Assembly (NCBI RefSeq): GCF_030499575.1
Contig: NZ_JASTLC010000001.1
Coordinates: 7,650,001 to 7,714,000 of the forward strand
Direction: 5' to 3'
DNA length: 64,000 nucleotides
Source of the DNA: Streptomyces sp. DG2A-72
GTDB taxonomy: Bacteria > Actinomycetota > Actinomycetes > Streptomycetales > Streptomycetaceae
The notes below the pieces were generated by a model. It saw only the letters and a list, made by a program, of their open reading frames with translations. It searched no databases and was not told the DNA's origin. The position numbers were made by a program, and so were the translations under genes. How positions within the stretch are numbered: the stretch's first letter is position 1; each line of letters opens with the position of its first letter. This document shows positions 1 to 64,000 of the stretch, piece after piece.

Positions 1-711
<711 letters not shown>

Positions 712-738
712 CAAGTGGTACCGGACACGTACCCAGGG

Positions 739-1869
739 CTACTTGAGTGCCGCCAGGACGATCCGCTGTGCGACCGGGTTCATCGCATAGTCCTTGGCGT
801 TCGTGTCGCTGATCGAATACACCAGCGTGCGGCTCAGATCGCGGCTGGCGGCGAGCGCCGAGCTGTAGCCGTACCGGGCGCCCGACTTGGCCCAGAAGAC
901 CCGGTCCTCGTTCTCGAAACGCTGCAGTCCGGCGCTGTAGGTGGCGCCCTCGATGTCCGGCACCGTGAACATCTCCCTCAGCTGCGGCCCGGGCACGATC
1001 CGCCCCCGGAAGAGGGTGGTCAGCAGCCGCTCCAGGTCGGCGGTCGTGGAGATCATGTCGCCCACCGCCCAGCTGCTCGCCTGGTTCCACTCCGTGACGT
1101 CGACGAGTCGGCTCGTCCCGTCCGGGCCGACGAGCTCCTGGTAGCCGCGGTTGTGCGGGCCGTGGATGCGGGGATCGGTGCCGGGGAAACCGGTGTGCCG
1201 CATCCCCGCGGGGCGCAGCACACGCCGCGTGGCCTCGGTGTCGTACGACTGCCCGGTCACCTTCTCGATGAGCATGCCGAGCACCGTGTAGTTGATGTCC
1301 AGGTAGTGCTGCCGCGTTCCGGGCGCGAACTCCGGTCCCTTCGCCGCCGCCGATGCCACGAGCTGCTGCGGAGTCAGTGTGTCGAAGCGGTGTGCGTACG
1401 GATCGGCGAAGCCGTCGCCGGGCTGGATCCCGCTGGTGTGGTTCAGCAGCTGTCGTACGGTGATCGACTTGAAGCGCTTGTCCAGCAGGCCGGGGAGGTA
1501 GTGCTGCACCGGCCGGTTCAGGTCGGCTTTCCCCTCCGCCACCAGTTGAAGTACGACGGCTGCTGTCACCACCTTCGTCGTCGAACCGGCCCGGAAGCGG
1601 GCGTCAGGGTCCGCCGCCCTGCCGCTCTTCAGGTCATGCACGCCCGCGCTGCCGCGCCAGCTGCCGTCCGTGCCGCCGACCCGGACCAGCGCCGCGGTTG
1701 TCTCCGCGGCCACGTCCGGAAGCCCGGCGATCGCAGCGGACAGCGCCTTCGCGTCCGGGCCCGCCGTGGCGCGGGCGGAGGCCGGCGGGGGCGCGGCCAA
1801 GGCGGGCGCCGCCAGGGGGCCGGCGGTGAGCGCGACGGCGACACAGGCGGCGAGGACAGAGGTGCGCAT
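739..1869 (-). CDS. Secreted serine hydrolase, class C beta-lactamase / DD-peptidase fold
   Basis: A 376-residue protein with a clear Sec signal peptide (MRTSVLAACVAVALTAGPLA, cleavage near residue 25). The active-site SxxK motif is STTK at residues 96-99, after FRAG, followed by the family block LLNHTSGIQPGDG. The second motif, normally YxN, reads YLD in HYLDINYTVLG. The third (HxG/KTG-like) reads AKSGARYGYSS. Homologues include D-alanyl-D-alanine carboxypeptidases, esterases and beta-lactamase-like proteins. The substrate cannot be told from sequence, and the Asn-to-Asp change argues against a classical beta-lactamase. It is divergent from the sigma factor gene at 2158 and upstream of fadH on the same strand. 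A CAGGAG-like site precedes ATG 1869. Confidence 0.85.
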   Translation of the reverse strand: MRTSVLAACVAVALTAGPLAAPALAAPPPASARATAGPDAKALSAAIAGLPDVAAETTAALVRVGGTDGSWRGSAGVHDLKSGRAADPDARFRAGSTTKVVTAAVVLQLVAEGKADLNRPVQHYLPGLLDKRFKSITVRQLLNHTSGIQPGDGFADPYAHRFDTLTPQQLVASAAAKGPEFAPGTRQHYLDINYTVLGMLIEKVTGQSYDTEATRRVLRPAGMRHTGFPGTDPRIHGPHNRGYQELVGPDGTSRLVDVTEWNQASSWAVGDMISTTADLERLLTTLFRGRIVPGPQLREMFTVPDIEGATYSAGLQRFENEDRVFWAKSGARYGYSSALAASRDLSRTLVYSISDTNAKDYAMNPVAQRIVLAALK

Positions 1870-1971
1870 GGGCTGCTCCTGGGGGAGGCGGGGTGTTTGT
1901 GATGATCCTCTGCGCGTACGACGGTGCCCGAATCGTCGCCGGGGAGGGCACCCACCCTGGTGGAACCCCGA

Positions 1972-2000
1972 GCAACTCCCTCCCCCAGCACTGGAGTTGC
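1972..2000. other. Inverted repeat in the divergent promoter region 1870-2157
   Basis: GCAACTCC at 1972-1979 and GGAGTTGC at 1993-2000 are perfect 8-bp arms around a 13-nt loop. They lie midway in the 288-bp gap between the divergent serine hydrolase and sigma factor genes. It could be an operator or an RNA hairpin in a leader. Nothing else recognisable is in this gap. Confidence 0.35.
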
Positions 2001-2157
2001 CAGGGATCGCCCCTACGGGACCGGCACCGGCACCGAAAAACTGTTATCGGGGCCGCCTTCACCTCGTCTCCGTATCTGTGATCTTCCTCATGGCGAGCCA
2101 CACAGTCACGGCTGAGAAGGTGCACACGGACACGGAATGACACAGGAGAGGACGATT

Positions 2158-3807
2158 GTGGAAGGGCGGCAGTGGCGATCCACCATCGCGGCGGCGCAGG
2201 CCGGTGACCGGCAGGCGCTGGACGAGCTGGTCGCGGGGTGGCTGCCGCTGGTCTACAACATCGTCGGCCGCGCCCTGAACGGTCATGCCGATGTCGACGA
2301 CGTCGTCCAGGAGACGATGCTGCGGGCCGTCGACAACCTCGGCTCGCTGCGCGACCCGGACAGCTTCCGGTCCTGGCTGGTGGCGATCGCCATGCGGCAG
2401 ATACGGGACCGGGCACGCCGCAAGCAGCCCGACCGGCTGGACGAGTCCGCCGCGCACGAGGCCACCGACTTCGCCGAACTCACCGTTCTGCGGCTCCAGT
2501 TGGAGGGCCAGCGGCGCGAGGTCGCGGAGGCGGTGCGCTGGCTCGACGACGAGGACCGGCAGCTGCTGTCGCTGTGGTGGCTGGAGGTCGCCGGCGAACT
2601 CACCCGGCGTGAGCTGGCCTCGGCCGCCGGCATCAGCCGCCAGCATGCCGCCGTCCGCGTCCAGCGGCTGAAGGAACGCCTGGGGACCGCGCGCGGCATC
2701 GTGCGCGCCCTGGACGGCGCCTGCCCCGAACTGCGCGAGGTGACGAACCGCTGGAACGGCCGCCCCGACTCCGTCTGGCGCAAGCGGCTGGCCCGGCACA
2801 TCCGTGGCTGCGGCTACTGCGGCGACTCCCGCCAGGCCGTCGTACCGGCCGAGCGGCTCCTCGTCGGGATCGCGCTCGTGCCGCTCCCGGTCGGCTTCAC
2901 CCTGTCGCTGGCCTTCGGCGGCAAGACGGCCGTGGCCGCCACCTCCGTCGGCTGGTCCGCGAAGGTGCTGGGCGCGCTGACCAAGCCCGCCGTCGCGATG
3001 ACGGCCGGCGCGACCATCGTGGCGGGCGGCGCGTACGTCGTCACCCAGCCCCCGGCCGACCCGCCCCCGCGCGCCGCCGCCCCGACCGCGGCGAGCACGG
3101 CCCGCCCGCCGGCCCCCTCCGCGCCCGCCTCGCCCACGCCGTCACCCTCACCGTCCCCGACGCGCCGGCCCGACCTGTACGGCACCGTCGTGGACGCCGT
3201 CGACCAGGCGCCGGACCCGAACGCCCGGCCCGCCGCCCTCCCGCACCGCCCCGAGTCCGGCATCACCAGCAGCGGCGGCGCGAGGGCCGTCATGCAGCAC
3301 CGCGGGGAGAGCGTCACGCTCAGCGGGCAGGGGTATGTCCTGGTGCGCTGGCAGATCTCGCCGCACGACCGGCCCGGCGGGCTGGCCATGCCGACCTGGA
3401 CCGGACTGAAGGGCAAGATCTTCCACGTTGCCTCCGGTGGCGGCCGTCGTATGGACGACGTCATCGGGGACGGCTCCGACCGCGGCTACGTCACCGGCAT
3501 GGGCGGCCCGGACATCGGCTACACGGTCCTGCCGGACGGCGCCCAGCAGATGTGGCAGAACGAGTTCTACTACGTCGACGGAACCGTCACCCTCAACCTG
3601 AACGAGCGCGGCGCCTCCTACGGCCTGGCCGTCTTCCCGTCCAGCTGGGACAAGGTGACCGAGGACATCCAGCACGGCCCCGACCAGGGCGTCATCCGCT
3701 ACGGCCTGGTCCGCGACAACGGCAAGGACACCGCTCCCGTACCCCAGTACGTCACGCGAGCGACCCCGGCCGACCCGGCGACGGTGGCTCAGCGATCGCG
3801 CGTGTAG
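2158..3807 (+). CDS. ECF-type RNA polymerase sigma factor fused to zinc-finger anti-sigma and extracytoplasmic domain
   Basis: A 549-residue protein if started at GTG 2158, which has AGGAGAG at 2144-2150 with 7-nt spacing; an in-frame ATG at 2137 has no such site. The N-terminal part holds sigma region 2 (WLPLVYNIVGRALNGHADVD, then DVVQETMLRAV) and region 4 (LASAAGISRQHAAVRVQRLK). It is followed by HIRGCGYC, the HxxxCxxC signature of zinc-binding anti-sigma domains. Two hydrophobic stretches come next (LLVGIALVPLPVGFTLSL and AVAMTAGATIVAGGAYVV). A Pro/Ala/Ser-rich linker then leads to a roughly 170-residue C-terminal domain with no motif I know. The architecture resembles ECF sigma factors with long membrane-anchored C-terminal extensions. 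I infer a one-protein signalling device tied to the envelope. It is divergent from a secreted serine hydrolase, a possible target. Confidence 0.8.
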   Translation: MEGRQWRSTIAAAQAGDRQALDELVAGWLPLVYNIVGRALNGHADVDDVVQETMLRAVDNLGSLRDPDSFRSWLVAIAMRQIRDRARRKQPDRLDESAAHEATDFAELTVLRLQLEGQRREVAEAVRWLDDEDRQLLSLWWLEVAGELTRRELASAAGISRQHAAVRVQRLKERLGTARGIVRALDGACPELREVTNRWNGRPDSVWRKRLARHIRGCGYCGDSRQAVVPAERLLVGIALVPLPVGFTLSLAFGGKTAVAATSVGWSAKVLGALTKPAVAMTAGATIVAGGAYVVTQPPADPPPRAAAPTAASTARPPAPSAPASPTPSPSPSPTRRPDLYGTVVDAVDQAPDPNARPAALPHRPESGITSSGGARAVMQHRGESVTLSGQGYVLVRWQISPHDRPGGLAMPTWTGLKGKIFHVASGGGRRMDDVIGDGSDRGYVTGMGGPDIGYTVLPDGAQQMWQNEFYYVDGTVTLNLNERGASYGLAVFPSSWDKVTEDIQHGPDQGVIRYGLVRDNGKDTAPVPQYVTRATPADPATVAQRSRV

Positions 3808-4525
3808 TACCCCTGGGGCCGCGTGTAGTGCCCCTGGGACCGCGCAGGGTACACAGCGCGTCGATGCGGTTCGTCGTGATCGAGTCGACGCCGATGTCGA
3901 CGAGCCGACGCATGGAGCGGCGGGTGTCGGGGGTCCAGACGGAGACCAGGTAGCCGTCCGCGTGGAGGCGGGCGGCGAGGTCGCGGTCCACCAGCGGGAA
4001 ACGGTAGTTGAGCCACCGTGGCCGCACCGCGTCCAGCAGGACGGGCCGCGCCGGCGCCAGCGTCGTCCAGGTCAGCGCGATCTCTGCGGCCGGGTCGGCG
4101 GCGCGCACGTTGAGCATGGCGCCGGCGTCGGCGCAGTAGTACACGCGGTCGGCCGCCCCCGACTCCCGTACGACGCCCACGACCCGGCGGACCGCCTTCG
4201 CACTCGGCCCGCCGGGCAGGTCGAGCATGACCCGGTGGCCGTCGGTGGCGGAGAGGGCCTCCGCCAGCGTCGGCACCCCGCCGTCCGTGAGCCCGTGCAC
4301 CTCGGCCGCCGACAGCGAGCTCAGCGGCCGGTCGTGCTCCCACAGCCGCTTGAGCGTGTCGTCGTGCAGCAGCACGGGCACGCCGTCCCGGGTGAGCCGT
4401 ACGTCGATCTCGACCGCGTCCGCGCCCTGCCTGAGCGCGGAGCGCAGCGAGCCGAGCGTGTTCTCGCGGAGCCGGTAGGGGTCGCCGCGGTGCGCCACGG
4501 CGGTCACGTTCTGCATGGGCCTCAT
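3752..4525 (-). CDS. Glycerophosphodiester phosphodiesterase family protein
   Basis: A 257-residue protein (254 if the second ATG at 4516 is used). The GDPD signature is plain: AVAHRGDPYRLRENTLGSL at the N-terminus, then AVEIDVRLTRDGVPVLLHDD with the metal-binding Glu-x-Asp and His. WLNYRFPLV and VSVWTPDTRRSMRRLVDIGV follow, ending the barrel at GVDSITTNRIDAL. It hydrolyses glycerophosphodiesters from phospholipid turnover to glycerol-3-phosphate and an alcohol. No signal peptide is visible, so it is cytoplasmic. The last 33 residues lie beyond the conserved fold and include a 7-residue duplication; the gene overlaps the end of the sigma factor gene by 56 bp. The deaminase gene lies 35 bp upstream on the same strand, suggesting an operon. 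Confidence 0.85.
   Translation of the reverse strand: MRPMQNVTAVAHRGDPYRLRENTLGSLRSALRQGADAVEIDVRLTRDGVPVLLHDDTLKRLWEHDRPLSSLSAAEVHGLTDGGVPTLAEALSATDGHRVMLDLPGGPSAKAVRRVVGVVRESGAADRVYYCADAGAMLNVRAADPAAEIALTWTTLAPARPVLLDAVRPRWLNYRFPLVDRDLAARLHADGYLVSVWTPDTRRSMRRLVDIGVDSITTNRIDALCTLRGPRGTTRGPRGTTRAIAEPPSPGRPGSLA
3800..3841. repeat. 21-bp tandem duplication spanning the end of two convergent genes
   Basis: Two adjacent 21-bp units (3800-3820 and 3821-3841) differ at two positions. The first unit contains the TAG stop (3805-3807) of the sigma factor gene and the second contains a copy of it. Read on the minus strand the units encode GPRGTTR twice in the glycerophosphodiesterase tail. Confidence 0.8.
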
Positions 4526-4560
4526 TGTGGCGGTGTTCGCGTCCGGGCTGTCAGCGGGCT

Positions 4561-5619
4561 TCAGGAAGCGAGCCAGGTCGAGGTGTAGGTGTCGATCTCG
4601 TCCTTGATGCGTGCCTTGCCGGGCTCGTCCAGGAAGGACACCTCGACCGCGTTCTTCGCGAGGTCGGCGAGGCCGCGCTCGTCGAGTTCGAGGAGCCTGG
4701 CGGCGACCGCGTACTCGTTGTTGAGGTCGGTGCCGAACATCGGCGGGTCGTCGGAGTTGATGGTGACCAGGACGCCGGACCGCACGAACTCCTTTATGGG
4801 GTGCTCGTCGAGGGTGCGGACCGCGCGGGTGGCGATGTTGGAGGTCGGGCACACCTCCAGCGCGATGCGGTGCTCGGCGAGGTGCGCGAGCAGCTTCGCG
4901 TCCTCGGCGGAACTGGTGCCGTGCCCGATGCGGTCGGCACGCAGTTCGGTGAGGGCGTCCCACACCGTCTCCGGACCGGTCGTCTCACCGGCGTGCGGCA
5001 CCGACCGCAGCCCGGCGGCCAGCGCGCGGTCGAAGAACGGCTTGAACTGCGGCCTCGGCACGCCGATTTCGGGTCCGCCCAGCCCGAACGACACCAGCCC
5101 CTCGGGGCGCAGCCGGTCGTCGGTGGCCAGCCGCGTCGTCTCCTCGGCGGCTTCGAGACCCGCCTCGCCGGGAATGTCGAAGCACCACCGCAGTACGGTC
5201 CCGAAGTCGGCCTCCGCGGCCTTGCGGGCGTCCTCGATGGCGTCCATGAAGGAGCCCTCGTCGATGTTGCGCCGGGTCGAGGAGTACGGCGTGATGGTCA
5301 GCTCGGCGTAGCGCACCTGCTGCCGGGCCATGTCACGGGCCACCTCGTACGTCAGCAGACGTACGTCCTCCGGCGTGCGGATCAGGTCGACGACGGACAG
5401 ATACACCTCGATGAAGTGGGCGAAGTCCGTGAAGGTGAAGTAGTCGACCAGGGCCTCGGGGTCGGTGGGCACCTTGGAGTCGGGGTGGCGGGCGGCCAGT
5501 TCGGAGACGATCCGGGGGGAGGCGGAGCCGACATGATGCACATGCAGTTCGGCCTTGGGCAGTCCGGCGATGAAGGCGTGCAGGTCGCGCGGGGCGCCTG
5601 CGGCAACGTGCTGGGTCAA
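4561..5619 (-). CDS. mqnX: Adenosine deaminase family protein, probably aminodeoxyfutalosine deaminase
   Basis: A 352-residue amidohydrolase. The zinc ligands are visible: HVH at 26-28, HAGE at 209-212, GHG around 233 and NSDDP at 289-293. The start is TTG 5619, preceded by GGGGAGGAAC at good spacing. The motif after strand 1 is HVHHVGSASPRIV instead of the HLDGS-type motif of classical adenosine deaminase. Streptomyces enzymes of this subgroup (I recall Sav2595 of S. avermitilis being characterised) deaminate 6-aminodeoxyfutalosine to futalosine in the alternative menaquinone pathway, and a conserved Arg after strand 1 was proposed for specificity; Arg35 here may be that residue. Assignment to this subgroup is from memory and pattern. 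Classical adenosine deaminase is the alternative. It is cotranscribed with the glycerophosphodiesterase gene. Confidence 0.75.
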   Translation of the reverse strand: MTQHVAAGAPRDLHAFIAGLPKAELHVHHVGSASPRIVSELAARHPDSKVPTDPEALVDYFTFTDFAHFIEVYLSVVDLIRTPEDVRLLTYEVARDMARQQVRYAELTITPYSSTRRNIDEGSFMDAIEDARKAAEADFGTVLRWCFDIPGEAGLEAAEETTRLATDDRLRPEGLVSFGLGGPEIGVPRPQFKPFFDRALAAGLRSVPHAGETTGPETVWDALTELRADRIGHGTSSAEDAKLLAHLAEHRIALEVCPTSNIATRAVRTLDEHPIKEFVRSGVLVTINSDDPPMFGTDLNNEYAVAARLLELDERGLADLAKNAVEVSFLDEPGKARIKDEIDTYTSTWLAS

Positions 5620-5771
5620 GGTTCCTCCCCGGGAACGGCGTCCCCGGCCGGTGTCAGGCGGGACGCGGGTGATCGGCTGATCGATGACTCGGGGATCATC
5701 GTAGGCCGGACCTCTGCCGTCATGGCACGGGCCTTAGCATGACGGCACGCACGACAGAGGGGACCCCGCGC

Positions 5772-6629
5772 ATGTCCGACGACGCGCAGACGCCGGAAGC
5801 GCGTGAGAACGCCGCAGCACTCTGGCCGACGCCGCCCGACGCGACGGAGGTGCCGTTGGCCGAGGGTCCGGAGTCCGCGGTCGACCTGGGGAAGGCGGAC
5901 CCGGCGAGCAGCCCTTCCGACGCCCGTCCCGAGCCGAACCCATGGGCTCCGCCCGCGGACGACACCGGCCCCGGCACCACCGGCGCGTCAGGCCCCTCCG
6001 TCCACGATCAGCAGACAGTGACGTCGGTCCCCTCGATGGGCACACCCCCGGCCAACGGCTCACCCAACCCCTTCGCCCCACCTGCACCGCCCGCCCCGGC
6101 CACCCCGCCCGCCCACGGCGAGCCCGTCCCCCCGCCGCCCATGGCCCCCGACGGCCCTGGCCAAGTCGCGTACGGCTACCCGGCGGGCTACAGCCACCCG
6201 GTGGGCCACGGCTACCCGGCCGGTCAGGGCTACCCGCCCGGTTCGGGCTACCAGGCTGATCCCGCCTACCAGGCTGGTCCCGGATACCCCGCCGGTCCCG
6301 GATACCTGGCTGGTCCCGGATACCCCGGTCCCGGATACCCGACCCCGCCCGGCGCCGGTTACTACGGCTGGCCCGGTATGCAGCCCGCGCCGGCCAACGG
6401 GATGGGCACGGCGAGCCTCGTGCTCGGCATCTGCGCGGCCGTCGGCTTCTGTCTGTGGCCGCTGGCCATCGTCCTGGGCATCCTCGCCGTGATCTTCGGC
6501 GTGCTCGGCCGCGGCAAGGCCCGCAAGGGCGAGGCCACGAACGGGGGCCACGCCCTGGCCGGCATCATCTGCGGTGCGGTCGGCATCGCCCTGGGCCTCG
6601 GCATGATCGTCCTGGTGTTCTCCCTCTGA
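5772..6629 (+). CDS. DUF4190 membrane protein with Gly-Tyr-Pro-rich N-terminal region
   Basis: A 285-residue protein. The start chosen is ATG 5772 (MSDDAQTPEARENAA) because AGAGGGGA lies 8 nt upstream; an in-frame ATG at 5739 lacks a site. Residues 1-130 are acidic and Pro-rich. They are followed by a run of GYP/GYPAG-type repeats (six to eight copies, such as GPGYPAGPGYLAGPGYPGPG). The C-terminal 85 residues form the DUF4190 module: ANGMGTASLVLGICAAVGF, a second helix LAIVLGILAVIFGVLGRG, then GHALAGIICGAVGIALGLGM. Similar proteins are common and numerous in Streptomyces and their role is unknown. It is divergent from the deaminase gene and monocistronic. Confidence 0.8.
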   Translation: MSDDAQTPEARENAAALWPTPPDATEVPLAEGPESAVDLGKADPASSPSDARPEPNPWAPPADDTGPGTTGASGPSVHDQQTVTSVPSMGTPPANGSPNPFAPPAPPAPATPPAHGEPVPPPPMAPDGPGQVAYGYPAGYSHPVGHGYPAGQGYPPGSGYQADPAYQAGPGYPAGPGYLAGPGYPGPGYPTPPGAGYYGWPGMQPAPANGMGTASLVLGICAAVGFCLWPLAIVLGILAVIFGVLGRGKARKGEATNGGHALAGIICGAVGIALGLGMIVLVFSL

Positions 6630-6803
6630 GCACTCGCGTTTGCGTCCAGCAGTCTTCGCCCGGCCGGCCGGGCACCTGATTGCCCTCGTCGCAGCTCCGA
6701 CACAGTGATACCTCGGCGCTCCCCGGAATCCACTGACAATCCGTCCCCCCTTTCCCATGCCGACTCGACACCTGGTCGACAGATTCCGTCGCGTAACCAA
6801 AAG

Positions 6804-6826
6804 GCAACAACGGAATCACTTGTTGC
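6804..6826. promoter_or_regulatory. Inverted repeat upstream of the polyamine operon (candidate operator)
   Basis: In the 293-bp gap 6630-6922, GCAACAA at 6804-6810 and TTGTTGC at 6820-6826 are perfect 7-bp arms around 9 nt. A second, wider inverted pair (GATTCCGT 6782-6789, ACGGAATC 6810-6817) overlaps it. A small hairpin, CCCCTG-ATCAC-CAGGGG, is at 6883-6899 just before the ribosome binding site GGAGGAG (6907-6913). The gap looks like a regulated promoter and leader for the aldehyde dehydrogenase gene and pot operon; the regulator is unknown. Confidence 0.4.
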
Positions 6827-6922
6827 ACGCCCACAGCTCTGTCAGGATCGGCACTCAAATCGAGCTGAAGCTACGCCACCCACCCCTGATCACCAGGGGC
6901 GACGGCGGAGGAGAGCGACGAC

Positions 6923-8452
6923 ATGCACAACCCGGGAACCCTGGACCGATTCCCCGCGCAGGAGCGCCTCGCGGCCGGTGCGCAGTTCATCGCGGGCCGT
7001 CTGACGAAGGGCACCTCAGGTCGTACGCACGCAGTCGTCGACCCGGCGACCGGCGAGGACGTCTACACGTACGAGCCGGCGGGCACGGACGACGTCGACG
7101 CGGCTGTCGCTGCCGCGCGCGCCGCCTTCCCGGGCTGGGCCGCGACCACACCGGGCGAGCGTTCCGACGCGATGCACCGCTTCGCCGCCGTGCTCGCCGA
7201 CCGCGCCGAGGAGTTCGCACGCGCCGAGTCCCTGCAGTGCGGTAAGCCGCTGAAGCTGACGCGCGAGTTCGACGTGCCGGGGACCATCGACAACACCGCG
7301 TTCTTCGCCGGGGCCGCCCGGCATCTCCAGGGGCAGTCGGCGGGGGAGTACTCCGGCGACCACACGTCGTACATCCGGCGTGAACCCATCGGCGTCGTCG
7401 GCTCCATCGCGCCCTGGAACTACCCCCTCCAGATGGCCGCCTGGAAGGTTCTCCCGGCGATCGCCGCGGGCAACACCATCGTCCTGAAGCCCTCCGAGCT
7501 CACCCCGCTGACCTCGCTGCTCTTCGCCGAGGCCGCCACCGAGGCCGGTATCCCGGACGGCGTCATCAACATCGTCACCGGGACCGGCAAGGAAGCCGGT
7601 GAGCATCTCGTCGGCCATCCCGACGTCGCCATGACCTCCTTCACCGGCTCCACCGCCGTCGGCAAGCGCGTCGCGGAGATCGCCACCGCCACCGTCAAGC
7701 GCATCCACCTGGAACTGGGCGGCAAGGCCCCCTTCGTCGTCTTCGACGACGCCGATCTGGAGGCGGCCGTCAACGGCGCCGTCGCGGGCGCCCTCATCAA
7801 CACCGGCCAGGACTGCACGGCCGCCACGCGCGCGTACGTGCAACGGCCCCTCTATGAAGCCTTCGTGCAGCAGACCGCCGCCCTCATGGACACCGTCCGC
7901 CTCGGCGACCCCTTCCGGAGCACCACCGACCTCGGCCCCCTCATCTCGCACGTCCAGCGCGACCGCGTCGCGGGATTCGTCGACCGGGCGCGTGCCTACG
8001 CGCGCGTGGTCACCGGCGGTGAGGCACCGCAGAACGACCTCAAGAACGGCGCGTTCTATCGGCCCACCCTGATCGCCGACGCGTCCCAGGACAGCGAGAT
8101 CGTCCAGTCGGAGATCTTCGGCCCGGTCCTCGTCGTCCTCCCCTTCGACAGCGACGACGAAGGCATCCGGCTGGCCAACGACACCCCGTACGGTCTGGCC
8201 GCCTCCGCGTGGAGCAGGGACGTCTACCGGGCGAACCGCGCGACCCGCGAGATCAAGGCCGGCTGTGTGTGGGTCAACGACCACATCCCGATCATCAGCG
8301 AGATGCCGCACGGCGGCTACAAGGCGTCCGGCTTCGGTAAGGACATGTCAACCTACTCCTTCGAGGAGTACACCCAGATCAAGCACGTCATGTTCGACAA
8401 CACGGCGGTGCCCAGGAAGGACTGGCACCGCACGATCTTCGGGGACCGCTAG
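6923..8452 (+). CDS. Aldehyde dehydrogenase, probable gamma-aminobutyraldehyde dehydrogenase
   Basis: A 509-residue NAD(P)-dependent aldehyde dehydrogenase. It carries PWNYPLQMAAWKVLPAIAAG (cofactor pocket), FTGSTAVGKRVAE, the catalytic Glu in LELGGKAPF and the nucleophilic Cys in NTGQDCTAATR. The C-terminus contains EIFGPVLVVLPFD and WVNDHIPIISEMPHGGYKAS. The last block, with NDHIPIISEMPHGG, resembles aminobutyraldehyde dehydrogenases (PatD/PuuC types). It lies first in the cluster with PotDABC and a PuuB-like oxidase. From this context I infer oxidation of 4-aminobutyraldehyde, or its gamma-glutamyl derivative, to GABA. GGAGGAG at 6907-6913 supports ATG 6923. The gap to potD is only 54 bp, so these are probably cotranscribed. 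Confidence 0.85.
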   Translation: MHNPGTLDRFPAQERLAAGAQFIAGRLTKGTSGRTHAVVDPATGEDVYTYEPAGTDDVDAAVAAARAAFPGWAATTPGERSDAMHRFAAVLADRAEEFARAESLQCGKPLKLTREFDVPGTIDNTAFFAGAARHLQGQSAGEYSGDHTSYIRREPIGVVGSIAPWNYPLQMAAWKVLPAIAAGNTIVLKPSELTPLTSLLFAEAATEAGIPDGVINIVTGTGKEAGEHLVGHPDVAMTSFTGSTAVGKRVAEIATATVKRIHLELGGKAPFVVFDDADLEAAVNGAVAGALINTGQDCTAATRAYVQRPLYEAFVQQTAALMDTVRLGDPFRSTTDLGPLISHVQRDRVAGFVDRARAYARVVTGGEAPQNDLKNGAFYRPTLIADASQDSEIVQSEIFGPVLVVLPFDSDDEGIRLANDTPYGLAASAWSRDVYRANRATREIKAGCVWVNDHIPIISEMPHGGYKASGFGKDMSTYSFEEYTQIKHVMFDNTAVPRKDWHRTIFGDR

Positions 8453-8506
8453 CAGACAGGCCGCCCGACCCGCGGCCGCCCATCCTCCCGAAAGGGCACC
8501 AAGCGC

Positions 8507-9754
8507 ATGGAGCAGTACGAGCCCGAACCGCTGACTCCGGTCCAGCTGGCCGCCATGCGGCGCAGCCTCCGGAACGGCAGGGCCGCCCTCACCCGTCGTT
8601 CGCTGCTGCGCGCCTCCGCGGGCGGCGCGCTCGCGGTCGGCGGCCTCGGGGCGCTGAGCGCCTGCGGGATCCCCGCGGCGGGCAAGTCGGAGGGCGGCAC
8701 CTCCGCGGAGGACTACTCGGCGAAGGAGAAGGAGGTCAGCTTCTCCAACTGGACCGAGTACATCGACATCGACGAGAGCGAGAAGCACCACCCCACGCTC
8801 GAGGCGTTCACCAAGCGGACCGGCATCAAGGTCAAATACACCGAGGACATCAACGACAACAACGAGTTCTTCGGCAAGATCAAGCCGCAGCTCGCCGCGG
8901 GCCAGGACACCGGCCGCGACATCATCGTCCTCACCGACTGGCTGGCCGGGCGCCTCATCCGCCTGGGGTGGGTCCAGAAACTGGACCCGGCCAACCTGCC
9001 GCACGCCTACGCCAATCTGTCCAGCCAGTTCCGCAGCCCCGACTGGGATCCCGGACGCGCCTACTCGTACCCCTGGCAGGGCATCTCGACCGTCATCGCG
9101 TACAACAAGAAGGCGCTCGACGGCATCGAGGTCAAGTCGGTCTCCGACATGCTCGACAACCCCAAGCTCAAGGGCCGCATCGGCTTCCTCACCGAGATGC
9201 GCGACAGCATCGGCATGACGCTGCTGGACATGGGCAAGGACCCGGCGAAGTTCACGGACGACGACTACGACGCGGCCGTGGCCCGGCTCCAGAAGGCCGT
9301 CGACAAGGGGCAGATCCGCCGCTTCACCGGCAACGACTACACGTCCGACATCACCAGCGGCGACTTCGCGGCCTGTATCGCGTGGGCCGGTGACGTCGTA
9401 CAGCTCAAGGCGGACAGCCCGGACGTCGACTTCGTCATCCCGGACAGCGGCTACATGACGTCGACCGACAACATGCTGATCCCCAACAAGGCGCGCCACA
9501 AGACGAACGCCGAGCGGCTCATGGACTACTACTACGAGCTGGAGCCGGCCGCCCAACTGGCCGCCTACATCAACTACGTCTGTCCCGTGGACGGAGTGAA
9601 GCCCTATCTCGCGAAGATCGACGAGGGCGCGGCGGACAACCCGCTGATCATCCCGGACAAGGAAATGGCCGCGAAGTCCCATGCCTTCCGCTCGCTGAGC
9701 TCGAAGGAAGAGACGGCCTATGAAGAGAAGTTCGCGAAGCTGACAGGGGCGTGA
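8507..9754 (+). CDS. potD: Polyamine ABC transporter substrate-binding lipoprotein (PotD-like)
   Basis: A 415-residue exported protein. The N-terminus has a twin-arginine signal (LTRRSLLRAS at residues 29-38) and a lipobox ending in Cys53 (LGALSAC), so it is exported folded and lipid-anchored. The mature part begins with KEVSFSNWTEYIDIDE and contains GIKVKYTEDINDNNEFFGKI and YSYPWQGISTVIAYNK. It ends with CPVDGVKPYLAKIDEGAADN, all typical of PotD/PotF-type spermidine/putrescine binding proteins. It is followed directly by the ATPase and two permeases of the same importer. The exact polyamine cannot be read from sequence. Confidence 0.9.
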   Translation: MEQYEPEPLTPVQLAAMRRSLRNGRAALTRRSLLRASAGGALAVGGLGALSACGIPAAGKSEGGTSAEDYSAKEKEVSFSNWTEYIDIDESEKHHPTLEAFTKRTGIKVKYTEDINDNNEFFGKIKPQLAAGQDTGRDIIVLTDWLAGRLIRLGWVQKLDPANLPHAYANLSSQFRSPDWDPGRAYSYPWQGISTVIAYNKKALDGIEVKSVSDMLDNPKLKGRIGFLTEMRDSIGMTLLDMGKDPAKFTDDDYDAAVARLQKAVDKGQIRRFTGNDYTSDITSGDFAACIAWAGDVVQLKADSPDVDFVIPDSGYMTSTDNMLIPNKARHKTNAERLMDYYYELEPAAQLAAYINYVCPVDGVKPYLAKIDEGAADNPLIIPDKEMAAKSHAFRSLSSKEETAYEEKFAKLTGA

Positions 9755-9759
9755 CGACG

Positions 9760-10905
9760 ATGACGAACGACAGCAGCGGCGACGTCCGCCTCTCCGGGAT
9801 CAGCAAGACCTACGGCTCCTTCACCGCCGTACACCCGCTCGACCTGACCGTGCCGCAGGGCTCCTTCTTCGCCCTGCTCGGTGCTTCCGGCTGCGGCAAG
9901 ACCACAACCCTGCGCATGATCGCGGGACTTGAGGAGCCGACGAGCGGCACCGTCCACCTCGGCGACCAGGAGGTCACGCACCTGCCGCCGTACAAGCGGC
10001 CGGTGAACACGGTCTTCCAGTCGTACGCCCTCTTCCCGCACCTCGACATCTTCGAGAACGTCGCCTTCGGCCTGCGCCGGCGCGGCATCAAGTCGGTGAA
10101 GAAGCAGGTCGGGGACATGCTCGACCTGGTCCAGCTCGGCGAGCAGGCGCGCAAGAAGCCGCATCAGCTCTCCGGCGGCCAGCAGCAGCGTGTGGCCGTG
10201 GCCCGTGCGCTGATCAACACCCCGAAGGTGCTTCTTCTCGACGAGCCCCTCGGCGCCCTCGACCTCAAGCTGCGCCGGCAGATGCAGCTGGAGCTCAAGC
10301 GCATCCAGACCGAGGTCGGCATCACCTTCGTGCACGTCACGCACGACCAGGAGGAGGCCATGACGATGGCCGACAGGGTCGCCGTGATGAACGCGGGCCG
10401 AGTAGAGCAGCTGGGTTCGCCCACGGACCTCTACGAGAACCCCAAGACCACCTTCGTCGCCAACTTCCTCGGCACGTCCAACCTGATCGAGGCCGAGGTC
10501 GACAACAAGACCGGCGGCGAGATCGTCGTCCGGGCCGGCGGCGGCAAGCTCGTCCTGCCCGAGGTGCGCTGCTCCGCGCCCACGACGACCGGCGGCAAGG
10601 TGCTGGTCGGCGTACGCCCGGAGAAGATCACTCTCACCCACGCGGACGACGCGGGCGAGATCCCCGAGGCCCGCAACCGCATCACCGGCAAGATCGCGGC
10701 CACGTCGTTCATCGGGGTCTCCACGCAGTACGTCATCGACAGCCCGGTCTGCCCCGAGTTCGAGGTCTACGCCCAGAACATCGACCGTGACGCCCGGCTC
10801 GTGCCCGGCGCCGACGTCGTCCTGCACTGGAGCCCGGCGCACACCTTCGGTCTCGACGCGGCTCAGGACATCGACGCGGGGATCGAAGAAGAGGCGGCGG
10901 TCTGA
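9760..10905 (+). CDS. potA: Polyamine ABC transporter ATP-binding protein (PotA-like)
   Basis: A 381-residue ABC ATPase. Motifs: Walker A GASGCGKTT, Q-loop NTVFQSYALFPH, signature LSGGQQQRVAVARAL, Walker B VLLLDEPLGALD and switch His in HVTHDQEEAM. The C-terminal third is the TOBE-type regulatory domain (VGVRPEKITL). It energises uptake of polyamines by the PotBC channel. AGGGG at 9745-9749 fits ATG 9760 (10-nt spacing) better than the in-frame GTG at 9751, which overlaps the potD stop. The TGA stop shares its last base with the ATG of the next gene, implying translational coupling. Confidence 0.92.
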   Translation: MTNDSSGDVRLSGISKTYGSFTAVHPLDLTVPQGSFFALLGASGCGKTTTLRMIAGLEEPTSGTVHLGDQEVTHLPPYKRPVNTVFQSYALFPHLDIFENVAFGLRRRGIKSVKKQVGDMLDLVQLGEQARKKPHQLSGGQQQRVAVARALINTPKVLLLDEPLGALDLKLRRQMQLELKRIQTEVGITFVHVTHDQEEAMTMADRVAVMNAGRVEQLGSPTDLYENPKTTFVANFLGTSNLIEAEVDNKTGGEIVVRAGGGKLVLPEVRCSAPTTTGGKVLVGVRPEKITLTHADDAGEIPEARNRITGKIAATSFIGVSTQYVIDSPVCPEFEVYAQNIDRDARLVPGADVVLHWSPAHTFGLDAAQDIDAGIEEEAAV

Positions 10906-11831
10906 TGGCGTCCCTCACCGAGGCGCCACCGCCTCTCGCGCCGGCCCCGGAGAAGAAGCCCCCGCGCAAGCGTGGCCGCTGGACGCCGTACTGGCTGCTC
11001 CTGCCCGGCATCCTCTGGCTGCTGATCTTCTTCGCGATGCCGATGATCTACCAGGCCTCCACGTCCGTGCAGACGGGCTCCCTGGAGGAGGGCTACAAGG
11101 TCACCTGGCACTTCGCGACCTACTGGGACGCGCTGTCCGAGTACTACCCGCAGTTCCTGCGCTCGGTGCTGTACGCGGGCGCGGCGACGATCCTGTGTCT
11201 GGTCCTCGGCTACCCGCTGGCGTACCTGATCGCGTTCCGTGCGGGCCGCTGGCGGAACCTGATCATGATCCTGGTGATCGCGCCGTTCTTCACCAGCTTC
11301 CTGATCCGTACGCTCGCCTGGAAGACGATCCTCGCGGACGGCGGCCCGGTCGTCGGCGCCCTCAACACGCTGCACGTCCTGGACGTCACCAGCTGGCTCG
11401 GCTGGACCTCCGGCGACCGCGTGCTGGCGACTCCGCTGGCGGTCGTGTGCGGTCTGACGTACAACTTCCTGCCGTTCATGATCCTGCCGCTGTACTCCTC
11501 GCTGGAGCGCATCGACGGGCGGCTGCACGAGGCGGCGGGCGATCTGTACGCCAAGCCGGTCACGACCTTCCGGAAGGTGACCTTCCCGCTGTCGATGCCG
11601 GGTGTCGTCTCCGGCACGCTGCTGACCTTCATCCCGGCGGCCGGTGACTACGTCAACGCCGATCTGCTCGGCTCGACCGACACCCGCATGGTCGGCAATG
11701 TCATCCAGACCCAGTTCCTGCGGATTCTCGACTATCCGACGGCCGCGGCCCTCTCCTTCATCCTGATGGCCGCGATCCTCATCATGGTCACCCTCTACAT
11801 CCGCAGGTCCGGAACGGAGGATCTGGTTTAA
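10905..11831 (+). CDS. potB: Polyamine ABC transporter permease (PotB-like)
   Basis: A 308-residue inner-membrane permease with six predicted helices, starting after a Pro/Lys-rich cytoplasmic leader (PPLAPAPEKKPPRKRGRW). The first helix is YWLLLPGILWLLIFFAMPMI. The EAA coupling loop reads LHEAAGDLYAKPVTTFRKVT, which docks on the ATPase. The long periplasmic-side segment between helices 1 and 2 is typical of PotB. It is coupled to potA by a 1-bp stop/start overlap, and the next gene begins immediately after its stop, so all four subunits are one operon. Confidence 0.92.
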   Translation: MASLTEAPPPLAPAPEKKPPRKRGRWTPYWLLLPGILWLLIFFAMPMIYQASTSVQTGSLEEGYKVTWHFATYWDALSEYYPQFLRSVLYAGAATILCLVLGYPLAYLIAFRAGRWRNLIMILVIAPFFTSFLIRTLAWKTILADGGPVVGALNTLHVLDVTSWLGWTSGDRVLATPLAVVCGLTYNFLPFMILPLYSSLERIDGRLHEAAGDLYAKPVTTFRKVTFPLSMPGVVSGTLLTFIPAAGDYVNADLLGSTDTRMVGNVIQTQFLRILDYPTAAALSFILMAAILIMVTLYIRRSGTEDLV

Positions 11832-12632
11832 ATGGCCTTCGTCACCTGGCTCAAGCGCCATTTCGTCGTCATCGCGGGACTGCTGACCCTCGGCTATCTC
11901 CTGCTGCCGAACGTCGTCGTCACGGTGTTCTCCTTCAACAAACCGAAGGGGCGCTTCAATTACGAATGGCAGGAGTTCTCCACCGACGCCTGGAAGGACC
12001 CGTGCGGTGTCGCCGACATGTGCGGCTCGCTGTCGGTCAGCCTCCAGATCGCGTTGTGGGCGACGCTCGGCGCCACGCTCCTCGGCACGATGATCGCCTT
12101 CGCGCTGGTCCGCTACCGGTTCCGCGCGCGGGGTGCCGTCAACTCGCTGATCTTCCTGCCGATGGCGATGCCCGAGGTCGTCATGGCGGCCTCGCTGCTC
12201 ACCCTGTTCCTCAACATGGGTGCACAGTTGGGATTCTGGACGATCCTGATCGCCCACATCATGTTCTGCCTCAGCTTCGTCGTCACGGCCGTCAAGGCGC
12301 GCGTGATGTCGATGGACCCGAAGCTGGAGCAGGCGGCGCAGGATCTGTACGCCGGACCGTTCCAGACGTTCGTCCGGGTCACCCTGCCGATCGCGGCCCC
12401 GGGAATCGCCGCGGGCGCGCTGCTCGCCTTCGCGCTCTCCTTCGACGATTTCATCATCACCAATTTCAACGCGGGCTCGACCGTCACCTTCCCCATGTTC
12501 GTCTGGGGCTCGGCACAGCGCGGCACACCCGTTCAGATCAATGTCATCGGTACGGCCATGTTCCTGGTCGCCGTACTGCTCGTGCTGGCCTCCATGGTCA
12601 TCAGCAATCGCAGAAACAAGCAAAAGGCATAA
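11832..12632 (+). CDS. potC: Polyamine ABC transporter permease (PotC-like)
   Basis: A 266-residue permease, second half of the PotBC channel. The N-terminal helix is FVVIAGLLTLGYLLLPNVVV, followed by the PotC signature VVTVFSFNKPKGRFNYEWQE. The EAA loop reads LEQAAQDLYAGPFQTFVRVT and the C-terminal SFDDFIITNFNAGSTVTFPM is characteristic of PotC/YdcV proteins. Its ATG directly follows the potB TAA. An AGGGAG site after its stop serves the oxidoreductase gene 29 bp downstream. Confidence 0.92.
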   Translation: MAFVTWLKRHFVVIAGLLTLGYLLLPNVVVTVFSFNKPKGRFNYEWQEFSTDAWKDPCGVADMCGSLSVSLQIALWATLGATLLGTMIAFALVRYRFRARGAVNSLIFLPMAMPEVVMAASLLTLFLNMGAQLGFWTILIAHIMFCLSFVVTAVKARVMSMDPKLEQAAQDLYAGPFQTFVRVTLPIAAPGIAAGALLAFALSFDDFIITNFNAGSTVTFPMFVWGSAQRGTPVQINVIGTAMFLVAVLLVLASMVISNRRNKQKA

Positions 12633-12661
12633 CCGAAAAACCCCTGTAGGGAGTTGAAATC

Positions 12662-14089
12662 ATGGCCCCAAGCGCCATGAGCCGTGGCAGCAACTGGACA
12701 AAGGCACTCTCTGAAGCCCGGCCGGTCTCGTACTGGCTGGACGACCCCGGCAAGCCCCACCCCGAGCCCACCCTCACCGGCGCCGAGACCTGCGATCTGC
12801 TGGTCGTCGGCGGTGGCTACAGCGGACTGTGGACCGCGCTCATCGCCAAGGAGCGCGACCCGCAACGGGACGTGGTGCTGGTGGAGGGCCGCGAGGTGGG
12901 CTGGGCCGCCTCGGGCCGCAACGGCGGCTTCTGCGCCGCCTCGATCACGCACGGCCTGGCCAACGGGCTCGCCCGCTGGCCGGACGAGATCCACAAGCTC
13001 CAGGAGCTGGGCGCCCGCAACCTCGACGAGATCGAGGCGGCGGTCGCCCGCTACTGCATCGACTGCGACTTCGAGCGCACCGGCGAGATCGACGTCGCCA
13101 CCGAGACGTACCAGGCGTGGGAACTGCGCGACTGGTACGAGGAGATGGAGCAGCGGGGTCTGGCTGACGGCGTCGAGTTCCTGGACGCCGAAGCGGTACG
13201 GGCACAAGTCGACTCACCGACATTCCAGGCGGGCCTGTACGACCGCCGCGGCGTCGCCATGCTCCATCCGGCCAAGCTCGCCTGGGGCCTCAAGCGCGCG
13301 TGCCTCGAACTCGGCGTCCGCGTCTACGAGCACACCCCCGCGCTCACCCTGAAGCCGTACGGCGCCGGTATGGCCGTACGCACCCCCTACGGCTCCCTCC
13401 GCGCCCGCCACGTCGCGCTCGGCACCAACATCTTCCCCAGCCTGGTCAAGCGGGTACGGGCGTACACCGTCCCGGTCTACGACTACGCCCTGATGACGGA
13501 GCCGCTGACGGCCGATCAACTCGCCTCCCTCGGCTGGAAGAACCGCCAGGGCCTCGGGGACTCGGCGAACCAGTTCCACTACTTCCGGCTGTCCGCCGAC
13601 AACCGCGTCCTCTGGGGCGGTTACGACGCGGTCTACCCGTACGGCGGCCGGGTGCGCGCCGAGTACGACGACCGCCCGGAGACGTACGCCAAGCTCGCCC
13701 GGCACTTCTTCACCTGCTTCCCGCAGCTGGAGGGAGTGCACTTCACGCACGCGTGGGGCGGCGCGATCGACACCTGCTCGCGCTTCTCGGCGTTCTTCGG
13801 CACCGCGCACCAGGGGAAGGTGGCGTACGCGGCCGGGTTCACGGGCCTGGGCGTCGGCGCCACCCGCTTCGGCGCCGACGTGATGCTGGACCTGCTGGCG
13901 GGGGAGCGCACGCAGCGCACGGAACTCGACATGGTGCGCAAGAAGCCGCTGCCGTTTCCGCCGGAGCCCTTCGCCTGGACCGGGATCGCGCTGACGAAGT
14001 GGTCGCTGGCCCGCGCGGACGCGCACGGCGGGCGGCGCAATCTGTGGCTGAGAACCATGGACAGGCTGGGGCTCGGCTTCGACAGCTGA
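12662..14089 (+). CDS. puuB: FAD-dependent oxidoreductase, gamma-glutamylputrescine oxidase-like
   Basis: A 475-residue DAO-superfamily flavoprotein. The dinucleotide-binding motif is LLVVGGGYSGLWTALIAKER near residue 43, followed by VGWAASGRNGGFCAAS. The C-terminal block is AYAAGFTGLGVGATRFGADV. The closest family I recognise is PuuB/OrdL, which oxidises gamma-glutamylputrescine to the aldehyde with release of H2O2. Its position right behind the pot operon and behind an aminoaldehyde dehydrogenase supports a polyamine role. No gamma-glutamyl ligase (PuuA/GlnA3-like) is in the window, so whether the substrate is glutamylated is open. The gene is the last of the operon that begins at 6923. The symbol is by similarity only. 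Confidence 0.8.
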   Translation: MAPSAMSRGSNWTKALSEARPVSYWLDDPGKPHPEPTLTGAETCDLLVVGGGYSGLWTALIAKERDPQRDVVLVEGREVGWAASGRNGGFCAASITHGLANGLARWPDEIHKLQELGARNLDEIEAAVARYCIDCDFERTGEIDVATETYQAWELRDWYEEMEQRGLADGVEFLDAEAVRAQVDSPTFQAGLYDRRGVAMLHPAKLAWGLKRACLELGVRVYEHTPALTLKPYGAGMAVRTPYGSLRARHVALGTNIFPSLVKRVRAYTVPVYDYALMTEPLTADQLASLGWKNRQGLGDSANQFHYFRLSADNRVLWGGYDAVYPYGGRVRAEYDDRPETYAKLARHFFTCFPQLEGVHFTHAWGGAIDTCSRFSAFFGTAHQGKVAYAAGFTGLGVGATRFGADVMLDLLAGERTQRTELDMVRKKPLPFPPEPFAWTGIALTKWSLARADAHGGRRNLWLRTMDRLGLGFDS

Positions 14090-14161
14090 CGGTGATGCGG
14101 ACACAAGCCTGTGATTCAGTTCACTCCGACGGATTGAGCGAACCCGCGTAATGCCGCCGGG

Positions 14162-14215
14162 AGACCTCCCTCTCCCTCGTGACGCGTTCTGCGTCGACGA
14201 GAGACAAGGAGGTCT
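14162..14215 (+). promoter_or_regulatory. Long RNA hairpin that masks the ribosome binding site of the next gene
   Basis: AGACCTCC (14162-14169) pairs perfectly with GGAGGTCT (14208-14215), which contains most of the Shine-Dalgarno AAGGAGG at 14206-14212. Further in, CTCGT/ACGAG and GACGC/GCGTC (14181-14185 with 14191-14195) extend the stem to a 5-nt loop at 14186-14190. Folding would block translation from ATG 14220. This is a candidate thermosensor, protein-binding leader or attenuator. Confidence 0.55.
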
Positions 14216-14219
14216 TCTC

Positions 14220-14663
14220 ATGACAGGGGCCAAGACGGCGGTCGAGTGGCTGGCGTCCGTCGCACCGGACCCCGAGGCCTGCCGCTGGGAGTGGGAGCGC
14301 AACCCCCTCGGGGTCGCGCTGCTCCCGGCCGGCAAAGCCTGGGACGTCCTGATCCTGCCGGGTGAACTCGGCTACCCCACCCTCGACGTACTGACCCGGA
14401 TCCTCGACCAACTCGGGCCCGTGCTGGTCGACTTCGGCGACGCCCGGATGGGCTTCTTCGTGCCACCGGGCACGGCCGCCCGCTGGCTCGGCACGGGCAT
14501 CCGCACGGCGGGGGCGGGCACGTGGATCGTCGTGCCGTATCCGGGACGCGCCACCGGGGGAGTCCGCTGGCTGGTCCCCCCGGACGGCTCCGGCACGCTC
14601 ACTGACCCGGCGCTGCTGGAACTGGCTATGCATGAGGCTGCGGCCGGCTCGGCCGACGACTAA
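14220..14663 (+). CDS. Small conserved protein of unknown function
   Basis: A 147-residue soluble protein starting MTGAKTAVEWLASVAPDPEA. ATG 14220 is set by AAGGAGG at 14206-14212. No signal peptide or transmembrane segment is present. The central part (GVALLPAGKAWDVLILP, VLVDFGDARMGFFVPPGTAA, GTWIVVPYPGRATGGVRWLV) faintly recalls the N-terminal half of bifunctional primase/polymerase-like proteins of actinobacteria, without catalytic acidic residues that I can identify. I would not assign a function. It lies 130 bp after the oxidoreductase and is separated by the hairpin leader, so it is probably regulated on its own. A dispersed repeat follows it. Confidence 0.7.
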   Translation: MTGAKTAVEWLASVAPDPEACRWEWERNPLGVALLPAGKAWDVLILPGELGYPTLDVLTRILDQLGPVLVDFGDARMGFFVPPGTAARWLGTGIRTAGAGTWIVVPYPGRATGGVRWLVPPDGSGTLTDPALLELAMHEAAAGSADD

Positions 14664-14710
14664 GGGGGTGTCGCCAGGTGTTGTCGGTCGACTGCGGCGG
14701 TGTCGTGGCT

Positions 14711-14734
14711 GGTCGCGCAGTTCCCCGCGCCCCT
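14711..14734 (+). repeat. Interspersed intergenic repeat, copy A
   Basis: Core CGCGCAGTTCCCCGCGCCCC, with similar flanks (about 14690-14746). It shares this core with copies at 31648-31670 (same orientation) and 53316-53339 (reverse). All three lie between genes. This sequence is, to my knowledge, very common in Streptomyces intergenic regions. Confidence 0.75.
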
Positions 14735-14790
14735 TCAGGGCGCTGCCGGGGCCGGCTGTCAGACCGTTGCTGGAAGTCTTGACAAGCTGA

Positions 14791-14804
14791 TTGGTCTGGA
14801 CCAA
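14791..14804. promoter_or_regulatory. DasR-type dre operator in a chitinase promoter
   Basis: TTGGTCTGGACCAA is a perfect palindrome and matches the TGGTCTAGACCA consensus of DasR, the GntR-family N-acetylglucosamine-responsive repressor of Streptomyces chitin genes. A TTGACA -35-like box is at 14779-14784 and the operator occupies the spacer. The start codon of the chitinase remnant is at 14852. Confidence 0.75.
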
Positions 14805-14851
14805 ATTGTGCGGCGCTCCACCCTCCAATTCCCCCATGCCCGGAGGTCTTT

Positions 14852-15479
14852 GTGGATCGCGCCAGACCCTTCGTCGGCGCCCTCACGGCCACCGTCCTGG
14901 CCGTGCGGCATCACCGCACTCTCGTCGGCCGCCCGTGCGGCCGACGCGGACCTCGCCCGCCACGGAGGTTTTGAATCCGCCCTCGACGGCTGGACCTGCG
15001 CCTCCGGTACGACGGTCAACTCACCCATACGCACGGGCAGTTCCGCGCTCCAGACAACCCCGGCCGGCAGCGACAACGCCCGGTGCGCGCAGACGGTGAC
15101 CGTGAAACCCGACTCGCAGTACACGCTCTCCGGTTACGTCCGCAGCCCCGTGTGAAACCGGGTCCACCGGCGAACCGGAGTTGTGCCCTCGGGGGCTCCC
15201 GCGTGGGACTCGTAACGTCCCACTCCATGGGCGGCGCCGACTTCCACGTCGCCATGACCGACATGCTGCTCACCGGCTTCCCGGTCGCGGGCAATGGCTA
15301 CGTGGCCCCCGCCGAGGTCGTGAACACCCTCGACGGCCTGACGAAGAAAGAGCAACTGCGGCTCGTACACCACCCACTGCACCTGGCCCGCCCTGCGCGG
15401 CCTGATGACGTGGTCGATCAACTGGGGCCGCTCTGCGAACTGGGAGTTCCAGCGGACCTTCGACGGCTACTTCCGCTGA
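14852..15479 (+). pseudogene. Decayed GH18 chitinase (signal peptide, carbohydrate-binding part and C-terminus remain)
   Basis: Starting at GTG 14852, with GGAGG at 14842-14846, the first 18 codons read like a signal peptide (DRARPFVGALTATVLA). One extra base near 14906 then shifts the frame to GITALSSAARAADADLARHG and GGFESALDGWTC, a carbohydrate-binding domain that ends at a stop at 15153-15155. Another frame gives AMTDMLLTGFPVAGNGYVAP, typical of the GH18 C-terminal half. A further shift restores LRGLMTWSINWGRSANWEF to the TGA at 15477-15479, the classic end of a Streptomyces chitinase. The catalytic DxxDxDxE segment is missing, so a large internal deletion plus at least three frameshifts are present. 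The gene is dead although its operator survives. Its end overlaps the PAP2 gene. Confidence 0.8.
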
Positions 15480-16293
15480 CGCCCAGGCGCACGCACAGCA
15501 CGAACGTCGTCAGCAGCACCGCACCGAGGCACCAGCTGGCCACCACGTCCAGTGGCCAGTGGTAGCCGCGGCGGACCAGACCGAAGCCGACGCCGGCGTT
15601 GACGGCGGCGCAGAGCAGGACGAGGGCGCGGCGGGCCCGGGCCGTGCGGAGCCAGGGGAGGAGGAGCAGGGTGGCACAGCCGTAGGCGATCGCGGCCGTG
15701 GCCGTGTGGCCGGAGGGGAAGTAGCCGGTGGCGGGCGGCACGGCCGGGGTGCCAGGGCGGTCCGTCAGTACCTTCAGTGGGACGACCAGAGCCGGGACGA
15801 GCGCCATCAGGACGGCCGCCGCGGTGGCCGGCAGCCACCAGCGGTCTGTACCACTGCGGCGGGCGCGCCAGGCGGCGTACCCGAGGGCGACCGCGAGAAC
15901 CGGTACCGCGACCGGGACACCGCCCAGGTCAGCGAGGAGTCCGGAGATCCGGTCCGGGTGGACGAGGGCCCGGCTGGCGCGCGAGTCGAGGCGCAGCAGC
16001 GGGCCGTCGACGACGACCTGCCAGGTGATCAGCGCGAAGAGAAGGGCCGGAAGGCCGAGAAGGAGAAGGAAGGAGGCCGGCCGCCCCGGAACAGGGGGGG
16101 TGGTTCCGGGGCGGCCGATCAGATCGGATGGTCGGCCGCCCCGGGGGGTTTGGGGCGGGCGACTGTCCGATCGGTGAGGAGATCCAGAGCCGGAGGCTCC
16201 GGTTGTGTGCGCGAGGGCACGACCAGGTCGAAGCTGGGGAGGCCCCGGCCTGTTGCCACCCACAGTCCCCTGTGGGCGGGGTGTATCTCTCAT
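15418..16293 (-). CDS. PAP2-family membrane phosphatase
   Basis: A 291-residue protein if ATG 16293 is the start; the first 70 residues are polar and Pro/Gly-rich, and the true start may be further in. The membrane part begins with FLLLLGLPALLFALITWQVV and has five to six helices. The phosphatase motifs are present: KVLTDRPG (motif 1), GYFPSGHTATAAIAYG (motif 2, PSGH) and RRGYHWPLDVVASW (motif 3 with catalytic His and Asp). Such enzymes dephosphorylate phosphatidic acid, undecaprenyl pyrophosphate or related lipids on the outer face of the membrane; the substrate is not determinable. The 3' end overlaps the chitinase pseudogene by 62 bp on the opposite strand. Confidence 0.85.
   Translation of the reverse strand: MRDTPRPQGTVGGNRPGPPQLRPGRALAHTTGASGSGSPHRSDSRPPQTPRGGRPSDLIGRPGTTPPVPGRPASFLLLLGLPALLFALITWQVVVDGPLLRLDSRASRALVHPDRISGLLADLGGVPVAVPVLAVALGYAAWRARRSGTDRWWLPATAAAVLMALVPALVVPLKVLTDRPGTPAVPPATGYFPSGHTATAAIAYGCATLLLLPWLRTARARRALVLLCAAVNAGVGFGLVRRGYHWPLDVVASWCLGAVLLTTFVLCVRLGVSGSSRRRSAGTPSSQSGPS
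16079..16116. other. Perfect 14-bp inverted repeat near the 5' end of the PAP2 gene
   Basis: GGCCGCCCCGGAAC (16079-16092) and its complement (16103-16116) flank a 10-nt loop. It lies in the polar leader of the predicted PAP2 protein, just before the first membrane helix. If the true start lies downstream, this would be an untranslated leader hairpin. The 167-bp gap 16294-16460 holds no other feature that I can name. Confidence 0.4.
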
Positions 16294-16460
16294 CTGGGTA
16301 GAACCTACGGCAGGGGGTGGGCGTAAGACAGACGGAATCGCGTCCCGTCATCCACCTCGCACACGTTCTTCACACGCTCTGACGGCCGCCGTCCCGGCCC
16401 TGGAATCCCGGTGGACGACAGGGCTGGGACGAGTGGGGTTCATGAGGTGTGCGCGGCGGC

Positions 16461-17795
16461 TCAGATGCGGGCGAAGGCCTGCTCGATGATGTCGAGGCCC
16501 TCGTTCAGGAGGTCCTCGCCGATGACGAGCGGGGGCAGGAAGCGGAGCACATTGCCGTAGGTGCCACAGGTCAGGACCAGTAGCCCCTCCTGGTGGCAGG
16601 CCTTGGCGAGCGCGGCGGTGGCCTCCGGGTTCGGCTCCTTGGTGGTGCGGTCCTTCACCAGCTCGATGGCGATCATGGCGCCACGGCCGCGCACGTCGCC
16701 GATGATGTCGAACTTCTCGGCCATCGCGGACAGCCGGGCCTTCATCGTCGCCTCGATCGCCTTCGCCCGGGCGTTGAGGTCGAGCTCCTTCATGGTCTCG
16801 ATCGAGCCGAGCGCACCGGCGCAGGCGACCGGGTTACCGCCGTAGGTGCCGCCCAGGCCACCGGCGTGCGCGGCGTCCATGATCTCGGCGCGACCGGTCA
16901 CCGCGGCGAGCGGGAGGCCACCGGCGATGCCCTTCGCGGTCGTGATCAGGTCGGGAACGATGCCCTCGTCCTCGCAGGCGAACCACTGGCCGGTACGGCA
17001 GAAGCCGGACTGGATCTCGTCGGCGACGAAGACGATCCCGTTGTCGGCGGCGAACTTCCGCACGGCCGGGAGGAAGCCCTTCGCCGGCTCGATGAAGCCG
17101 CCCTCGCCGAGCACCGGCTCGATGATGATCGCGGCGATGTTCTCCGCCCCGACCTGCTTGGACATCTGGTCGATGGCCTGCGCGGCGGCCTCGGGGCCCG
17201 CGTTCTCCGGTCCGGTCGGCCAGCGGTAGCCGTACGCCACCGGCACGCGGTACACCTCGGGCGCGAACGGCCCGAAGCCGTGCTTGTACGGCATGTTCTT
17301 GGCGGTCAGCGCCATCGTGAGGTTCGTACGGCCGTGGTAGCCGTGGTCGAAGACGACGACGGCCTGCCGCTTGGTGTACGCACGGGCGATCTTGACGGCG
17401 TTCTCGACCGCCTCGGCGCCGCTGTTGAACAGCGCGGACTTCTTGGCGTGGTCGCCCGGCGTCAGCTCCGCCAGCGCCTCCGCGACCTCGACGTACCCCT
17501 CGTACGGCGTGACCATGAAACAGGTGTGGGTGAAGTCGGCGAGCTGCGCGGACGCCCGGCGTACGACAGCCTCGGCGGACGCGCCCACGGACGTCACGGC
17601 GATGCCCGACCCGAAGTCGATCAGCCGGTTCCCGTCGACGTCCTCGATGATCCCGCCGCCCGCCCGCGCGGTGAACACAGGCAGCACGGAGCCCACGCCC
17701 TGCGCGACCGCGGCGACACGGCGGGCCTGCAGCTCCTGCGACTTCGGACCGGGGATGGCGGTGACGACGCGGCGCTCCTGCGGAATTGCGGTCAT
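16461..17795 (-). CDS. gabT: 4-aminobutyrate aminotransferase
   Basis: A 444-residue class-III PLP aminotransferase, the usual GabT length. Signatures: LFNSGAEAVENAVKIAR, HGYHGRTNLTMALTAK (cofactor phosphate and stacking region), FVADEIQSGFCRTG (PLP-binding Asp) and TTAKGIAGGLP with the Schiff-base Lys. It moves the amino group of GABA to 2-oxoglutarate, giving succinic semialdehyde and glutamate. AGGAG precedes ATG 17795. It sits between the polyamine operon, which would produce GABA, and the PucR regulator plus a dehydrogenase that could oxidise the semialdehyde. It is transcribed alone on the minus strand. Confidence 0.95.
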   Translation of the reverse strand: MTAIPQERRVVTAIPGPKSQELQARRVAAVAQGVGSVLPVFTARAGGGIIEDVDGNRLIDFGSGIAVTSVGASAEAVVRRASAQLADFTHTCFMVTPYEGYVEVAEALAELTPGDHAKKSALFNSGAEAVENAVKIARAYTKRQAVVVFDHGYHGRTNLTMALTAKNMPYKHGFGPFAPEVYRVPVAYGYRWPTGPENAGPEAAAQAIDQMSKQVGAENIAAIIIEPVLGEGGFIEPAKGFLPAVRKFAADNGIVFVADEIQSGFCRTGQWFACEDEGIVPDLITTAKGIAGGLPLAAVTGRAEIMDAAHAGGLGGTYGGNPVACAGALGSIETMKELDLNARAKAIEATMKARLSAMAEKFDIIGDVRGRGAMIAIELVKDRTTKEPNPEATAALAKACHQEGLLVLTCGTYGNVLRFLPPLVIGEDLLNEGLDIIEQAFARI

Positions 17796-17893
17796 GAGGG
17801 GCTCCTGGGGTGTTGCGGACGCTTTGGCGTTCTCTTCTTTTCTCGCAGGCTAGGACCGGGAGCGGGGGGCGGGCATGCTCCATGTGGGCGTTG

Positions 17894-18991
17894 TCAGGGG
17901 TTCCGGTTGTCCGCGGTGGACATAGCGACGCCGAGCGGACGGGCACCGCCGGGGACGGAGACGACGCGGCGGGGGTGCGGATCGCCCGCCATCCACAGTC
18001 TGGTGGCGGTCGAGTCCACGTACACCCGGAACGGGCTCGGCGTCAGGACACGTCCGTCGACCCGGATCACCTGCTGCCTGCCGCGCATACGGACCTCGCA
18101 GTCGACCGGACGCCAGGGGTGCGCGGCCAGCGTGCGGGCCATGCGGCGCGTGGCCACGATCACGTAGACGTGGAAGGGGAGGACTGTCACCTCGAGGATC
18201 AGGGCCACGACGAAGACCCCGATCTTGTCGTGGTCCTCGTCGGCGACCACCTGGGCGATCTGGACCGCGAGCAGGGCCGGCCAGACGACGCAGAGCAGGG
18301 CGACGCGGGTGAGGAGCCGGCGGCGCATCGTGCGGCGGGTAGGGGGATGTGACATGGCACTGAGGGAGCCGTCGGGGGCCTCCACGTCACGGCGGCCGGG
18401 GTTCGCCGGCATCGTGCCGTGGCGCAGATACCGGTGGCGCAGACGGTGCGGGGCCTTCTCGTCGGCGCGCGAGGCGGCGATGACCATCTGGCCGTCGGGG
18501 ATGCCGCTGTACCAGAGGCGGGCTATCTGGGCCTTGCGGTCAGGGCCGGCGGTGGGGCGCATACGGCCGTGCCACCACATCGGTACATGGCCGAGGACCA
18601 GAGGGAGCCGGCGTCCGGGAGTCGCCGGGTCCGGGACCTCGAACCATGCGCTGCGGCTGTCCTTCGCCTTGGGGTGGTCGGCGACGCCGCGGCGGGGGTT
18701 CTCGGCGATCTGCCACGGGTGGGCGCGCAGGACACGGCGGACGCGGTAGGCGTTGGGGAGTTCACCGAGCAGTTCCACGGGGACGCGGAAGCCGGTGAGG
18801 AGGAGGAACACGACGTTCAGCCAGACCGCCCCCTCACGCACCGGGATGCCGACGCGGGAGTACCAGACCCACCAGGCGGCGCAGCAGCCGACGAGCAGAA
18901 GACTGCGCCCCACCTGCCACCGCCACGCCCGTCGAGTCGCGGGGTCGTCCCACGCGAAGTCCCCCTCACCGACGGCCACTTGATCTGTCAC
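17894..18991 (-). CDS. Membrane protein of unknown function
   Basis: A 365-residue protein starting at GTG 18991 (VTDQVAVGEGDFAWDDPATR), with GGGGA about 8 nt upstream. Four hydrophobic segments are visible: two near residues 30-75 (LLLVGCCAAWWVWYS and AVWLNVVFLLLTGFRVPV) and two near residues 230-290 (LLTRVALLCVVWPALLAVQI and GVFVVALILEVTVLPFHVYV). Each pair is followed by a soluble domain with a repeated pattern, RVLRAHPWQIAE and RTLAAHPWRPVD. The protein may therefore be a duplication of a two-helix-plus-soluble-domain unit. No enzyme motif is seen. It is divergent from the VirD4-like ATPase gene with a 174-bp shared promoter region. Confidence 0.75.
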   Translation of the reverse strand: MTDQVAVGEGDFAWDDPATRRAWRWQVGRSLLLVGCCAAWWVWYSRVGIPVREGAVWLNVVFLLLTGFRVPVELLGELPNAYRVRRVLRAHPWQIAENPRRGVADHPKAKDSRSAWFEVPDPATPGRRLPLVLGHVPMWWHGRMRPTAGPDRKAQIARLWYSGIPDGQMVIAASRADEKAPHRLRHRYLRHGTMPANPGRRDVEAPDGSLSAMSHPPTRRTMRRRLLTRVALLCVVWPALLAVQIAQVVADEDHDKIGVFVVALILEVTVLPFHVYVIVATRRMARTLAAHPWRPVDCEVRMRGRQQVIRVDGRVLTPSPFRVYVDSTATRLWMAGDPHPRRVVSVPGGARPLGVAMSTADNRNP

Positions 18992-19165
18992 CTGCGCATC
19001 CCCGTTTCGTCCACCGCGTCCGATATGAAGGGACGACGATATCCGGAGCACCTTGGTCCGCTCCGCGCGCCGGACGGCACTAGCGGTGAACTCCCCTTGC
19101 CGGGGCGTTAGATTGACTCGCGGATGGTGGACGTGGACGGAACGGCTGCTCAGGGGGCAAGCGCG

Positions 19166-21298
19166 ATGGACAGCGACGGGACGCAGGACGCGCGGGGTAC
19201 GCATGCGAATCCTGTGCCGCGTCCGGCGGGACCGCCGGCCGTGCCCGCGGTGCCGCCGCGGCCTGCGGAGGCACCGGGCGTGCCGCCACGGCCGGACGGC
19301 TCGGCGTTCCTGGCATGGCTGCGGGCACCCCGGCCGGAGGCGGCGCCCGGAGTGTGGCGGTTCGGACATCGGCCGCGGCCGGCGGAGGAGCCGGAGGTCA
19401 TTCCGGGGCGGCAGTTGATCGGCGGGGCGCTGATCGCGTTCCTGGTCGGCTGGCTGATCTGGTCGTTGCTGCAGAACGGCTACCTCGGCACCTGGTGGTG
19501 GGTTCCGCTGTTCCTGCTCACCCCTGATTCCTGGCGCGGCAGTGACAGTCAGCTCGGCGAGGTCGGCAGTGCCCTCGTCTACCGGGGCTACGAGGTGATC
19601 ATTGCCTTGATCATCATGGTCGCAGTAGGCAGGCTCGGCCGCTGGGGTGAGGTATGGCGCCGCTTCGTGGCTCCACACATGCGGCGTCGACAGCCCCAGG
19701 ATGCGGCCCCCGCCCTCGCGGACGACCCTGCCCAGTGGAATCAGCTCAGGGGCGCTGGTGCCGTCGAGGCCGCCGAGCGGCTCGCGAGCGACGCGCGGGA
19801 CGGGCTCATGCGGGACGTGGACCACGCCCGGATCGCCCGCGCCTGGCAGGGTGTACGCACCGGTCGGCACAGTCTCGCCACCTTCACCGGCGCCGTGCTG
19901 AAGGACGGTGCCGCGGCCTGTCTGCACCCCTCCGGGGCGCGTGATCTGCCGACCCGGGTGGCCCGGCACGACCTGCTCACCGGCCAGGTGCGGCTCGGTA
20001 CGACGGCCGACGACGCGCGCAACCCGTATGCCTACCGAGGCGCCGGCCTGGGCCTCGGTCCCGAGTTGCTCGGCACGTCGCTGCTGGCCGTGGGGCCGGC
20101 GGGTTCCGGCAAGACCGGGAGTGTCGTCCGGCCGGTCGCCGAGTCGCTGTGCCTGCACGCACTCGCCGGGCGGGCCGCCGTCGTCGTGGTCGGCGGGGCG
20201 GGCGCGGGGCTCGGCCCGGCCGACGCGTATGACGTCGTCGTACGGATCGGGAATTCGGAATCCGTGTACGACCTGGACCTGTACGGCGGGACCACGGACC
20301 CCGATGAGGCCGCGGCCGTGCTCGCCGAGGCGCTCGTGGGGGATCTGGCCGATCCGCATCCGGGCAGTGACAGCCGCCGGTCCACGACGGTGCTCGCGCA
20401 GTTGCTCGGGCCGTTCCGGGCGGTCCACGGGCGCTTTCCCTCCGTGCCGGAGCTGCGGCAGCTGCTCGACGGGGCGCCCGGCCCGCTCGATGCGCTGCGT
20501 ACGGGCCTCCAGGGCTCCGGTCGGGAGTCGCTGCTGCGTGAACTGGACGCGCGGGCGCGGCAGATGGGGCAGCCGGGTGATGTGGCCGGGGTCCTCGCGG
20601 ACCGGGTGGCGCTGCTGGACCGGCCGGCGTTCGCGGGGTTCTTCGACACGTCCGGGCGGTCGCGGCCGTTCTCGCTGAAGGCCCTCGACCATCCGGTGCG
20701 GGTGCGGATCGATCTGCCCGAGCGCGGGCATGCGGACGCCTCGCGGATGCTGGCGCGGCTGGTGCTCGCGCAGTTCACGGCGAGTGTGGCGGTGCGGGAG
20801 GACCGTTCGCTGTTCGCCTGTCTGATCCTGGACGACGCCTCGGGTGTCGTCACACCCGAAGCGGTACGAGGCATTCAGCGGCTGCGATCCGCGCATGCCG
20901 GAGTCGTACTGACCCTGCGCACCCTCGACGATGTACCGAGGCCGCTGCGCGGTCCGCTGCTCGGGGCCGCCGGATGCCGGATGGCGCTGTCCGGGCTGAC
21001 GCCGTGGGACGGGCAGGACTTCGCCGAGGTGTGGGGCAAGGAGTGGACCGAGGCGCGGGACGTGACCGACCGGCAGATCATCGCCGAGACCCCGGCCGGG
21101 AAGGCCGTGCACATGCTGCGGCGCGTGATCACCGGCAAGGCGCCGACCGCGCGGGCGGTGACCGTGCGGCAGGTCGAGCGGGAGCGTTGGTCCGCGTCCG
21201 AGCTGGCGCACGGCGTGCCGCCGGGGCATGCGGTGCTGTCGCTGACCACTGTGCAGGGGGAGCATGCCCCGCCGCTGCTGGTGGACCTGCGGGACTGA
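19166..21298 (+). CDS. Membrane-anchored P-loop ATPase with VirD4/TraG-like organisation
   Basis: A 710-residue protein from ATG 19166, chosen because CAGGGGG lies 9 nt upstream (an in-frame ATG at 19124 has no site). A Pro-rich leader is followed by two membrane helices (LIGGALIAFLVGWLIWSLL and EVIIALIIMVAVGRLG). After a 130-residue linker comes Walker A GPAGSGKT at residues 310-317, and later a Walker B-like LFACLILDDAS. The order, two N-terminal helices then an ATPase with a long insertion between Walker A and B, is that of conjugative coupling proteins (VirD4/TraG) and some FtsK relatives. No relaxase, mating-channel or replication gene is nearby, so a conjugation role is not supported. 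Its partner may be the divergent membrane protein. The function is unknown. Confidence 0.7.
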   Translation: MDSDGTQDARGTHANPVPRPAGPPAVPAVPPRPAEAPGVPPRPDGSAFLAWLRAPRPEAAPGVWRFGHRPRPAEEPEVIPGRQLIGGALIAFLVGWLIWSLLQNGYLGTWWWVPLFLLTPDSWRGSDSQLGEVGSALVYRGYEVIIALIIMVAVGRLGRWGEVWRRFVAPHMRRRQPQDAAPALADDPAQWNQLRGAGAVEAAERLASDARDGLMRDVDHARIARAWQGVRTGRHSLATFTGAVLKDGAAACLHPSGARDLPTRVARHDLLTGQVRLGTTADDARNPYAYRGAGLGLGPELLGTSLLAVGPAGSGKTGSVVRPVAESLCLHALAGRAAVVVVGGAGAGLGPADAYDVVVRIGNSESVYDLDLYGGTTDPDEAAAVLAEALVGDLADPHPGSDSRRSTTVLAQLLGPFRAVHGRFPSVPELRQLLDGAPGPLDALRTGLQGSGRESLLRELDARARQMGQPGDVAGVLADRVALLDRPAFAGFFDTSGRSRPFSLKALDHPVRVRIDLPERGHADASRMLARLVLAQFTASVAVREDRSLFACLILDDASGVVTPEAVRGIQRLRSAHAGVVLTLRTLDDVPRPLRGPLLGAAGCRMALSGLTPWDGQDFAEVWGKEWTEARDVTDRQIIAETPAGKAVHMLRRVITGKAPTARAVTVRQVERERWSASELAHGVPPGHAVLSLTTVQGEHAPPLLVDLRD

Positions 21299-21416
21299 CA
21301 GCCGAATAAGGGGGAGTGCGGCGACCGTACGGTGAGGCAGAATCGGCATAGGCCGTTCATACGTGGCGGCCAAAGGATCACAATGATCACGTAACCCTCA
21401 CCTACCTGAAGGCTCC

Positions 21417-22994
21417 ATGCCCCCCACGCTCGCCTCCCTCGTCCACCACTCCGCGCTCAAGCTGACCGTGCGCGCGGGCGAGGAGCGGCTGGACGTGCCC
21501 GTCCGCTGGGCGCATGTCAGCGAGCTGGCCGATCCCGTGCCGTACATGGAGGGCGGGGAGTTGCTGCTGGTCACCGCGTTGAAGCTGGACGCGGAGGATC
21601 CGGAGGCGATGCGGCGGTATGTGAAGCGGCTGGTGGGGGCGGGGGTCGTCGGGCTCGGCTTCGCCGTGGGGGTCAACTACGAGGAGACCCCCAAGGCACT
21701 CGTCGACGCGGCGCAGGAGGAGGGCCTGCCGCTGCTGGAGGTGCCACGCCGTACGCCGTTTCTCGCCATCAGCAAGGCCGTCTCGGCGGCGATCGCGGCC
21801 GACCAGTACCGGGCGGTGACGGCCGGGTTCGCGGCACAACGCGAGCTGACCAAGCAGGCGTTGACGGACGGGCCCGAGGGGCTGCTCGGCTCGCTCGCCT
21901 CGCAGGTCGACGGGTGGGCGGCGCTGTACGACGCCTCGGGCGCCGTCGTCGCCACCGCGCCGGAGTGGGCGAGCCGCCGGGCCGCGCGGCTGACGGCGGA
22001 CGTGGAACGGCTGCGGGAGCGGCCCGCGCCGGCCTCCTCGGTCGTGGGCGGGCCGGAAAACGAGGACCGGGTCGAGCTGCACTCCCTGGGCACGGGCCGG
22101 CGGCCACGGGCGGCGCTCGCGGTGGGTACGGCGGCGGCGCTCGGGACGGCCGAGCGGTACGCCGTCCACTCGGCCATCGCCCTGCTGACGCTGACGACGG
22201 AACGGTCCCGGTCCCTGCATGCCGCCGAGCAGCGGCTCGGGGCGGCGGTGCTGCGGATGCTGCTCGCCGGGGAGCCGGACCATGCCCGTGCGGTGGCCGG
22301 GGATCTGTACGGCGGTCTCCTCGACGCGCCCTTCCGCGTGATCGTCGCCGAGCCTGCCTCCGCCGACGGGGCGGCGCTGGCCGGACTCGCCGAGGTCATG
22401 GAGTCGGCGGGCGCGCGGGCGGGTGAGGCCGTGCTGGTGGTGCCGGAGGGGGAGCGGCTGGTGGCGCTCGCCGCGGACGGCGGGGCGGCGGTGGCCGCGT
22501 GCGGGGAGTTCGCGGCGGCCCTGGAGGCGGCGCGGGGTGCGGGGTCGGAGCAGCCGGTGCCCGACGAGGACGAACTGGTCGTGGGTCTGTCGGCCCCCGT
22601 CGGGCCGATCGCCGCCGCGGCTGGCTACAAGCAGGCCGAGCAGGCGTTGTCCGTGGCTCGGCGGCGGGGGCGGGTGGCCGTGGAGCATGAGCAGTTGGCG
22701 GCGGGGTCCGTGGTGCCGTTGCTGGCGGACGACGCGGTGAAGGCGTTTGCGGACGGGTTGCTGCGGCCGCTGTACGAGCACGATGCGAAGGGGCGGGGGG
22801 ATCTGGTCGCCTCGCTGCGGGCGTGGCTGTCGCGGCATGGTCAGTGGGACGCTGCGGCTGCTGACCTGGGGGTTCATCGGCACACGCTGCGCTATCGGAT
22901 GCGGCGGGTGGAGGAGATCATCGGGCGGTCGCTGGATGATCCGGATGCGCGGATGGAGCTGTGGCTGGCGCTGAAGGCTACGTTGGCTGAATAG
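21417..22994 (+). CDS. PucR-family transcriptional regulator
   Basis: A 525-residue regulator. The N-terminal PucR domain reads LASLVHHSALKLTVRAGEER and VRWAHVSELADPVPYMEGGE, followed by a GGDEF-like central region. The C-terminal helix-turn-helix is SLRAWLSRHGQWDAAAADLG and VHRHTLRYRMRRVEEIIGRS. PucR proteins activate catabolic genes such as those for purine, GABA or amino-acid degradation in response to pathway metabolites. Location between gabT and an aldehyde dehydrogenase gene points to control of GABA/polyamine breakdown, which is an inference. The 118-bp upstream gap contains GATCACAATGATCACG, a possible autoregulatory site. Confidence 0.9.
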   Translation: MPPTLASLVHHSALKLTVRAGEERLDVPVRWAHVSELADPVPYMEGGELLLVTALKLDAEDPEAMRRYVKRLVGAGVVGLGFAVGVNYEETPKALVDAAQEEGLPLLEVPRRTPFLAISKAVSAAIAADQYRAVTAGFAAQRELTKQALTDGPEGLLGSLASQVDGWAALYDASGAVVATAPEWASRRAARLTADVERLRERPAPASSVVGGPENEDRVELHSLGTGRRPRAALAVGTAAALGTAERYAVHSAIALLTLTTERSRSLHAAEQRLGAAVLRMLLAGEPDHARAVAGDLYGGLLDAPFRVIVAEPASADGAALAGLAEVMESAGARAGEAVLVVPEGERLVALAADGGAAVAACGEFAAALEAARGAGSEQPVPDEDELVVGLSAPVGPIAAAAGYKQAEQALSVARRRGRVAVEHEQLAAGSVVPLLADDAVKAFADGLLRPLYEHDAKGRGDLVASLRAWLSRHGQWDAAAADLGVHRHTLRYRMRRVEEIIGRSLDDPDARMELWLALKATLAE

Positions 22995-23066
22995 TGCGCG
23001 GGGTTGGTGCGGGGCGGGGGTGGGTCGCGCGGCCCGGCGCTTGCGGGGCGCCGCCTGCGCCCACCC

Positions 23067-23085
23067 GTGCCGCCCCAGGCGGCAC
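23067..23085. terminator. Short GC hairpin after the PucR gene
   Basis: GTGCCGCC (23067-23074), loop CCA and GGCGGCAC (23078-23085) form a perfect 8-bp stem within the 247-bp gap 22995-23241. There is no T-run, so it could be a rho-independent-like terminator or a dispersed repeat. The rest of the gap is a promoter-length stretch before the aldehyde dehydrogenase, with no clear operator. Confidence 0.45.
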
Positions 23086-23241
23086 GCATGCCCGCAGCTC
23101 AGCTGAAGTCTGATCTGCCAATCCGGCGCACCCCACCGCCCGACCACTACGCCCCGGACAAACGCCTCCTCCCCTCACCACCCCTACCGTGGACCCCGAA
23201 CACCAAGAACCATCCCCCTACGCGGAAGGGCCGGGACTCAC

Positions 23242-24687
23242 ATGACTTCCACCCACGCCTTCTGGCTCGCCGGTCGCCAGGTTGTCGGTGAGGCTACGTT
23301 CGATGTCACCTCGCCGTGGGACGGGCGCCTGGTCGGCAAGGTGAGTGTGCCGACGGATGCACAGGTCGAGGAGGCTGTGGCTGCCGCGTATGCCGTGCGG
23401 GACGAGTTCGCCGCAAGCCCGGCTCATGTACGCGCCGCCGCTCTCGACCACGTCAGCCGGCGTCTCGTCGAGCGCACCGAGGAGATCGCGCAGCTGATCT
23501 CCGCGGAGAACGGCAAGCCGATCAAGTGGGCCCGGGGCGAGGTGGGCCGGGCGGTGTCGGTGTTCCGGTTCGCCGCTGAGGAGGCCCGGCGTTTCAACGG
23601 GGGAGAGGCCCAGCGTCTCGACACCGACCTCGGCGGGCAGGGCCGGCTCGCCCTCACCCGCCGGTTCCCGAAGGGGGTCGTGCTGGGCATCGCGCCTTTC
23701 AACTTCCCGCTGAACCTCTGCGCCCACAAGATCGCCCCGGCGATCGCGGCGGGCGCGCCGATCATCCTGAAGCCGGCTCCGGCGACCCCGCTCTCCGGCC
23801 TGATCATCGGCGACCTGCTCGCCGAGACGGAGCTGCCCGCCGGTTCCTGGTCGATCCTCCCGGTCTCCAACGACCGTATGCCCGCCCTCGTCCAGGACGA
23901 GCGGCTGCCGGTGATCTCCTTCACGGGTTCCGAGAAGGTCGGCTACGCGATCATGGACTCGGTGCCGCGCAAGCACTGCACGCTGGAGCTGGGCGGAAAC
24001 GGTGCGGCCGTGGTGCTCGGTGACTACGCCTCCGACGCCGACCTCGACTGGGCGGCCACCCGCATCGCCACGTTCTCGAACTACCAGGGCGGCCAGTCCT
24101 GCATCTCCGTGCAGCGGGTCATCGCCGACGCGTCCGTCCACGACCGCCTGCTGCCGCGCATCGTCGCCGCCGTCGAGGCCCAGGTCACCGGCGACCCGAG
24201 CGACGACACGACCGACGTCGGCCCGCTGGTCAGCGAAGATGCCGCCAAGCGGGTGGAGGCCTGGGTGCAGGAGGCCGTCGACGCCGGTGCCACTCTCCTC
24301 ACCGGTGGCAAGCGCGACGGCGCCTCGTACGCGCCGACCGTCCTCACCGACGTACCGGCCGACACGGCGATCTCCTGCGAGGAGGTCTTCGGGCCGGTTC
24401 TCACCGTCCGGAAGGTCGATGGGGAGGCCGAGGCCTTCGCCGCCGCCAACGACTCCAAGTACGGCCTCCAGGCGGGCGTCTTCACCCATGACCTGCAGGT
24501 CGCCTTCCGGGCCCACCGCGCCCTGGAGGTCGGCGGTGTCGTCATCGGCGACGTGCCGTCCTACCGCGCCGACCAGATGCCGTACGGCGGAGCCAAGCAG
24601 TCCGGTGTGGGCCGTGAGGGCGTGAAGTTCGCGATGGACGACTACACCTACGAGCGGGTGCTGGTACTCACGGGCCTCGCCCTCTAG
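23242..24687 (+). CDS. Aldehyde dehydrogenase family protein, possible succinate-semialdehyde/lactaldehyde type
   Basis: A 481-residue aldehyde dehydrogenase. The family blocks are GIAPFNFPLNLCAHKIAPAI, ISFTGSEKVGYAI, catalytic Glu in TLELGGNGAAVVL, catalytic Cys in NYQGGQSCISVQRV and EEVFGPVLTVRKVD. The APFNFPLNL and GGQSCISVQR patterns are shared with lactaldehyde/glyceraldehyde-3-phosphate-type and some succinate-semialdehyde enzymes. Placed directly after the PucR gene and near gabT, it may oxidise succinic semialdehyde to succinate, completing GABA breakdown. A broad-specificity enzyme is equally possible. A strong hairpin terminator follows at 24722. Confidence 0.85.
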   Translation: MTSTHAFWLAGRQVVGEATFDVTSPWDGRLVGKVSVPTDAQVEEAVAAAYAVRDEFAASPAHVRAAALDHVSRRLVERTEEIAQLISAENGKPIKWARGEVGRAVSVFRFAAEEARRFNGGEAQRLDTDLGGQGRLALTRRFPKGVVLGIAPFNFPLNLCAHKIAPAIAAGAPIILKPAPATPLSGLIIGDLLAETELPAGSWSILPVSNDRMPALVQDERLPVISFTGSEKVGYAIMDSVPRKHCTLELGGNGAAVVLGDYASDADLDWAATRIATFSNYQGGQSCISVQRVIADASVHDRLLPRIVAAVEAQVTGDPSDDTTDVGPLVSEDAAKRVEAWVQEAVDAGATLLTGGKRDGASYAPTVLTDVPADTAISCEEVFGPVLTVRKVDGEAEAFAAANDSKYGLQAGVFTHDLQVAFRAHRALEVGGVVIGDVPSYRADQMPYGGAKQSGVGREGVKFAMDDYTYERVLVLTGLAL

Positions 24688-24721
24688 CTCATGGGAACCA
24701 TTTTCATATAGAGTTCCCGAA

Positions 24722-24757
24722 GGGGTCCGGCACCGATGCCTTCCGGTGCCGGGCCCC
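24722..24757. terminator. Bidirectional hairpin terminator between convergent genes
   Basis: GGGGTCCGGCACCG (24722-24735) pairs with CGGTGCCGGGCCCC (24744-24757) with a single G-T wobble, loop of 8 nt, followed by TTCTCT. It separates the aldehyde dehydrogenase gene from the oppositely oriented GH3 gene. Confidence 0.8.
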
Positions 24758-24784
24758 TTCTCTGTGCCGGCCTGCTCCGGACCC

Positions 24785-27604
24785 TCAACCGGAGAAGCCG
24801 ACATGCGCGAGCCGCAGCGGGCCGCGCAGCCTGAGGTGCACGTCGTGCACGCCCGCGGCGACCAGACCGGCGCCGAGAGTGGTGTAGTCGTACGGGCCCG
24901 ATCCCGCCACCGCTTCCAGGACCGCCAGTGCGGCGCCGCCGTCCAGCGACACCTCCACCGCGCCCACGCCCGCCACCGTCGCACTCACCTGCGTGACACC
25001 CGTCCCGAAGTCGCAGGCACGGTAGACGAGTTCGGCCGCTGAGCTGCCCGCAGGTGTCACCGCGTCGCCCGCCACCTTCGTACGGTCGACGATCATCGAT
25101 CCGCTCTGCTCGTCGAAGTCGGCCGCGTCCAGGCCGAGTCGGGTGACCGGGCGGGGCGTGGCGGGCTCGCCGTCGAGGACGAGGGTCGTCCGCAGGCGGA
25201 TGTCCTCGCTGGACGCGCCGACGAATACGTCGTACGGGCCCGGCTCGCGCCGCCACCTCCCGTGCGCGACGTCCCAGAACTCGAAGGCGGACAGCGGGAC
25301 TTCGAAGGCCAGTTGCTCACTCGACCCCGGGGTGAGCGTGATGCGGCGGTGGGCGACCAGTTCGCGGCGGGGGCGCGGGACCGACGGGTCCACGGCGCGG
25401 GTGTAGAGCTGGGCGACCTCGTCGGCGGTCACATCACCGGTGTTGGTGACGCTGAAGGAGACATGCACCGCCTCGCCCTCCGCCCGGACCGACAGATCGG
25501 TGTACGAGAAGGACGCGTACGACAGGCCGTGGCCGAAGGGGAACAGGGGCGTGCCCTCGAAGTAGAGGAAGGTCTGGCGGGCGCCGATCACGTCGTAGTC
25601 GAGCAGGTCGGGAAGGTCGGCGTCGTCGGCGTACCAGGTCTGCGGGAGGCGGGCCGCGGGGGAGACGTCACCGGCGAGGACCCGGGCCAGGGCGGTACCG
25701 GCCGCCTGGCCTCCGTGTGCGGTCCAGAGCAGGGCGGGGAGGGCGGCCGTCTCGACCGTGTACGGGTAGGCGGAGACCAGCGTCAGCACCGTGGCGGGGT
25801 TCGCGGTACGGGCCGCGCTCAGCAGGCGCTCCTGGTGGTCGGGCAGGCGCAGCGTCGTACGGTCCTCGGTCTCGCGGCCGTTGATGTGCGGGTCGTTGCC
25901 CGCGACGACCACGACCACGTCCGCCTGCGCGGCGACGCGTGCCACCGCGTCCTCGCCGCGCTCGACGATCTCCAGCCGGAAGATTTCCGGGTTCTCCTCG
26001 GCAACCTTCACCCCGTCGGCGGCGACAGAGACGTGGCGACCCGTACCGACGTGCCTGAGGAGGTGTCCGTTCTCGTGCGGTTCCAGACGGAACGTCTCCT
26101 GGACGACCCAGCCTCCGGGCTGGTCGGCGGAGGCCCGCACGCAGCCGTCGTCGGCGACCGACAGGTAGCGGCCGTCGGGGGCGCGCAGGGTCAGGATGCC
26201 CTCGCCCCAGTCGACGAGGGCGAGTTCGGTGCCGGTGGCGTCGGTGGTGAGCGGCGGGAGGTCCGTACGGCCCGCGAGCAGCGCGGGGTCCAGCGCGCCC
26301 TCGGCGCCGCGGACTTCGTCGACGCCGTCCGCGGGTGGCACGTGCAGGTAGGAACCGTCGGACGTCCGCAGCCGTACGCGGTCCACCCCCTCCGCGAACT
26401 CCACCCGGTCGGCGCCGAACCGCTCGTACAGGCCCTCCAGCGGTGTCGAGCGGTGCAGGAGCGTGCCGCTGTACCAGTCGAGCTTGCACTCGTCGGCGAG
26501 CAGACCGACGACGGCGAGGCGGGTGTCGGGGGCGAGAGGGAGCAGGCCGTCGTTCTTGAGCAGGACGATCGCCTGCTCGGCCGCCTCCTGCGCGAGCGCC
26601 CGGTGCTCCGGGGTGTCGAAGGCGCCGGTCTCGTCGTACGAGTCGAACTCGCCGAGCCGGAAGCGGACCGAGAGCTGGCGGCGGACCGCCGCGTCGATGT
26701 CGGCCTCCGTCAACAGGCCCTGGTCCAGGGCGCCTTGGATGCGGGCGACGATCTGCGAGCTGTCCGTGCCGTGGTCGGTGAAGCTGTCCACGCCGGCGAG
26801 GAGCGCGGCGGCGGTCGCCTCCTCGTGGGTGTCGAAGTAGTGCTCGTGGTCGACCAGGTTGGAGGGCGCGCCCGCGTCCGAGCAGACCAGCAACTCGTCC
26901 TCGCTCCAGGCGCGCAGATGCTCGCGCAGATACGGCGAGACGTGGTTCGGACGGCCGTTGACCAGGTTGTACGCCGGCATGACCCCGGCGACCGCGCCCG
27001 CCTCCACCGTTTCGCGGAAGGCGCGCAGGTCGTACTCGTGCAGGACGCGCGGGCGGACGGAGGACGAGGCGACGGCGCGGTCCGTCTCGTTGTTGTGGGC
27101 GAGCCAGTGCTTGAGGACCGGGGCCGTGCGCCAGTACGTCGGGTGGTCGCCGCGCAGGCCGTGCGTGTACGCGGTGGCGATGGCGGAGGTGAGCTTCGGG
27201 TCCTCGGAGTAGCCCTCCTCGTTGCGGCCCCACAGGGGGTGGCGGAGGAGATTGACGGTCGGGGACCAGACGTTCAGGCCCACGCGGTCGTCGCGGACGC
27301 GCATCGCCCGGGTCTCCTTGGACACGGCCTCACCGACCCGTCGTACGAGATCCGGGTTCCAGGTCGCGCCCAGGCCCACCGCCTGCGGGAACACCGTCGC
27401 CGGGCCCATCCACGCCACGCCGTGCAGCGCCTCCTGGCCGGTGCGGAAGGCTGCGACGCCGAGCCGTTCCACGGCGGGCGCGAACTGGTGCAGGAATCCG
27501 ATCTTTTCGTCGAGGGTCAGCCGCGACAGTAGATCGTCGATGCGCTTCGCGAAGGGCAGACGCGGATCGCGAAAAGGCGGCGTGTGCGGCGTGTGTGCGG
27601 TCAC
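24785..27604 (-). CDS. Glycoside hydrolase family 3 beta-glucosidase with extra carbohydrate-binding-like modules
   Basis: A 939-residue cytoplasmic enzyme (no signal peptide) starting at GTG 27604. The GH3 N-terminal barrel has the nucleophile in LLVCSDAGAPSNLV (Asp243) and KHWLAHNNETDR. The second domain carries AIVLLKNDGLLPL, and the fibronectin-III-like end has EVAQLYTRAVDP. Between them, about residues 405-550, is an insertion with three similar units (LRTSDGSYLHV, LRAPDGRYLSVADDG, LRHVGTGRHVSVAADG) that looks like a fascin/beta-trefoil fold. The last 120 residues (SAAELVYRACDFGTGVTQVS) resemble a CBM6-like module. In the locus model it removes glucose from the non-reducing ends of imported, debranched oligosaccharides. 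Operator TCGAAGCGCTTCGA lies 37 bp upstream. Confidence 0.88.
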   Translation of the reverse strand: MTAHTPHTPPFRDPRLPFAKRIDDLLSRLTLDEKIGFLHQFAPAVERLGVAAFRTGQEALHGVAWMGPATVFPQAVGLGATWNPDLVRRVGEAVSKETRAMRVRDDRVGLNVWSPTVNLLRHPLWGRNEEGYSEDPKLTSAIATAYTHGLRGDHPTYWRTAPVLKHWLAHNNETDRAVASSSVRPRVLHEYDLRAFRETVEAGAVAGVMPAYNLVNGRPNHVSPYLREHLRAWSEDELLVCSDAGAPSNLVDHEHYFDTHEEATAAALLAGVDSFTDHGTDSSQIVARIQGALDQGLLTEADIDAAVRRQLSVRFRLGEFDSYDETGAFDTPEHRALAQEAAEQAIVLLKNDGLLPLAPDTRLAVVGLLADECKLDWYSGTLLHRSTPLEGLYERFGADRVEFAEGVDRVRLRTSDGSYLHVPPADGVDEVRGAEGALDPALLAGRTDLPPLTTDATGTELALVDWGEGILTLRAPDGRYLSVADDGCVRASADQPGGWVVQETFRLEPHENGHLLRHVGTGRHVSVAADGVKVAEENPEIFRLEIVERGEDAVARVAAQADVVVVVAGNDPHINGRETEDRTTLRLPDHQERLLSAARTANPATVLTLVSAYPYTVETAALPALLWTAHGGQAAGTALARVLAGDVSPAARLPQTWYADDADLPDLLDYDVIGARQTFLYFEGTPLFPFGHGLSYASFSYTDLSVRAEGEAVHVSFSVTNTGDVTADEVAQLYTRAVDPSVPRPRRELVAHRRITLTPGSSEQLAFEVPLSAFEFWDVAHGRWRREPGPYDVFVGASSEDIRLRTTLVLDGEPATPRPVTRLGLDAADFDEQSGSMIVDRTKVAGDAVTPAGSSAAELVYRACDFGTGVTQVSATVAGVGAVEVSLDGGAALAVLEAVAGSGPYDYTTLGAGLVAAGVHDVHLRLRGPLRLAHVGFSG

Positions 27605-27640
27605 GTGGAGAACCCCTTGCGATGGATCGGCTCGGCTCTT

Positions 27641-27654
27641 TCGAAGCGCTTCGA
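27641..27654. promoter_or_regulatory. LacI-type operator at the GH3 promoter
   Basis: TCGAAGCGCTTCGA is a perfect 14-bp palindrome with the central CG-pair symmetry of LacI/GalR operators. The identical sequence occurs at 27801 and 41270, and a one-mismatch copy at 41181 in front of the lacI gene. Confidence 0.85.
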
Positions 27655-27800
27655 TGCTGGTTCGACGCGAGGCCGGGTGTCAAGACATCAACACTGTCAG
27701 TTCAAGCGGTGCATAACAAAAGGTCGACCACCAAGCGTCGGAGGAATCTTGGAAGTGACTCTTGTGCACCCCTGGGCGTTCACTTAACCTCACAGCAACA

Positions 27801-27814
27801 TCGAAGCGCTTCGA
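27801..27814. promoter_or_regulatory. LacI-type operator at the sugar-importer promoter
   Basis: A second identical TCGAAGCGCTTCGA lies 160 bp from the first in the 288-bp divergent region 27605-27892, about 79 bp upstream of the binding-protein start. The two sites could be bridged by one tetrameric repressor to control both directions. Confidence 0.85.
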
Positions 27815-27892
27815 CTACAGCCAGTTCCACTCAAGACACCGCAGCCGACGGCCCCCGCCGGGTGTCCTGGTGCGCCATGAAGGGTTGACGCA

Positions 27893-29584
27893 ATGACGCC
27901 GAACGCCGCTTCCGCCTCCGCCGCCTCCAGCCGGAGAAGCTTCCTCGCCAACACAGCGGTCGCCGCTGTGGCGGTGGGTGGGGGGATGCCGCTGCTTGCC
28001 GCTTGCGGCGGGTCGGAGAATGAGTCGCGGGAGGGGACCACGTCGGGCAAGGACGCGAAGAAGATCCTGCCGGCCTACGTCGCCAGCAATGTCGTGGTGC
28101 CGGACATCCCCGCCAAGAACGGCTCCGCGATCGGCTTCACCAGCAAGCTGGACCTCGCAGAGCTCAAGACCTCGGTCCCGAAGAAGCTCGGCAAGGGCTC
28201 CAAGGTCACCATCATGTCGCCGTTCTGGGGCTCGCCGCCGAAGGGCAACAACCCCTACTACACGGGGATGAACGACCTGATCGGTGTCGACGTCCAGTGG
28301 CAGAACCAGGACGGCAACACCTACGACCAGAAGCTCGGCGCGGTGCTCGCCTCCAGCGACATCCCGGACGTCGTGGTGGTTCCCGGCTGGAACATGGGCG
28401 GCAAGATACCCAGCGCCATCATCAGCAAGTTCGCCGACCTCGGCCCCTACCTGTCCGGCGACGCGGTCAAGGAGTACCCGAACCTCGCGGCGATCCCCAC
28501 GGACGCCTGGCGGCGCTCCATCTTCGGCGGCAAGCTGCTGGGCCTGCCGATGCCGGCCCCGTGGGCGCCCAGCATCGTGCCCCTGTACCGCCAGGACATC
28601 TTCGACAAGGAGGGCTACGAAGTCCCGAAGTCCTGCGACGAGTTCATGGCGCTGGCCAAGGAGATCACCAACGCCAAGGCCAAGCGCTGGGCGTGCCTGG
28701 ACATGAAGTGGACCGCCTTCCAGGCCTTCGGTGTCTTCTCCGGCAGCGAGAAGCCGCTCTGGTGGAACATGGTCGACGGCAAGCTGGTCAGCCGCATCGA
28801 GACCGAGCAGTACCTCGAAGCGCTGGAGTGGTCCCGCAAGCTCTTCGCGGCGGGCGTCGTCCACCCCGACTCCAATCTGGGCAAGAACGCCCCCGACCCG
28901 GGCCCGAAGTTCGCGGCGGGCGAGTTCCTGATCTACCCCAACAACATCACCCAGTGGTGGAGCCGCACCGCCGAACAGGCCGTCCAGAACCCGGACTTCA
29001 AGATCTGGGGCATGGACGTCTGGGGCCACGACGGCGGCAGCCCCACCATCTACGCCGAGCAGCCCGCCGGCATCTTCGCCTTCGTCAACAAGAAGGCCTC
29101 CGAGTCGGTCATCCGCGACGTGCTGGCCGTCGCGAACGTCACCGCGGCGCCGTACGGCACCAAGGAGTACATGATGACCAACTACGGCGTGGAGGGCACC
29201 CACTACACCGTCAAGGACGGCGTCCCCACCAAGACCGACAAGGGCAACATCGAAGTGCTGAACGCCTACGTCATGGTGGCGAGCCCCGCCGCGACCCTCG
29301 CGCACCCCGACTTCCCCGAGGTTGCCAAGGGCCAGGTCGAGTGGCAGCAGCGGATGGGTGCCTTCACCAAGAAGTCCTCCTTCTGGGGCATGCAGATCAC
29401 CGAGCCCACCCGCTACACCAACCTCGGCAACGACATGGAGCAGATGGAGGACGACGTCGTCCGCGGCCGCAAGAAGATCAGCGACATGCAGCAGTGGGTC
29501 TCCGACTGGAAGAGCAAGGGCGGCGACAAGCTGCGCGACTGGTACCAGCAGATCCTCGACGAGAACGGCTCCGCGGCCAACTGA
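27893..29584 (+). CDS. Oligosaccharide ABC transporter substrate-binding lipoprotein (LplA-like)
   Basis: A 563-residue exported protein. A twin-arginine motif (SSRRSFLANT, residues 12-21) and lipobox with Cys38 (PLLAACGG) mark it as a membrane-anchored lipoprotein. At over 500 residues it belongs to the large binding proteins that travel with LplB/LplC-type permeases and bind complex oligosaccharides. Family-like stretches include PDVVVVPGWNMGGKIPS, GLPMPAPWAPSIVPLYRQDI and EEDGVVRGRKKIS-like QMEDDVVRGRKKISDMQQWV. It is first gene of the operon with two permeases and three glycoside hydrolases. The proposed ligand, fucosylated xyloglucan oligosaccharide, is inferred from those enzymes. AAGGG precedes ATG 27893. 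Confidence 0.88.
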   Translation: MTPNAASASAASSRRSFLANTAVAAVAVGGGMPLLAACGGSENESREGTTSGKDAKKILPAYVASNVVVPDIPAKNGSAIGFTSKLDLAELKTSVPKKLGKGSKVTIMSPFWGSPPKGNNPYYTGMNDLIGVDVQWQNQDGNTYDQKLGAVLASSDIPDVVVVPGWNMGGKIPSAIISKFADLGPYLSGDAVKEYPNLAAIPTDAWRRSIFGGKLLGLPMPAPWAPSIVPLYRQDIFDKEGYEVPKSCDEFMALAKEITNAKAKRWACLDMKWTAFQAFGVFSGSEKPLWWNMVDGKLVSRIETEQYLEALEWSRKLFAAGVVHPDSNLGKNAPDPGPKFAAGEFLIYPNNITQWWSRTAEQAVQNPDFKIWGMDVWGHDGGSPTIYAEQPAGIFAFVNKKASESVIRDVLAVANVTAAPYGTKEYMMTNYGVEGTHYTVKDGVPTKTDKGNIEVLNAYVMVASPAATLAHPDFPEVAKGQVEWQQRMGAFTKKSSFWGMQITEPTRYTNLGNDMEQMEDDVVRGRKKISDMQQWVSDWKSKGGDKLRDWYQQILDENGSAAN

Positions 29585-29611
29585 CCGGGCACTGAGGCAA
29601 GGAGAACGGCC

Positions 29612-30655
29612 GTGTCCCACAGCACGGTGCCTCGGAGCAGGGCCGAGGCCGACACGACGGCGAAGACCCCGGTGGCGTCCGGCGGCGCCACCGAATCCAC
29701 GGGGTCACCGGGGAAACGCCCCACGGGCAAGCTGAGCCTGCGACTGAGGTTCCGGCGCGATCGCATCCTGCTGCTGATGACGCTGCCGGCCGTCGTCCTG
29801 GTCCTGCTCTTCAACTACGTGCCGATCCTCGGCAACGTGGTCGCCTTCCAGGACTACGACCCCTACATCAGCGAGAACGGCATCGTCTCCATCCTGAACA
29901 GCCCATGGGTGGGAGTGGAGAACTTCCAGCGGATCTTCGCGGACTCCGCCTTCTGGCAGGCGCTCGAGAACACCCTGGTGCTGTTCTTCCTCCAGCTCGT
30001 GCTGTTCTTCCCGATCCCGGTCCTGCTCGCGCTGCTCATCAACAGCGTGGTCAGGCCCCGGGTGCGGGCGATCGCGCAGGCCGTTCTCTATCTGCCGCAC
30101 TTCTTCTCCTGGGTGCTGGTCATCGCCGTCTTCCAGCAGCTGCTCGGAGGCGCCGGGCTGCTCTCGACACTGCTGCGCGACCACGGCTACGACGGCCTGA
30201 GCGTCATGACCGACCCGGAGACCTTCAAGTTCCTGGTCACCGCCCAGACCGTGTGGAAGGACGCCGGCTGGGGGATCATCGTGTTCCTCGCCGCGCTGGC
30301 CGCCGTCAGCCCTGATCTGTACGAGGCCGCCGCGATGGACGGCGCGAACCGCTGGCGCCGCATGTGGCATGTCACCTTGCCCGCGCTGCGGCCGGTGATC
30401 GCGCTGCTGCTGGTGCTGCGCGTCGGCGACGCCCTCACCGTCGGCTTCGAGCAGATCCTGCTGCAACGCGACGCGGTGGGACCGGGCGCCGCGGAAGTGC
30501 TCGACACCTTCGTGTGGTGGAACGGCGTCCGCAACCAGGACTTCGGCTACGCGGCCGCCGCCGGACTCGTCAAGGGCGTCGTCAGCATCGGACTGGTCCT
30601 CGCCGCGAACAAGGTGGCCCATCTCATGGGCGAGCAGGGGGTGTACAAGAAGTGA
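29612..30655 (+). CDS. Sugar ABC transporter permease, LplB type
   Basis: A 347-residue permease starting at GTG 29612 with AAGGAGAA at 29599. A 50-residue basic cytoplasmic leader is followed by ILLLMTLPAVVLVLLFNYVP and six membrane helices. VPILGNVVAFQDYDP and LYLPHFFSWVLVIAVFQQLL are hallmarks of LplB/YteP permeases for large plant-polysaccharide fragments. The EAA loop reads LYEAAAMDGANRWRRMWHVT. The gene overlaps the next one by four bases (GTGA), so the two channel subunits are translationally coupled. No ATPase gene is present in the cluster; Streptomyces CUT1 importers usually share the ATPase MsiK. Confidence 0.9.
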   Translation: MSHSTVPRSRAEADTTAKTPVASGGATESTGSPGKRPTGKLSLRLRFRRDRILLLMTLPAVVLVLLFNYVPILGNVVAFQDYDPYISENGIVSILNSPWVGVENFQRIFADSAFWQALENTLVLFFLQLVLFFPIPVLLALLINSVVRPRVRAIAQAVLYLPHFFSWVLVIAVFQQLLGGAGLLSTLLRDHGYDGLSVMTDPETFKFLVTAQTVWKDAGWGIIVFLAALAAVSPDLYEAAAMDGANRWRRMWHVTLPALRPVIALLLVLRVGDALTVGFEQILLQRDAVGPGAAEVLDTFVWWNGVRNQDFGYAAAAGLVKGVVSIGLVLAANKVAHLMGEQGVYKK

Positions 30656-31587
30656 CCGCCGTCATCGACAAACCCGTGCGCAGGCCCGGCCGTTGGGCCG
30701 CACCTCCCCGGTCCGTGTGGGAGGAGGAGCCCACCAAGGTGGGGCTGGCGGGCAAGGGGCTGGTCCTGGGGCTTGCCTGCTTCGCGATTCTCTTTCCGTT
30801 GTGGATCGTGGTGGTCACCAGTCTGTCCACGCGTAAGACCATCGACGAGGCCGGCGGGATGGTGATGATCCCCAAGGACATCACCTTCATCGCCTACCAG
30901 GAGCTGCTGAGCGGCGGTCAGGTCACGCGGGCCGCGATCATCAGTGTGCTGGTCACGCTGGTCGGTACGGCCTTCTCGATGACCGTGTCCGTGCTGTGCG
31001 CGTACGGGTTGTCCCGGACCGGGTCGCTGGCGCACCGGTGGATTCTGATGACGCTGCTGGCGACGATGTTCTTCAGTGCCGGGCTCATTCCTACGTATCT
31101 GCTGGTGCAGACGCTCGGGCTGACCGACACGTATCTCGCGCTGATCCTGCCGAGCGCGATCAGTGTCTTCAACATCCTGGTGCTGCGAGGATTCTTCATG
31201 GGGATCTCGCAGGAGCTGATCGACAGTGCGCGGATCGACGGGGCGGGGGATTTCCGGATTCTCTGGCAGATCGTCATGCCGTTGTCGCGGGCCGTCATCG
31301 CGGTGATCACGTTGTTTTATGCGGTGGGGTACTGGAGCGCTTGGTTCAATGCGTCGCTGTATCTGAACGAGCAGGACATGATGCCGTTGCAGAACGTCAT
31401 GATTCAGCTGGTGCAGAAGCAGGAGGCACCGGTGGGATTGGGGCAGGCCATCAAGACGGGGCAGTTGTCCGGGCTCGCTGTGCAGATGGCTGTGATGGTG
31501 ATGGCTCTGTTGCCGGTGGCTGTGCTTTCGCCGTTCGTGCAGCGGCATTTCAAGAAGGGCATGCTGACCGGGGCGGTCAAGGGGTGA
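30652..31587 (+). CDS. Sugar ABC transporter permease, LplC type
   Basis: A 311-residue permease starting at GTG 30652 inside the stop of the preceding gene. The first helix is GLVLGLACFAILFPLWIVVV; VVTSLSTRKTIDEAGGMVMI is the typical LplC/YtcP segment. The EAA loop reads ELIDSARIDGAGDFRILWQI and the C-terminus FVQRHFKKGMLTGAVKG is nearly invariant in the family. It completes the importer. A dispersed repeat and about 125 bp separate it from the GH42 gene. Confidence 0.9.
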   Translation: MTAVIDKPVRRPGRWAAPPRSVWEEEPTKVGLAGKGLVLGLACFAILFPLWIVVVTSLSTRKTIDEAGGMVMIPKDITFIAYQELLSGGQVTRAAIISVLVTLVGTAFSMTVSVLCAYGLSRTGSLAHRWILMTLLATMFFSAGLIPTYLLVQTLGLTDTYLALILPSAISVFNILVLRGFFMGISQELIDSARIDGAGDFRILWQIVMPLSRAVIAVITLFYAVGYWSAWFNASLYLNEQDMMPLQNVMIQLVQKQEAPVGLGQAIKTGQLSGLAVQMAVMVMALLPVAVLSPFVQRHFKKGMLTGAVKG

Positions 31588-31647
31588 CCGGGCGCCTATT
31601 CAAAGGGGGCTGCGGACCGTCTGGCGGCTGCGGGTCTGTTGTGGCTT

Positions 31648-31670
31648 GTCGCGCAGTTCCCCGCGCCCCT
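31648..31670 (+). repeat. Interspersed intergenic repeat, copy B
   Basis: The same core as copy A at 14711, CGCGCAGTTCCCCGCGCCCC, with matching left flank (GGCTGCGGGT...GTGGCT). It continues into CCCCTTTGGGG, a small hairpin. It separates the permease and GH42 genes and could attenuate or process the transcript. Confidence 0.75.
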
Positions 31671-31713
31671 TTGGGGCTCTCCAGTCCCCCTCTTTCATAG
31701 AACGAGGTGTGTC

Positions 31714-33693
31714 ATGCGCACGTCCCACGTGCCCGCGCTCAGTGATGTCACCCGCGGTCGCGTCCTCTACGGCGGTGACTACAACCCCGAGCAGTGGCCG
31801 GAGGAGGTCTGGCTCGATGACGTACGCCTGATGAAAGAGGCCCGCGTCAACTCCGTCACCCTCGGTGTCTTCTCCTGGGCGAAGCTCGAACCCAGGCCGG
31901 GGGTAAGGGAGTTCGGGTGGCTCGACCGGCTCATGGATCTGATGCACGACAACGGCATCGGCGTGGTCCTCTCCACGCCCACCGCCTCGCCCCCGCCCTG
32001 GCTCGGCCGCCTCCATCCCGAGACCCTGCCCCGTGACGAGGACGGCCGCGTCGAATGGTGGGGCGGGCGTCAGCACTTCTCGCACTCCAGCGAGGCGTAT
32101 CGCCGCTATGCCGCCGCCATCACCGAAGATCTCGCCGCCCGCTACGGCAGCCACCCCGCCCTCACCCTGTGGCACATCAACAACGAGTACTGCACCTACG
32201 ACTGGAGCGACGAGGCCGCCGCCCGCTTCCGTCGGTGGCTCCAGGGCAAGTACGGCACCCTCGACGCCCTCAACACCGCCTGGGGTACCGCCTTCTGGAG
32301 CCAGGGCTACGGTCAGTGGGACGAGGTGCTCCCGCCGCGCCACGCCCACTACCTCAAGAACCCCACCCAGGTACTGGACTTCAAACGCTTCACCTCCGAC
32401 ATGCTCCTGGAGTGCTACGTCGTCGAGCGGGACATCGTCCGGCGGCACACCCCGCATATCCCGGTGACCAGCAACTTCATGCCTCTGTGGGTGGGGCAGG
32501 ACGCCTGGCGCTGGGCGGACGAGGAGGACGTCGTCTCCGTCGACCTCTATCCTGACCCGCGTGATCCGTACGGCGCCCAGAGCGGTGCCCTCGTCCAGGA
32601 CATGACCCGTTCGCAGGCCCGCGGCCCCTGGATGCTGATGGAGCAGGCGGCCGGACCGGTCAACTGGCGGGGCGTCAACCACCCCAAGCCGCGCGGACTG
32701 AATCGCCTCTGGTCGCTCCAGGCGGTGGCCCGCGGTGCCGATGCCGTCTGCTACTTCCAGTGGCGGCAGTCCCGCCAGGGCGCGGAGAAATTCCACTCCG
32801 GGATGGTCAGCCACGCGGGGGAGGAGGGTCGTACCTATCAGGAGGTCAAGCGGCTGGGGGCTGAGCTGCACAAGATCAGTGGTGAGGTGACGGGCGGTCG
32901 AATCACGTCCGACATCGCCCTCCTTCACGACTGGCACTCCTGGTGGGCCGGCGCCCAGGACGGCCGGCTCTCCACCCAGGTCGACCACCCCGACATCCTC
33001 CGCGCCTGGCATCGCGCCCTCTGGGAAGCCCACCTCACCACCGACTTCGCCCACCCCGAGCACGACCTCACCCGGTACAAGCTCGTCGTCGCCCCGCAGC
33101 TCTACCTCCTCACGGACACGGCGATCGAGAACCTCCTCGCGTACGTCCACGGCGGCGGCACCCTCGTCTGCGGCTTCCTCACCGGCATCGCCGACGAGGA
33201 CGACCGGGTACGCCCCGGCGGCATGGACGCCCGGCTGCGCGAGCTGTTCGGCATCCGCACCCTGCACGAGTGGTGGCCGCTGGACGCGGGGGAGACCGTC
33301 GAGTGCGACGGGTTCCGCGGGACGCTGTGGTCGGAGGAGATCGAGGCCGGAGGCGGCGCGACGGCCGTCTCGTACAAGGGCGGCGAACTCGACGGCCTGC
33401 CCGCCGTGCTCCACAAGGATCGCGCCTGGTACGTCTCCACCCTCCCCGAGCCGGACGCGCTCCGCGACCTGCTCTCCCGGATCGCGGCCGACGCGGGCGC
33501 CCGGCCCGTGCTCGACGGACTGCCCGCGCGCGTGGAAGCCGTCCGCCGCGGTGACCTGCTGTTCGTCCTCAACCACGGTCGCGAGCCGGTGACCGTCGAC
33601 GTCCCCGGTACCCACCACGACCTGCTCACGGGGGAGCCGTGCACGGACCAACTCACCCTCGGCCGCTACGGAGTGGCGGTGCTACGCCCATGA
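31714..33693 (+). CDS. Glycoside hydrolase family 42 beta-galactosidase
   Basis: A 659-residue enzyme starting at ATG 31714 (MRTSHVPALSDVTRGRVLYG). The GH42 barrel begins GGDYNPEQWPEEVWLDDVRL. The acid/base Glu158 is in WHINNEYC and the nucleophile Glu310 in PWMLMEQAAGPVNW. The trimerisation domain (LLAYVHGGGTLVCGFLTG) and C-terminal domain follow. No signal peptide, so it acts in the cytoplasm on imported oligosaccharides. In xyloglucan, galactose is beta-1,2-linked to xylose, which is the bond I expect it to cut, although GH42 enzymes also act on galactan and galactooligosaccharides. The start overlaps no other gene; its stop overlaps the GH95 start by ATGA. Confidence 0.92.
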   Translation: MRTSHVPALSDVTRGRVLYGGDYNPEQWPEEVWLDDVRLMKEARVNSVTLGVFSWAKLEPRPGVREFGWLDRLMDLMHDNGIGVVLSTPTASPPPWLGRLHPETLPRDEDGRVEWWGGRQHFSHSSEAYRRYAAAITEDLAARYGSHPALTLWHINNEYCTYDWSDEAAARFRRWLQGKYGTLDALNTAWGTAFWSQGYGQWDEVLPPRHAHYLKNPTQVLDFKRFTSDMLLECYVVERDIVRRHTPHIPVTSNFMPLWVGQDAWRWADEEDVVSVDLYPDPRDPYGAQSGALVQDMTRSQARGPWMLMEQAAGPVNWRGVNHPKPRGLNRLWSLQAVARGADAVCYFQWRQSRQGAEKFHSGMVSHAGEEGRTYQEVKRLGAELHKISGEVTGGRITSDIALLHDWHSWWAGAQDGRLSTQVDHPDILRAWHRALWEAHLTTDFAHPEHDLTRYKLVVAPQLYLLTDTAIENLLAYVHGGGTLVCGFLTGIADEDDRVRPGGMDARLRELFGIRTLHEWWPLDAGETVECDGFRGTLWSEEIEAGGGATAVSYKGGELDGLPAVLHKDRAWYVSTLPEPDALRDLLSRIAADAGARPVLDGLPARVEAVRRGDLLFVLNHGREPVTVDVPGTHHDLLTGEPCTDQLTLGRYGVAVLRP

Positions 33694-35894
33694 CAGCCCA
33701 TGCCGCCGCCGGCCCCGTCCACGGCACCTGGGAGCCCACCCCCGCCACCCGCTGGGAGGACGGCTACCTCAGCGGCAACGGTCACCACGGCGCCCTTGTG
33801 TTCGGTGATCCGGACGACGAGCGGGTCGTCGTCACTCACCACACCCTCGTCCGCCCCAATGGCTGCGAGCGCGCCCGTCCGCCCGAGCTGGCCTCTCGGC
33901 TCCCCGAACTCCAGGACCGGTTGCTCGCCGGGGAGGTGCGGGCGGCGGAGACCTTCACGGACGGGCGCGACCTCCAGTGGGTGCAGCCCTTCCATCCGGC
34001 CTTTCAGATACGGCTGCGGAGGGCGGCCGGCGTGGGCAGGCACTACCGTCGCTCGGTCGACTTCACCACCGGCGTCACCCGAGCCGAAGGCGACGGCTGG
34101 GACAGCCGCGTCTTCGTCTCCCGCGCCGACGACGTCATCGTCCAGCAGGTCACCGGCGCCGAGCTGACCATCGACCTCGACCACCGCCTCCCCGGCGCCC
34201 CGCACGACCTCGCCGTCGGCCACGGCGCCGTCCTCACCCCCGACGGTGCCCTGCTCAACCTGCGTGCCCGCTATCCCGGCAGCGACCGCGCGTACACGGG
34301 CATCACGCTGGTCATCGTCACCGGCGGCCGTACCGCGCTCACGCCGCTCGGTCTCCAGGTGACCCGCGCCGACTCGGCCCTGCTGCTGACCCGCGTGCTG
34401 CGTCACACCGGTGAGCCCGACGTGCAGGCCCACTCCCGAGCCCTGCGAGACCTGGTACCGGAAGGCGACGACCCGTACACCCACCTTCTCGACCGCCACA
34501 CCGCCCTCCACCGCACCGCCTGCACGCGCATGACGCTCGACCTGGACGCCGACCCCGCCGAACGTGCCTTGCCGGGCTCGGAGTTGATCGAGCTGCCCGA
34601 GAGCCCGGCCTTCCTGGAACGCCTCTTCGCCGCCGGCCGCTACCACCTGCTCTCCGCCGCGGGCCTGTTCCCGCCCCGTCTCACCGGCCTGTGGACCGGC
34701 GACTGGAACACGGCGTGGTCGGGGGCGTTCACCAACGACGCCAACGTCAACCTCCAGACCGCATCGGCCGCAGCCGCCGCACTCCCCGAAGTCACCGACG
34801 CCCTCGCCACCCTGATCGGCCGCCAGCTTCCGGACTGGCGTGAGAACGCCCGCGCGATCTTCGGTGCCCGGGGCGCCGTCGCCCCGGCCCACAGCGACGG
34901 CGAGTGCGGACTGACGTACCACTTCAGCCGCCCATACCCGCTGCACCTGTGGACCGCCGGCGCCGACTGGCTGCTCAAGCCGCTCGTCGACCACGACGAG
35001 ACCCGCGGCGAACGCGACCCGCGCACCGCCGACGCGCTCGCCGAAGTCGCCCTGTTCTACGAGGATTTCCTCACTCGCACCGATGACGAGGGACACGTCA
35101 TAGTCGTCCCCTCCTACTCACCCGAGAACCGGCCCGCGAACGCGAGCTGGGGCGCGATCAACGCGGCGATGGACCTCTCCGCGGCCCGGCACGCCCTGCG
35201 CACGGCCGCCGAGTACCACCCGGAGAAGGCAAAAGCGTGGCGTGCCCTCGCCGACCGGCTTCCGCCGCACCGGATCAATGACGACGGCGCGCTGGCGGAA
35301 TGGGCCTGGCCCGGCCTCGACGACACCTACGACCACCGGCACCTCAGCCACCTCTACGGCGTCTGGCCGCTCGACGAGATCAACCCCTACGACACCCCGG
35401 ACCTCGCCACCGCCGCACACCGCGCCCTCGAACTCCGCGGCGCCGAGAACGACTCCGCGCACGGCCACCTCCACCACGCCCTCGTCGCGGCCCGCCTGCG
35501 CGACGGCGACCGGGTGGCGCATGCCCTCGGCCAGGTCCTCAAGGGCGACTACTTCCATGCCTCGCTGATGAGCTCGCACTACCCGAACCTCGACGTCTAC
35601 AACGCGGACGCCGCCCACACCCTGCCCGCGGTCGTGATCGAGATGCTCGTGCAGTCGACCCCGGACCGGCTGGTGCTGCTGCCCGCGCTTCCGGCGGCGT
35701 ATCCGAAGGGCGAACTCACCGGCATCCGCACGAGGTTCGGGGCGGAAGTCGACCTCCGCTGGAGCCCGCGACAAGCGACCGCAGTCGTACGCCCCACCCG
35801 CACCCACCGCGTCGAACTCCGGACTTCCTCCGGCGCACGGCCGCTCGAACTCGTCGCCGGAGAAGACCACGTCCTCACCCTGGAGACGTGGTGA
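33690..35894 (+). CDS. Glycoside hydrolase family 95 protein (alpha-L-fucosidase / alpha-L-galactosidase family)
   Basis: A 734-residue cytoplasmic enzyme. The N-terminal beta-domain has WEDGYLSGNGHHGALVFGDP and the catalytic (alpha/alpha)6 barrel has LTGLWTGDWNTAWSGAFTND then ANVNLQ. The last segment corresponds to the N-x-N pair that activates water in characterised GH95 alpha-1,2-fucosidases. YDHRHLSHLYGVWPLDEINP is also diagnostic. The residues following N-x-N (QTAS) differ from the QMNYW that I recall as usual, so specificity may be altered. GH95 fucosidases remove the terminal alpha-1,2-fucose of xyloglucan side chains. It is translationally coupled to the GH42 gene (ATGA overlap), consistent with sequential removal of fucose then galactose. 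Confidence 0.85.
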   Translation: MTAHAAAGPVHGTWEPTPATRWEDGYLSGNGHHGALVFGDPDDERVVVTHHTLVRPNGCERARPPELASRLPELQDRLLAGEVRAAETFTDGRDLQWVQPFHPAFQIRLRRAAGVGRHYRRSVDFTTGVTRAEGDGWDSRVFVSRADDVIVQQVTGAELTIDLDHRLPGAPHDLAVGHGAVLTPDGALLNLRARYPGSDRAYTGITLVIVTGGRTALTPLGLQVTRADSALLLTRVLRHTGEPDVQAHSRALRDLVPEGDDPYTHLLDRHTALHRTACTRMTLDLDADPAERALPGSELIELPESPAFLERLFAAGRYHLLSAAGLFPPRLTGLWTGDWNTAWSGAFTNDANVNLQTASAAAAALPEVTDALATLIGRQLPDWRENARAIFGARGAVAPAHSDGECGLTYHFSRPYPLHLWTAGADWLLKPLVDHDETRGERDPRTADALAEVALFYEDFLTRTDDEGHVIVVPSYSPENRPANASWGAINAAMDLSAARHALRTAAEYHPEKAKAWRALADRLPPHRINDDGALAEWAWPGLDDTYDHRHLSHLYGVWPLDEINPYDTPDLATAAHRALELRGAENDSAHGHLHHALVAARLRDGDRVAHALGQVLKGDYFHASLMSSHYPNLDVYNADAAHTLPAVVIEMLVQSTPDRLVLLPALPAAYPKGELTGIRTRFGAEVDLRWSPRQATAVVRPTRTHRVELRTSSGARPLELVAGEDHVLTLETW

Positions 35895-35900
35895 ATCACC

Positions 35901-35933
35901 GCTAGTCCCCTGCTAATCCCGTGCTAATCCCCC
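35901..35933. repeat. Three tandem 11-bp repeats before the GH12 gene
   Basis: GCTAGTCCCCT, GCTAATCCCGT and GCTAATCCCCC follow each other without gaps, one helical turn each, between the GH95 stop (35894) and the GH12 start (35953). This could be a regulator-binding array or an RNA feature that modulates GH12 expression. Confidence 0.6.
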
Positions 35934-35952
35934 CACCCATGGAAGGGACCCC

Positions 35953-36672
35953 ATGGCAACAACCCGCACACTCAGCAGAATCACCAAGGCCCTGCTGGCC
36001 CCGGCCCTCGCGCTCGGCGCCACCGTCGGTCTCGCCTCCGCCCCCGCCCAGGCCGCCGTCTGGAACTCCTGCGACCAGTGGGGCAACACGAACCTGAACG
36101 GCTACACGCTGTACAACAACATCTGGGGCTCCGGCGCCGGCAGCCAGTGCATCTGGGCCAACTCCGGCACCAACTGGGGGGTCTGGGCCAACCACCCCAA
36201 CACCGGCGGCATCAAGTCGTACCCCAACTCCAAGAAGGTGATCAACAAGACGATCGCCTCCATCGGCTCGCTCACCAGCAACTACAACGTCACGGTCCCG
36301 TCGTCCGGCGCGTACAACACGTCGTACGACATCTGGGACACGGACTACGACTACGAGATCATGCTCTGGGTCAACTACAACGGAGCCGTCGGTCCGCTGG
36401 GCACCTCGCAGGGCAGTGCCACCCTCGGCGGCCACACCTGGAACGTCTACAAGGGCAACAACGGCGCCAACGAGGTGTTCTCGTTCCTGCGGACGTCCGA
36501 CTCCAGCTCCGGCAGCGTGAACATCAAGCCGATCCTCAGCTGGATCTCCGGCACCAAGGGCTGGATGTCCAGCAGCGAGACCATCGGTGACGTCCAGTTC
36601 GGCTACGAGATCACCTCGTCGTCCGGCGGGCTCGACTTCCGCACCAACAACCTGACGGTCAGCAGTAGTTGA
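35953..36672 (+). CDS. Secreted glycoside hydrolase family 12 endo-beta-1,4-glucanase / xyloglucanase
   Basis: A 239-residue secreted enzyme. The signal peptide runs to about residue 34 (SAPAQA). The mature GH12 jelly-roll starts VWNSCDQWGNTNLNGYTLYN. Catalytic residues are Glu135 (nucleophile) in YDYEIMLWVNYNG and Glu219 (acid/base) in VQFGYEITSSSG. There is no cellulose-binding module, which fits activity on soluble or amorphous glucans such as xyloglucan more than crystalline cellulose. It is the only exported hydrolase of the locus, so it should generate the oligosaccharides taken up by the importer. GGAAGG lies 10 nt before ATG. It is last in the binding-protein operon, and a terminator-like hairpin follows. 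Confidence 0.93.
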   Translation: MATTRTLSRITKALLAPALALGATVGLASAPAQAAVWNSCDQWGNTNLNGYTLYNNIWGSGAGSQCIWANSGTNWGVWANHPNTGGIKSYPNSKKVINKTIASIGSLTSNYNVTVPSSGAYNTSYDIWDTDYDYEIMLWVNYNGAVGPLGTSQGSATLGGHTWNVYKGNNGANEVFSFLRTSDSSSGSVNIKPILSWISGTKGWMSSSETIGDVQFGYEITSSSGGLDFRTNNLTVSSS

Positions 36673-36695
36673 CCGGCGCCGGGCCGGGGCCGGTC
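36671..36695. terminator. GC-rich hairpin between GH12 and sulfotransferase genes
   Basis: GACCGGC (36671-36677) pairs with GCCGGTC (36689-36695) in the 30-bp gap between two convergent genes and can act in both directions. Confidence 0.55.
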
Positions 36696-36702
36696 CGTGC
36701 CG

Positions 36703-37890
36703 TCAGGCGCGGTCGACCTCGGCCCGCAGTGCGTTGTAGCCGGTGAAGGCGGACTCGATGTCGGCGCGGGTCAGGCCGTAGCGGGACAGGTCGTAGGTGT
36801 GGCGGCGGGTGCCCTTGGGGCGCGCGGTGATGCCGGGGAGCCGGGCGGCGTCGGCTTCGGTCCAGCGGGCGCCGATGGCCGCGAAGAGCTTGGGGGCGCC
36901 GGTGGCCGGGTCGGTGCCGAGCCAGGAGTACGGCACGTCGACCAGGGACTCGCGGGGGATGGCGGCCCGGGCGGCGACACCGCGCGCGGCGGAGCGGCTC
37001 AGCAGTTCCAGCCAGGTCGCGCCGATGCCGTGCAGGTCGAGGGGGCGGTTGCTGACGGACATGCCGTGCTCGACCAGACTGCAGAAGGACGCCACGGCGG
37101 TGGCCGGGTCGCGGTGCGTCCAGACGATCGTCGCGTCGGGGAAGGCCGTGCGCAGCGCGTCGAGGTTCTCCAGGTGCATGGGCGACTTCAGGATCCAGCG
37201 GCGGCGGGGGCGGCCGTACTGCAGGACCTGGAGGACCTGCCTGAGGTAGCGGTAGTCGGGGACGAAGTCGTGCTCGTAGTGCCAGGCCTGGTACGCGGGG
37301 ATGCGGGCCTGGGCGAGCGGTGTCTGGGCGTGCGGCAGGACGAAGGTGCACTCCTCGGGGCCGTCGGCGACCATGGGGTGGATGTCACGGAAGCGCGGGG
37401 AGAAGAGGTTCGTGCCCGTGACCAGCCACCGTGCCGGTGCCGTCGCCTTACGTCGTCGTTCGGCCGGTATCTCCAGGCCCGGCCTGAGCAGTTCCCACAG
37501 CAGGGGACATCGGTGCTCGGCCGAGAGGGACAGCACGCCGTGGGTGAGCGTGGTGGCGGTGCGCGGCAGGCCCACCACGAACACCGGCCTGTCGAGGGGC
37601 TCCCGCTCGATCCCGGGGTGCTCGGCGATCAGCTGCCGGATCGTGGCCCGGTTGAGCAGATGCCGGCGCACATGGGCCTGCGCGGCCGCCCAGCCGACCG
37701 GGGTGAGGTGCTGGGCCGCGGCCCACCATCCCAGCAGTTGCCGGAAGCCGTCGACGAACTCCTGGTCGCCCTCCGCCTGTCCGGTCCCGGCGAGGATCCG
37801 GTCGAAGACCCGGTCCGGCCGGTGACGGGAGCGGAACGCCGGCCGCAGCAGCAGATTGGCCAGCGTGAGGGGGAGGGGGGACGAGGACAC
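36703..37890 (-). CDS. Sulfotransferase family protein
   Basis: A 395-residue protein starting at GTG 37890. The PAPS 5'-phosphosulfate loop is RPVFVVGLPRTATTLTHGVL, and the 3'-phosphate-binding region is RRRWILKSPMHLENLDAL then IVWTHRDPATAVASFCSL. The PLLWELLRPGL segment is common in actinobacterial sulfotransferases of the Sulfotransfer_3 group. No signal peptide. The acceptor is unknown. It sits inside the glycan locus but has its own promoter region, because a strong terminator separates it from the GH31 gene. It lacks the LacI operator, so a link to the sugar pathway is not shown. Confidence 0.88.
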   Translation of the reverse strand: MSSSPLPLTLANLLLRPAFRSRHRPDRVFDRILAGTGQAEGDQEFVDGFRQLLGWWAAAQHLTPVGWAAAQAHVRRHLLNRATIRQLIAEHPGIEREPLDRPVFVVGLPRTATTLTHGVLSLSAEHRCPLLWELLRPGLEIPAERRRKATAPARWLVTGTNLFSPRFRDIHPMVADGPEECTFVLPHAQTPLAQARIPAYQAWHYEHDFVPDYRYLRQVLQVLQYGRPRRRWILKSPMHLENLDALRTAFPDATIVWTHRDPATAVASFCSLVEHGMSVSNRPLDLHGIGATWLELLSRSAARGVAARAAIPRESLVDVPYSWLGTDPATGAPKLFAAIGARWTEADAARLPGITARPKGTRRHTYDLSRYGLTRADIESAFTGYNALRAEVDRA

Positions 37891-37991
37891 GGGGCACCCT
37901 TCGGCAGACGGGACGGTGCGGAACGGAGGGACCCTACCCAGCCCAACTCGTCTGCCACACAGAGAAGTTGAGACGGCAGCCCCGGTGAAAC

Positions 37992-38027
37992 GGAGGTGGC
38001 CGGAACCGTCAGGCTCCGGCCACCTCC
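37992..38027. terminator. Strong hairpin terminator after the GH31 gene
   Basis: GGAGGTGGCCGGA (37992-38004) and TCCGGCCACCTCC (38015-38027) form a perfect 13-bp stem with a 10-nt loop, just past the GH31 stop on the minus strand. Confidence 0.85.
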
Positions 38028-38034
38028 CGCCCGG

Positions 38035-40086
38035 CTACTCCCCTATCGGTAGCCGCGCGCCGTCCCGCAGAAACAGCGGGATGCGGTCCAGTGGGGCGTC
38101 GACCGTCACGGCCGTACCGCCCTCGTACGTCGCACCCGTCCACGCGTCCGTCCAGGTCGCGCCCGCCGGGAGATACGCCGTGCGGGCCGTGGCGCCCGCT
38201 GTGAGTACCGGCGCGACCAGCAGATCCCGGCCGAAGAGGTAGGAGTCGTCGACCGACCACGTCGCCTGGTCCTCGGGGAACTCCAGGAACAGCGGGCGCA
38301 TGACCGGCAGGCCCTCCTCGTGGGCCTCGCGCATGACCTCGAGGACGTACGGCTTCAGGCGCTCGCGCAGCCGCAGGTACCGCTCCAGGATCGCGCCGGC
38401 CTGCTCGCCGTAGGACCAGACCTCGTTCGGGCCGCCGGTCATCTTCGGGCCCAGCGGCATGCCCGGGTCGCGGAAGCCGTGCAGACGCATCAGCGGGGAC
38501 AGCGTGCCGAACTGGAACCAGCGGACCATGACTTCCTGGTACGCGGGGTCGGTGGGGTCGCCGCCGTGGAAACCGCCGATGTCGGTGTTCCACCAGGGGA
38601 TGCCGGACAGGGCGGTGTTGAGGCCTGCCGCGATCTGGCGGCGCAGGGTCGGGAAGTCGGTGCCGATGTCGCCGGACCACAGGGCGGCGCCGTAGCGCTG
38701 ACTGCCCGCCCAGGCCGAGCGGTTGAGGGTGATGACCTCGGACTCGCCCTCCGCGACCAGCCCTTCGTGGAAGGCGCGGGAGTTCTCGGCCGGGTACATG
38801 TTCCCGACCTCCAGGCCCGGGCCCGCCCAGTAACGCAGGTTCTCCTGGAAGCCCGGCTTCAGCTCCGGCTCGCAGGCGTCCAGCCAGAAGGCGGTGATGC
38901 CGTACGGGTCCAGGTAGTTCGCCTTCACCTTCGACCACATGAAGTCCCGCGCCTCGGGGTTCGTGGCGTCGTAGAAGGCGACCTGGACGGTGGAGGCGAC
39001 CTCCTTGTCCGGCCAGTCGGCGTGCGCCATGGGGCCGTACTGGGTGCCGATGAAGTAGCCGCGCTGCTCCATGACAGGGTGGTTCTCGCTCAGCGGGGAC
39101 ACCGACGGCCAGACCGACACGACGAGCTTGATGCCGAGTTCCTCCAGCTCCCGCACCATCGCCGCCGGGTCCGGCCACTCCTTCGGGTCGAACTTCCACT
39201 CGCCCAGATGGGTCCAGTGGAAGAAGTCGCAGACGATGGCGGAGATGGGCAGGCCTCTGCGCTTGTACTCCCGGGCCACGGCCATGAGTTCGTCCTGCGT
39301 GCGGTAGCGCAGCTTGCACTGCCAGAAGCCCGCCGCCCACTCCGGCAGCATCGGGGTGCGGCCGGTCACCGCGCTGTAGCGGCGCTGGGCGTCGGCCGGG
39401 GCGCCGGCGGTGATCCAGTAGTCGATCTGGCGGGCCGAGTCCGCGACCCAGCGGGTGCCGTTGCCCGCCAGCTCGACCCGGCCGATCGCCGGGTTGTTCC
39501 ACAGCAGGGTGTAGCCGCGGCTGGAGGTGAGGACCGGGATGCCGACCTCGGCGTTGCGCTGGACCAGGTCCACGACCAGGCCCTTCTGGTCCAGGCGGCC
39601 GTGCTGGTGCTGGCCGAGACCGAACAGCTGCTCGTCGTCGTAGGCGGCGAAGCGCTGCTCCAGGCGGTGGTGGCCGTTGCCGACGGTCGTGTAGAGACGG
39701 GGGCCCGGCCACCAGAAGTGGGCGCGTTCCTCGGCGAGGATCTCCGAGAGGTCGTCCGTCCGCAGGAACCGGATCATCCCCTCGGCGTTGACCTCGACGG
39801 TCAGTGCGCCGACCGTCAGCCGGCCCTCTCCGTCCCCGACCTTGACCGTGGACTCGGTCGCCGGGGCCTCGTCCAGGAGCGCGCCGGGCAGCCCCTCCAG
39901 GACCGGGCCGCCGAGCCTGGCGCGGACCCGCACCGCGTCCGGGCCCCACGGCTCGATGCGTACGGTCTCCTGGCGGCCGCTCCACTCCAGCGCACCGCCC
40001 CGCTCACGGAACGTGCCGACGGTGGGTGACGACTGCGCGAGGCTGACCGCGCCGGTCGGGGTCTGGCTTTCGGCAGGCTGGTTCAC
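38035..40086 (-). CDS. Glycoside hydrolase family 31 alpha-xylosidase
   Basis: A 683-residue enzyme starting at GTG 40086, with GAGGAG 9 nt upstream. The N-terminal beta-sandwich carries AAYDDEQLFGLGQHQHGRLD. The catalytic barrel has FWLDACEPELKPG with nucleophile Asp403 and WSGDIGTDFPTL with the acid/base Asp473. The W-x-D-A-x-EPE form of the nucleophile motif is that of alpha-xylosidases acting on xyloglucan oligosaccharides, distinct from YicI-type and alpha-glucosidase motifs. No signal peptide, so it works inside the cell, removing the alpha-1,6-xylose from the non-reducing end. It lies 62 bp downstream of lacI on the same strand and is probably cotranscribed under the two operators. Confidence 0.9.
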   Translation of the reverse strand: MNQPAESQTPTGAVSLAQSSPTVGTFRERGGALEWSGRQETVRIEPWGPDAVRVRARLGGPVLEGLPGALLDEAPATESTVKVGDGEGRLTVGALTVEVNAEGMIRFLRTDDLSEILAEERAHFWWPGPRLYTTVGNGHHRLEQRFAAYDDEQLFGLGQHQHGRLDQKGLVVDLVQRNAEVGIPVLTSSRGYTLLWNNPAIGRVELAGNGTRWVADSARQIDYWITAGAPADAQRRYSAVTGRTPMLPEWAAGFWQCKLRYRTQDELMAVAREYKRRGLPISAIVCDFFHWTHLGEWKFDPKEWPDPAAMVRELEELGIKLVVSVWPSVSPLSENHPVMEQRGYFIGTQYGPMAHADWPDKEVASTVQVAFYDATNPEARDFMWSKVKANYLDPYGITAFWLDACEPELKPGFQENLRYWAGPGLEVGNMYPAENSRAFHEGLVAEGESEVITLNRSAWAGSQRYGAALWSGDIGTDFPTLRRQIAAGLNTALSGIPWWNTDIGGFHGGDPTDPAYQEVMVRWFQFGTLSPLMRLHGFRDPGMPLGPKMTGGPNEVWSYGEQAGAILERYLRLRERLKPYVLEVMREAHEEGLPVMRPLFLEFPEDQATWSVDDSYLFGRDLLVAPVLTAGATARTAYLPAGATWTDAWTGATYEGGTAVTVDAPLDRIPLFLRDGARLPIGE

Positions 40087-40148
40087 GACGCGTACTCCTC
40101 AGGACATGGGGAGCCCCGGTGGGGGCCGACACGTGGAAGGGGTGGTGG

Positions 40149-41162
40149 TCAGGACCCGGCCGGAGCCGGACCCGTGCTCGCCCGAACCGTCAACTCGGGT
40201 GCGATCAGCAGGACTTCGTCGGTACCGCGCCCGTCGAGCTTCGCGACCAGGTGCTCCACCGCGTGCCGGCCCATCTCCTGCGCGGGGATGGCGACCGAGG
40301 TGAGCCGCACCGAGGCCTGGGTGGCGACCTGGTCGGGGCAGATCGCGACCACCGACACGTCCTCGGGGATGGCACGGCCCTGCTGGCGCAGCAGACCGAG
40401 GAGCGGTTCGACCGCCGACTCGTTCTGTACGACGAACCCCGTGGTGCCGGGGCGCTCGTCGAGGATGCGGGCGAGGGTCACGGCCATCGCGTCGTACCCG
40501 CCGTCGCAGGGGCGGTGCAGCAGCCGTACGCCCAACTCCTGGGAACGGCTGCGCAGTCCGTCCAGGGTGCGCTCGGCGAACCCGGTGTGCCGTTCGTAGA
40601 CCGCGGGGGCCTCGCCGATGACAGCGATGTCGCGGTGCCCCAGCGTCGCCAGATGTTCCAGGCACAGTGCGCCCGTCGCCCTGAAGTCCAGGTCGACGCA
40701 AGTGAGGCCGGTGGCGTCGGCGGGCAGCCCGATCAGCACGGACGGCTGGTCGGTGCCGCGCAGCAACGGCAGCCGCTCGTCGTCGAGTTCGACGTCCATC
40801 AGGATCATCCCGTCGGCGAGCCCGCTGCCGGTGACACGGCGGACGGCGTCCGGGCCCTCCTCGCCGGTGAGCAGCAGGACGTCGTATCCGTGTGTACGGG
40901 CCATGGTGGCCACCGCGATGGCGATCTCCATCATCACCGGTACGTACATGTCCGTGCGCAGCGGGATCATCAGCGCGATGATGTTCGACCTGCTGCTGGC
41001 CAGGGCACGGGCGCCCGCGTTCGGGTGGTAGCCGAGATCGCGGATGCTCTGCTCGACCCGCTGCCGCGTGGTCGTGGAGATGGACCGCTTGCCACTGAGG
41101 ACATAGCTCACCGTGCTCGCCGAGACTCCGGCGTGCTGGGCGACCTCGGCGAGGGTGACCAT
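40149..41162 (-). CDS. LacI-family transcriptional repressor of the glycan locus
   Basis: A 337-residue LacI/GalR regulator. The helix-turn-helix and hinge are MVTLAEVAQHAGVSASTVSY and VLSGKRSISTTTRQRVEQSI with the hinge NAGARALASSRSNI. The effector domain has the periplasmic-binding-protein fold (ALMIPLRTDMYVPVMMEIAI, LIGLPADATGLTCVDLDFRA). GGAGA at 8 nt supports ATG 41162. Two copies of the palindrome TCGAAGCGCTTCGA (one imperfect) lie 19 and 108 bp upstream, and two more at the divergent GH3/importer promoters. This supports autoregulation and control of the whole locus. The inducer is probably a xyloglucan-derived sugar, by inference. Confidence 0.92.
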   Translation of the reverse strand: MVTLAEVAQHAGVSASTVSYVLSGKRSISTTTRQRVEQSIRDLGYHPNAGARALASSRSNIIALMIPLRTDMYVPVMMEIAIAVATMARTHGYDVLLLTGEEGPDAVRRVTGSGLADGMILMDVELDDERLPLLRGTDQPSVLIGLPADATGLTCVDLDFRATGALCLEHLATLGHRDIAVIGEAPAVYERHTGFAERTLDGLRSRSQELGVRLLHRPCDGGYDAMAVTLARILDERPGTTGFVVQNESAVEPLLGLLRQQGRAIPEDVSVVAICPDQVATQASVRLTSVAIPAQEMGRHAVEHLVAKLDGRGTDEVLLIAPELTVRASTGPAPAGS

Positions 41163-41180
41163 CCAGCTTTCTCCAAGTTT

Positions 41181-41194
41181 GTGAAGCGCTTCGA
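41181..41194. promoter_or_regulatory. LacI operator, proximal to lacI (one mismatch)
   Basis: GTGAAGCGCTTCGA keeps the full GAAGCGCTTC core and lies 19 bp upstream of the lacI start. It differs from the consensus at the second position. Confidence 0.8.
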
Positions 41195-41269
41195 CAGTGC
41201 GCAGTGCGAATATGGGCGGGTGGGGGTGGTTCGACAGTAGCCCTACCGGGAGTGGGTGTCCATAGGTTG

Positions 41270-41283
41270 TCGAAGCGCTTCGA
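41270..41283. promoter_or_regulatory. LacI operator, distal to lacI
   Basis: TCGAAGCGCTTCGA, identical to the sites at 27641 and 27801. Centre-to-centre spacing to the proximal copy is 89 bp, compatible with looping. Confidence 0.85.
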
Positions 41284-41343
41284 CGCAGACTTGCGGGACG
41301 GGGCCGCGGCTGGGGCGGTTCGTCCCGGAACGGCCTTCCCGAG

Positions 41344-42055
41344 GTGCGGCTCCCTGCCTACCATGACCGGCCGTGGGGGGGCCATGGAACGGGGGCGGAG
41401 GAGCCGGTCCGGCAGACAGGGCCGTACCGGATCGTCGCACCGCTCGGCGAGGGCGGGATGGGCGCCGTCCATTCATCGGCCATTCATCGGCTACGAGCGG
41501 AAGCACGGCCTGATGCACTACGGCGCCACCGGCTCCGAGGACACCATGCCGGCCGCCACCGGGCGAACGTATCTGCCGGTGCCCGCGGAGACGGCGGGGG
41601 AGTTCCTGCCCGTCTTCGACGAGAAGGACGCCCGGTCTCCCAGCAGGTCTACACGTTCGGCGAGGGCCGTATCGAGGCGGCGCCCCTGCGCGAGAACAAG
41701 CTCCTGTGGCGACTCGACCTCAGCTCCGGCCCGTCTCCGGCGACCCCCCGGCGGTCAACACGCCGAGCGTGGCGAAGGTTCCCGCCTGGGCACCGTCCTC
41801 TGCACCGGCGACACCACCTGCACGGTGTACGCCATCGACCCGGCTCGCGGACGCGAGCTGTGGCGCCGCACCCGCACGCTGCCGGCGTACGGGCGCGGCG
41901 CCGGAGTGGTGGCGCTGAACGCGTACAGGCGCGGTGAGTGAACCTTCCAGTCGAACCAGACGGCCAACTCGCTCTACCACGCCTACATCGTGGACGACAG
42001 GGACCTGGCCCTGATCGCCAACGGCCCCTCCCTCTTCGCCTTCCCGGTCGGGTGA
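41344..42055 (+). pseudogene. Remnant of a Ser/Thr protein kinase with PQQ-type beta-propeller repeats (first copy)
   Basis: One frame contains TGPYRIVAPLGEGGMGAVH, the glycine-rich ATP loop that opens bacterial Ser/Thr kinases. The kinase catalytic core is missing and the reading jumps to VYTFGEGRIEAAPLRENKLL then WRLDLSSGPS, typical of PQQ-like beta-propeller sensor domains. A second frame gives CTVYAIDPARGRELWRRT. A third gives TANSLYHAYIVDDRDLALIA, ending at TGA 42053-42055. The order of pieces and repeated frame changes show deletion and decay of a kinase-propeller gene of the kind common in Streptomyces. Confidence 0.7.
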
Positions 42056-42060
42056 CCGCG

Positions 42061-42488
42061 ATGCCGCTGCACCCTCTCACCGCCGTCCGGCCGCACCTCG
42101 CCCTCAAGGCCGCGCACCCGGCACTCGCCGCCGACCCGGAGTTCGTGACGCGGTTCAGCCGGGAGACCGAGACGGTACGGGCGCTCGGCGCACTGCCGTC
42201 CGTAGCGACCGCCGCAAGCCCCTGTGGAACTGGGAGCGCCCCGGCACCATCGGCTCCGGCGCGGCCCCGCCCTCGCTGCTCGCGGGCGGCTACGTCTTTT
42301 TTCCCCGGACCGCCGTCAACCTCACCTCCCCCGAGGAGGACGTGGTCGCGGTCGACCTGCGCACCCACCGCACGGCCTGGACCCTCAAGTCCATCGACAG
42401 CGCCGCCACCGAGCCCCGACTCCTCGCCGACGACCGGACCCTGTACGTCCTGCGCGGCAACCGCCTCAGGGCGTACCCGCAGACCTGA
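42061..42488 (+). pseudogene. Second kinase/PQQ-propeller remnant
   Basis: The segment begins with LALKAAHPALAADPEFVTRF then SRETETVRALGA, which matches the VALKVIHPELA...RF.RE region of kinase subdomains II-III. It then switches frame into propeller repeats (PPSLLAGGYVFFPRTAVNLT, EEDVVAVDLRTHRTAWTLKS, ADDRTLYVLRGNRLRAYPQT) and stops at 42486-42488. It follows the first remnant directly. The two may be tandem paralogues or one gene rearranged. The 139 bp between here and 42628 hold the promoter region of the dehydrogenase gene. Confidence 0.7.
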
Positions 42489-42627
42489 ACCAGGGCGACA
42501 TCGGCCGATCGGGGTCCGGGGCCGCGCGAGGGGTGGTGGGGTCGTCCGGTATCGGGTACTAACGATCCAGTAGCACCAGTCAGTAACGTGCGGCCCCAAG
42601 ATCCCTATTCGCGGCGAGGTGAGCCTC

Positions 42628-44568
42628 ATGTCCGCAGCACCCACGTCATCGTCTCGACCTTCTGTCACTGAGCGCGAGGCACGCCAGGTGGCCGAGGCCG
42701 CCCGAGAACAGGACTGGCGCAAGCCCAGCTTCGCCAAGGAACTGTTCCTGGGCCGCTTCCGGCTCGATCTGGTCCACCCGCACCCCACCCCGCCGGCCGA
42801 GGACGCGCAGCGTGGCGAGGAGTTCCTGGCCAAGCTGCGCGACTTCTGCGAGACCAAGGTGGACGCGGCCCTGATCGAGCGCGAGGCCAAGATCCCCGAC
42901 GAGGTCATCGACGGGCTCAAGGAACTCGGCGCCCTCGGCATGAAGATCGACACGAAGTACGGCGGGCTCGGCCTCACCCAGGTGTACTACAACAAGGCGC
43001 TGGCCCTGGCGGGCTCGGCCTCTCCGGCGATCGGGGTGCTGCTGTCGGCGCATCAGTCGATCGGCGTACCGCAGCCGCTGAAACTGTTCGGCACACAGGA
43101 GCAGAAGGAGCGGTTCCTGCCGCGCTGCGCCCGCACGGACATCAGCGCGTTCCTCCTCACCGAGCCGGACGTCGGCTCCGACCCGGCACGGCTCGCGACG
43201 AGCGCGGTCCCCGACGGGGACGAGTACGTCCTCGACGGCGTCAAGCTGTGGACCACCAACGGCGTCGTCGCCGACCTGCTCGTGGTGATGGCCCGGGTGC
43301 CGAAGAGCGAGGGCCACAAGGGCGGCATCACCGCCTTCGTCGTGGAGACCAACTCGCCCGGCGTCACCGTCGAGAACCGTAACGCCTTCATGGGCCTGCG
43401 CGGCATCGAGAACGGCGTCACCCGCTTCCACCAGGTCCGGGTCCCCGCCGCCCACCGCATCGGCCCCGAGGGCGCGGGCCTGAAGATCGCGCTCACGACG
43501 TTGAACACCGGGCGCCTCTCGCTGCCCGCGTCCTGCGTGGCGGCCGGCAAGTGGTGCCTGAAGATCGCCCGCGAGTGGTCGGCCGCGCGTGAGCAGTGGG
43601 GCAAGCCGATCGCGCACCACGAGGCGGTCGGGTCGAAGATCAGCTTCATCGCGGCGACGACCTTCGCACTGGAGGCCGTGCTCGACCTGTCGTCGCAGAT
43701 GGCCGACGAGGACCGCAACGACATCCGTATCGAGGGCGCGCTGGCCAAGCTCTTCGCCTCCGAGCAGGCCTGGCTGATGGCCGACGAACTCGTCCAGATC
43801 CGCGGCGGCCGGGGCTTCGAGACGGCCGAGTCGCTCGCCGCCCGCGGCGAACGTGCGGTCCCCGCCGAACAGGTCCTGCGCGATCTGCGCATCAACCGGA
43901 TCTTCGAGGGCTCGACCGAGATCATGCACCTGCTGATCGCCCGCGAGGCGGTCGACGCCCACTTGTCGGTCGCCGGCGATCTGATCGACCCCGACAAGTC
44001 CCTCCAGGACAAGGCGAAGGCGGCCGGGAACGCCGGTGTCTTCTACGCCAAGTGGCTGCCGAAGCTGGTCGCGGGGCCGGGCCAGAACCCGCGCGCGTAC
44101 GCCGAGTTCAACCGCGGCGTCGACCTCTCGCCGCATCTGCGGTACATCGAGCGCACCTCGCGCAAGCTCGCCCGCTCCACCTTCTACGCCATGTCCCGCT
44201 GGCAGGGCCGGATGGAGACCAAGCAGGGCTTCCTGGGCCGGATCGTCGACATCGGCGCGGAGCTGTTCGCGATGAGCGCGGTGTGCGTCCGGGCCGAACT
44301 CCTGCGCGGCAAGGGCGATCACGGCCGCGAGGCCTACCAACTCGCCGACGTCTTCTGCCGCCAGGCCCGCATCCGGATCGACGAACTCTTCGGCCGCCTG
44401 TGGACCAACACGGACGACCTGGACCGCAAGGTCGTCAAGGGAGTCCTCGGCGGCGCCTACACCTGGCTCGAGGAAGGCATCGTCGACCCCTCGGGCGAGG
44501 GCCCGTGGATCGCGGACGCAACCCCCGGGCCCTCACAGAAGGAGAACGTGCACCGACCGATCAGGTAG
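42628..44568 (+). CDS. Acyl-CoA dehydrogenase family protein
   Basis: A 646-residue flavoprotein from ATG 42628 (an in-frame GTG at 42619 is an alternative). The N-terminal all-alpha domain has EVIDGLKELGALGMKIDTKY and the FAD/substrate part has AFLLTEPDVGSDPARLAT and LDGVKLWTTNGVVADLLVVM. The C-terminal domain has QIRGGRGFETAESLAARGER and INRIFEGSTEIMHLLIAREA. At about 650 residues it carries a C-terminal extension relative to the 380-residue classical enzymes, like the large actinobacterial/VLCAD-type forms. It likely oxidises acyl-CoAs in fatty acid degradation. Chain length is not predictable. It is monocistronic, followed 14 bp later by the oppositely oriented lamin-tail gene. Confidence 0.9.
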   Translation: MSAAPTSSSRPSVTEREARQVAEAAREQDWRKPSFAKELFLGRFRLDLVHPHPTPPAEDAQRGEEFLAKLRDFCETKVDAALIEREAKIPDEVIDGLKELGALGMKIDTKYGGLGLTQVYYNKALALAGSASPAIGVLLSAHQSIGVPQPLKLFGTQEQKERFLPRCARTDISAFLLTEPDVGSDPARLATSAVPDGDEYVLDGVKLWTTNGVVADLLVVMARVPKSEGHKGGITAFVVETNSPGVTVENRNAFMGLRGIENGVTRFHQVRVPAAHRIGPEGAGLKIALTTLNTGRLSLPASCVAAGKWCLKIAREWSAAREQWGKPIAHHEAVGSKISFIAATTFALEAVLDLSSQMADEDRNDIRIEGALAKLFASEQAWLMADELVQIRGGRGFETAESLAARGERAVPAEQVLRDLRINRIFEGSTEIMHLLIAREAVDAHLSVAGDLIDPDKSLQDKAKAAGNAGVFYAKWLPKLVAGPGQNPRAYAEFNRGVDLSPHLRYIERTSRKLARSTFYAMSRWQGRMETKQGFLGRIVDIGAELFAMSAVCVRAELLRGKGDHGREAYQLADVFCRQARIRIDELFGRLWTNTDDLDRKVVKGVLGGAYTWLEEGIVDPSGEGPWIADATPGPSQKENVHRPIR

Positions 44569-44582
44569 GCGTCAGCCGGTCC

Positions 44583-45038
44583 TCAACACCACTTGTCGCT
44601 GGGGTTGGCCGTCGTCCAGGAGCAGGCGTCGACCTTGGCGCCGTTCGCCTTGGTCAGGGTCGCCGTGTCGCTGGTGTTGTTCCAGACGTACCAGCTGCGG
44701 TCCTGGTACTTGTTCACCGTGGTGTCCCTGCCGACGCCGGTCTTCACCTTCATCGTCTTGCCCTTCCCGATCCTCACGTTCGGGAAGACGTACCGGTGAT
44801 TGGCCTTGTCCTTCAGGATCCAGCCCTTCAGCGAGATCGCCGCACCGCTGGTGTTCTTGATCTCCACCCACTCGCCGTTGAGGCTGAGGTTGGAGCCGTT
44901 GTCCGAGCCCGGGCTGTCGAACCACACGTGGCGGATGACCACGCCCCCGGCGGCCTGGGCCGGAGTGCTGAGCACGGAGCCGGTGAGGGCCAGGGCACCC
45001 GCGAGTGCGGGCACGGCGAAAGCGGCGCGTATGCGCAT
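44583..45038 (-). CDS. Secreted lamin-tail-domain protein
   Basis: A 151-residue protein starting at ATG 45038 with AGGGGGA upstream. The signal peptide is MRIRAAFAVPALAGALALTG, cleaved near STPAQA. The mature part is a single lamin-tail (LTD) immunoglobulin-like domain: VVIRHVWFDSPGSDNGSNLS, LNGEWVEIKNTSGAAISLKG and WILKDKANHRYVFPN, ending in WTTANPSDKWC with two Cys. LTD proteins in Streptomyces are small secreted or wall-associated proteins of unclear role, perhaps in binding nucleic acids or surface structure. It shares a 187-bp divergent region (45039-45225) with dxr. Confidence 0.85.
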   Translation of the reverse strand: MRIRAAFAVPALAGALALTGSVLSTPAQAAGGVVIRHVWFDSPGSDNGSNLSLNGEWVEIKNTSGAAISLKGWILKDKANHRYVFPNVRIGKGKTMKVKTGVGRDTTVNKYQDRSWYVWNNTSDTATLTKANGAKVDACSWTTANPSDKWC

Positions 45039-45246
45039 GGAGAGATCCCCCTGGATGTCTGCCGATGGCCGGTCGTCTGCCAGCCAGGACAGAAGAGTTA
45101 TCACATGACCTTCACGAGAGCTTCACAAAGGGGGAAGTTGCCCCGATCGCCGCCAAGAACCGATAAGGCACCCTCCCGAGGGATGCCCTGTCCTTCCGCA
45201 CACCCGATACGGCCACAATGGAGGAATGAGCGACAGTCCAGCCCCC

Positions 45247-45449
45247 CAGGGCACGGGCCGGAAGCCCCGTCTGCCCCGCGACGCCATGCACGCACTCTCG
45301 CCGCACCGGGCGCCGACCCAAGTACATCCGGTACGAGGGCCAGTGCCCGGCACGCCGAGAGCACGCACCTGCTGTCGACATCAGCCGCTCCGCGGCGGGC
45401 GCAGGGCCCGCCCTCCGGGCGGACGACGGGGCTTCCGGCCCGCGCCCTG
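45247..45449. mobile_element. MITE-like element inserted in the 5' end of dxr
   Basis: Two 25-bp inverted repeats bound the segment, CAGGGCACGGGCC... at 45247-45271 and its complement at 45425-45449, with one mismatch. Left of it the sequence reads ATG AGC GAC AGT CCA GCC CCC, matching the MSDSPAP start that I recall for Streptomyces Dxr. Right of it [20 protein letters not shown] continues in another frame. Excising 200 bp would restore one frame. No transposase is encoded, so it looks like a non-autonomous element. I cannot define a target-site duplication with confidence. Confidence 0.7.
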
Positions 45450-45476
45450 GCCGACCCACACCTCGTCTACGACCCG

Positions 45477-46682
45477 GTGACGGGCGACGGTCCGAAGGAC
45501 GTGGTCATCCTCGGCTCCACCGGGTCGATCGGCACCCAGGCCATCGACCTCGTACTGCGCAACCCGGACCGGTTCCGGGTCACCGGACTCTCCGCCGCCG
45601 GCGGACGGGTCGCCCTCCTCGCCGAGCAGGCGCACCGGCTGCGCGTCCGCACCGTTGCGGTCGCCCGTGAGGACGTCGTACCGGCGCTGCGCGAGGCCCT
45701 CGCCGCCGCGTACGGCGCGGGGGAGCCGCTCCCCGAGATCCTCGCCGGACCGGATGCGGCCACCCAGCTCGCCGCCTCCGACTGCCACACCGTGCTGAAC
45801 GGCATCACCGGCTCGATCGGCCTCTCCCCGACCCTCGCTGCCCTGGAGGCGGGCCGCACGCTCGCGCTCGCCAACAAGGAGTCGCTCATCGTGGGCGGTC
45901 CGCTGGTCAAGGCGGTCGCCAAGCCCGGCCAGATCATCCCGGTCGACTCCGAGCACGCGGCGCTGTTCCAGGCGCTGGCGTCCGGTTCGCGGGCCGACGT
46001 ACGGAAGCTGGTCGTCACGGCGTCCGGTGGACCCTTCCGCGGCCGCACGAAGGCCGACCTGGACCGGGTGACCGTCGAGGACGCCCTCGCCCACCCCACC
46101 TGGGCGATGGGCCCGGTGATCACGATCAACTCCGCGACCCTGGTCAACAAAGGGCTGGAAGTCATCGAGGCACACCTCCTCTACGACATTCCCTTCGACC
46201 GCATTGAGGTGGTCGTGCATCCCCAGTCGTATGTCCACTCGATGGTTGAGTTCACCGACGGATCCACGATCGCCCAGGCGACGCCCCCCGACATGCGCGG
46301 GCCGATCGCCATCGGCCTCGGCTGGCCGGAACGCGTCCCCGACGCCGCGCCCACGTTCGACTGGAGCACGGCGTCCACCTGGGAGTTCTTCCCGCTCGAC
46401 ACCGACGCGTTTCCGTCGGTCGGACTCGCCCGGCATGTGGGGCAGCTCGCGGGCACGGCCCCGGCGGTGTTCAATGCCGCCAACGAGGAGTGCGTGGAGG
46501 CCTTCCGGGCCGGCGCACTGCCGTTCAACGGGATCATGGAGACTGTGACGCGCGTGGTCGAGGAGCACGGCACACCGCGTACGGGAACTTCACTCACCGT
46601 CGCGGACGTCCTCCAGGCGGAGGCCTGGGCGCGGACCCGGGCGAGCGAACTGGCGGCACAGACGGCGGAGGCCCGTGCATGA
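45477..46682 (+). CDS. dxr: 1-deoxy-D-xylulose 5-phosphate reductoisomerase (5' end disrupted)
   Basis: Second enzyme of the MEP isoprenoid pathway; converts DXP to MEP with NADPH. From GTG 45477 the protein is 401 residues, close to the family length. The NADPH-binding start is [20 protein letters not shown]. It has [15 protein letters not shown], the metal-binding [23 protein letters not shown] and [20 protein letters not shown]. The ancestral start is probably ATG 45226 (MSDSPAP), now separated from the body by a 200-bp insertion that shifts the frame. GTG 45477 has no visible Shine-Dalgarno. An ATG at 45183 is in frame through the insertion and would add 98 unrelated residues. Dxr is expected to be essential unless a second copy exists, so some start must work or the sequence has an error. 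It overlaps the next gene by ATGA. Confidence 0.85.
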
Positions 46683-47983
46683 CGACCTTGATGTTCATCC
46701 TCGGCATAGTGGTCTTCGCGTTCGGCCTCCTGGTCTCGATCGCGTGGCACGAACTGGGGCACCTGTCCACGGCCAAGCTCTTCGGCATCCGCGTACCGCA
46801 GTACATGGTCGGCTTCGGCCCGACGATCTTCTCGCGCAAGAAGGGTGAGACCGAGTACGGCATCAAGGCCATCCCGTTCGGCGGCTACATCCGCATGATC
46901 GGCATGTTCCCGCCCGGCCCCGACGGCCGCCTCGAAGCCCGCTCCACCTCACCGTGGCGCGGCATGATCGAGGACGCCCGCTCGGCGGCCTTCGAGGAAC
47001 TGCGGCCCGGCGACGAGACCCGGCTCTTCTACACGCGCAAGCCGTGGAAGCGCGTCATCGTGATGTTCGCGGGCCCCTTCATGAACCTGATCCTGGCGGT
47101 GGCGCTCTTCCTCACCGTCCTGATGGGCTTCGGCATCTCCCAGCAGACCACCACCGTCAGCTCCGTCTCCCAGTGCGTCATCGCACAGACCGAGAACCGC
47201 GACACCTGCGAGAAGTCCGACCCCGCCTCCCCGGCCGCGGCCGCGGGTCTGAAAGCGGGCGACAAGATCGTCTCCTTCGGCGGAGTGCGCACCGACGACT
47301 GGAACCAGCTCTCCGACCTCATCCGCGCCAACCCCGGCAAGGACGTCCCGATCGTCGTGGACCGCGACGGCGAGGAAGTCACCCTGCACGCGAAGATCGT
47401 CGCCAACCAGGTCGCCAAGAAGGACTCCAGCGGCCAGATCGTCCAGGGCGAGTTCGTCTCGGCGGGCTTCCTCGGCTTCAGCGCCGCCACCGGCATCGTC
47501 AAACAGGACTTCGGCGACTCCCTGACCTGGATGGGCGAGCGGGTGGGCGACGCCGTCGACTCCCTCGCCGCCATCCCCAGCAAGGTCCCCGCGCTGTGGG
47601 ACGCCGCCTTCGGTGACGGCGAGCGCGAGGCGGACTCCCCGATGGGCGTGGTGGGCGCGGCCCGCGTCGGCGGCGAGATCTTCACCCTCGACATCCCGCC
47701 GACGCAGCAGCTGGCGATGGCGTTGATGCTGGTGGCAGGTTTCAACCTCTCCCTGTTCCTCTTCAACATGCTCCCGCTGCTGCCGCTGGACGGCGGCCAT
47801 ATCGCGGGCGCCCTGTGGGAGTCCCTGCGCCGCAACCTGGCGAAGGTGCTGCGCCGCCCCGACCCCGGCCCGTTCGATGTGGCGAAGCTGATGCCGGTGG
47901 CCTATGTGGTGGCCGGGATCTTCATCTGCTTCACGCTGCTCGTGCTGGTGGCGGACGTGGTTAACCCGGTGAGAATCTCCTAG
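46679..47983 (+). CDS. M50-family site-2 metalloprotease (RseP/RIP type)
   Basis: A 434-residue intramembrane zinc protease. The first helix carries HELGH (His24, Glu25, His28) in [20 protein letters not shown], with [20 protein letters not shown] and [19 protein letters not shown] domain lies around residues 165-245 ([20 protein letters not shown]). The third catalytic element is [17 protein letters not shown] with the conserved Asp. Such proteases cleave membrane-embedded anti-sigma factors and other substrates after a first cut. Coupled by ATGA to dxr and followed by ispG, the standard arrangement in Streptomyces. A hairpin terminator lies at 48001. Confidence 0.92.
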
Positions 47984-48000
47984 TCATACGGAGTTCGTGG

Positions 48001-48027
48001 CGGCCCGGCACGATCTGTGCTGGGCCG
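48001..48027. terminator. Hairpin after the M50 protease gene
   Basis: CGGCCCGGCAC (48001-48011) pairs with GTGCTGGGCCG (48017-48027) with one wobble and a 5-nt loop, followed by TTCTCC. It suggests that ispG has its own promoter in the remaining 124 bp. Confidence 0.75.
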
Positions 48028-48151
48028 TTCTCCATCGAGTGGGTTTACGAGCGCGATGTGCCCGGGCCCAGGCAGGTGCCGTAATCTCGAAGCCTGGAGC
48101 CCGCCCTCGACGGGAACCGGACTTGATCCACGACTTGGGGTTGCACAGCAG

Positions 48152-49309
48152 ATGACTGCGATTTCTCTCGGCATGCCGTCCGTTCCGACCAAGCTCGCCG
48201 AACGCCGGAAGAGCCGGCAGATCCAGGTCGGATCCGTGGCGGTCGGCGGAGACGCTCCCGTGTCGGTCCAGTCGATGACCACGACCCGTACGTCGGACAT
48301 CGGCGCCACGCTCCAGCAGATCGCCGAACTCACGGCGTCCGGCTGCCAGATCGTGCGCGTCGCCTGCCCCACGCAGGACGACGCCGACGCCCTCGCGACC
48401 ATCGCCCGCAAGTCGCAGATCCCGGTGATCGCGGACATCCACTTCCAGCCGAAATACGTCTTCGCCGCCATCGAGGCGGGCTGCGCCGCGGTCCGCGTCA
48501 ACCCCGGCAACATCAAGCAGTTCGACGACAAGGTCAAGGAGATCGCGCGGGCCGCGAAGGACCACGGCACGCCGATCCGTATCGGCGTGAACGCGGGCTC
48601 GCTGGACCGCCGCCTGCTCCAGAAGTACGGCAAGGCGACCCCCGAGGCGCTCGCGGAGTCCGCCCTCTGGGAGGCGTCCCTCTTCGAGGAGCACGACTTC
48701 CGGGACATCAAGATCTCGGTCAAGCACAACGACCCGGTGATCATGGTCGAGGCGTACCGTCAGCTCGCCGCCCAGTGCGACTACCCCCTCCACCTCGGTG
48801 TGACGGAGGCGGGCCCGGCCTTCCAGGGCACGATCAAGTCGGCGGTGGCCTTCGGCGCCCTTCTCTCCCAGGGCATCGGCGACACGATCCGCGTCTCGCT
48901 GTCCGCGCCTCCGGTGGAGGAGGTCAAGGTCGGCAACCAGATCCTGGAGTCCCTGAACCTCAAGCAGCGCGGCCTGGAGATCGTCTCCTGCCCGTCCTGC
49001 GGCCGCGCCCAGGTCGACGTCTACAAGCTCGCCGAGGAAGTCACCGCGGGCCTCACCGGCATGGAGGTCCCCCTCCGCGTAGCGGTGATGGGCTGCGTGG
49101 TGAACGGCCCCGGCGAGGCCCGCGAAGCCGACCTCGGCGTCGCCTCCGGCAACGGCAAGGGCCAGATCTTCGTCAAGGGCGAGGTCATCAAGACCGTCCC
49201 GGAATCCAAGATCGTAGAAACCCTCATCGAAGAGGCCATGAAGCTGGCCGAACAGATGGAGGCGGACGGGACCGAGTCCGGAGAGCCGTCGGTGTCGGTG
49301 GCAGGCTGA
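48152..49309 (+). CDS. ispG: 4-hydroxy-3-methylbut-2-enyl diphosphate synthase
   Basis: A 385-residue iron-sulfur enzyme of the MEP pathway, converting MEcPP to HMBPP. The start is ATG 48152 ([20 protein letters not shown]). The TIM-barrel part includes [40 protein letters not shown] and [20 protein letters not shown]. The 4Fe-4S ligands are in [15 protein letters not shown] and [20 protein letters not shown]. With dxr in the same block, two of the seven MEP enzymes lie within 4 kb. A tandem repeat array starts 80 bp after its stop. Confidence 0.95.
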
Positions 49310-49390
49310 CGGGGGTTGGGGGCCGACACGTCTCGGGGCCGGCCACTTCCCTCAGCCCATCCGGCGCGCGAGAACAAGTGACCCCATCCC

Positions 49391-49890
49391 TAACCCCAGC
49401 CCTCCGCTGGAGGGCTGCCCCCTCGACGCCGATCGGGACGCAATCCCACCGGTCCGGCGTCCGCGGACGAGGGCTGCGATCCCCAGCCCCCACCCACCCG
49501 CTGGGCCTGACCTCTCGACGCCGGTCTCTGCAATCCGGCCGGTCTGGTGTTTGCGGACGGGGGCTGCGATCCCTGGCCCCTACCCGTCCGCTGGGGCCTG
49601 GCCTCTCGGCGTCGGTCTCTGCAATCCGGCCGGTCCGGCGTTCGCGGACGAGGGCTGCGATCCCTAGCCCCCACCCGCCCGCTGGGGCCTGCCTTCTCAA
49701 CGTCGGCGCGCATCACTCAGCTCGTCCGGCGTTGGGGCGGCAGGGGACGCCGTCCCCATTCCTAGCCCCTCCCGTCCGCTGGGGCCGACCTCTTGGGTGC
49801 CGGTCGGCATCATTCAGCCCGTCCGGCGTTTGAGGACGAGGCCGTTCAGGCCGAAGCGGGGGTCTGGGGGCGGCAGCCCCCAGGGGCGGT
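49391..49890. repeat. Tandem array of degenerate 91-96-bp units after ispG
   Basis: Units start at 49425, 49517, 49608, 49699 and 49795, giving periods of 92, 91, 91 and 96 bp; a partial unit precedes them. Each contains a variant of GGTCCGGCGTTCGCGGACGA, then GGGCTGCGATCCC and CCCGTCCGCTGGGGCC. The last unit ends in a perfect hairpin, CTGGGGGC-GGCA-GCCCCCAG (49864-49883), that may terminate ispG transcription. The region 49310-50004 contains no gene that I can support. Confidence 0.8.
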
Positions 49891-50004
49891 CACCTCAACG
49901 TACGGTCGGAGGGAAGCAGGCGGCCACCTCCACGGGGGCGGCGCGGCTCAGCTTCCGCAGGTACAGTGCGGAGATCAGCAGACCTTAGGGTGAGGGCCCC
50001 GCAC

Positions 50005-50853
50005 GTGTTGACCCAGACCACCTCCCGGGTTCTCGAACCGAGCGACCTGGACGCCGCGCTCGCCGTTCTCGACCGCGAGCCGGTCGCGAACGCCTTCGTG
50101 GCATCCCGGGTGCAGATCGCGGGCCTGGACCCGTGGCGGCTCGGCGGCGAGATGTGGGGCTGGTACGAGGACGGCATGCTGACGTCCCTCTGCTACGCGG
50201 GCGCCAACCTCGTCCCGATCTGCGCGACACCGAGGGCCGTACGGGCCTTCGCGGACCGGGCGCGAAGGGCCGGCCGCCGCTGCTCCTCCATCGTCGGCCC
50301 CGCCGAGGCCACCGCCCAGCTGTGGCGCCTGCTCGAACCGGGCTGGGGCCCGGCCCGCGAGGTCCGCTCCCACCAGCCCCTCATGGTCGCCGACCGCCTC
50401 CCCGCCGACATCTCCCCGGATCCGTACGTCCGCCGCATCCGCAAGGACGAGATGGAGACGATCATGCCGGCGTGCGTGGCGATGTTCACCGAGGAGGTCG
50501 GCATCTCACCCATGGCCGGCGACGGCGGCCTCCTCTACCAGGCCCGGGTCGCCGAACTCGTCGGCTCCGGCCGCTCCTTCGCCCGTCTCGGCCCCGACGG
50601 CAAGGTCGTCTTCAAGGCGGAGATCGGCGCCGCGACGGACCGGGCCTGCCAGATCCAGGGCGTATGGGTGGCCCCCGAGTACCGGGGGAGGGGCATCGCG
50701 GCCCCGGGCATGGCGGCGGTACTGCGCTACGCCCTGGCGGACGTGGCCCCGGTCGTCAGCCTCTACGTCAACGACTTCAACACGGCGGCGAGAAGGGCGT
50801 ACAGGCGCGTGGGCTTCCGGGAAGTCGGAGCGTTCATGAGCGTGCTCTTCTGA
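50005..50853 (+). CDS. GNAT N-acetyltransferase with DUF4081 N-terminal domain
   Basis: A 282-residue protein starting at GTG 50005, supported by AGGGTGAGGG at 49987-49996. The first 130 residues (SRVLEPSDLDAALAVLDREP, VANAFVASRVQIAGLDPWRL, WGWYEDGMLTSLCYAGANLV) form the DUF4081 domain, a degenerate GNAT-like half. The second half has the acetyl-CoA loop VWVAPEYRGRGIAAPGMAAV and SLYVNDFNTAARRAYRRVGF. The substrate is unknown. It is conserved next to ispG/proS in Streptomyces and lies 36 bp upstream of a second GNAT gene, so the two are probably cotranscribed. Confidence 0.85.
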   Translation: MLTQTTSRVLEPSDLDAALAVLDREPVANAFVASRVQIAGLDPWRLGGEMWGWYEDGMLTSLCYAGANLVPICATPRAVRAFADRARRAGRRCSSIVGPAEATAQLWRLLEPGWGPAREVRSHQPLMVADRLPADISPDPYVRRIRKDEMETIMPACVAMFTEEVGISPMAGDGGLLYQARVAELVGSGRSFARLGPDGKVVFKAEIGAATDRACQIQGVWVAPEYRGRGIAAPGMAAVLRYALADVAPVVSLYVNDFNTAARRAYRRVGFREVGAFMSVLF

Positions 50854-50889
50854 AACCGACGACTCGAACCCCCCTGTAGTCTCCCCGAC

Positions 50890-51456
50890 ATGCTGCGTTT
50901 TCCCGGTCACGGCCACCGCCACCCCGAAGACATCGTGATCGGCCCCCTGGACCTCCCCGCAAGGATCGACGAGGCACTCGCAGTCCAAGCAGTTGCGTTC
51001 GGACTCGGTTCCGACGAGGTCGCCGTACGCCGCCAGATCGTCCTGCGGCACATGACCTACCCAGGGGCAAGGGCGTTCGGCGCCACCGCAGCGGATCGTC
51101 TCGTCGGGTTCGTCTACGGCATGCCCAACGACCGCTCCCACTGGTGGTCCACGGTCGTGGAGCCGTACCTCCGCGCCCAGGGCCACGCCGACTGGCTCGA
51201 CGACTCCTTCGTGATCACCGAGCTGCATGTCCACCCGCGTTACCAGAACCGCGGCATCGGCCGCTCCCTGATCACCACGATCACGGACACCGCCGACGAA
51301 CCCCGCTCGATCCTCTCCGCGATCGACACCGACAGCCCGGCCCGCGGCCTGTACCACTCCCTCGGCTACCAGGACCTGGCCCGCCAGGTCCTCTTCCCCA
51401 GCGCCCCGAAGCCGTACGCCGTCATGGGCGCCCAGCTTCCCCTCCGCCGCCGCTAA
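50890..51456 (+). CDS. GNAT-family N-acetyltransferase
   Basis: A 188-residue single-domain acetyltransferase. The acetyl-CoA-binding region is ITELHVHPRYQNRGIGRSLI, followed by LSAIDTDSPARGLYHSLGYQ. The N-terminal part (MLRFPGHGHRHPEDIVIGPL) is specific to this actinobacterial subfamily. No substrate can be proposed from sequence. It follows the DUF4081 acetyltransferase gene closely and precedes proS by 72 bp. Confidence 0.82.
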   Translation: MLRFPGHGHRHPEDIVIGPLDLPARIDEALAVQAVAFGLGSDEVAVRRQIVLRHMTYPGARAFGATAADRLVGFVYGMPNDRSHWWSTVVEPYLRAQGHADWLDDSFVITELHVHPRYQNRGIGRSLITTITDTADEPRSILSAIDTDSPARGLYHSLGYQDLARQVLFPSAPKPYAVMGAQLPLRRR

Positions 51457-51528
51457 CCGATTTCCACCGCCCCGCACCGCCCGGCTAACCTCCTGGCATC
51501 ACCCTTACGCAGCAGGAGTACGAGAAAC

Positions 51529-53232
51529 ATGGCGAACGCACCGGTCCAGCGCATGTCCCAGTTGATGGCGAAGACGCTGCGCGACGACCCGGCGGACGCC
51601 GAGGTCCTCAGTCACAAGCTGCTCGTCCGCGCCGGCTATGTCCGCCGTACCGCAGCCGGCATCTGGTCCTGGCTGCCCCTCGGCAAGAAGGTCCTCGCCA
51701 ACGTCGAGCGCATCGTCCGCGAGGAGATGGACGCGATCGGCGCCCAGGAGGTACTGCTTCCCGCACTGCTGCCTCGTGAGCCGTACGACGCGACGGGCCG
51801 CTGGGACGAGTACGGCCCCGAGCTGTTCCGCCTCCAGGACCGCAGGGGCGGCGACTACCTCCTCGGCCCGACCCACGAGGAGATCTTCACCCTGCTGGTG
51901 AAGGATCAGGCGTCCTCCTACAAGGACCTGCCGGTGATCCTCTACCAGATCCAGCACAAGTACCGTGACGAGGCCCGCCCCCGCGCCGGCATCCTGCGCG
52001 GCCGTGAGTTCCTGATGAAGGACTCGTACTCCTTCGACACGGAGGACGAGGGCCTCGCCCAGTCGTACGCCCTGCACCGCCAGGCGTATCAGAAGGTGTT
52101 CATGCGTCTCGGCCTCGACTACCGCATCTGCGCCGCGACCGCCGGCGCGATGGGCGGCTCGAAGTCGGAGGAGTTCCTCGCTCCCGCCGAGGCCGGCGAG
52201 GACACCTTCGCGGACTGTCCGAACTGCGACTTCGCGGCCAACACCGAGGCGATCGCATACGAGCTGAAGCCGGTGGACGCCGACGGCGTGCCCGCCCTCG
52301 AAGAGATCCCGACCCCGGACACCCCCACCATCGAGACCCTCGCCGCCCACCTCGGCGTCCCGGCCTCCGCCACCCTGAAGAACCTGCTCGTGAAGGTCGG
52401 CGGCGAGATCGTCGCCGTCGGCGTCCCGGGTGACCGTGAGGTCGACATGGACAAGGTCGAGGCGCACTTCGCCCCGGCCGTCGTCGAGATGGTCACCGAG
52501 GCGGACTTCGCGGGCCGCTCCGACCTGGTCCGCGGGTACGTCGGCCCGCAGGGCCTGGGCGAGAAGATCACGTACCTCGCCGACCCGCGCGTGGCCCCCG
52601 GCACCTCCTGGATCACCGGCGCCAACAAGGAGGGCATGCACGCGAAGAACGTCGTCGCGGGCCGTGACTTCGAGGTCGACACGTACGTCGACGTCGTGGT
52701 CGTCCAGGAGGGCGACCCCTGCCCGAAGTGCGGCACCGGCCTCAAGCTGGACCGCGCCATCGAGATCGGCCACATCTTCCAGCTGGGCCGCAAGTACGCG
52801 GATGCGCTGAAGCTCGACGTCCTCGGCCAGAACGGCAAGCCGGTCCGCGTGACCATGGGCTCGTACGGCATCGGGGTCTCCCGCGCGATCGCCGCACTCG
52901 CCGAGCAGTCCGCCGATGACAAGGGCCTGTGCTGGCCGAAGGAGGTCGCCCCGGCCGACGTGCACGTGGTCGCCGCGGGCAAGGCGCTCCAGACCGAGCT
53001 GGCCCTCGACGTCTCGGCGAAGCTCGCCGCGGCCGGCCTGCGCGTCCTGGTCGACGACCGTGCGGGCGTGTCCCCGGGCGTGAAGTTCACGGACTCCGAG
53101 CTGATCGGCGTACCGCAGATCCTGGTCGCCGGACGCCGGTCCGCCGAGGGCGTCCTCGAACTGAAGGACCGCAGGACCGGCGAGCGCGAGGAGCTGACGG
53201 TCGACGAGGCGATCGCCCGTCTGTCCGCGTAA
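51529..53232 (+). CDS. proS: Prolyl-tRNA synthetase
   Basis: A 567-residue class-II synthetase of the bacterial type with the editing insertion. Motif 1 region is [20 protein letters not shown], motif 2 [20 protein letters not shown] and motif 3 [17 protein letters not shown]. The INS editing domain spans about residues 235-395 ([40 protein letters not shown]), which deacylates Ala-tRNA(Pro). The anticodon-binding domain ends with [15 protein letters not shown] at 10 nt supports ATG 51529. It is essential for translation. It is followed by a 140-bp gap containing dispersed repeat copy C. Confidence 0.96.
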
Positions 53233-53315
53233 AGCACGCCAATAGGAAGTCTCACAGGCTTCTCTCAGGCCGTTCCCCCGCCCCGGCTTTGAACTGACGA
53301 CCAGGTGACGCCGCC

Positions 53316-53339
53316 AGGGGCGCGGGGAACTGCGCGACC
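53316..53339 (-). repeat. Interspersed intergenic repeat, copy C (reverse orientation)
   Basis: The reverse complement of the CGCGCAGTTCCCCGCGCCCC core found at 14711 and 31648, with the same flank GGCTGCGGGTGCG. It lies between the convergent proS and APH-like genes. Confidence 0.75.
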
Positions 53340-53372
53340 AGCCCCCACGCACCCGCAGCCAACACACAACCC

Positions 53373-54263
53373 CTAAAGCCACCCGGCAAATTCAAGCAAC
53401 AGCTCCGCATCCCGAGGCCGCCCCACCCGCAGCGCCCGAACCCCCGACTCCACCGCCCGGAACAACGTCCACCCCCGCAACCGCTCCTGCTCCACATCCA
53501 ACGACTCCGCAAGCCGCTTGACCCGCCGCCGGGTCGTCGCCGCCCCCGACGGCGAGGCAATGAGGTCCTCCACCCGATCCCGCACCAACCGCGCCAGATC
53601 GAACGCACATTCCCCGACCACCGGATCCGGCCCCACCGCCAACCACGGCATCCGCTCCCCGGCCAGCACCTTGCTCTGCCGAAACGTCCCATGCAGCAAC
53701 CGCTCCTCGGGCGGCGCGGCCAGCAGTGACTCCCGCGCGTCGAGAGCCGCGCTCACCAGTGCCGAAAACTCCGCTGACGCACCCCGCATCGCCACGGCCT
53801 GCCGCTCCGTCCGCTCGGCCACGGTCTCGAAGGAATGCTCACCGGGCGGCTCCACCCACAGCCGCCGCAACGTCCCCGCCGCCTCAAGCAACGCCTTCGC
53901 CTCCGGCAACGACCGCACCGACACATCCGGATGCAGCCGTTCCAGCAGGAGCACCCCCTCGGGGGTGAAAGGCTCCAGCAGTTGTACGGCACCCAGACCG
54001 CCCCAGTGGGCAAGTGCGGCCCGCTCGCTCTCCGGCCGCGCCCGGCGTGGGGCGAGCTTCAGCACCGCGGGCGTACCGTCCGGCAGCCGTACCAGCACGA
54101 CCAGGCTGCTGCGTCCACCGGGCACCTGCACCCGCTCCACGGTCAACTCGCGTAGCGCGACGGCCTGTTGAGCCTTCTGGGGCAGCTTCTCCAGCCAGTC
54201 GTCACCTTCCGGTGCCGTCTCACCGAACGCCCTGACCAGACGCCGCGGCGGTTCGAAAGCCAT
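53373..54263 (-). CDS. Aminoglycoside phosphotransferase-fold protein, probably catalytically inactive
   Basis: A 296-residue protein of the APH/streptomycin 6-kinase type. TVERVQVPGGRSSLVVLVRL and PAVLKLAPRRARPESERAAL correspond to the N-lobe with the ATP-binding Lys. EGVLLLERLHPDVSVRSLPE is the hinge region. The catalytic loop, normally HGDxxxxN, reads LLHGTFRQSKVL, so the catalytic Asp is Thr and the metal-binding Asn is Lys. The following LAVGPDPVVGECAFDLARLV has Gly-Pro where the family usually has IDP. Phosphotransfer as in resistance kinases is therefore unlikely; a binding or regulatory role, or a relaxed kinase, are alternatives. It is conserved-looking, not truncated. Confidence 0.8.
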   Translation of the reverse strand: MAFEPPRRLVRAFGETAPEGDDWLEKLPQKAQQAVALRELTVERVQVPGGRSSLVVLVRLPDGTPAVLKLAPRRARPESERAALAHWGGLGAVQLLEPFTPEGVLLLERLHPDVSVRSLPEAKALLEAAGTLRRLWVEPPGEHSFETVAERTERQAVAMRGASAEFSALVSAALDARESLLAAPPEERLLHGTFRQSKVLAGERMPWLAVGPDPVVGECAFDLARLVRDRVEDLIASPSGAATTRRRVKRLAESLDVEQERLRGWTLFRAVESGVRALRVGRPRDAELLLEFAGWL

Positions 54264-54293
54264 ACGCGAGCCGTCCCCTTTCCGTTCCAGGCG

Positions 54294-54755
54294 TCACGCC
54301 GTGGGCGTCGCCGACGCCGTCGCGGTGGTCCGCTCGGTGAGCCCAGGGAAGGCTACGCTCTCGCCGCGCCAGCGCACCGCCCGCACCGCCGCTTCCCGCA
54401 GGGCCTCCGCGGCCGTGCGCCGCCGCTCGCCGTCGGTGGCGCGCACCAGGTCCGAGTAGACCCCGGCCACCCGGTCCTCCAGCTCCGCGGCGAGCCGGAC
54501 GGCCGCCGTGGAGTCCGGCACCGCGAAGGGCAGTGCATAGCCCGCGGCGGCGGCCACCGGCGTCCCGCCCAGGTCCCGCACCGCGCGCGCCAGCGCGTCC
54601 CGCCGGGCCCGGTGGGCGTCGTACGCCGCCCTGGCCTCCGTACGATGTCCTTCGTCGATCCGTCCGCCGACGACGCCGTAGCCGTACACGGCGGCATGCT
54701 CGGCCGCCAGTGCCGCCTGGAGCGCCTTCAGGTCCCCGTCCTTGGCCTCGCTCAC
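54294..54755 (-). CDS. Ferritin-like DUF4439 domain protein
   Basis: A 153-residue all-helical protein starting at GTG 54755 (VSEAKDGDLKALQAALAAEH). Conserved Glu/His positions such as AAEHAAVYGYGVVGG and the paired helices RTEARAAYDAHRARRDALAR fit the ferritin-like DUF4439 fold; metal binding is not demonstrated. No signal peptide. The start overlaps the lipoprotein gene stop by GTGA, so both are coupled. Together they look like a secreted/lipoprotein helper plus cytoplasmic ferritin-like partner, with unknown function. Confidence 0.82.
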   Translation of the reverse strand: MSEAKDGDLKALQAALAAEHAAVYGYGVVGGRIDEGHRTEARAAYDAHRARRDALARAVRDLGGTPVAAAAGYALPFAVPDSTAAVRLAAELEDRVAGVYSDLVRATDGERRRTAAEALREAAVRAVRWRGESVAFPGLTERTTATASATPTA

Positions 54756-55261
54756 TTCACGCCCTCCGTCAGCAGATACGCGTGCGCCGCCCCGGCCGCC
54801 GCCACGGACGCCAGCAGCCGCGCCAGTTCGCCCGGCATGTCCAGCAGCGTCTCGGCCCGCCGGTCCGCGAGGGCTCGCTCGGCGGCGGCGAGCTCGGCGA
54901 GGGCGGCCTTCTCTTCGGCGGGGACGGCGGCCGGCGCGGACGCCGAAGCCGTCGGCGAGGCGGACGTGGCTCCCGTCGCCCCGAACGCCTCCGCATGCCG
55001 CACCGCCTCCGCCCGCAGTGGTCGCAACCGCTCCGCCAGCGCCGGATGTGCGGTGATCACGGCGTCGTACCGCGCCACCAGCCCCTCGCTGTCGCGGGCC
55101 GCACGCGCGCGTGCCCGGTCGGCGGCCGACGGGCTGCCGCCGGTGCCGCCGGCGTCGGACTCGGCCGAGCAGCCCACGAGCAGGGCGGTCCCTGCGACCG
55201 AGATGAGCAGGCTCCTTCTTCGCGGCCCGGATGGGGTGCGCGGCAGCGGGGGGTACGGCAC
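54752..55261 (-). CDS. Lipoprotein with helical, Ala-rich domain
   Basis: A 169-residue protein starting at GTG 55261, with GAGGAC 7 nt upstream. PRRRSLLISVAGTALLVGC has arginines and a lipobox ending in Cys, so it is a predicted lipoprotein. The mature protein is charged and Ala-rich, with RARARAARDSEGLVARYDAV and EEKAALAELAAAERALADRR suggesting coiled-coil helices. It lies in front of, and overlaps, the DUF4439 gene; its own helices have a similar ferritin-like spacing, so it may be a distant paralogue. Divergent from rimP. Confidence 0.78.
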   Translation of the reverse strand: MPYPPLPRTPSGPRRRSLLISVAGTALLVGCSAESDAGGTGGSPSAADRARARAARDSEGLVARYDAVITAHPALAERLRPLRAEAVRHAEAFGATGATSASPTASASAPAAVPAEEKAALAELAAAERALADRRAETLLDMPGELARLLASVAAAGAAHAYLLTEGVK

Positions 55262-55455
55262 GGCAGATGTCCTCGGGGGCTCGTACGAAGGGGAGGGCAG
55301 CACGCCCGTGATCACGGTACCCGCGCATACGTCCGATACCACTCACCGGCACCCGCCCGAGTTCCGGTGGACGGCAACACCTCCTGTGACCGGATACCCT
55401 TTGACCAGACACGCGACCTAACCACAACAGCACACGCGGCCGAGGAGTCACCCGG

Positions 55456-55965
55456 ATGAGCACCACCCAGAGCGAGAGGCTGCGAGAACTGCTCGAACCG
55501 CTCGTCACCTCCCAGGGCCTGGATCTCGAAGAGATCGCAGTGGACTCGGTCGGACGCAAGCGGGTGCTGCGCGTGGTCGTCGACTCCGACGAAGGCGCCG
55601 ATCTGGACGCCATCGCCGATGTGAGCCGTGAGCTCTCGGCGAAGCTCGACGAGACGGACGCGATGGGCCAGGGGGAGTACACCCTCGAGGTCGGAACCCC
55701 CGGTGCCGAGCGCGAGCTCAGAGAACACCGCCACTATGTGCGTGCCACAGGCCGCCTGGTGAAGTTCCAGCTCGCCGAGGACGGGGAACTGGTCGCCAGA
55801 CTCCTGACCGTGGACGACGAGGGCGTGGACGTCGAAGTACCCGGTGTGAAGGGCCGCAAGGCCACCACGCGCAGGCTCGCCTTCGCCGACATCGTCAAGG
55901 CCCGGGTACAGGTGGAGTTCAGCCGCAAGGACAAGAAGGACATGAAGGAAGAGGAGGAGGCGTAG
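55456..55965 (+). CDS. rimP: Ribosome maturation factor RimP
   Basis: A 169-residue protein. The N-terminal domain has [20 protein letters not shown] and the core contains [20 protein letters not shown], then [20 protein letters not shown]. The C-terminal Sm-like domain is followed by a charged tail. It binds pre-30S particles and assists assembly of the small subunit. GAGGAG 8 nt upstream fixes ATG 55456. It is first gene of the conserved operon rimP-nusA-ylxR-infB. Confidence 0.95.
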
Positions 55966-55967
55966 CC

Positions 55968-56966
55968 GTGGACATCGACATGAGTGCCCTGCGGGGCTTG
56001 GTACGGGAGAAGGAGATCTCCTTCGACCTGCTGGTCGAGGCGATCGAGTCCGCCCTCCTCATCGCCTACCACCGCACCGAGGGAAGCCGCCGCCACGCGC
56101 GCGTGGAGCTCAACCGGGAGACCGGGCATGTGACCGTGTGGGCGAAGGAGGACCCGGAGGACCTCGAGGAGGGCCAGGAGCCCCGCGAGTTCGACGACAC
56201 CCCGTCCGGCTTCGGCCGTATCGCCGCCACCACCGCCAAGCAGGTCATCCTGCAGCGGCTGCGCGACGCCGAGGACGACGCCACGCTCGGCGAGTACGCG
56301 GGGCGCGAGGGCGACATCGTCACCGGCGTCGTCCAGCAGGGCCGCGACCCGAAGAACGTCCTCGTCGACATCGGCAAGCTGGAGGCCATCCTGCCGGTGC
56401 AGGAGCAGGTCCCCGGCGAGACGTATCCGCACGGGATGCGGCTGCGGTCGTACGTCGTTCGAGTGGCCAAGGGCGTCCGCGGTCCCTCCGTCACCCTCTC
56501 CCGCACGCATCCCAATCTGGTGAAGAAGCTCTTCGCCATGGAGGTGCCGGAGATCGCCGACGGTTCGGTGGAGATCGCGGCCATCGCGCGTGAGGCCGGC
56601 CACCGCACCAAGATCGCCGTCCGTTCCACCCGGAGCGGCCTGAACCCCAAGGGTGCCTGCATCGGCCCCATGGGGGGCCGGGTGCGCGCGGTGATGGGCG
56701 AGCTGAACGGTGAGAAGATCGACATCGTCGACTGGTCGGACGACCCGGCCGAGATGGTGGCGAACGCGCTCTCGCCGGCCCGGGTCTCCAAGGTGGAGGT
56801 CGTCGACCTCGCCGCCCGTTCCGCGCGCGTGACCGTGCCCGACTACCAGCTGTCCCTGGCCATCGGCAAGGAAGGCCAGAACGCCCGCCTCGCGGCCCGG
56901 CTCACCGGCTGGCGGATCGACATCCGTCCGGACACCGAGCAGCCGTCCGAGCAGGGCCGGGAATAG
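55968..56966 (+). CDS. nusA: Transcription termination/antitermination factor NusA
   Basis: A 332-residue protein starting at GTG 55968, two bases after the rimP stop. It has the N-terminal RNA-polymerase-binding domain ([20 protein letters not shown]), an S1 domain ([40 protein letters not shown]) and two KH domains ([40 protein letters not shown]). The C-terminal acidic repeats of E. coli NusA are absent, as usual in actinobacteria. It modulates pausing and termination. Confidence 0.96.
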
Positions 56967-57067
56967 ATCCAAGCCGTTGGTGGCTTAGATCACGACAGAT
57001 CCATGTGAAGAACCGTTCGATTCTTGCCCCAAAGGGGTGAGGTCGGCACGGGGAGGTAGACTTAAGA

Positions 57068-57379
57068 GTGTCTGGCCGGACGCGAGCCCGCGCATGCCCT
57101 GAGCGCACCTGTGTGGGGTGCCGGGAGCGAGCGGCCAAGACTGATCTGCTGCGCATCGTGGTGATCAAGGATGCATGCGTCCCTGATCCACGCGGTACGC
57201 TGCCCGGCCGGGGTGCCTATGTACACCCCGCCCTGGTCTGTCTCGACCAGGCGGTACGCCGCCGGGCGTTCACGCGGGCGCTGCGCGCCCCGGGAGCGCT
57301 CGACACAAAGGCGTTGCGCCACTACGTCGAGCAGACAGAAGGTTGCCAGCAGCACATTGCTGAGCAGGCAACACCGTAA
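57068..57379 (+). CDS. ylxR: YlxR family (DUF448) RNA-binding protein
   Basis: A 103-residue protein starting at GTG 57068 (SGRTRARACPERTCVGCRER). The family signature is ERTCVGCRERAAKTDLLRIV and GTLPGRGAYVHPALVCLDQA. It is a small basic protein between nusA and infB in most Gram-positives, linked to RNA binding and to RNase P or nucleoid-related roles in other species. It is 101 bp after nusA and 147 bp before infB. Confidence 0.93.
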   Translation: MSGRTRARACPERTCVGCRERAAKTDLLRIVVIKDACVPDPRGTLPGRGAYVHPALVCLDQAVRRRAFTRALRAPGALDTKALRHYVEQTEGCQQHIAEQATP

Positions 57380-57526
57380 GAAGCGTCGTGCGGAACCCCC
57401 GCGCGGCCCAGGTACCCCGCGAGTTGGAAGTAGGTCGAGATTGCGATGAGCACTCGATGAGCACGCGATGAGTACGCCCATGAAGTAGCGACGGTCCGGC
57501 CGCAACCCGGACCTAAAAGGAGCGAA

Positions 57527-60500
57527 GTGGCTAAGGTCCGGGTATACGAACTCGCCAAGGAGTTCGGGGTGGAGAGCAAGGTCGTCATGGCCAAGCTCCA
57601 AGAACTCGGTGAATTTGTCCGATCTGCGTCCTCGACGATCGAGGCGCCCGTAGTACGCAAACTGACTGACGCGTTCCAGGCCGGTGGTGGCAACGGCAAG
57701 TCCGCCGCCAAGCCCGGTGCCCCCAGGAAGGCCGCCCCCAGGCCCGCCGCGCCCTCTCCGGCGCAGGCGGCACGTCCGGCTGCTCCCAAGCCGCCGGCGC
57801 CCAAGCCCGCAGCGGCCGAGCGGCCCGCTGCCCAGTCCCCGTCGGCGCCCGCGCCGACGACTCCGCGCCCGGCGCCGGGCCCGAAGCCCGCGCCGCGTCC
57901 GGCCCCCGCGGCGCCCACGACCCCGGAGTTCACCGCTCCGCCGTCGGCTCCCGCCCCGTCCGCGCCGCGTCCCGGTGCGCCGAAGCCCGCTGCCCGTCCG
58001 AGTGGACCCGGTGAGCGGCGCGGTGACCGCGGTGACCGTGGCGACCGTCCGGGTGGCCAGCGTCCCGGCGGCCAGGCTCCGCGTCCGGGTGGCCAGGCTC
58101 CGCGTCCGGGCGCTCGTCCGGCCGGTCCCCGTCCGGGCAACAACCCCTTCACCTCCGGCGGCTCCACCGGCATGGCGCGCCCGCAGGCGCCCCGTCCGGG
58201 CGGTGCGCCCCGACCTGGCGGTCCCGGCGGCCCGGGTGCCCCGCGTCCGCAGGGTGCGGGCCAGGGCGGTCCGCGTCCCCAGGGCGCGGCCGGCGGCGGT
58301 CCCCGTCCGCAGGCTCCGGGCGGTAACCGTCCGAGCCCGTCGGGCATGCCCCGTCCGCAGTCCCCGCGTCCCGGCGGCGGCCCCGGCGGTCCGGGCGGCA
58401 ACCGCCCGAACCCCGGCATGATGCCGCAGCGTCCCGCTGCCGGCCCGCGTCCCGGTGGCGGTGGCCCCGGCGGCCGCGGTCCCGGCGGCGGAGGTCGTCC
58501 CGGTGGTGGCGGTGGCGGCGGTCGTCCCGGTGGCGGCGGCGGCTTCGCCGGTCGTCCCGGCGGCGGTGGCGGTGGCGGCTTCGCCGGTCGTCCCGGCGGT
58601 CCGGGTGGCGGCGGTGCCGGTGGCGGCTTCGCCGGTCGTCCGGGCGGTCCCGGTGGTGGCGGCGGTGGCCGTCCCGGCTTCGGTGGTCGTCCCGGTGGTC
58701 CCGGTGGCCGTGGTGGCACGCAGGGCGCCTTCGGCCGTCCCGGCGGTCCCGCGCGTTGCGGTCGCAAGTCGAAGCGGCAGAGGCGCCAGGAGTACGAGGC
58801 CATGCAGGCCCCGTCGGTCGGCGGCGTGATGCTGCCTCGCGGCAACGGCGAGACTGTTCGCCTGTCGCGCGGTGCCTCCCTCACCGACTTCGCGGAGAAG
58901 ATCAACGCCAACCCGGCGTCCCTCGTCGCGGTCATGATGAACCTCGGCGAAATGGTCACGGCCACCCAGTCCGTCTCCGACGAGACGCTGGAGCTCCTCG
59001 CCGGCGAGATGAACTACACGGTTCAGATCGTCAGCCCCGAGGAGGAGGACCGCGAGCTGCTCGAGTCCTTCGACATCGAGTTCGGCGAGGACGAGGGCGG
59101 CGAGGAAGACCTCGTGATCCGTCCGCCGGTCGTGACCGTCATGGGTCACGTCGACCACGGTAAGACCCGGCTCCTCGACGCCATCCGCAAGACGAACGTC
59201 ATCGCGGGCGAGGCCGGCGGCATCACCCAGCACATCGGTGCCTACCAGGTCGCGACCGAGGTCAACGACGAAGAGCGCAAGATCACCTTCATCGACACCC
59301 CGGGTCACGAGGCGTTCACCGCCATGCGTGCCCGTGGTGCCCGGTCGACCGACATCGCCATCCTGGTCGTCGCGGCCAACGACGGTGTCATGCCGCAGAC
59401 GATCGAGGCCCTCAACCACGCCAAGGCGGCGGACGTCCCGATCGTCGTCGCGGTCAACAAGATCGACGTCGAGGGTGCCGACCCGACCAAGGTGCGCGGT
59501 CAGCTGACCGAGTACGGCCTGGTGGCCGAGGAGTACGGCGGCGAGACGATGTTCGTCGACATCTCCGCCAAGCAGGGTCTGAACATCGACTCCCTGCTGG
59601 AGGCCGTGGTCCTCACGGCCGACGCCTCGCTCGACCTGCGGGCCAACCCGAACCAGGACGCGCAGGGCATCGCGATCGAGTCCCGTCTCGACCGCGGCCG
59701 CGGTGCCGTGTCCACGGTCCTCGTCCAGCGCGGCACGCTGCGGGTCGGCGACACCATGGTGGTCGGCGACGCGTACGGCCGAGTCCGGGCGATGCACGAC
59801 GACAACGGCAACAACGTCGCCGAGGCGGGCCCGTCGACGCCGGTCCAGGTCCTGGGCCTGACCAACGTCCCGGGTGCGGGCGACAACTTCCTCGTCGTCG
59901 AGGAGGACCGCACGGCCCGCCAGATCGCCGAGAAGCGTGCCGCCCGCGAGCGCAACGCGGCCTTCGCCAAGCGCACGCGCCGCGTCTCGCTCGAGGACCT
60001 GGACAAGGTGCTCAAGGCCGGCGAGGTCCAGCAGCTCAACCTCATCATCAAGGGTGACGCTTCTGGTTCCGTCGAGGCTCTCGAGTCCTCCCTGCTCCAG
60101 CTGGACGTCGGCGAAGAGGTCGACATCCGCGTCCTGCACCGCGGCGTCGGTGCGGTCACGGAGTCGGACATCGACCTGGCGATGGGCTCGGACGCCATCG
60201 TGATCGGCTTCAACGTCCGTGCGGCCGGCCGTGCCGCGCAGATGGCCGAGCGCGAGGGCGTGGACGTCCGGTACTACTCGGTCATCTACCAGGCGATCGA
60301 GGAGATCGAGGCGGCCCTCAAGGGCATGCTCAAGCCGGAGTACGAAGAGGTCGAGCTCGGTACGGCGGAGATCCGCGAGGTCTTCAAGTCGTCCAAGCTG
60401 GGCAACATCGCGGGTGTGCTCATCCGCTCCGGCGAGGTCAAGCGCAACACCAAGGCACGCCTCGTCCGCGACGGCAAGGTCATCGCGGAGAACCTCAACA

Positions 60501-60643
60501 TCGAGGGTCTGCGTCGCTTCAAGGACGACGTCACCGAGATCCGTGAAGGGTTCGAGGGCGGTATCAACCTCGGCAACTTCAACGACATCAAGGTCGACGA
60601 CGTCATCGCGACGTACGAGATGCGGGAGAAGCCGCGGGTGTAA
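57527..60643 (+). CDS. infB: Translation initiation factor IF-2
   Basis: A 1038-residue GTPase starting at GTG 57527 with AAAAGGAG upstream. The N-terminal IF2-N unit is [20 protein letters not shown]. Residues 60-410 are a low-complexity Pro/Ala then Gly/Arg-rich region with repeated [13 protein letters not shown] runs. The GTPase domain has G1 GHVDHGKT at residues 540-547, G3 DTPGHEAF and G4 NKID, followed by domains III-IV ending with [20 protein letters not shown]. It places initiator tRNA on the 30S subunit. The coding start of the Gly-rich region is followed by a basic segment [15 protein letters not shown]. Confidence 0.97.
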
Positions 60644-60658
60644 TGCCAACGGTTCGAT

Positions 60659-60692
60659 GCCGGCCGGCGGGACCTCGGTTCCGTCGGCCGGC
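60659..60692. terminator. Hairpin after infB
   Basis: GCCGGCCGGCGGGA (60659-60672) pairs with TTCCGTCGGCCGGC (60679-60692) with wobbles at two positions and a 6-nt loop. The 194-bp gap 60644-60837 also has a CCCGCC...GGCGGG hairpin near 60780-60800 before ylxP. Confidence 0.65.
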
Positions 60693-60837
60693 TCGCATGT
60701 GTGAACGGACCCTCCAAGGTCTACGGAGCGTAATATCCGTCGATCGGCCCGGCCCTTCGATGTACCGTTCTTGATGTCCCGCCCATCCGGTAGGCGGGGC
60801 CATCGATCCCGTACCGGCGGGTGAACCGGTTACACAC

Positions 60838-61131
60838 ATGTATGTGGGGACGCTGTCCTTCGACCTGCTCCTCGGCGACATACGGTCGCTCAAGGAGAAG
60901 CGCTCCGTAGTCCGCCCGATCGTCGCAGAGCTGCAGCGGAAGTACGCCGTGAGCGCGGCGGAGGTGGATCACATGGACCTTCATCGCAGGGCCCTCATCG
61001 GCCTCGCGATGGTGTCCGGCGACGCGGGGCATCTGACCGACGTACTGGACCGGTGCGAGCGGCTGGTCGCCGGACGCCCCGAAGTGGAACTGCTGTCGGT
61101 GAGACGGCGGTTCCACGGCGACGACGACTGA
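60838..61131 (+). CDS. ylxP: YlxP family (DUF503) protein
   Basis: A 97-residue protein starting MYVGTLSFDLLLGDIRSLKE at ATG 60838; no strong Shine-Dalgarno is visible. The rest, KEKRSVVRPIVAELQRKYAV and DVLDRCERLVAGRPEVELLS, matches the DUF503 family found between infB and rbfA in many Gram-positives. It has been linked to ribosome function by location but the role is unproven. The central stretch VDHMDLHRRALIGLAMVSGD is the least conserved part. Confidence 0.9.
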   Translation: MYVGTLSFDLLLGDIRSLKEKRSVVRPIVAELQRKYAVSAAEVDHMDLHRRALIGLAMVSGDAGHLTDVLDRCERLVAGRPEVELLSVRRRFHGDDD

Positions 61132-61170
61132 CCTAGAGAACCAAGACAGGAAAGAACGGGAGACGGACCA

Positions 61171-61617
61171 GTGGCCGACAACGCGCGCGCCAAGAGGCTG
61201 GCGGACCTCATCCGAGAGGTGGTGGCCCAGAAGCTGCAGCGTGGGATCAAGGACCCGCGGCTCGGCTCGCACGTCACCATTACGGACACCCGGGTGACGG
61301 GCGACCTGCGGGAGGCGACCGTCTTCTACACCGTGTACGGCGACGACGAGGAGCGGGCTGCCGCCGCGGCCGGTCTGGAGAGCGCCAAGGGCATCCTGCG
61401 CTCCGCGGTGGGTGCGGCGGCGGGCGTGAAGTTCACGCCGACCCTCGCCTTCGTCGCGGACGCCCTTCCGGACACCGCCAAGAACATCGAGGACCTCCTC
61501 GACAAGGCGCGTGCCTCCGACGCGAAGGTGCGCGAGGTGTCCGCGGGTGCCGCGTACGCCGGTGACGCGGATCCGTACAAGAAGCCGGGTGACGACGAGG
61601 ACGACGCCGCCGAATGA
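61171..61617 (+). CDS. rbfA: Ribosome-binding factor A
   Basis: A 148-residue protein starting at GTG 61171 (VADNARAKRLADLIREVVAQ). The KH-like fold has LQRGIKDPRLGSHVTITDTR and VTGDLREATVFYTVYGDDEE, with RSAVGAAAGVKFTPTLAFVA. It helps process the 5' end of 16S rRNA and cold adaptation. The acidic tail DDEDDAAE is typical of actinobacteria. GGGAGA precedes it. It overlaps truB by ATGA. Confidence 0.95.
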   Translation: MADNARAKRLADLIREVVAQKLQRGIKDPRLGSHVTITDTRVTGDLREATVFYTVYGDDEERAAAAAGLESAKGILRSAVGAAAGVKFTPTLAFVADALPDTAKNIEDLLDKARASDAKVREVSAGAAYAGDADPYKKPGDDEDDAAE

Positions 61618-62519
61618 CGCAGAAGAACCGGACGCCCGACGGCCTTGTCATCGTCGACAAGCCGTCGGGCTTCACCTCGCACGACGTCGTCGCCAAGATG
61701 CGCGGCATCGCGAGGACACGACGTGTCGGCCACGCCGGCACCCTCGACCCCATGGCGACGGGCGTGCTCGTCCTCGGCGTCGAGAAGGCCACCAAGCTCC
61801 TCGGCCACCTCGCGCTGACCGAGAAGGAGTACCTCGGCACGATCCGCCTCGGCCAGACGACCCTCACCGACGACGCCGAGGGCGAGATCACGGGGTCGGT
61901 CGACGCCTCGAAGGTCACCCGCGACGCCGTCGACGCCGGGATCGCCAAGCTCACCGGCGAGATCATGCAGGTGCCGTCCAAGGTCAGCGCCATCAAGATC
62001 GACGGGGTGCGGTCGTACAAGCGGGCCCGCGACGGCGAGGACTTCGAGATCCCGGCCAGGCCGGTCACCGTCTCCTCCTTCGCCGTGTACGACGTCCGGG
62101 ACGCCGTCGCCGAGGACGGCACCCCCGTGCTCGACCTGGTCGTCTCGGTGGTCTGCTCGTCCGGCACCTACATCCGGGCGCTCGCCCGTGACCTGGGCGC
62201 CGACCTGGGCGTCGGCGGGCACCTCACCGCGCTGCGCCGGACGCGCGTCGGACCGTACAAGCTGGACTCGGCCCGGACCCTGGACCAGCTCCAGGAGGAG
62301 CTGACCGTGATGCCGATCGCCGAGGCCGCCGCGGCGGCGTTCCCGCGCTGGGACGTGGACGCCAGGCGGGCCCGGCTGCTGATGAACGGCGTGCGGCTGG
62401 AGATGCCCGACGAGTACGCGGGCAGGGGCGCCGTGGCCGTGTTCGACCCCGACGGTGGATTCCTCGCGCTCGTCGAGGAGCAGAAGGGCAAGGCGAAGAG
62501 CCTCGCCGTCTTCGGCTGA
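61614..62519 (+). CDS. truB: tRNA pseudouridine-55 synthase
   Basis: A 301-residue enzyme that converts U55 of the tRNA T-loop to pseudouridine. DGLVIVDKPSGFTSHDVVAK and HAGTLDPMATGVLVLG with catalytic Asp45 are diagnostic, as are GAEIMQVPSKVSAIK-like EIMQVPSKVSAIKIDGVRSY and the C-terminal PUA-like end FDPDGGFLALVEEQ. Coupled to rbfA. A terminator-like hairpin follows. Confidence 0.96.
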   Translation: MTQKNRTPDGLVIVDKPSGFTSHDVVAKMRGIARTRRVGHAGTLDPMATGVLVLGVEKATKLLGHLALTEKEYLGTIRLGQTTLTDDAEGEITGSVDASKVTRDAVDAGIAKLTGEIMQVPSKVSAIKIDGVRSYKRARDGEDFEIPARPVTVSSFAVYDVRDAVAEDGTPVLDLVVSVVCSSGTYIRALARDLGADLGVGGHLTALRRTRVGPYKLDSARTLDQLQEELTVMPIAEAAAAAFPRWDVDARRARLLMNGVRLEMPDEYAGRGAVAVFDPDGGFLALVEEQKGKAKSLAVFG

Positions 62520-62543
62520 GCAGCCCTTTTCCCTTGGCTGCCC

Positions 62544-62586
62544 GTGGAGCGGCGGGCACGGGGTCGTACTCTGCCTGCCGCTCCAC
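62544..62586. terminator. Hairpin after truB
   Basis: GTGGAGCGGCGGGCA (62544-62558) pairs with TGCCTGCCGCTCCAC (62572-62586) with one wobble and a 13-nt loop. It closes the infB-to-truB transcript. The rest of the 252-bp gap to 62771 shows no other feature besides a likely promoter. Confidence 0.75.
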
Positions 62587-62771
62587 GGTCCCCCTCGGTT
62601 CCCCCACCCCTAGGGTGTATCCACCGGCCCCCTCCTGTTCACCCGTCCGAGCAGGCGCTCGGAGTGAACCGAGGGAGCGGAAGGGGGCGCGTTCGCCGCG
62701 CGATCTGTCCCGCTGATCATCTTGTGTCTACGGTCGAATACGAGCACGGGTGTACGCGGGGAGGTTCGACC

Positions 62772-64000
62772 ATGGCGGGACGGGGCCCGCGGACCGGAGG
62801 GGGACGCCGGACGCAGACCGGCGCGGGCGACGACACGGACGTGGAGCGCGGGCGCGACGAAGTCCTCGTTCGCATCCACGACTTGGCGGGACGCCCGCGC
62901 GGCACCGGATTCGTCGCCGACCACGAGGGCACGGTCGTCACCAGCCACGAAGTCGTGGACGGCCTGACCCGCCTCGTGGTGCACGCCGCCGACGACCGCA
63001 CCTGCCTGGTGACCGCCGACGCGGTGACCCCGCTGCCATCCCTGAACCTGGCCCTCGTCCACACCGAGGGACTCGGCGTCGACCCGCTCCCCGTCTCGGT
63101 CCGGGACACGGTCGAGACCGGCAGATACGTCCGCCTCCTCGCCGGATGCTGGCGCGAGGCCCGCGTCCTCGACGTGACCGCCGTGACGTACACGGCCACC
63201 GACCGCTTCCATCTCCTGGACGGCGCCCTGGAGTTGGCGATCGGTACCGCCGGCCGCGACGCACTCCGCCTCGGCGGCGGCGCGGCCGGGGGACCGGTCC
63301 TCGACGCCACGACCGGCGCAGTCCTCGGCGTCCTCGGCACGGCTCTCCAGTCCGGCCACCGCGACGTGGGTTTCGCAGTCCCCCTGCGCCGCACCACCGA
63401 AGGCCCACTCGCCGACCTGCTGGCCCGCAACGCGGCGACGGTCCCCGCCTACGGCGCCGACCTCAACCTGGCCGGAGTACTGCACCTCACGGCCACCTCG
63501 CTCGGGCAGGCCGCCCCGCCGAGCCCCGTCGAACCGGTCGAACGGGCGGCGACGGCAAGGGAGTTCGCCGCCTTCACACAGGCGTCGGCCTCCGTCCTCG
63601 CCCTCGTCGGCCCACCGGGCACCGGCCGTACGACAGAACTGGCGTCCCTGGCCACCCGCCGCCACCTGGCCCCCACCCTCTGGCTCCGGGGCGCCGACCT
63701 CCACCCCGAAGACACATCCATCGCGGACGCGGCCCGCCGGACACTTCAACGAGCGCCCCGAACCGTCACCCCGGAACACCTCGCCCAGGTGGCCCACAAC
63801 GCCGACCGCCCCCTGCTCCTCCTCCTGGACGACCCCGAGCACATGCCACCACCCCTGGCCGACCGACTCCCCGAGTGGACGGAGGGAACGGTGAGGTGGC
63901 TGAGAGAGACCGGGACGCAACTGGTGTTGGCGTGCAGGGAGGAGTACTGGGAGACGGCGGGCCTCACCTTCCCGGCAGCACTGCTGCACCAATCAGCCCG
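62772..64000 (+). CDS. Degenerate trypsin-like peptidase domain fused to a P-loop NTPase (N-terminal part, cut by window edge)
   Basis: The open frame starts at ATG 62772 (MAGRGPRTGGGRRTQTGAGD) and runs off the right edge after 409 residues. Residues 30-215 have a trypsin fold: RGTGFVADHEGTVVTSHEVV (His in the usual place), then LNLALVHTEGLGVDPLPVSV where the family Asp is Asn, and LGGGAAGGPVLDATTGAVLG where the catalytic Ser is replaced by Ala/Gly. The protease is therefore probably inactive. From about residue 240 a P-loop NTPase begins with SVLALVGPPGTGRTTELASL and a Walker B-like RPLLLLLDDPEHM. The layout resembles actinobacterial STAND-like NTPase proteins with trypsin-like effector domains. 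The C-terminal sensor part is outside the window. Confidence 0.75.
   Translation, partial: MAGRGPRTGGGRRTQTGAGDDTDVERGRDEVLVRIHDLAGRPRGTGFVADHEGTVVTSHEVVDGLTRLVVHAADDRTCLVTADAVTPLPSLNLALVHTEGLGVDPLPVSVRDTVETGRYVRLLAGCWREARVLDVTAVTYTATDRFHLLDGALELAIGTAGRDALRLGGGAAGGPVLDATTGAVLGVLGTALQSGHRDVGFAVPLRRTTEGPLADLLARNAATVPAYGADLNLAGVLHLTATSLGQAAPPSPVEPVERAATAREFAAFTQASASVLALVGPPGTGRTTELASLATRRHLAPTLWLRGADLHPEDTSIADAARRTLQRAPRTVTPEHLAQVAHNADRPLLLLLDDPEHMPPPLADRLPEWTEGTVRWLRETGTQLVLACREEYWETAGLTFPAALLHQSA

Follow-up and report, generated by a model that had tools for sequence, protein, structure and literature searches.

Palindromic inserts standing in frame within unrelated proteins are, to our knowledge, mainly a feature of the Rickettsiales. 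Ogata reportedly described the Rickettsia palindromic elements (RPEs) in 2000 and 2002; their host is a different organism from Streptomyces and has a different base composition. In the excerpted text of one account (PMC10969869), RPEs are short palindromes present in many copies, which lie in frame in unrelated genes and are translated. The Streptomyces element analyzed here resembles that partial description in being a short, multicopy palindrome that is likewise found in frame, and in a translated frame, within unrelated proteins.

We analyzed a stretch of 64,000 nucleotides from Streptomyces sp. DG2A-72 (G000:C1:7650001-7714000, referred to as the window; the genome, G000, comprises 10.58 Mb in three contigs) and focused on an element lying between the native ATG of dxr at 45226, where the protein starts as MSDSPAP, and the body of Dxr, which starts as LADPHLVYD at 45447. 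The features of the locus, in window positions, are the following:

45188 to 45219, forward strand: conserved promoter-like block consisting of CTGTCC (45188-45193), 20 nt and CACAAT (45214-45219), from the comparison of dxr starts.
45226 to 45480, forward strand: native dxr ATG and 84-aa out-of-frame leader ORF, from the ORF list and the conserved MSDSPAP-like start.
45246 to 45450, forward strand: palindromic MITE-like element at its full length, from the arms, fold, family model and sampled copies.
45246 to 45271, forward strand: left terminal inverted repeat, 96% complementary to 45425-45450.
45281 to 45376 (approximate limits), forward strand: hairpin core conserved in the element family, from invariant columns in an alignment of 13 copies from nine genomes.
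45425 to 45450, reverse strand: right terminal inverted repeat, 96% complementary to the left repeat.
45447 to 46682, forward strand: dxr body from LADPHLVYD to the stop, intact, from the TIGR00243 score.
45477 to 45480, forward strand: GTGA, in which a GTG in the Dxr frame overlaps the TGA of the 84-aa leader ORF, from the sequence and the ORF list.

The inverted arms of the element (45246-45280 and 45416-45450) are 35 nt long and 86% complementary, the outer 26 nt reaching 96%. Folded as RNA, the segment 45240-45456 has an energy of –138.1 kcal/mol against a shuffle mean of –105.5 kcal/mol (z = –6.9), and none of 200 shuffles was as stable. A search of positions 44900-45800 against Rfam gave four matches at E up to 1, none of them near the gathering score; these sub-threshold matches were judged to be due to chance, and a structured RNA belonging to a curated Rfam family was rejected. 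The element begins with CCAG (45246-45249) and finishes with CTGG (45447-45450), which we infer from the rest of the family to be decayed forms of CTAG. The family of the dxr element is short, lacks a transposase, has terminal inverted repeats and is multicopy, as is characteristic of MITEs. The arms and the multicopy family bear out the first-pass annotation, which had called the insert a non-autonomous mobile element with terminal inverted repeats. Its native start, MSDSPAP, also stands, a MSDSPAP-like start being conserved across Streptomyces, as does its conserved body from LADPHLVYD, which scores as Dxr above the curated cut-off (TIGR00243, 368.4 bits; cut-off 315.7). The size that it gave for the inserted segment, 203 bp, had to be revised: the distance from the ATG to the LGSTGSIG anchor is 284 nt in the window and 84 nt in most species with an empty site, and the net insertion is thus 200 nt, one base short of a multiple of three.

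To describe the family, we built a covariance model from 13 element copies of nine genomes. Considering the best 22 scored places per genome, the model had matches in 89 of the 121 genomes (E up to 1e-6) and revealed bursts of equal-scoring copies within genomes. The family combines a conserved hairpin core with palindromic arms that vary from copy to copy but remain paired within each one, both sides having changed in 27 of the 59 consensus pairs. We fetched 40 copies from seven genomes and judged the coding frames beside them by GC content at codon positions. CTAG was present at both ends in 34 of the 40, the coding frame of the neighboring gene entered the element exactly at its TAG stop in 28, and 35 of 37 upstream coding frames shared the TAG-stop phase. 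The CTAG ends and the phase bias together point to CTAG as a duplicated target, provided mostly by TAG stops that the insertion regenerates. The empty sites that were read have no CTAG, showing mostly CTCG at dxr and CTCT or CTGT at the permease gene described below, which implies either that the target has changed since or that the target model is imperfect. With both ends included, the copies measured 168, 169, 179, 180, 181 and 200, so that a net length divisible by three is uncommon among them. None of the 40 sampled copies was found, by the same heuristic, to read through a gene in frame, and in-frame copies are therefore a minority.

The window genome contains an IS5-family insertion sequence at G000:C1:6996985 (940 bp; NF033580, 228 bits vs. 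110), whose own ends match each other at 21 of 24 positions and by eye resemble some element arms. In four of five genomes, the end pattern used to search for a partner insertion sequence gave fewer hits than its reversed control; one of the 12 places fetched was an IS5-type insertion sequence with similar ends. Two other structures were seen along the way. At G082:C1:159665-159832 and 178015-178182, MITE-like ends of another kind (CTAAGGGCTGTCCCGCAATTCCCG) stand 168 bp apart and apparently belong to a different family, and G080:C1:6779912-6779975 is a 64-bp palindrome made of element arms without the core, perhaps a deletion derivative.

Copies standing in frame within predicted proteins were found in the window genome and beyond it. 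A second in-frame copy in the window genome lies at G000:C1:3219638-3219824, near the start of a dipeptide-type ABC permease/ATPase gene, with a net length of 183 nt and in the same element frame as at dxr. The corresponding site is empty in G138, G113, G236 and G120 (three of the seven loci were not parsed), while the match in G022 spans the permease insert region as well. Two protein searches with the element-encoded stretch, both using one element frame, returned 10 and 43 clusters, of which 45 are different and one is Dxr. The element peptide thus occurs in the same frame in 44 clusters besides Dxr, and in 39 of the 45, a total that includes Dxr, the element stretch is flanked on either side by 30 residues or more. 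Precomputed domain assignments for the clusters include ABC transporters, an elongation-factor-like GTPase, LuxR regulators, GH13 enzymes, MFS transporters, kinases, an amidase and NRPS. Common inheritance of one insertion accounts for some of them, as five GH13 clusters, and likewise two ABC clusters, have identical flanking residues. The same palindrome is nonetheless found in frame in unrelated proteins across the 45 clusters, Dxr among them, which is what defines a protein-coding palindrome. Other copies and empty sites, which the first-pass annotation had thought worth looking for, accordingly both exist, the former across Streptomyces and the latter at dxr and the permease gene.

We scanned 392 Streptomyces genomes with the dxr-frame translation of 45252-45560 and found the element at the same place of dxr in 12 of them, window included. 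In each of the remaining 11 carriers, the frame of the native ATG stays open across the element and continues into Dxr. A contig scan of named genomes, covering the best 80 of 288 loci (14 parsed, one without the anchor), added two carriers among the 14 parsed: Streptomyces sp. AC555_RSS877, in frame, and S. canus V4I20, out of frame owing to a shift inside the element in a C-run. Full-length dxr alleles were in frame in 12 of 14 cases, the exceptions being the window and V4I20, and the ATG-to-anchor distances of the 12 in-frame carriers (261, 279, 285, 288 or 303) are all multiples of three. Shortened remnants were detected in four genomes, G022 (S. blattellae TRM63209), G209, G193 (S. cellulosae NRRL B-2687) and G078, with ATG-to-anchor distances of 87, 105, 105 and 114, all in frame; most species with an empty site read MSDSPAPLADPH. 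The extension is also present in a public Dxr of 476 aa, named S. glaucescens by its source. The first-pass annotation had named a continuous frame through the same insert in related strains as a refuting result, and these relatives provide it: with the two named genomes added, the native frame is open in 12 of 13 other carriers of the same insert. Disruption of dxr by the insertion as such is thus not supported, and the loss of frame in the window strain comes from a further difference of one base. The dxr elements of G258 and G297 contain an apparently nested, smaller second palindrome (CTCCCCCA ... GGGGG), in frame, and the same smaller palindrome is apparently also present in the copies L061, L067 and L084.

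Start sites were compared over 70 dxr loci, of which 66 could be parsed (G141 and G259 lacked the anchor, and in G330 and G367 no ATG was found by the pattern). All 66 have ACAATGG 2-6 nt before the ATG, 61 also have CTGTC, and the spacing is identical in 59. The CTGTCC-N20-CACAAT block presumably serves as a promoter, its spacing of 20 nt being wider than the usual 17, and the dxr message is likely leaderless or nearly so, transcription being predicted to begin at the A of ATG 45226 or close to it. An alternative start at ATG 45183, reading through the element, had been put forward in the first-pass annotation; it precedes the conserved block and we rate it unlikely, GGATGC occurring within 60 nt upstream in just 11 of the 66 starts. 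The same annotation had allowed for a second dxr, which is ruled out for the assembly by a search of the whole of it that gave a single match.

Against G138, its nearest carrier, the element of the window lacks one base, counted modulo three, and the difference falls in C-rich sequence at the left junction. The ORF starting from ATG 45226 runs for 84 aa and ends at TGA 45478-45480, a stop missing in the two nearest relatives, G022 and G138, where the next stop of the shifted frame comes 286 nt past the anchor. GTG 45477 is, as read from the sequence, the earliest possible start codon (ATG, GTG or TTG) downstream of the native one in the Dxr frame; it is residue 2 of the query compared with 29 PDB Dxr sequences, 28 of which have their match starting at residues 3-9. 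If the shift is real, the Dxr of the window strain may be made by a stop and restart at GTGA 45477-45480, which we prefer to a leaderless start at GTG 45477 from a promoter inside the element because the TGA overlaps the GTG. The restart at GTG 45477 proposed in the first-pass annotation is thus a plausible working start, although only on the condition that the frame is truly shifted. The coincidence of stop and start is less rare than it appears, as the shifted frame of four other carriers (G156, G175, G359 and G017) contains a GTGA too, a different one located 27 nt beyond. In the Dxr body, the window has 14 synonymous and 6 nonsynonymous private codon changes and G022 has 11 and 4, which suggests that selection on the window Dxr body continues.

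An alternative source of isoprenoids is encoded in the same genome. G000:C3:182586-190274, on a plasmid-like contig of 212 kb, holds a complete seven-gene mevalonate cluster (mevalonate kinase, diphosphomevalonate decarboxylase, phosphomevalonate kinase, type 2 IDI, HMGR, HMGS and a FabH-like gene), followed by a tatC-like gene; the HMGR scores above the Pfam cut-off and below the NCBIfam one. Takagi is said to have described the mevalonate cluster of Streptomyces sp. CL190 in 2000, which we take the C3 gene order to resemble. At the left end of the chromosome contig, G000:C1:1524-5805 is a broken second copy of part of the C3 region, with HMGR pieces, HMGS-like and FabH-like genes and TatC pieces arranged as on C3, as though the two contigs had exchanged material. 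V4I20, with the other out-of-frame allele, also has HMG-CoA reductase. The enzyme was found in both out-of-frame carriers, in 3 of the 12 in-frame carriers (G175, G236 and AC555_RSS877) and in 42 of the 392 genomes of the genus sample; its link to out-of-frame dxr is suggestive, the hand-computed chance of two of two given 5 of 14 being 10/91. A dxr match is present in 41 of the 42 genomes with HMG-CoA reductase. The one without, G097, has no dxr by DNA or protein and scores as 100% complete, which makes it a candidate for true dxr loss following gain of the mevalonate pathway. No dxr match was found either in G358, which lacks HMG-CoA reductase and is 86% complete. G157 also has HMG-CoA reductase and carries, besides its intact dxr, another dxr-like copy that is split, at G157:C2:8690445-8691613.

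The history of the insertion was assessed from trees and substitution rates. In a tree of 58 element copies (including three of the 10 copies in G054), the 14 dxr copies form one clade with a support of 100/100 relative to the 44 from elsewhere, and the dxr element appears to be one old insertion. The tree of 68 dxr bodies has the carriers scattered among empty sisters; the patchiness requires many losses or allele exchange, and a single insertion followed by repeated loss, or by exchange of alleles through recombination, fits it. A hotspot of dxr into which the element inserted repeatedly in different species would also produce carriers with empty sisters, and the two length forms among close relatives agree with it, but the single clade of dxr copies speaks against independent insertions and we consider them very improbable. 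Once present, the extension could have been kept for a function, as a protein domain, in translation control or as an RNA structure. Such a role would agree with the frame being kept in nearly all full-length alleles (12 of 14) and every remnant (4 of 4), and with the element differing less than the body at synonymous sites. However, among the 11 in-frame carriers of the 392-genome sample, the median dN and dS of the element part were 0.19 and 0.21 (ratio 0.98), against 0.064 and 0.37 (ratio 0.19) for the adjoining 5′ part of the Dxr body. A dN/dS of about 1 indicates that the extension stays in frame but without constraint on its amino acids, which disfavors a functional protein domain; the extension is also cut down or absent in many relatives, and the keeping of the frame is already explained by the essential gene downstream. 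Retention for function in any of these forms is, in our judgment, improbable. Since a further element frame is likewise free of stops in all 11 rows, it is the preserved length, and not the open frame, that is telling. The lower synonymous divergence of the element (0.21 vs. 0.37) could be explained by a recent spread through recombination or by structural constraint.

Both dxr shifts, that of the window relative to G138 and that of V4I20, sit in C-runs, a classical place of long-read errors, and a homopolymer error of sequencing or assembly, with dxr being in frame as in the siblings, is a serious possibility on which our opinion leans only slightly to the negative. We checked the window frames against G022 and G138, with best-hit stretches of 15,559 and 13,873 residues, respectively. 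Seven ORFs were flagged but only one, at about 14905, is a clear frame difference, one is a weak case of 148 aa and five lie upstream of start codons. The difference at about 14905, two bases in the signal-peptide part of a gene relative to G138, adds to the case for error, although that gene also lacks an internal stretch compared with G138 and may be truly decayed. Considered by itself, the gene (14783-15473), with its two-base frame difference and missing internal stretch, is either decayed or an assembly fault. Error does not predict HMG-CoA reductase in both out-of-frame carriers, weak as the figure of 10/91 is, and the ending of the 84-aa shifted ORF in an overlap with GTG 45477 counts for a real event. 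A real shift could also mean that dxr is a new pseudogene or barely expressed, the isoprenoids coming from the mevalonate pathway, for which the complete cluster on C3 and the genome having HMG-CoA reductase and no dxr match provide some grounds. Yet 40 of the 41 other HMG-CoA reductase genomes keep a dxr match without an internal stop (G066 has a partial one in a genome 82% complete), the absence of dxr from G358, where HMG-CoA reductase is absent too, may be an assembly gap, and the Dxr body of the window has no excess of nonsynonymous change. We regard a dead or nearly silent dxr as unlikely.

The reading that we favor, and hold to be highly probable as a whole, joins an old palindromic insert, a translated but dispensable extension, a later one-base difference and a likely stop-restart. 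According to this history, IS5-type transposases using CTAG as the target would have moved the element in trans, and the element would have made a single entry into dxr, directly behind MSDSPAP in the nonconserved leader of the protein, where the codon context was CTA-G. With a net length that is a multiple of three and an open frame, it would have been translated as a dispensable stretch of 59-73 codons added at the N-terminus; in-frame deletion, precise loss or the replacement of alleles would then have shortened or removed it. The native start of the window strain would have been put out of frame afterwards, by a single-base difference close to the left junction; if this shift is real, the likeliest route to a complete Dxr would be termination-reinitiation at GTGA 45477-45480, and a mevalonate pathway on another contig may have made a lowered output of Dxr tolerable.

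Judged from sequence comparison, dxr appears to be a well-sampled example of genus-wide mobile palindromes that can become translated protein inserts. A broader generalization, which we put forward tentatively and with slightly more doubt than confidence, is that CTAG-targeting MITEs insert at TAG stops throughout the genus, become translated inserts in dozens of unrelated proteins, an essential enzyme among them, when the CTA-G phase and a net length divisible by three coincide, and that where mevalonate relieves dxr the frame is released and a stop-restart follows. Being spread across a free-living genus, the family would allow culturable bacteria to be used for testing how such inserts arise, are tolerated and decay. 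The dxr locus offers filled, shortened and empty alleles of one insertion in an expected-essential gene, together with strains having a bypass pathway, and would allow a direct test of when an essential gene may lose its frame. For annotation, the case implies that a frame shift at the start of a gene need not mean a dead gene.

We found no report of such elements in Streptomyces in the literature searched, which covered the subscription literature in part. Like IS5-type MITEs, the element measures about 165-200 bp, encodes no transposase, has terminal inverted repeats with CTAG on the flanks and occurs in bursts of nearly identical copies. It differs from them in having several types of arms around one conserved core. 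The strain with the shifted dxr frame carries its mevalonate genes on a 212-kb contig, a setting that distinguishes its cluster from that of CL190. The differences from RPEs lie in the CTAG at both ends and in most sampled Streptomyces copies being situated at stop codons. The Streptomyces arms, moreover, vary between copies while the core is fixed, and the likeness of the two kinds of palindrome is one of description alone, drawn from the excerpted account of RPEs.
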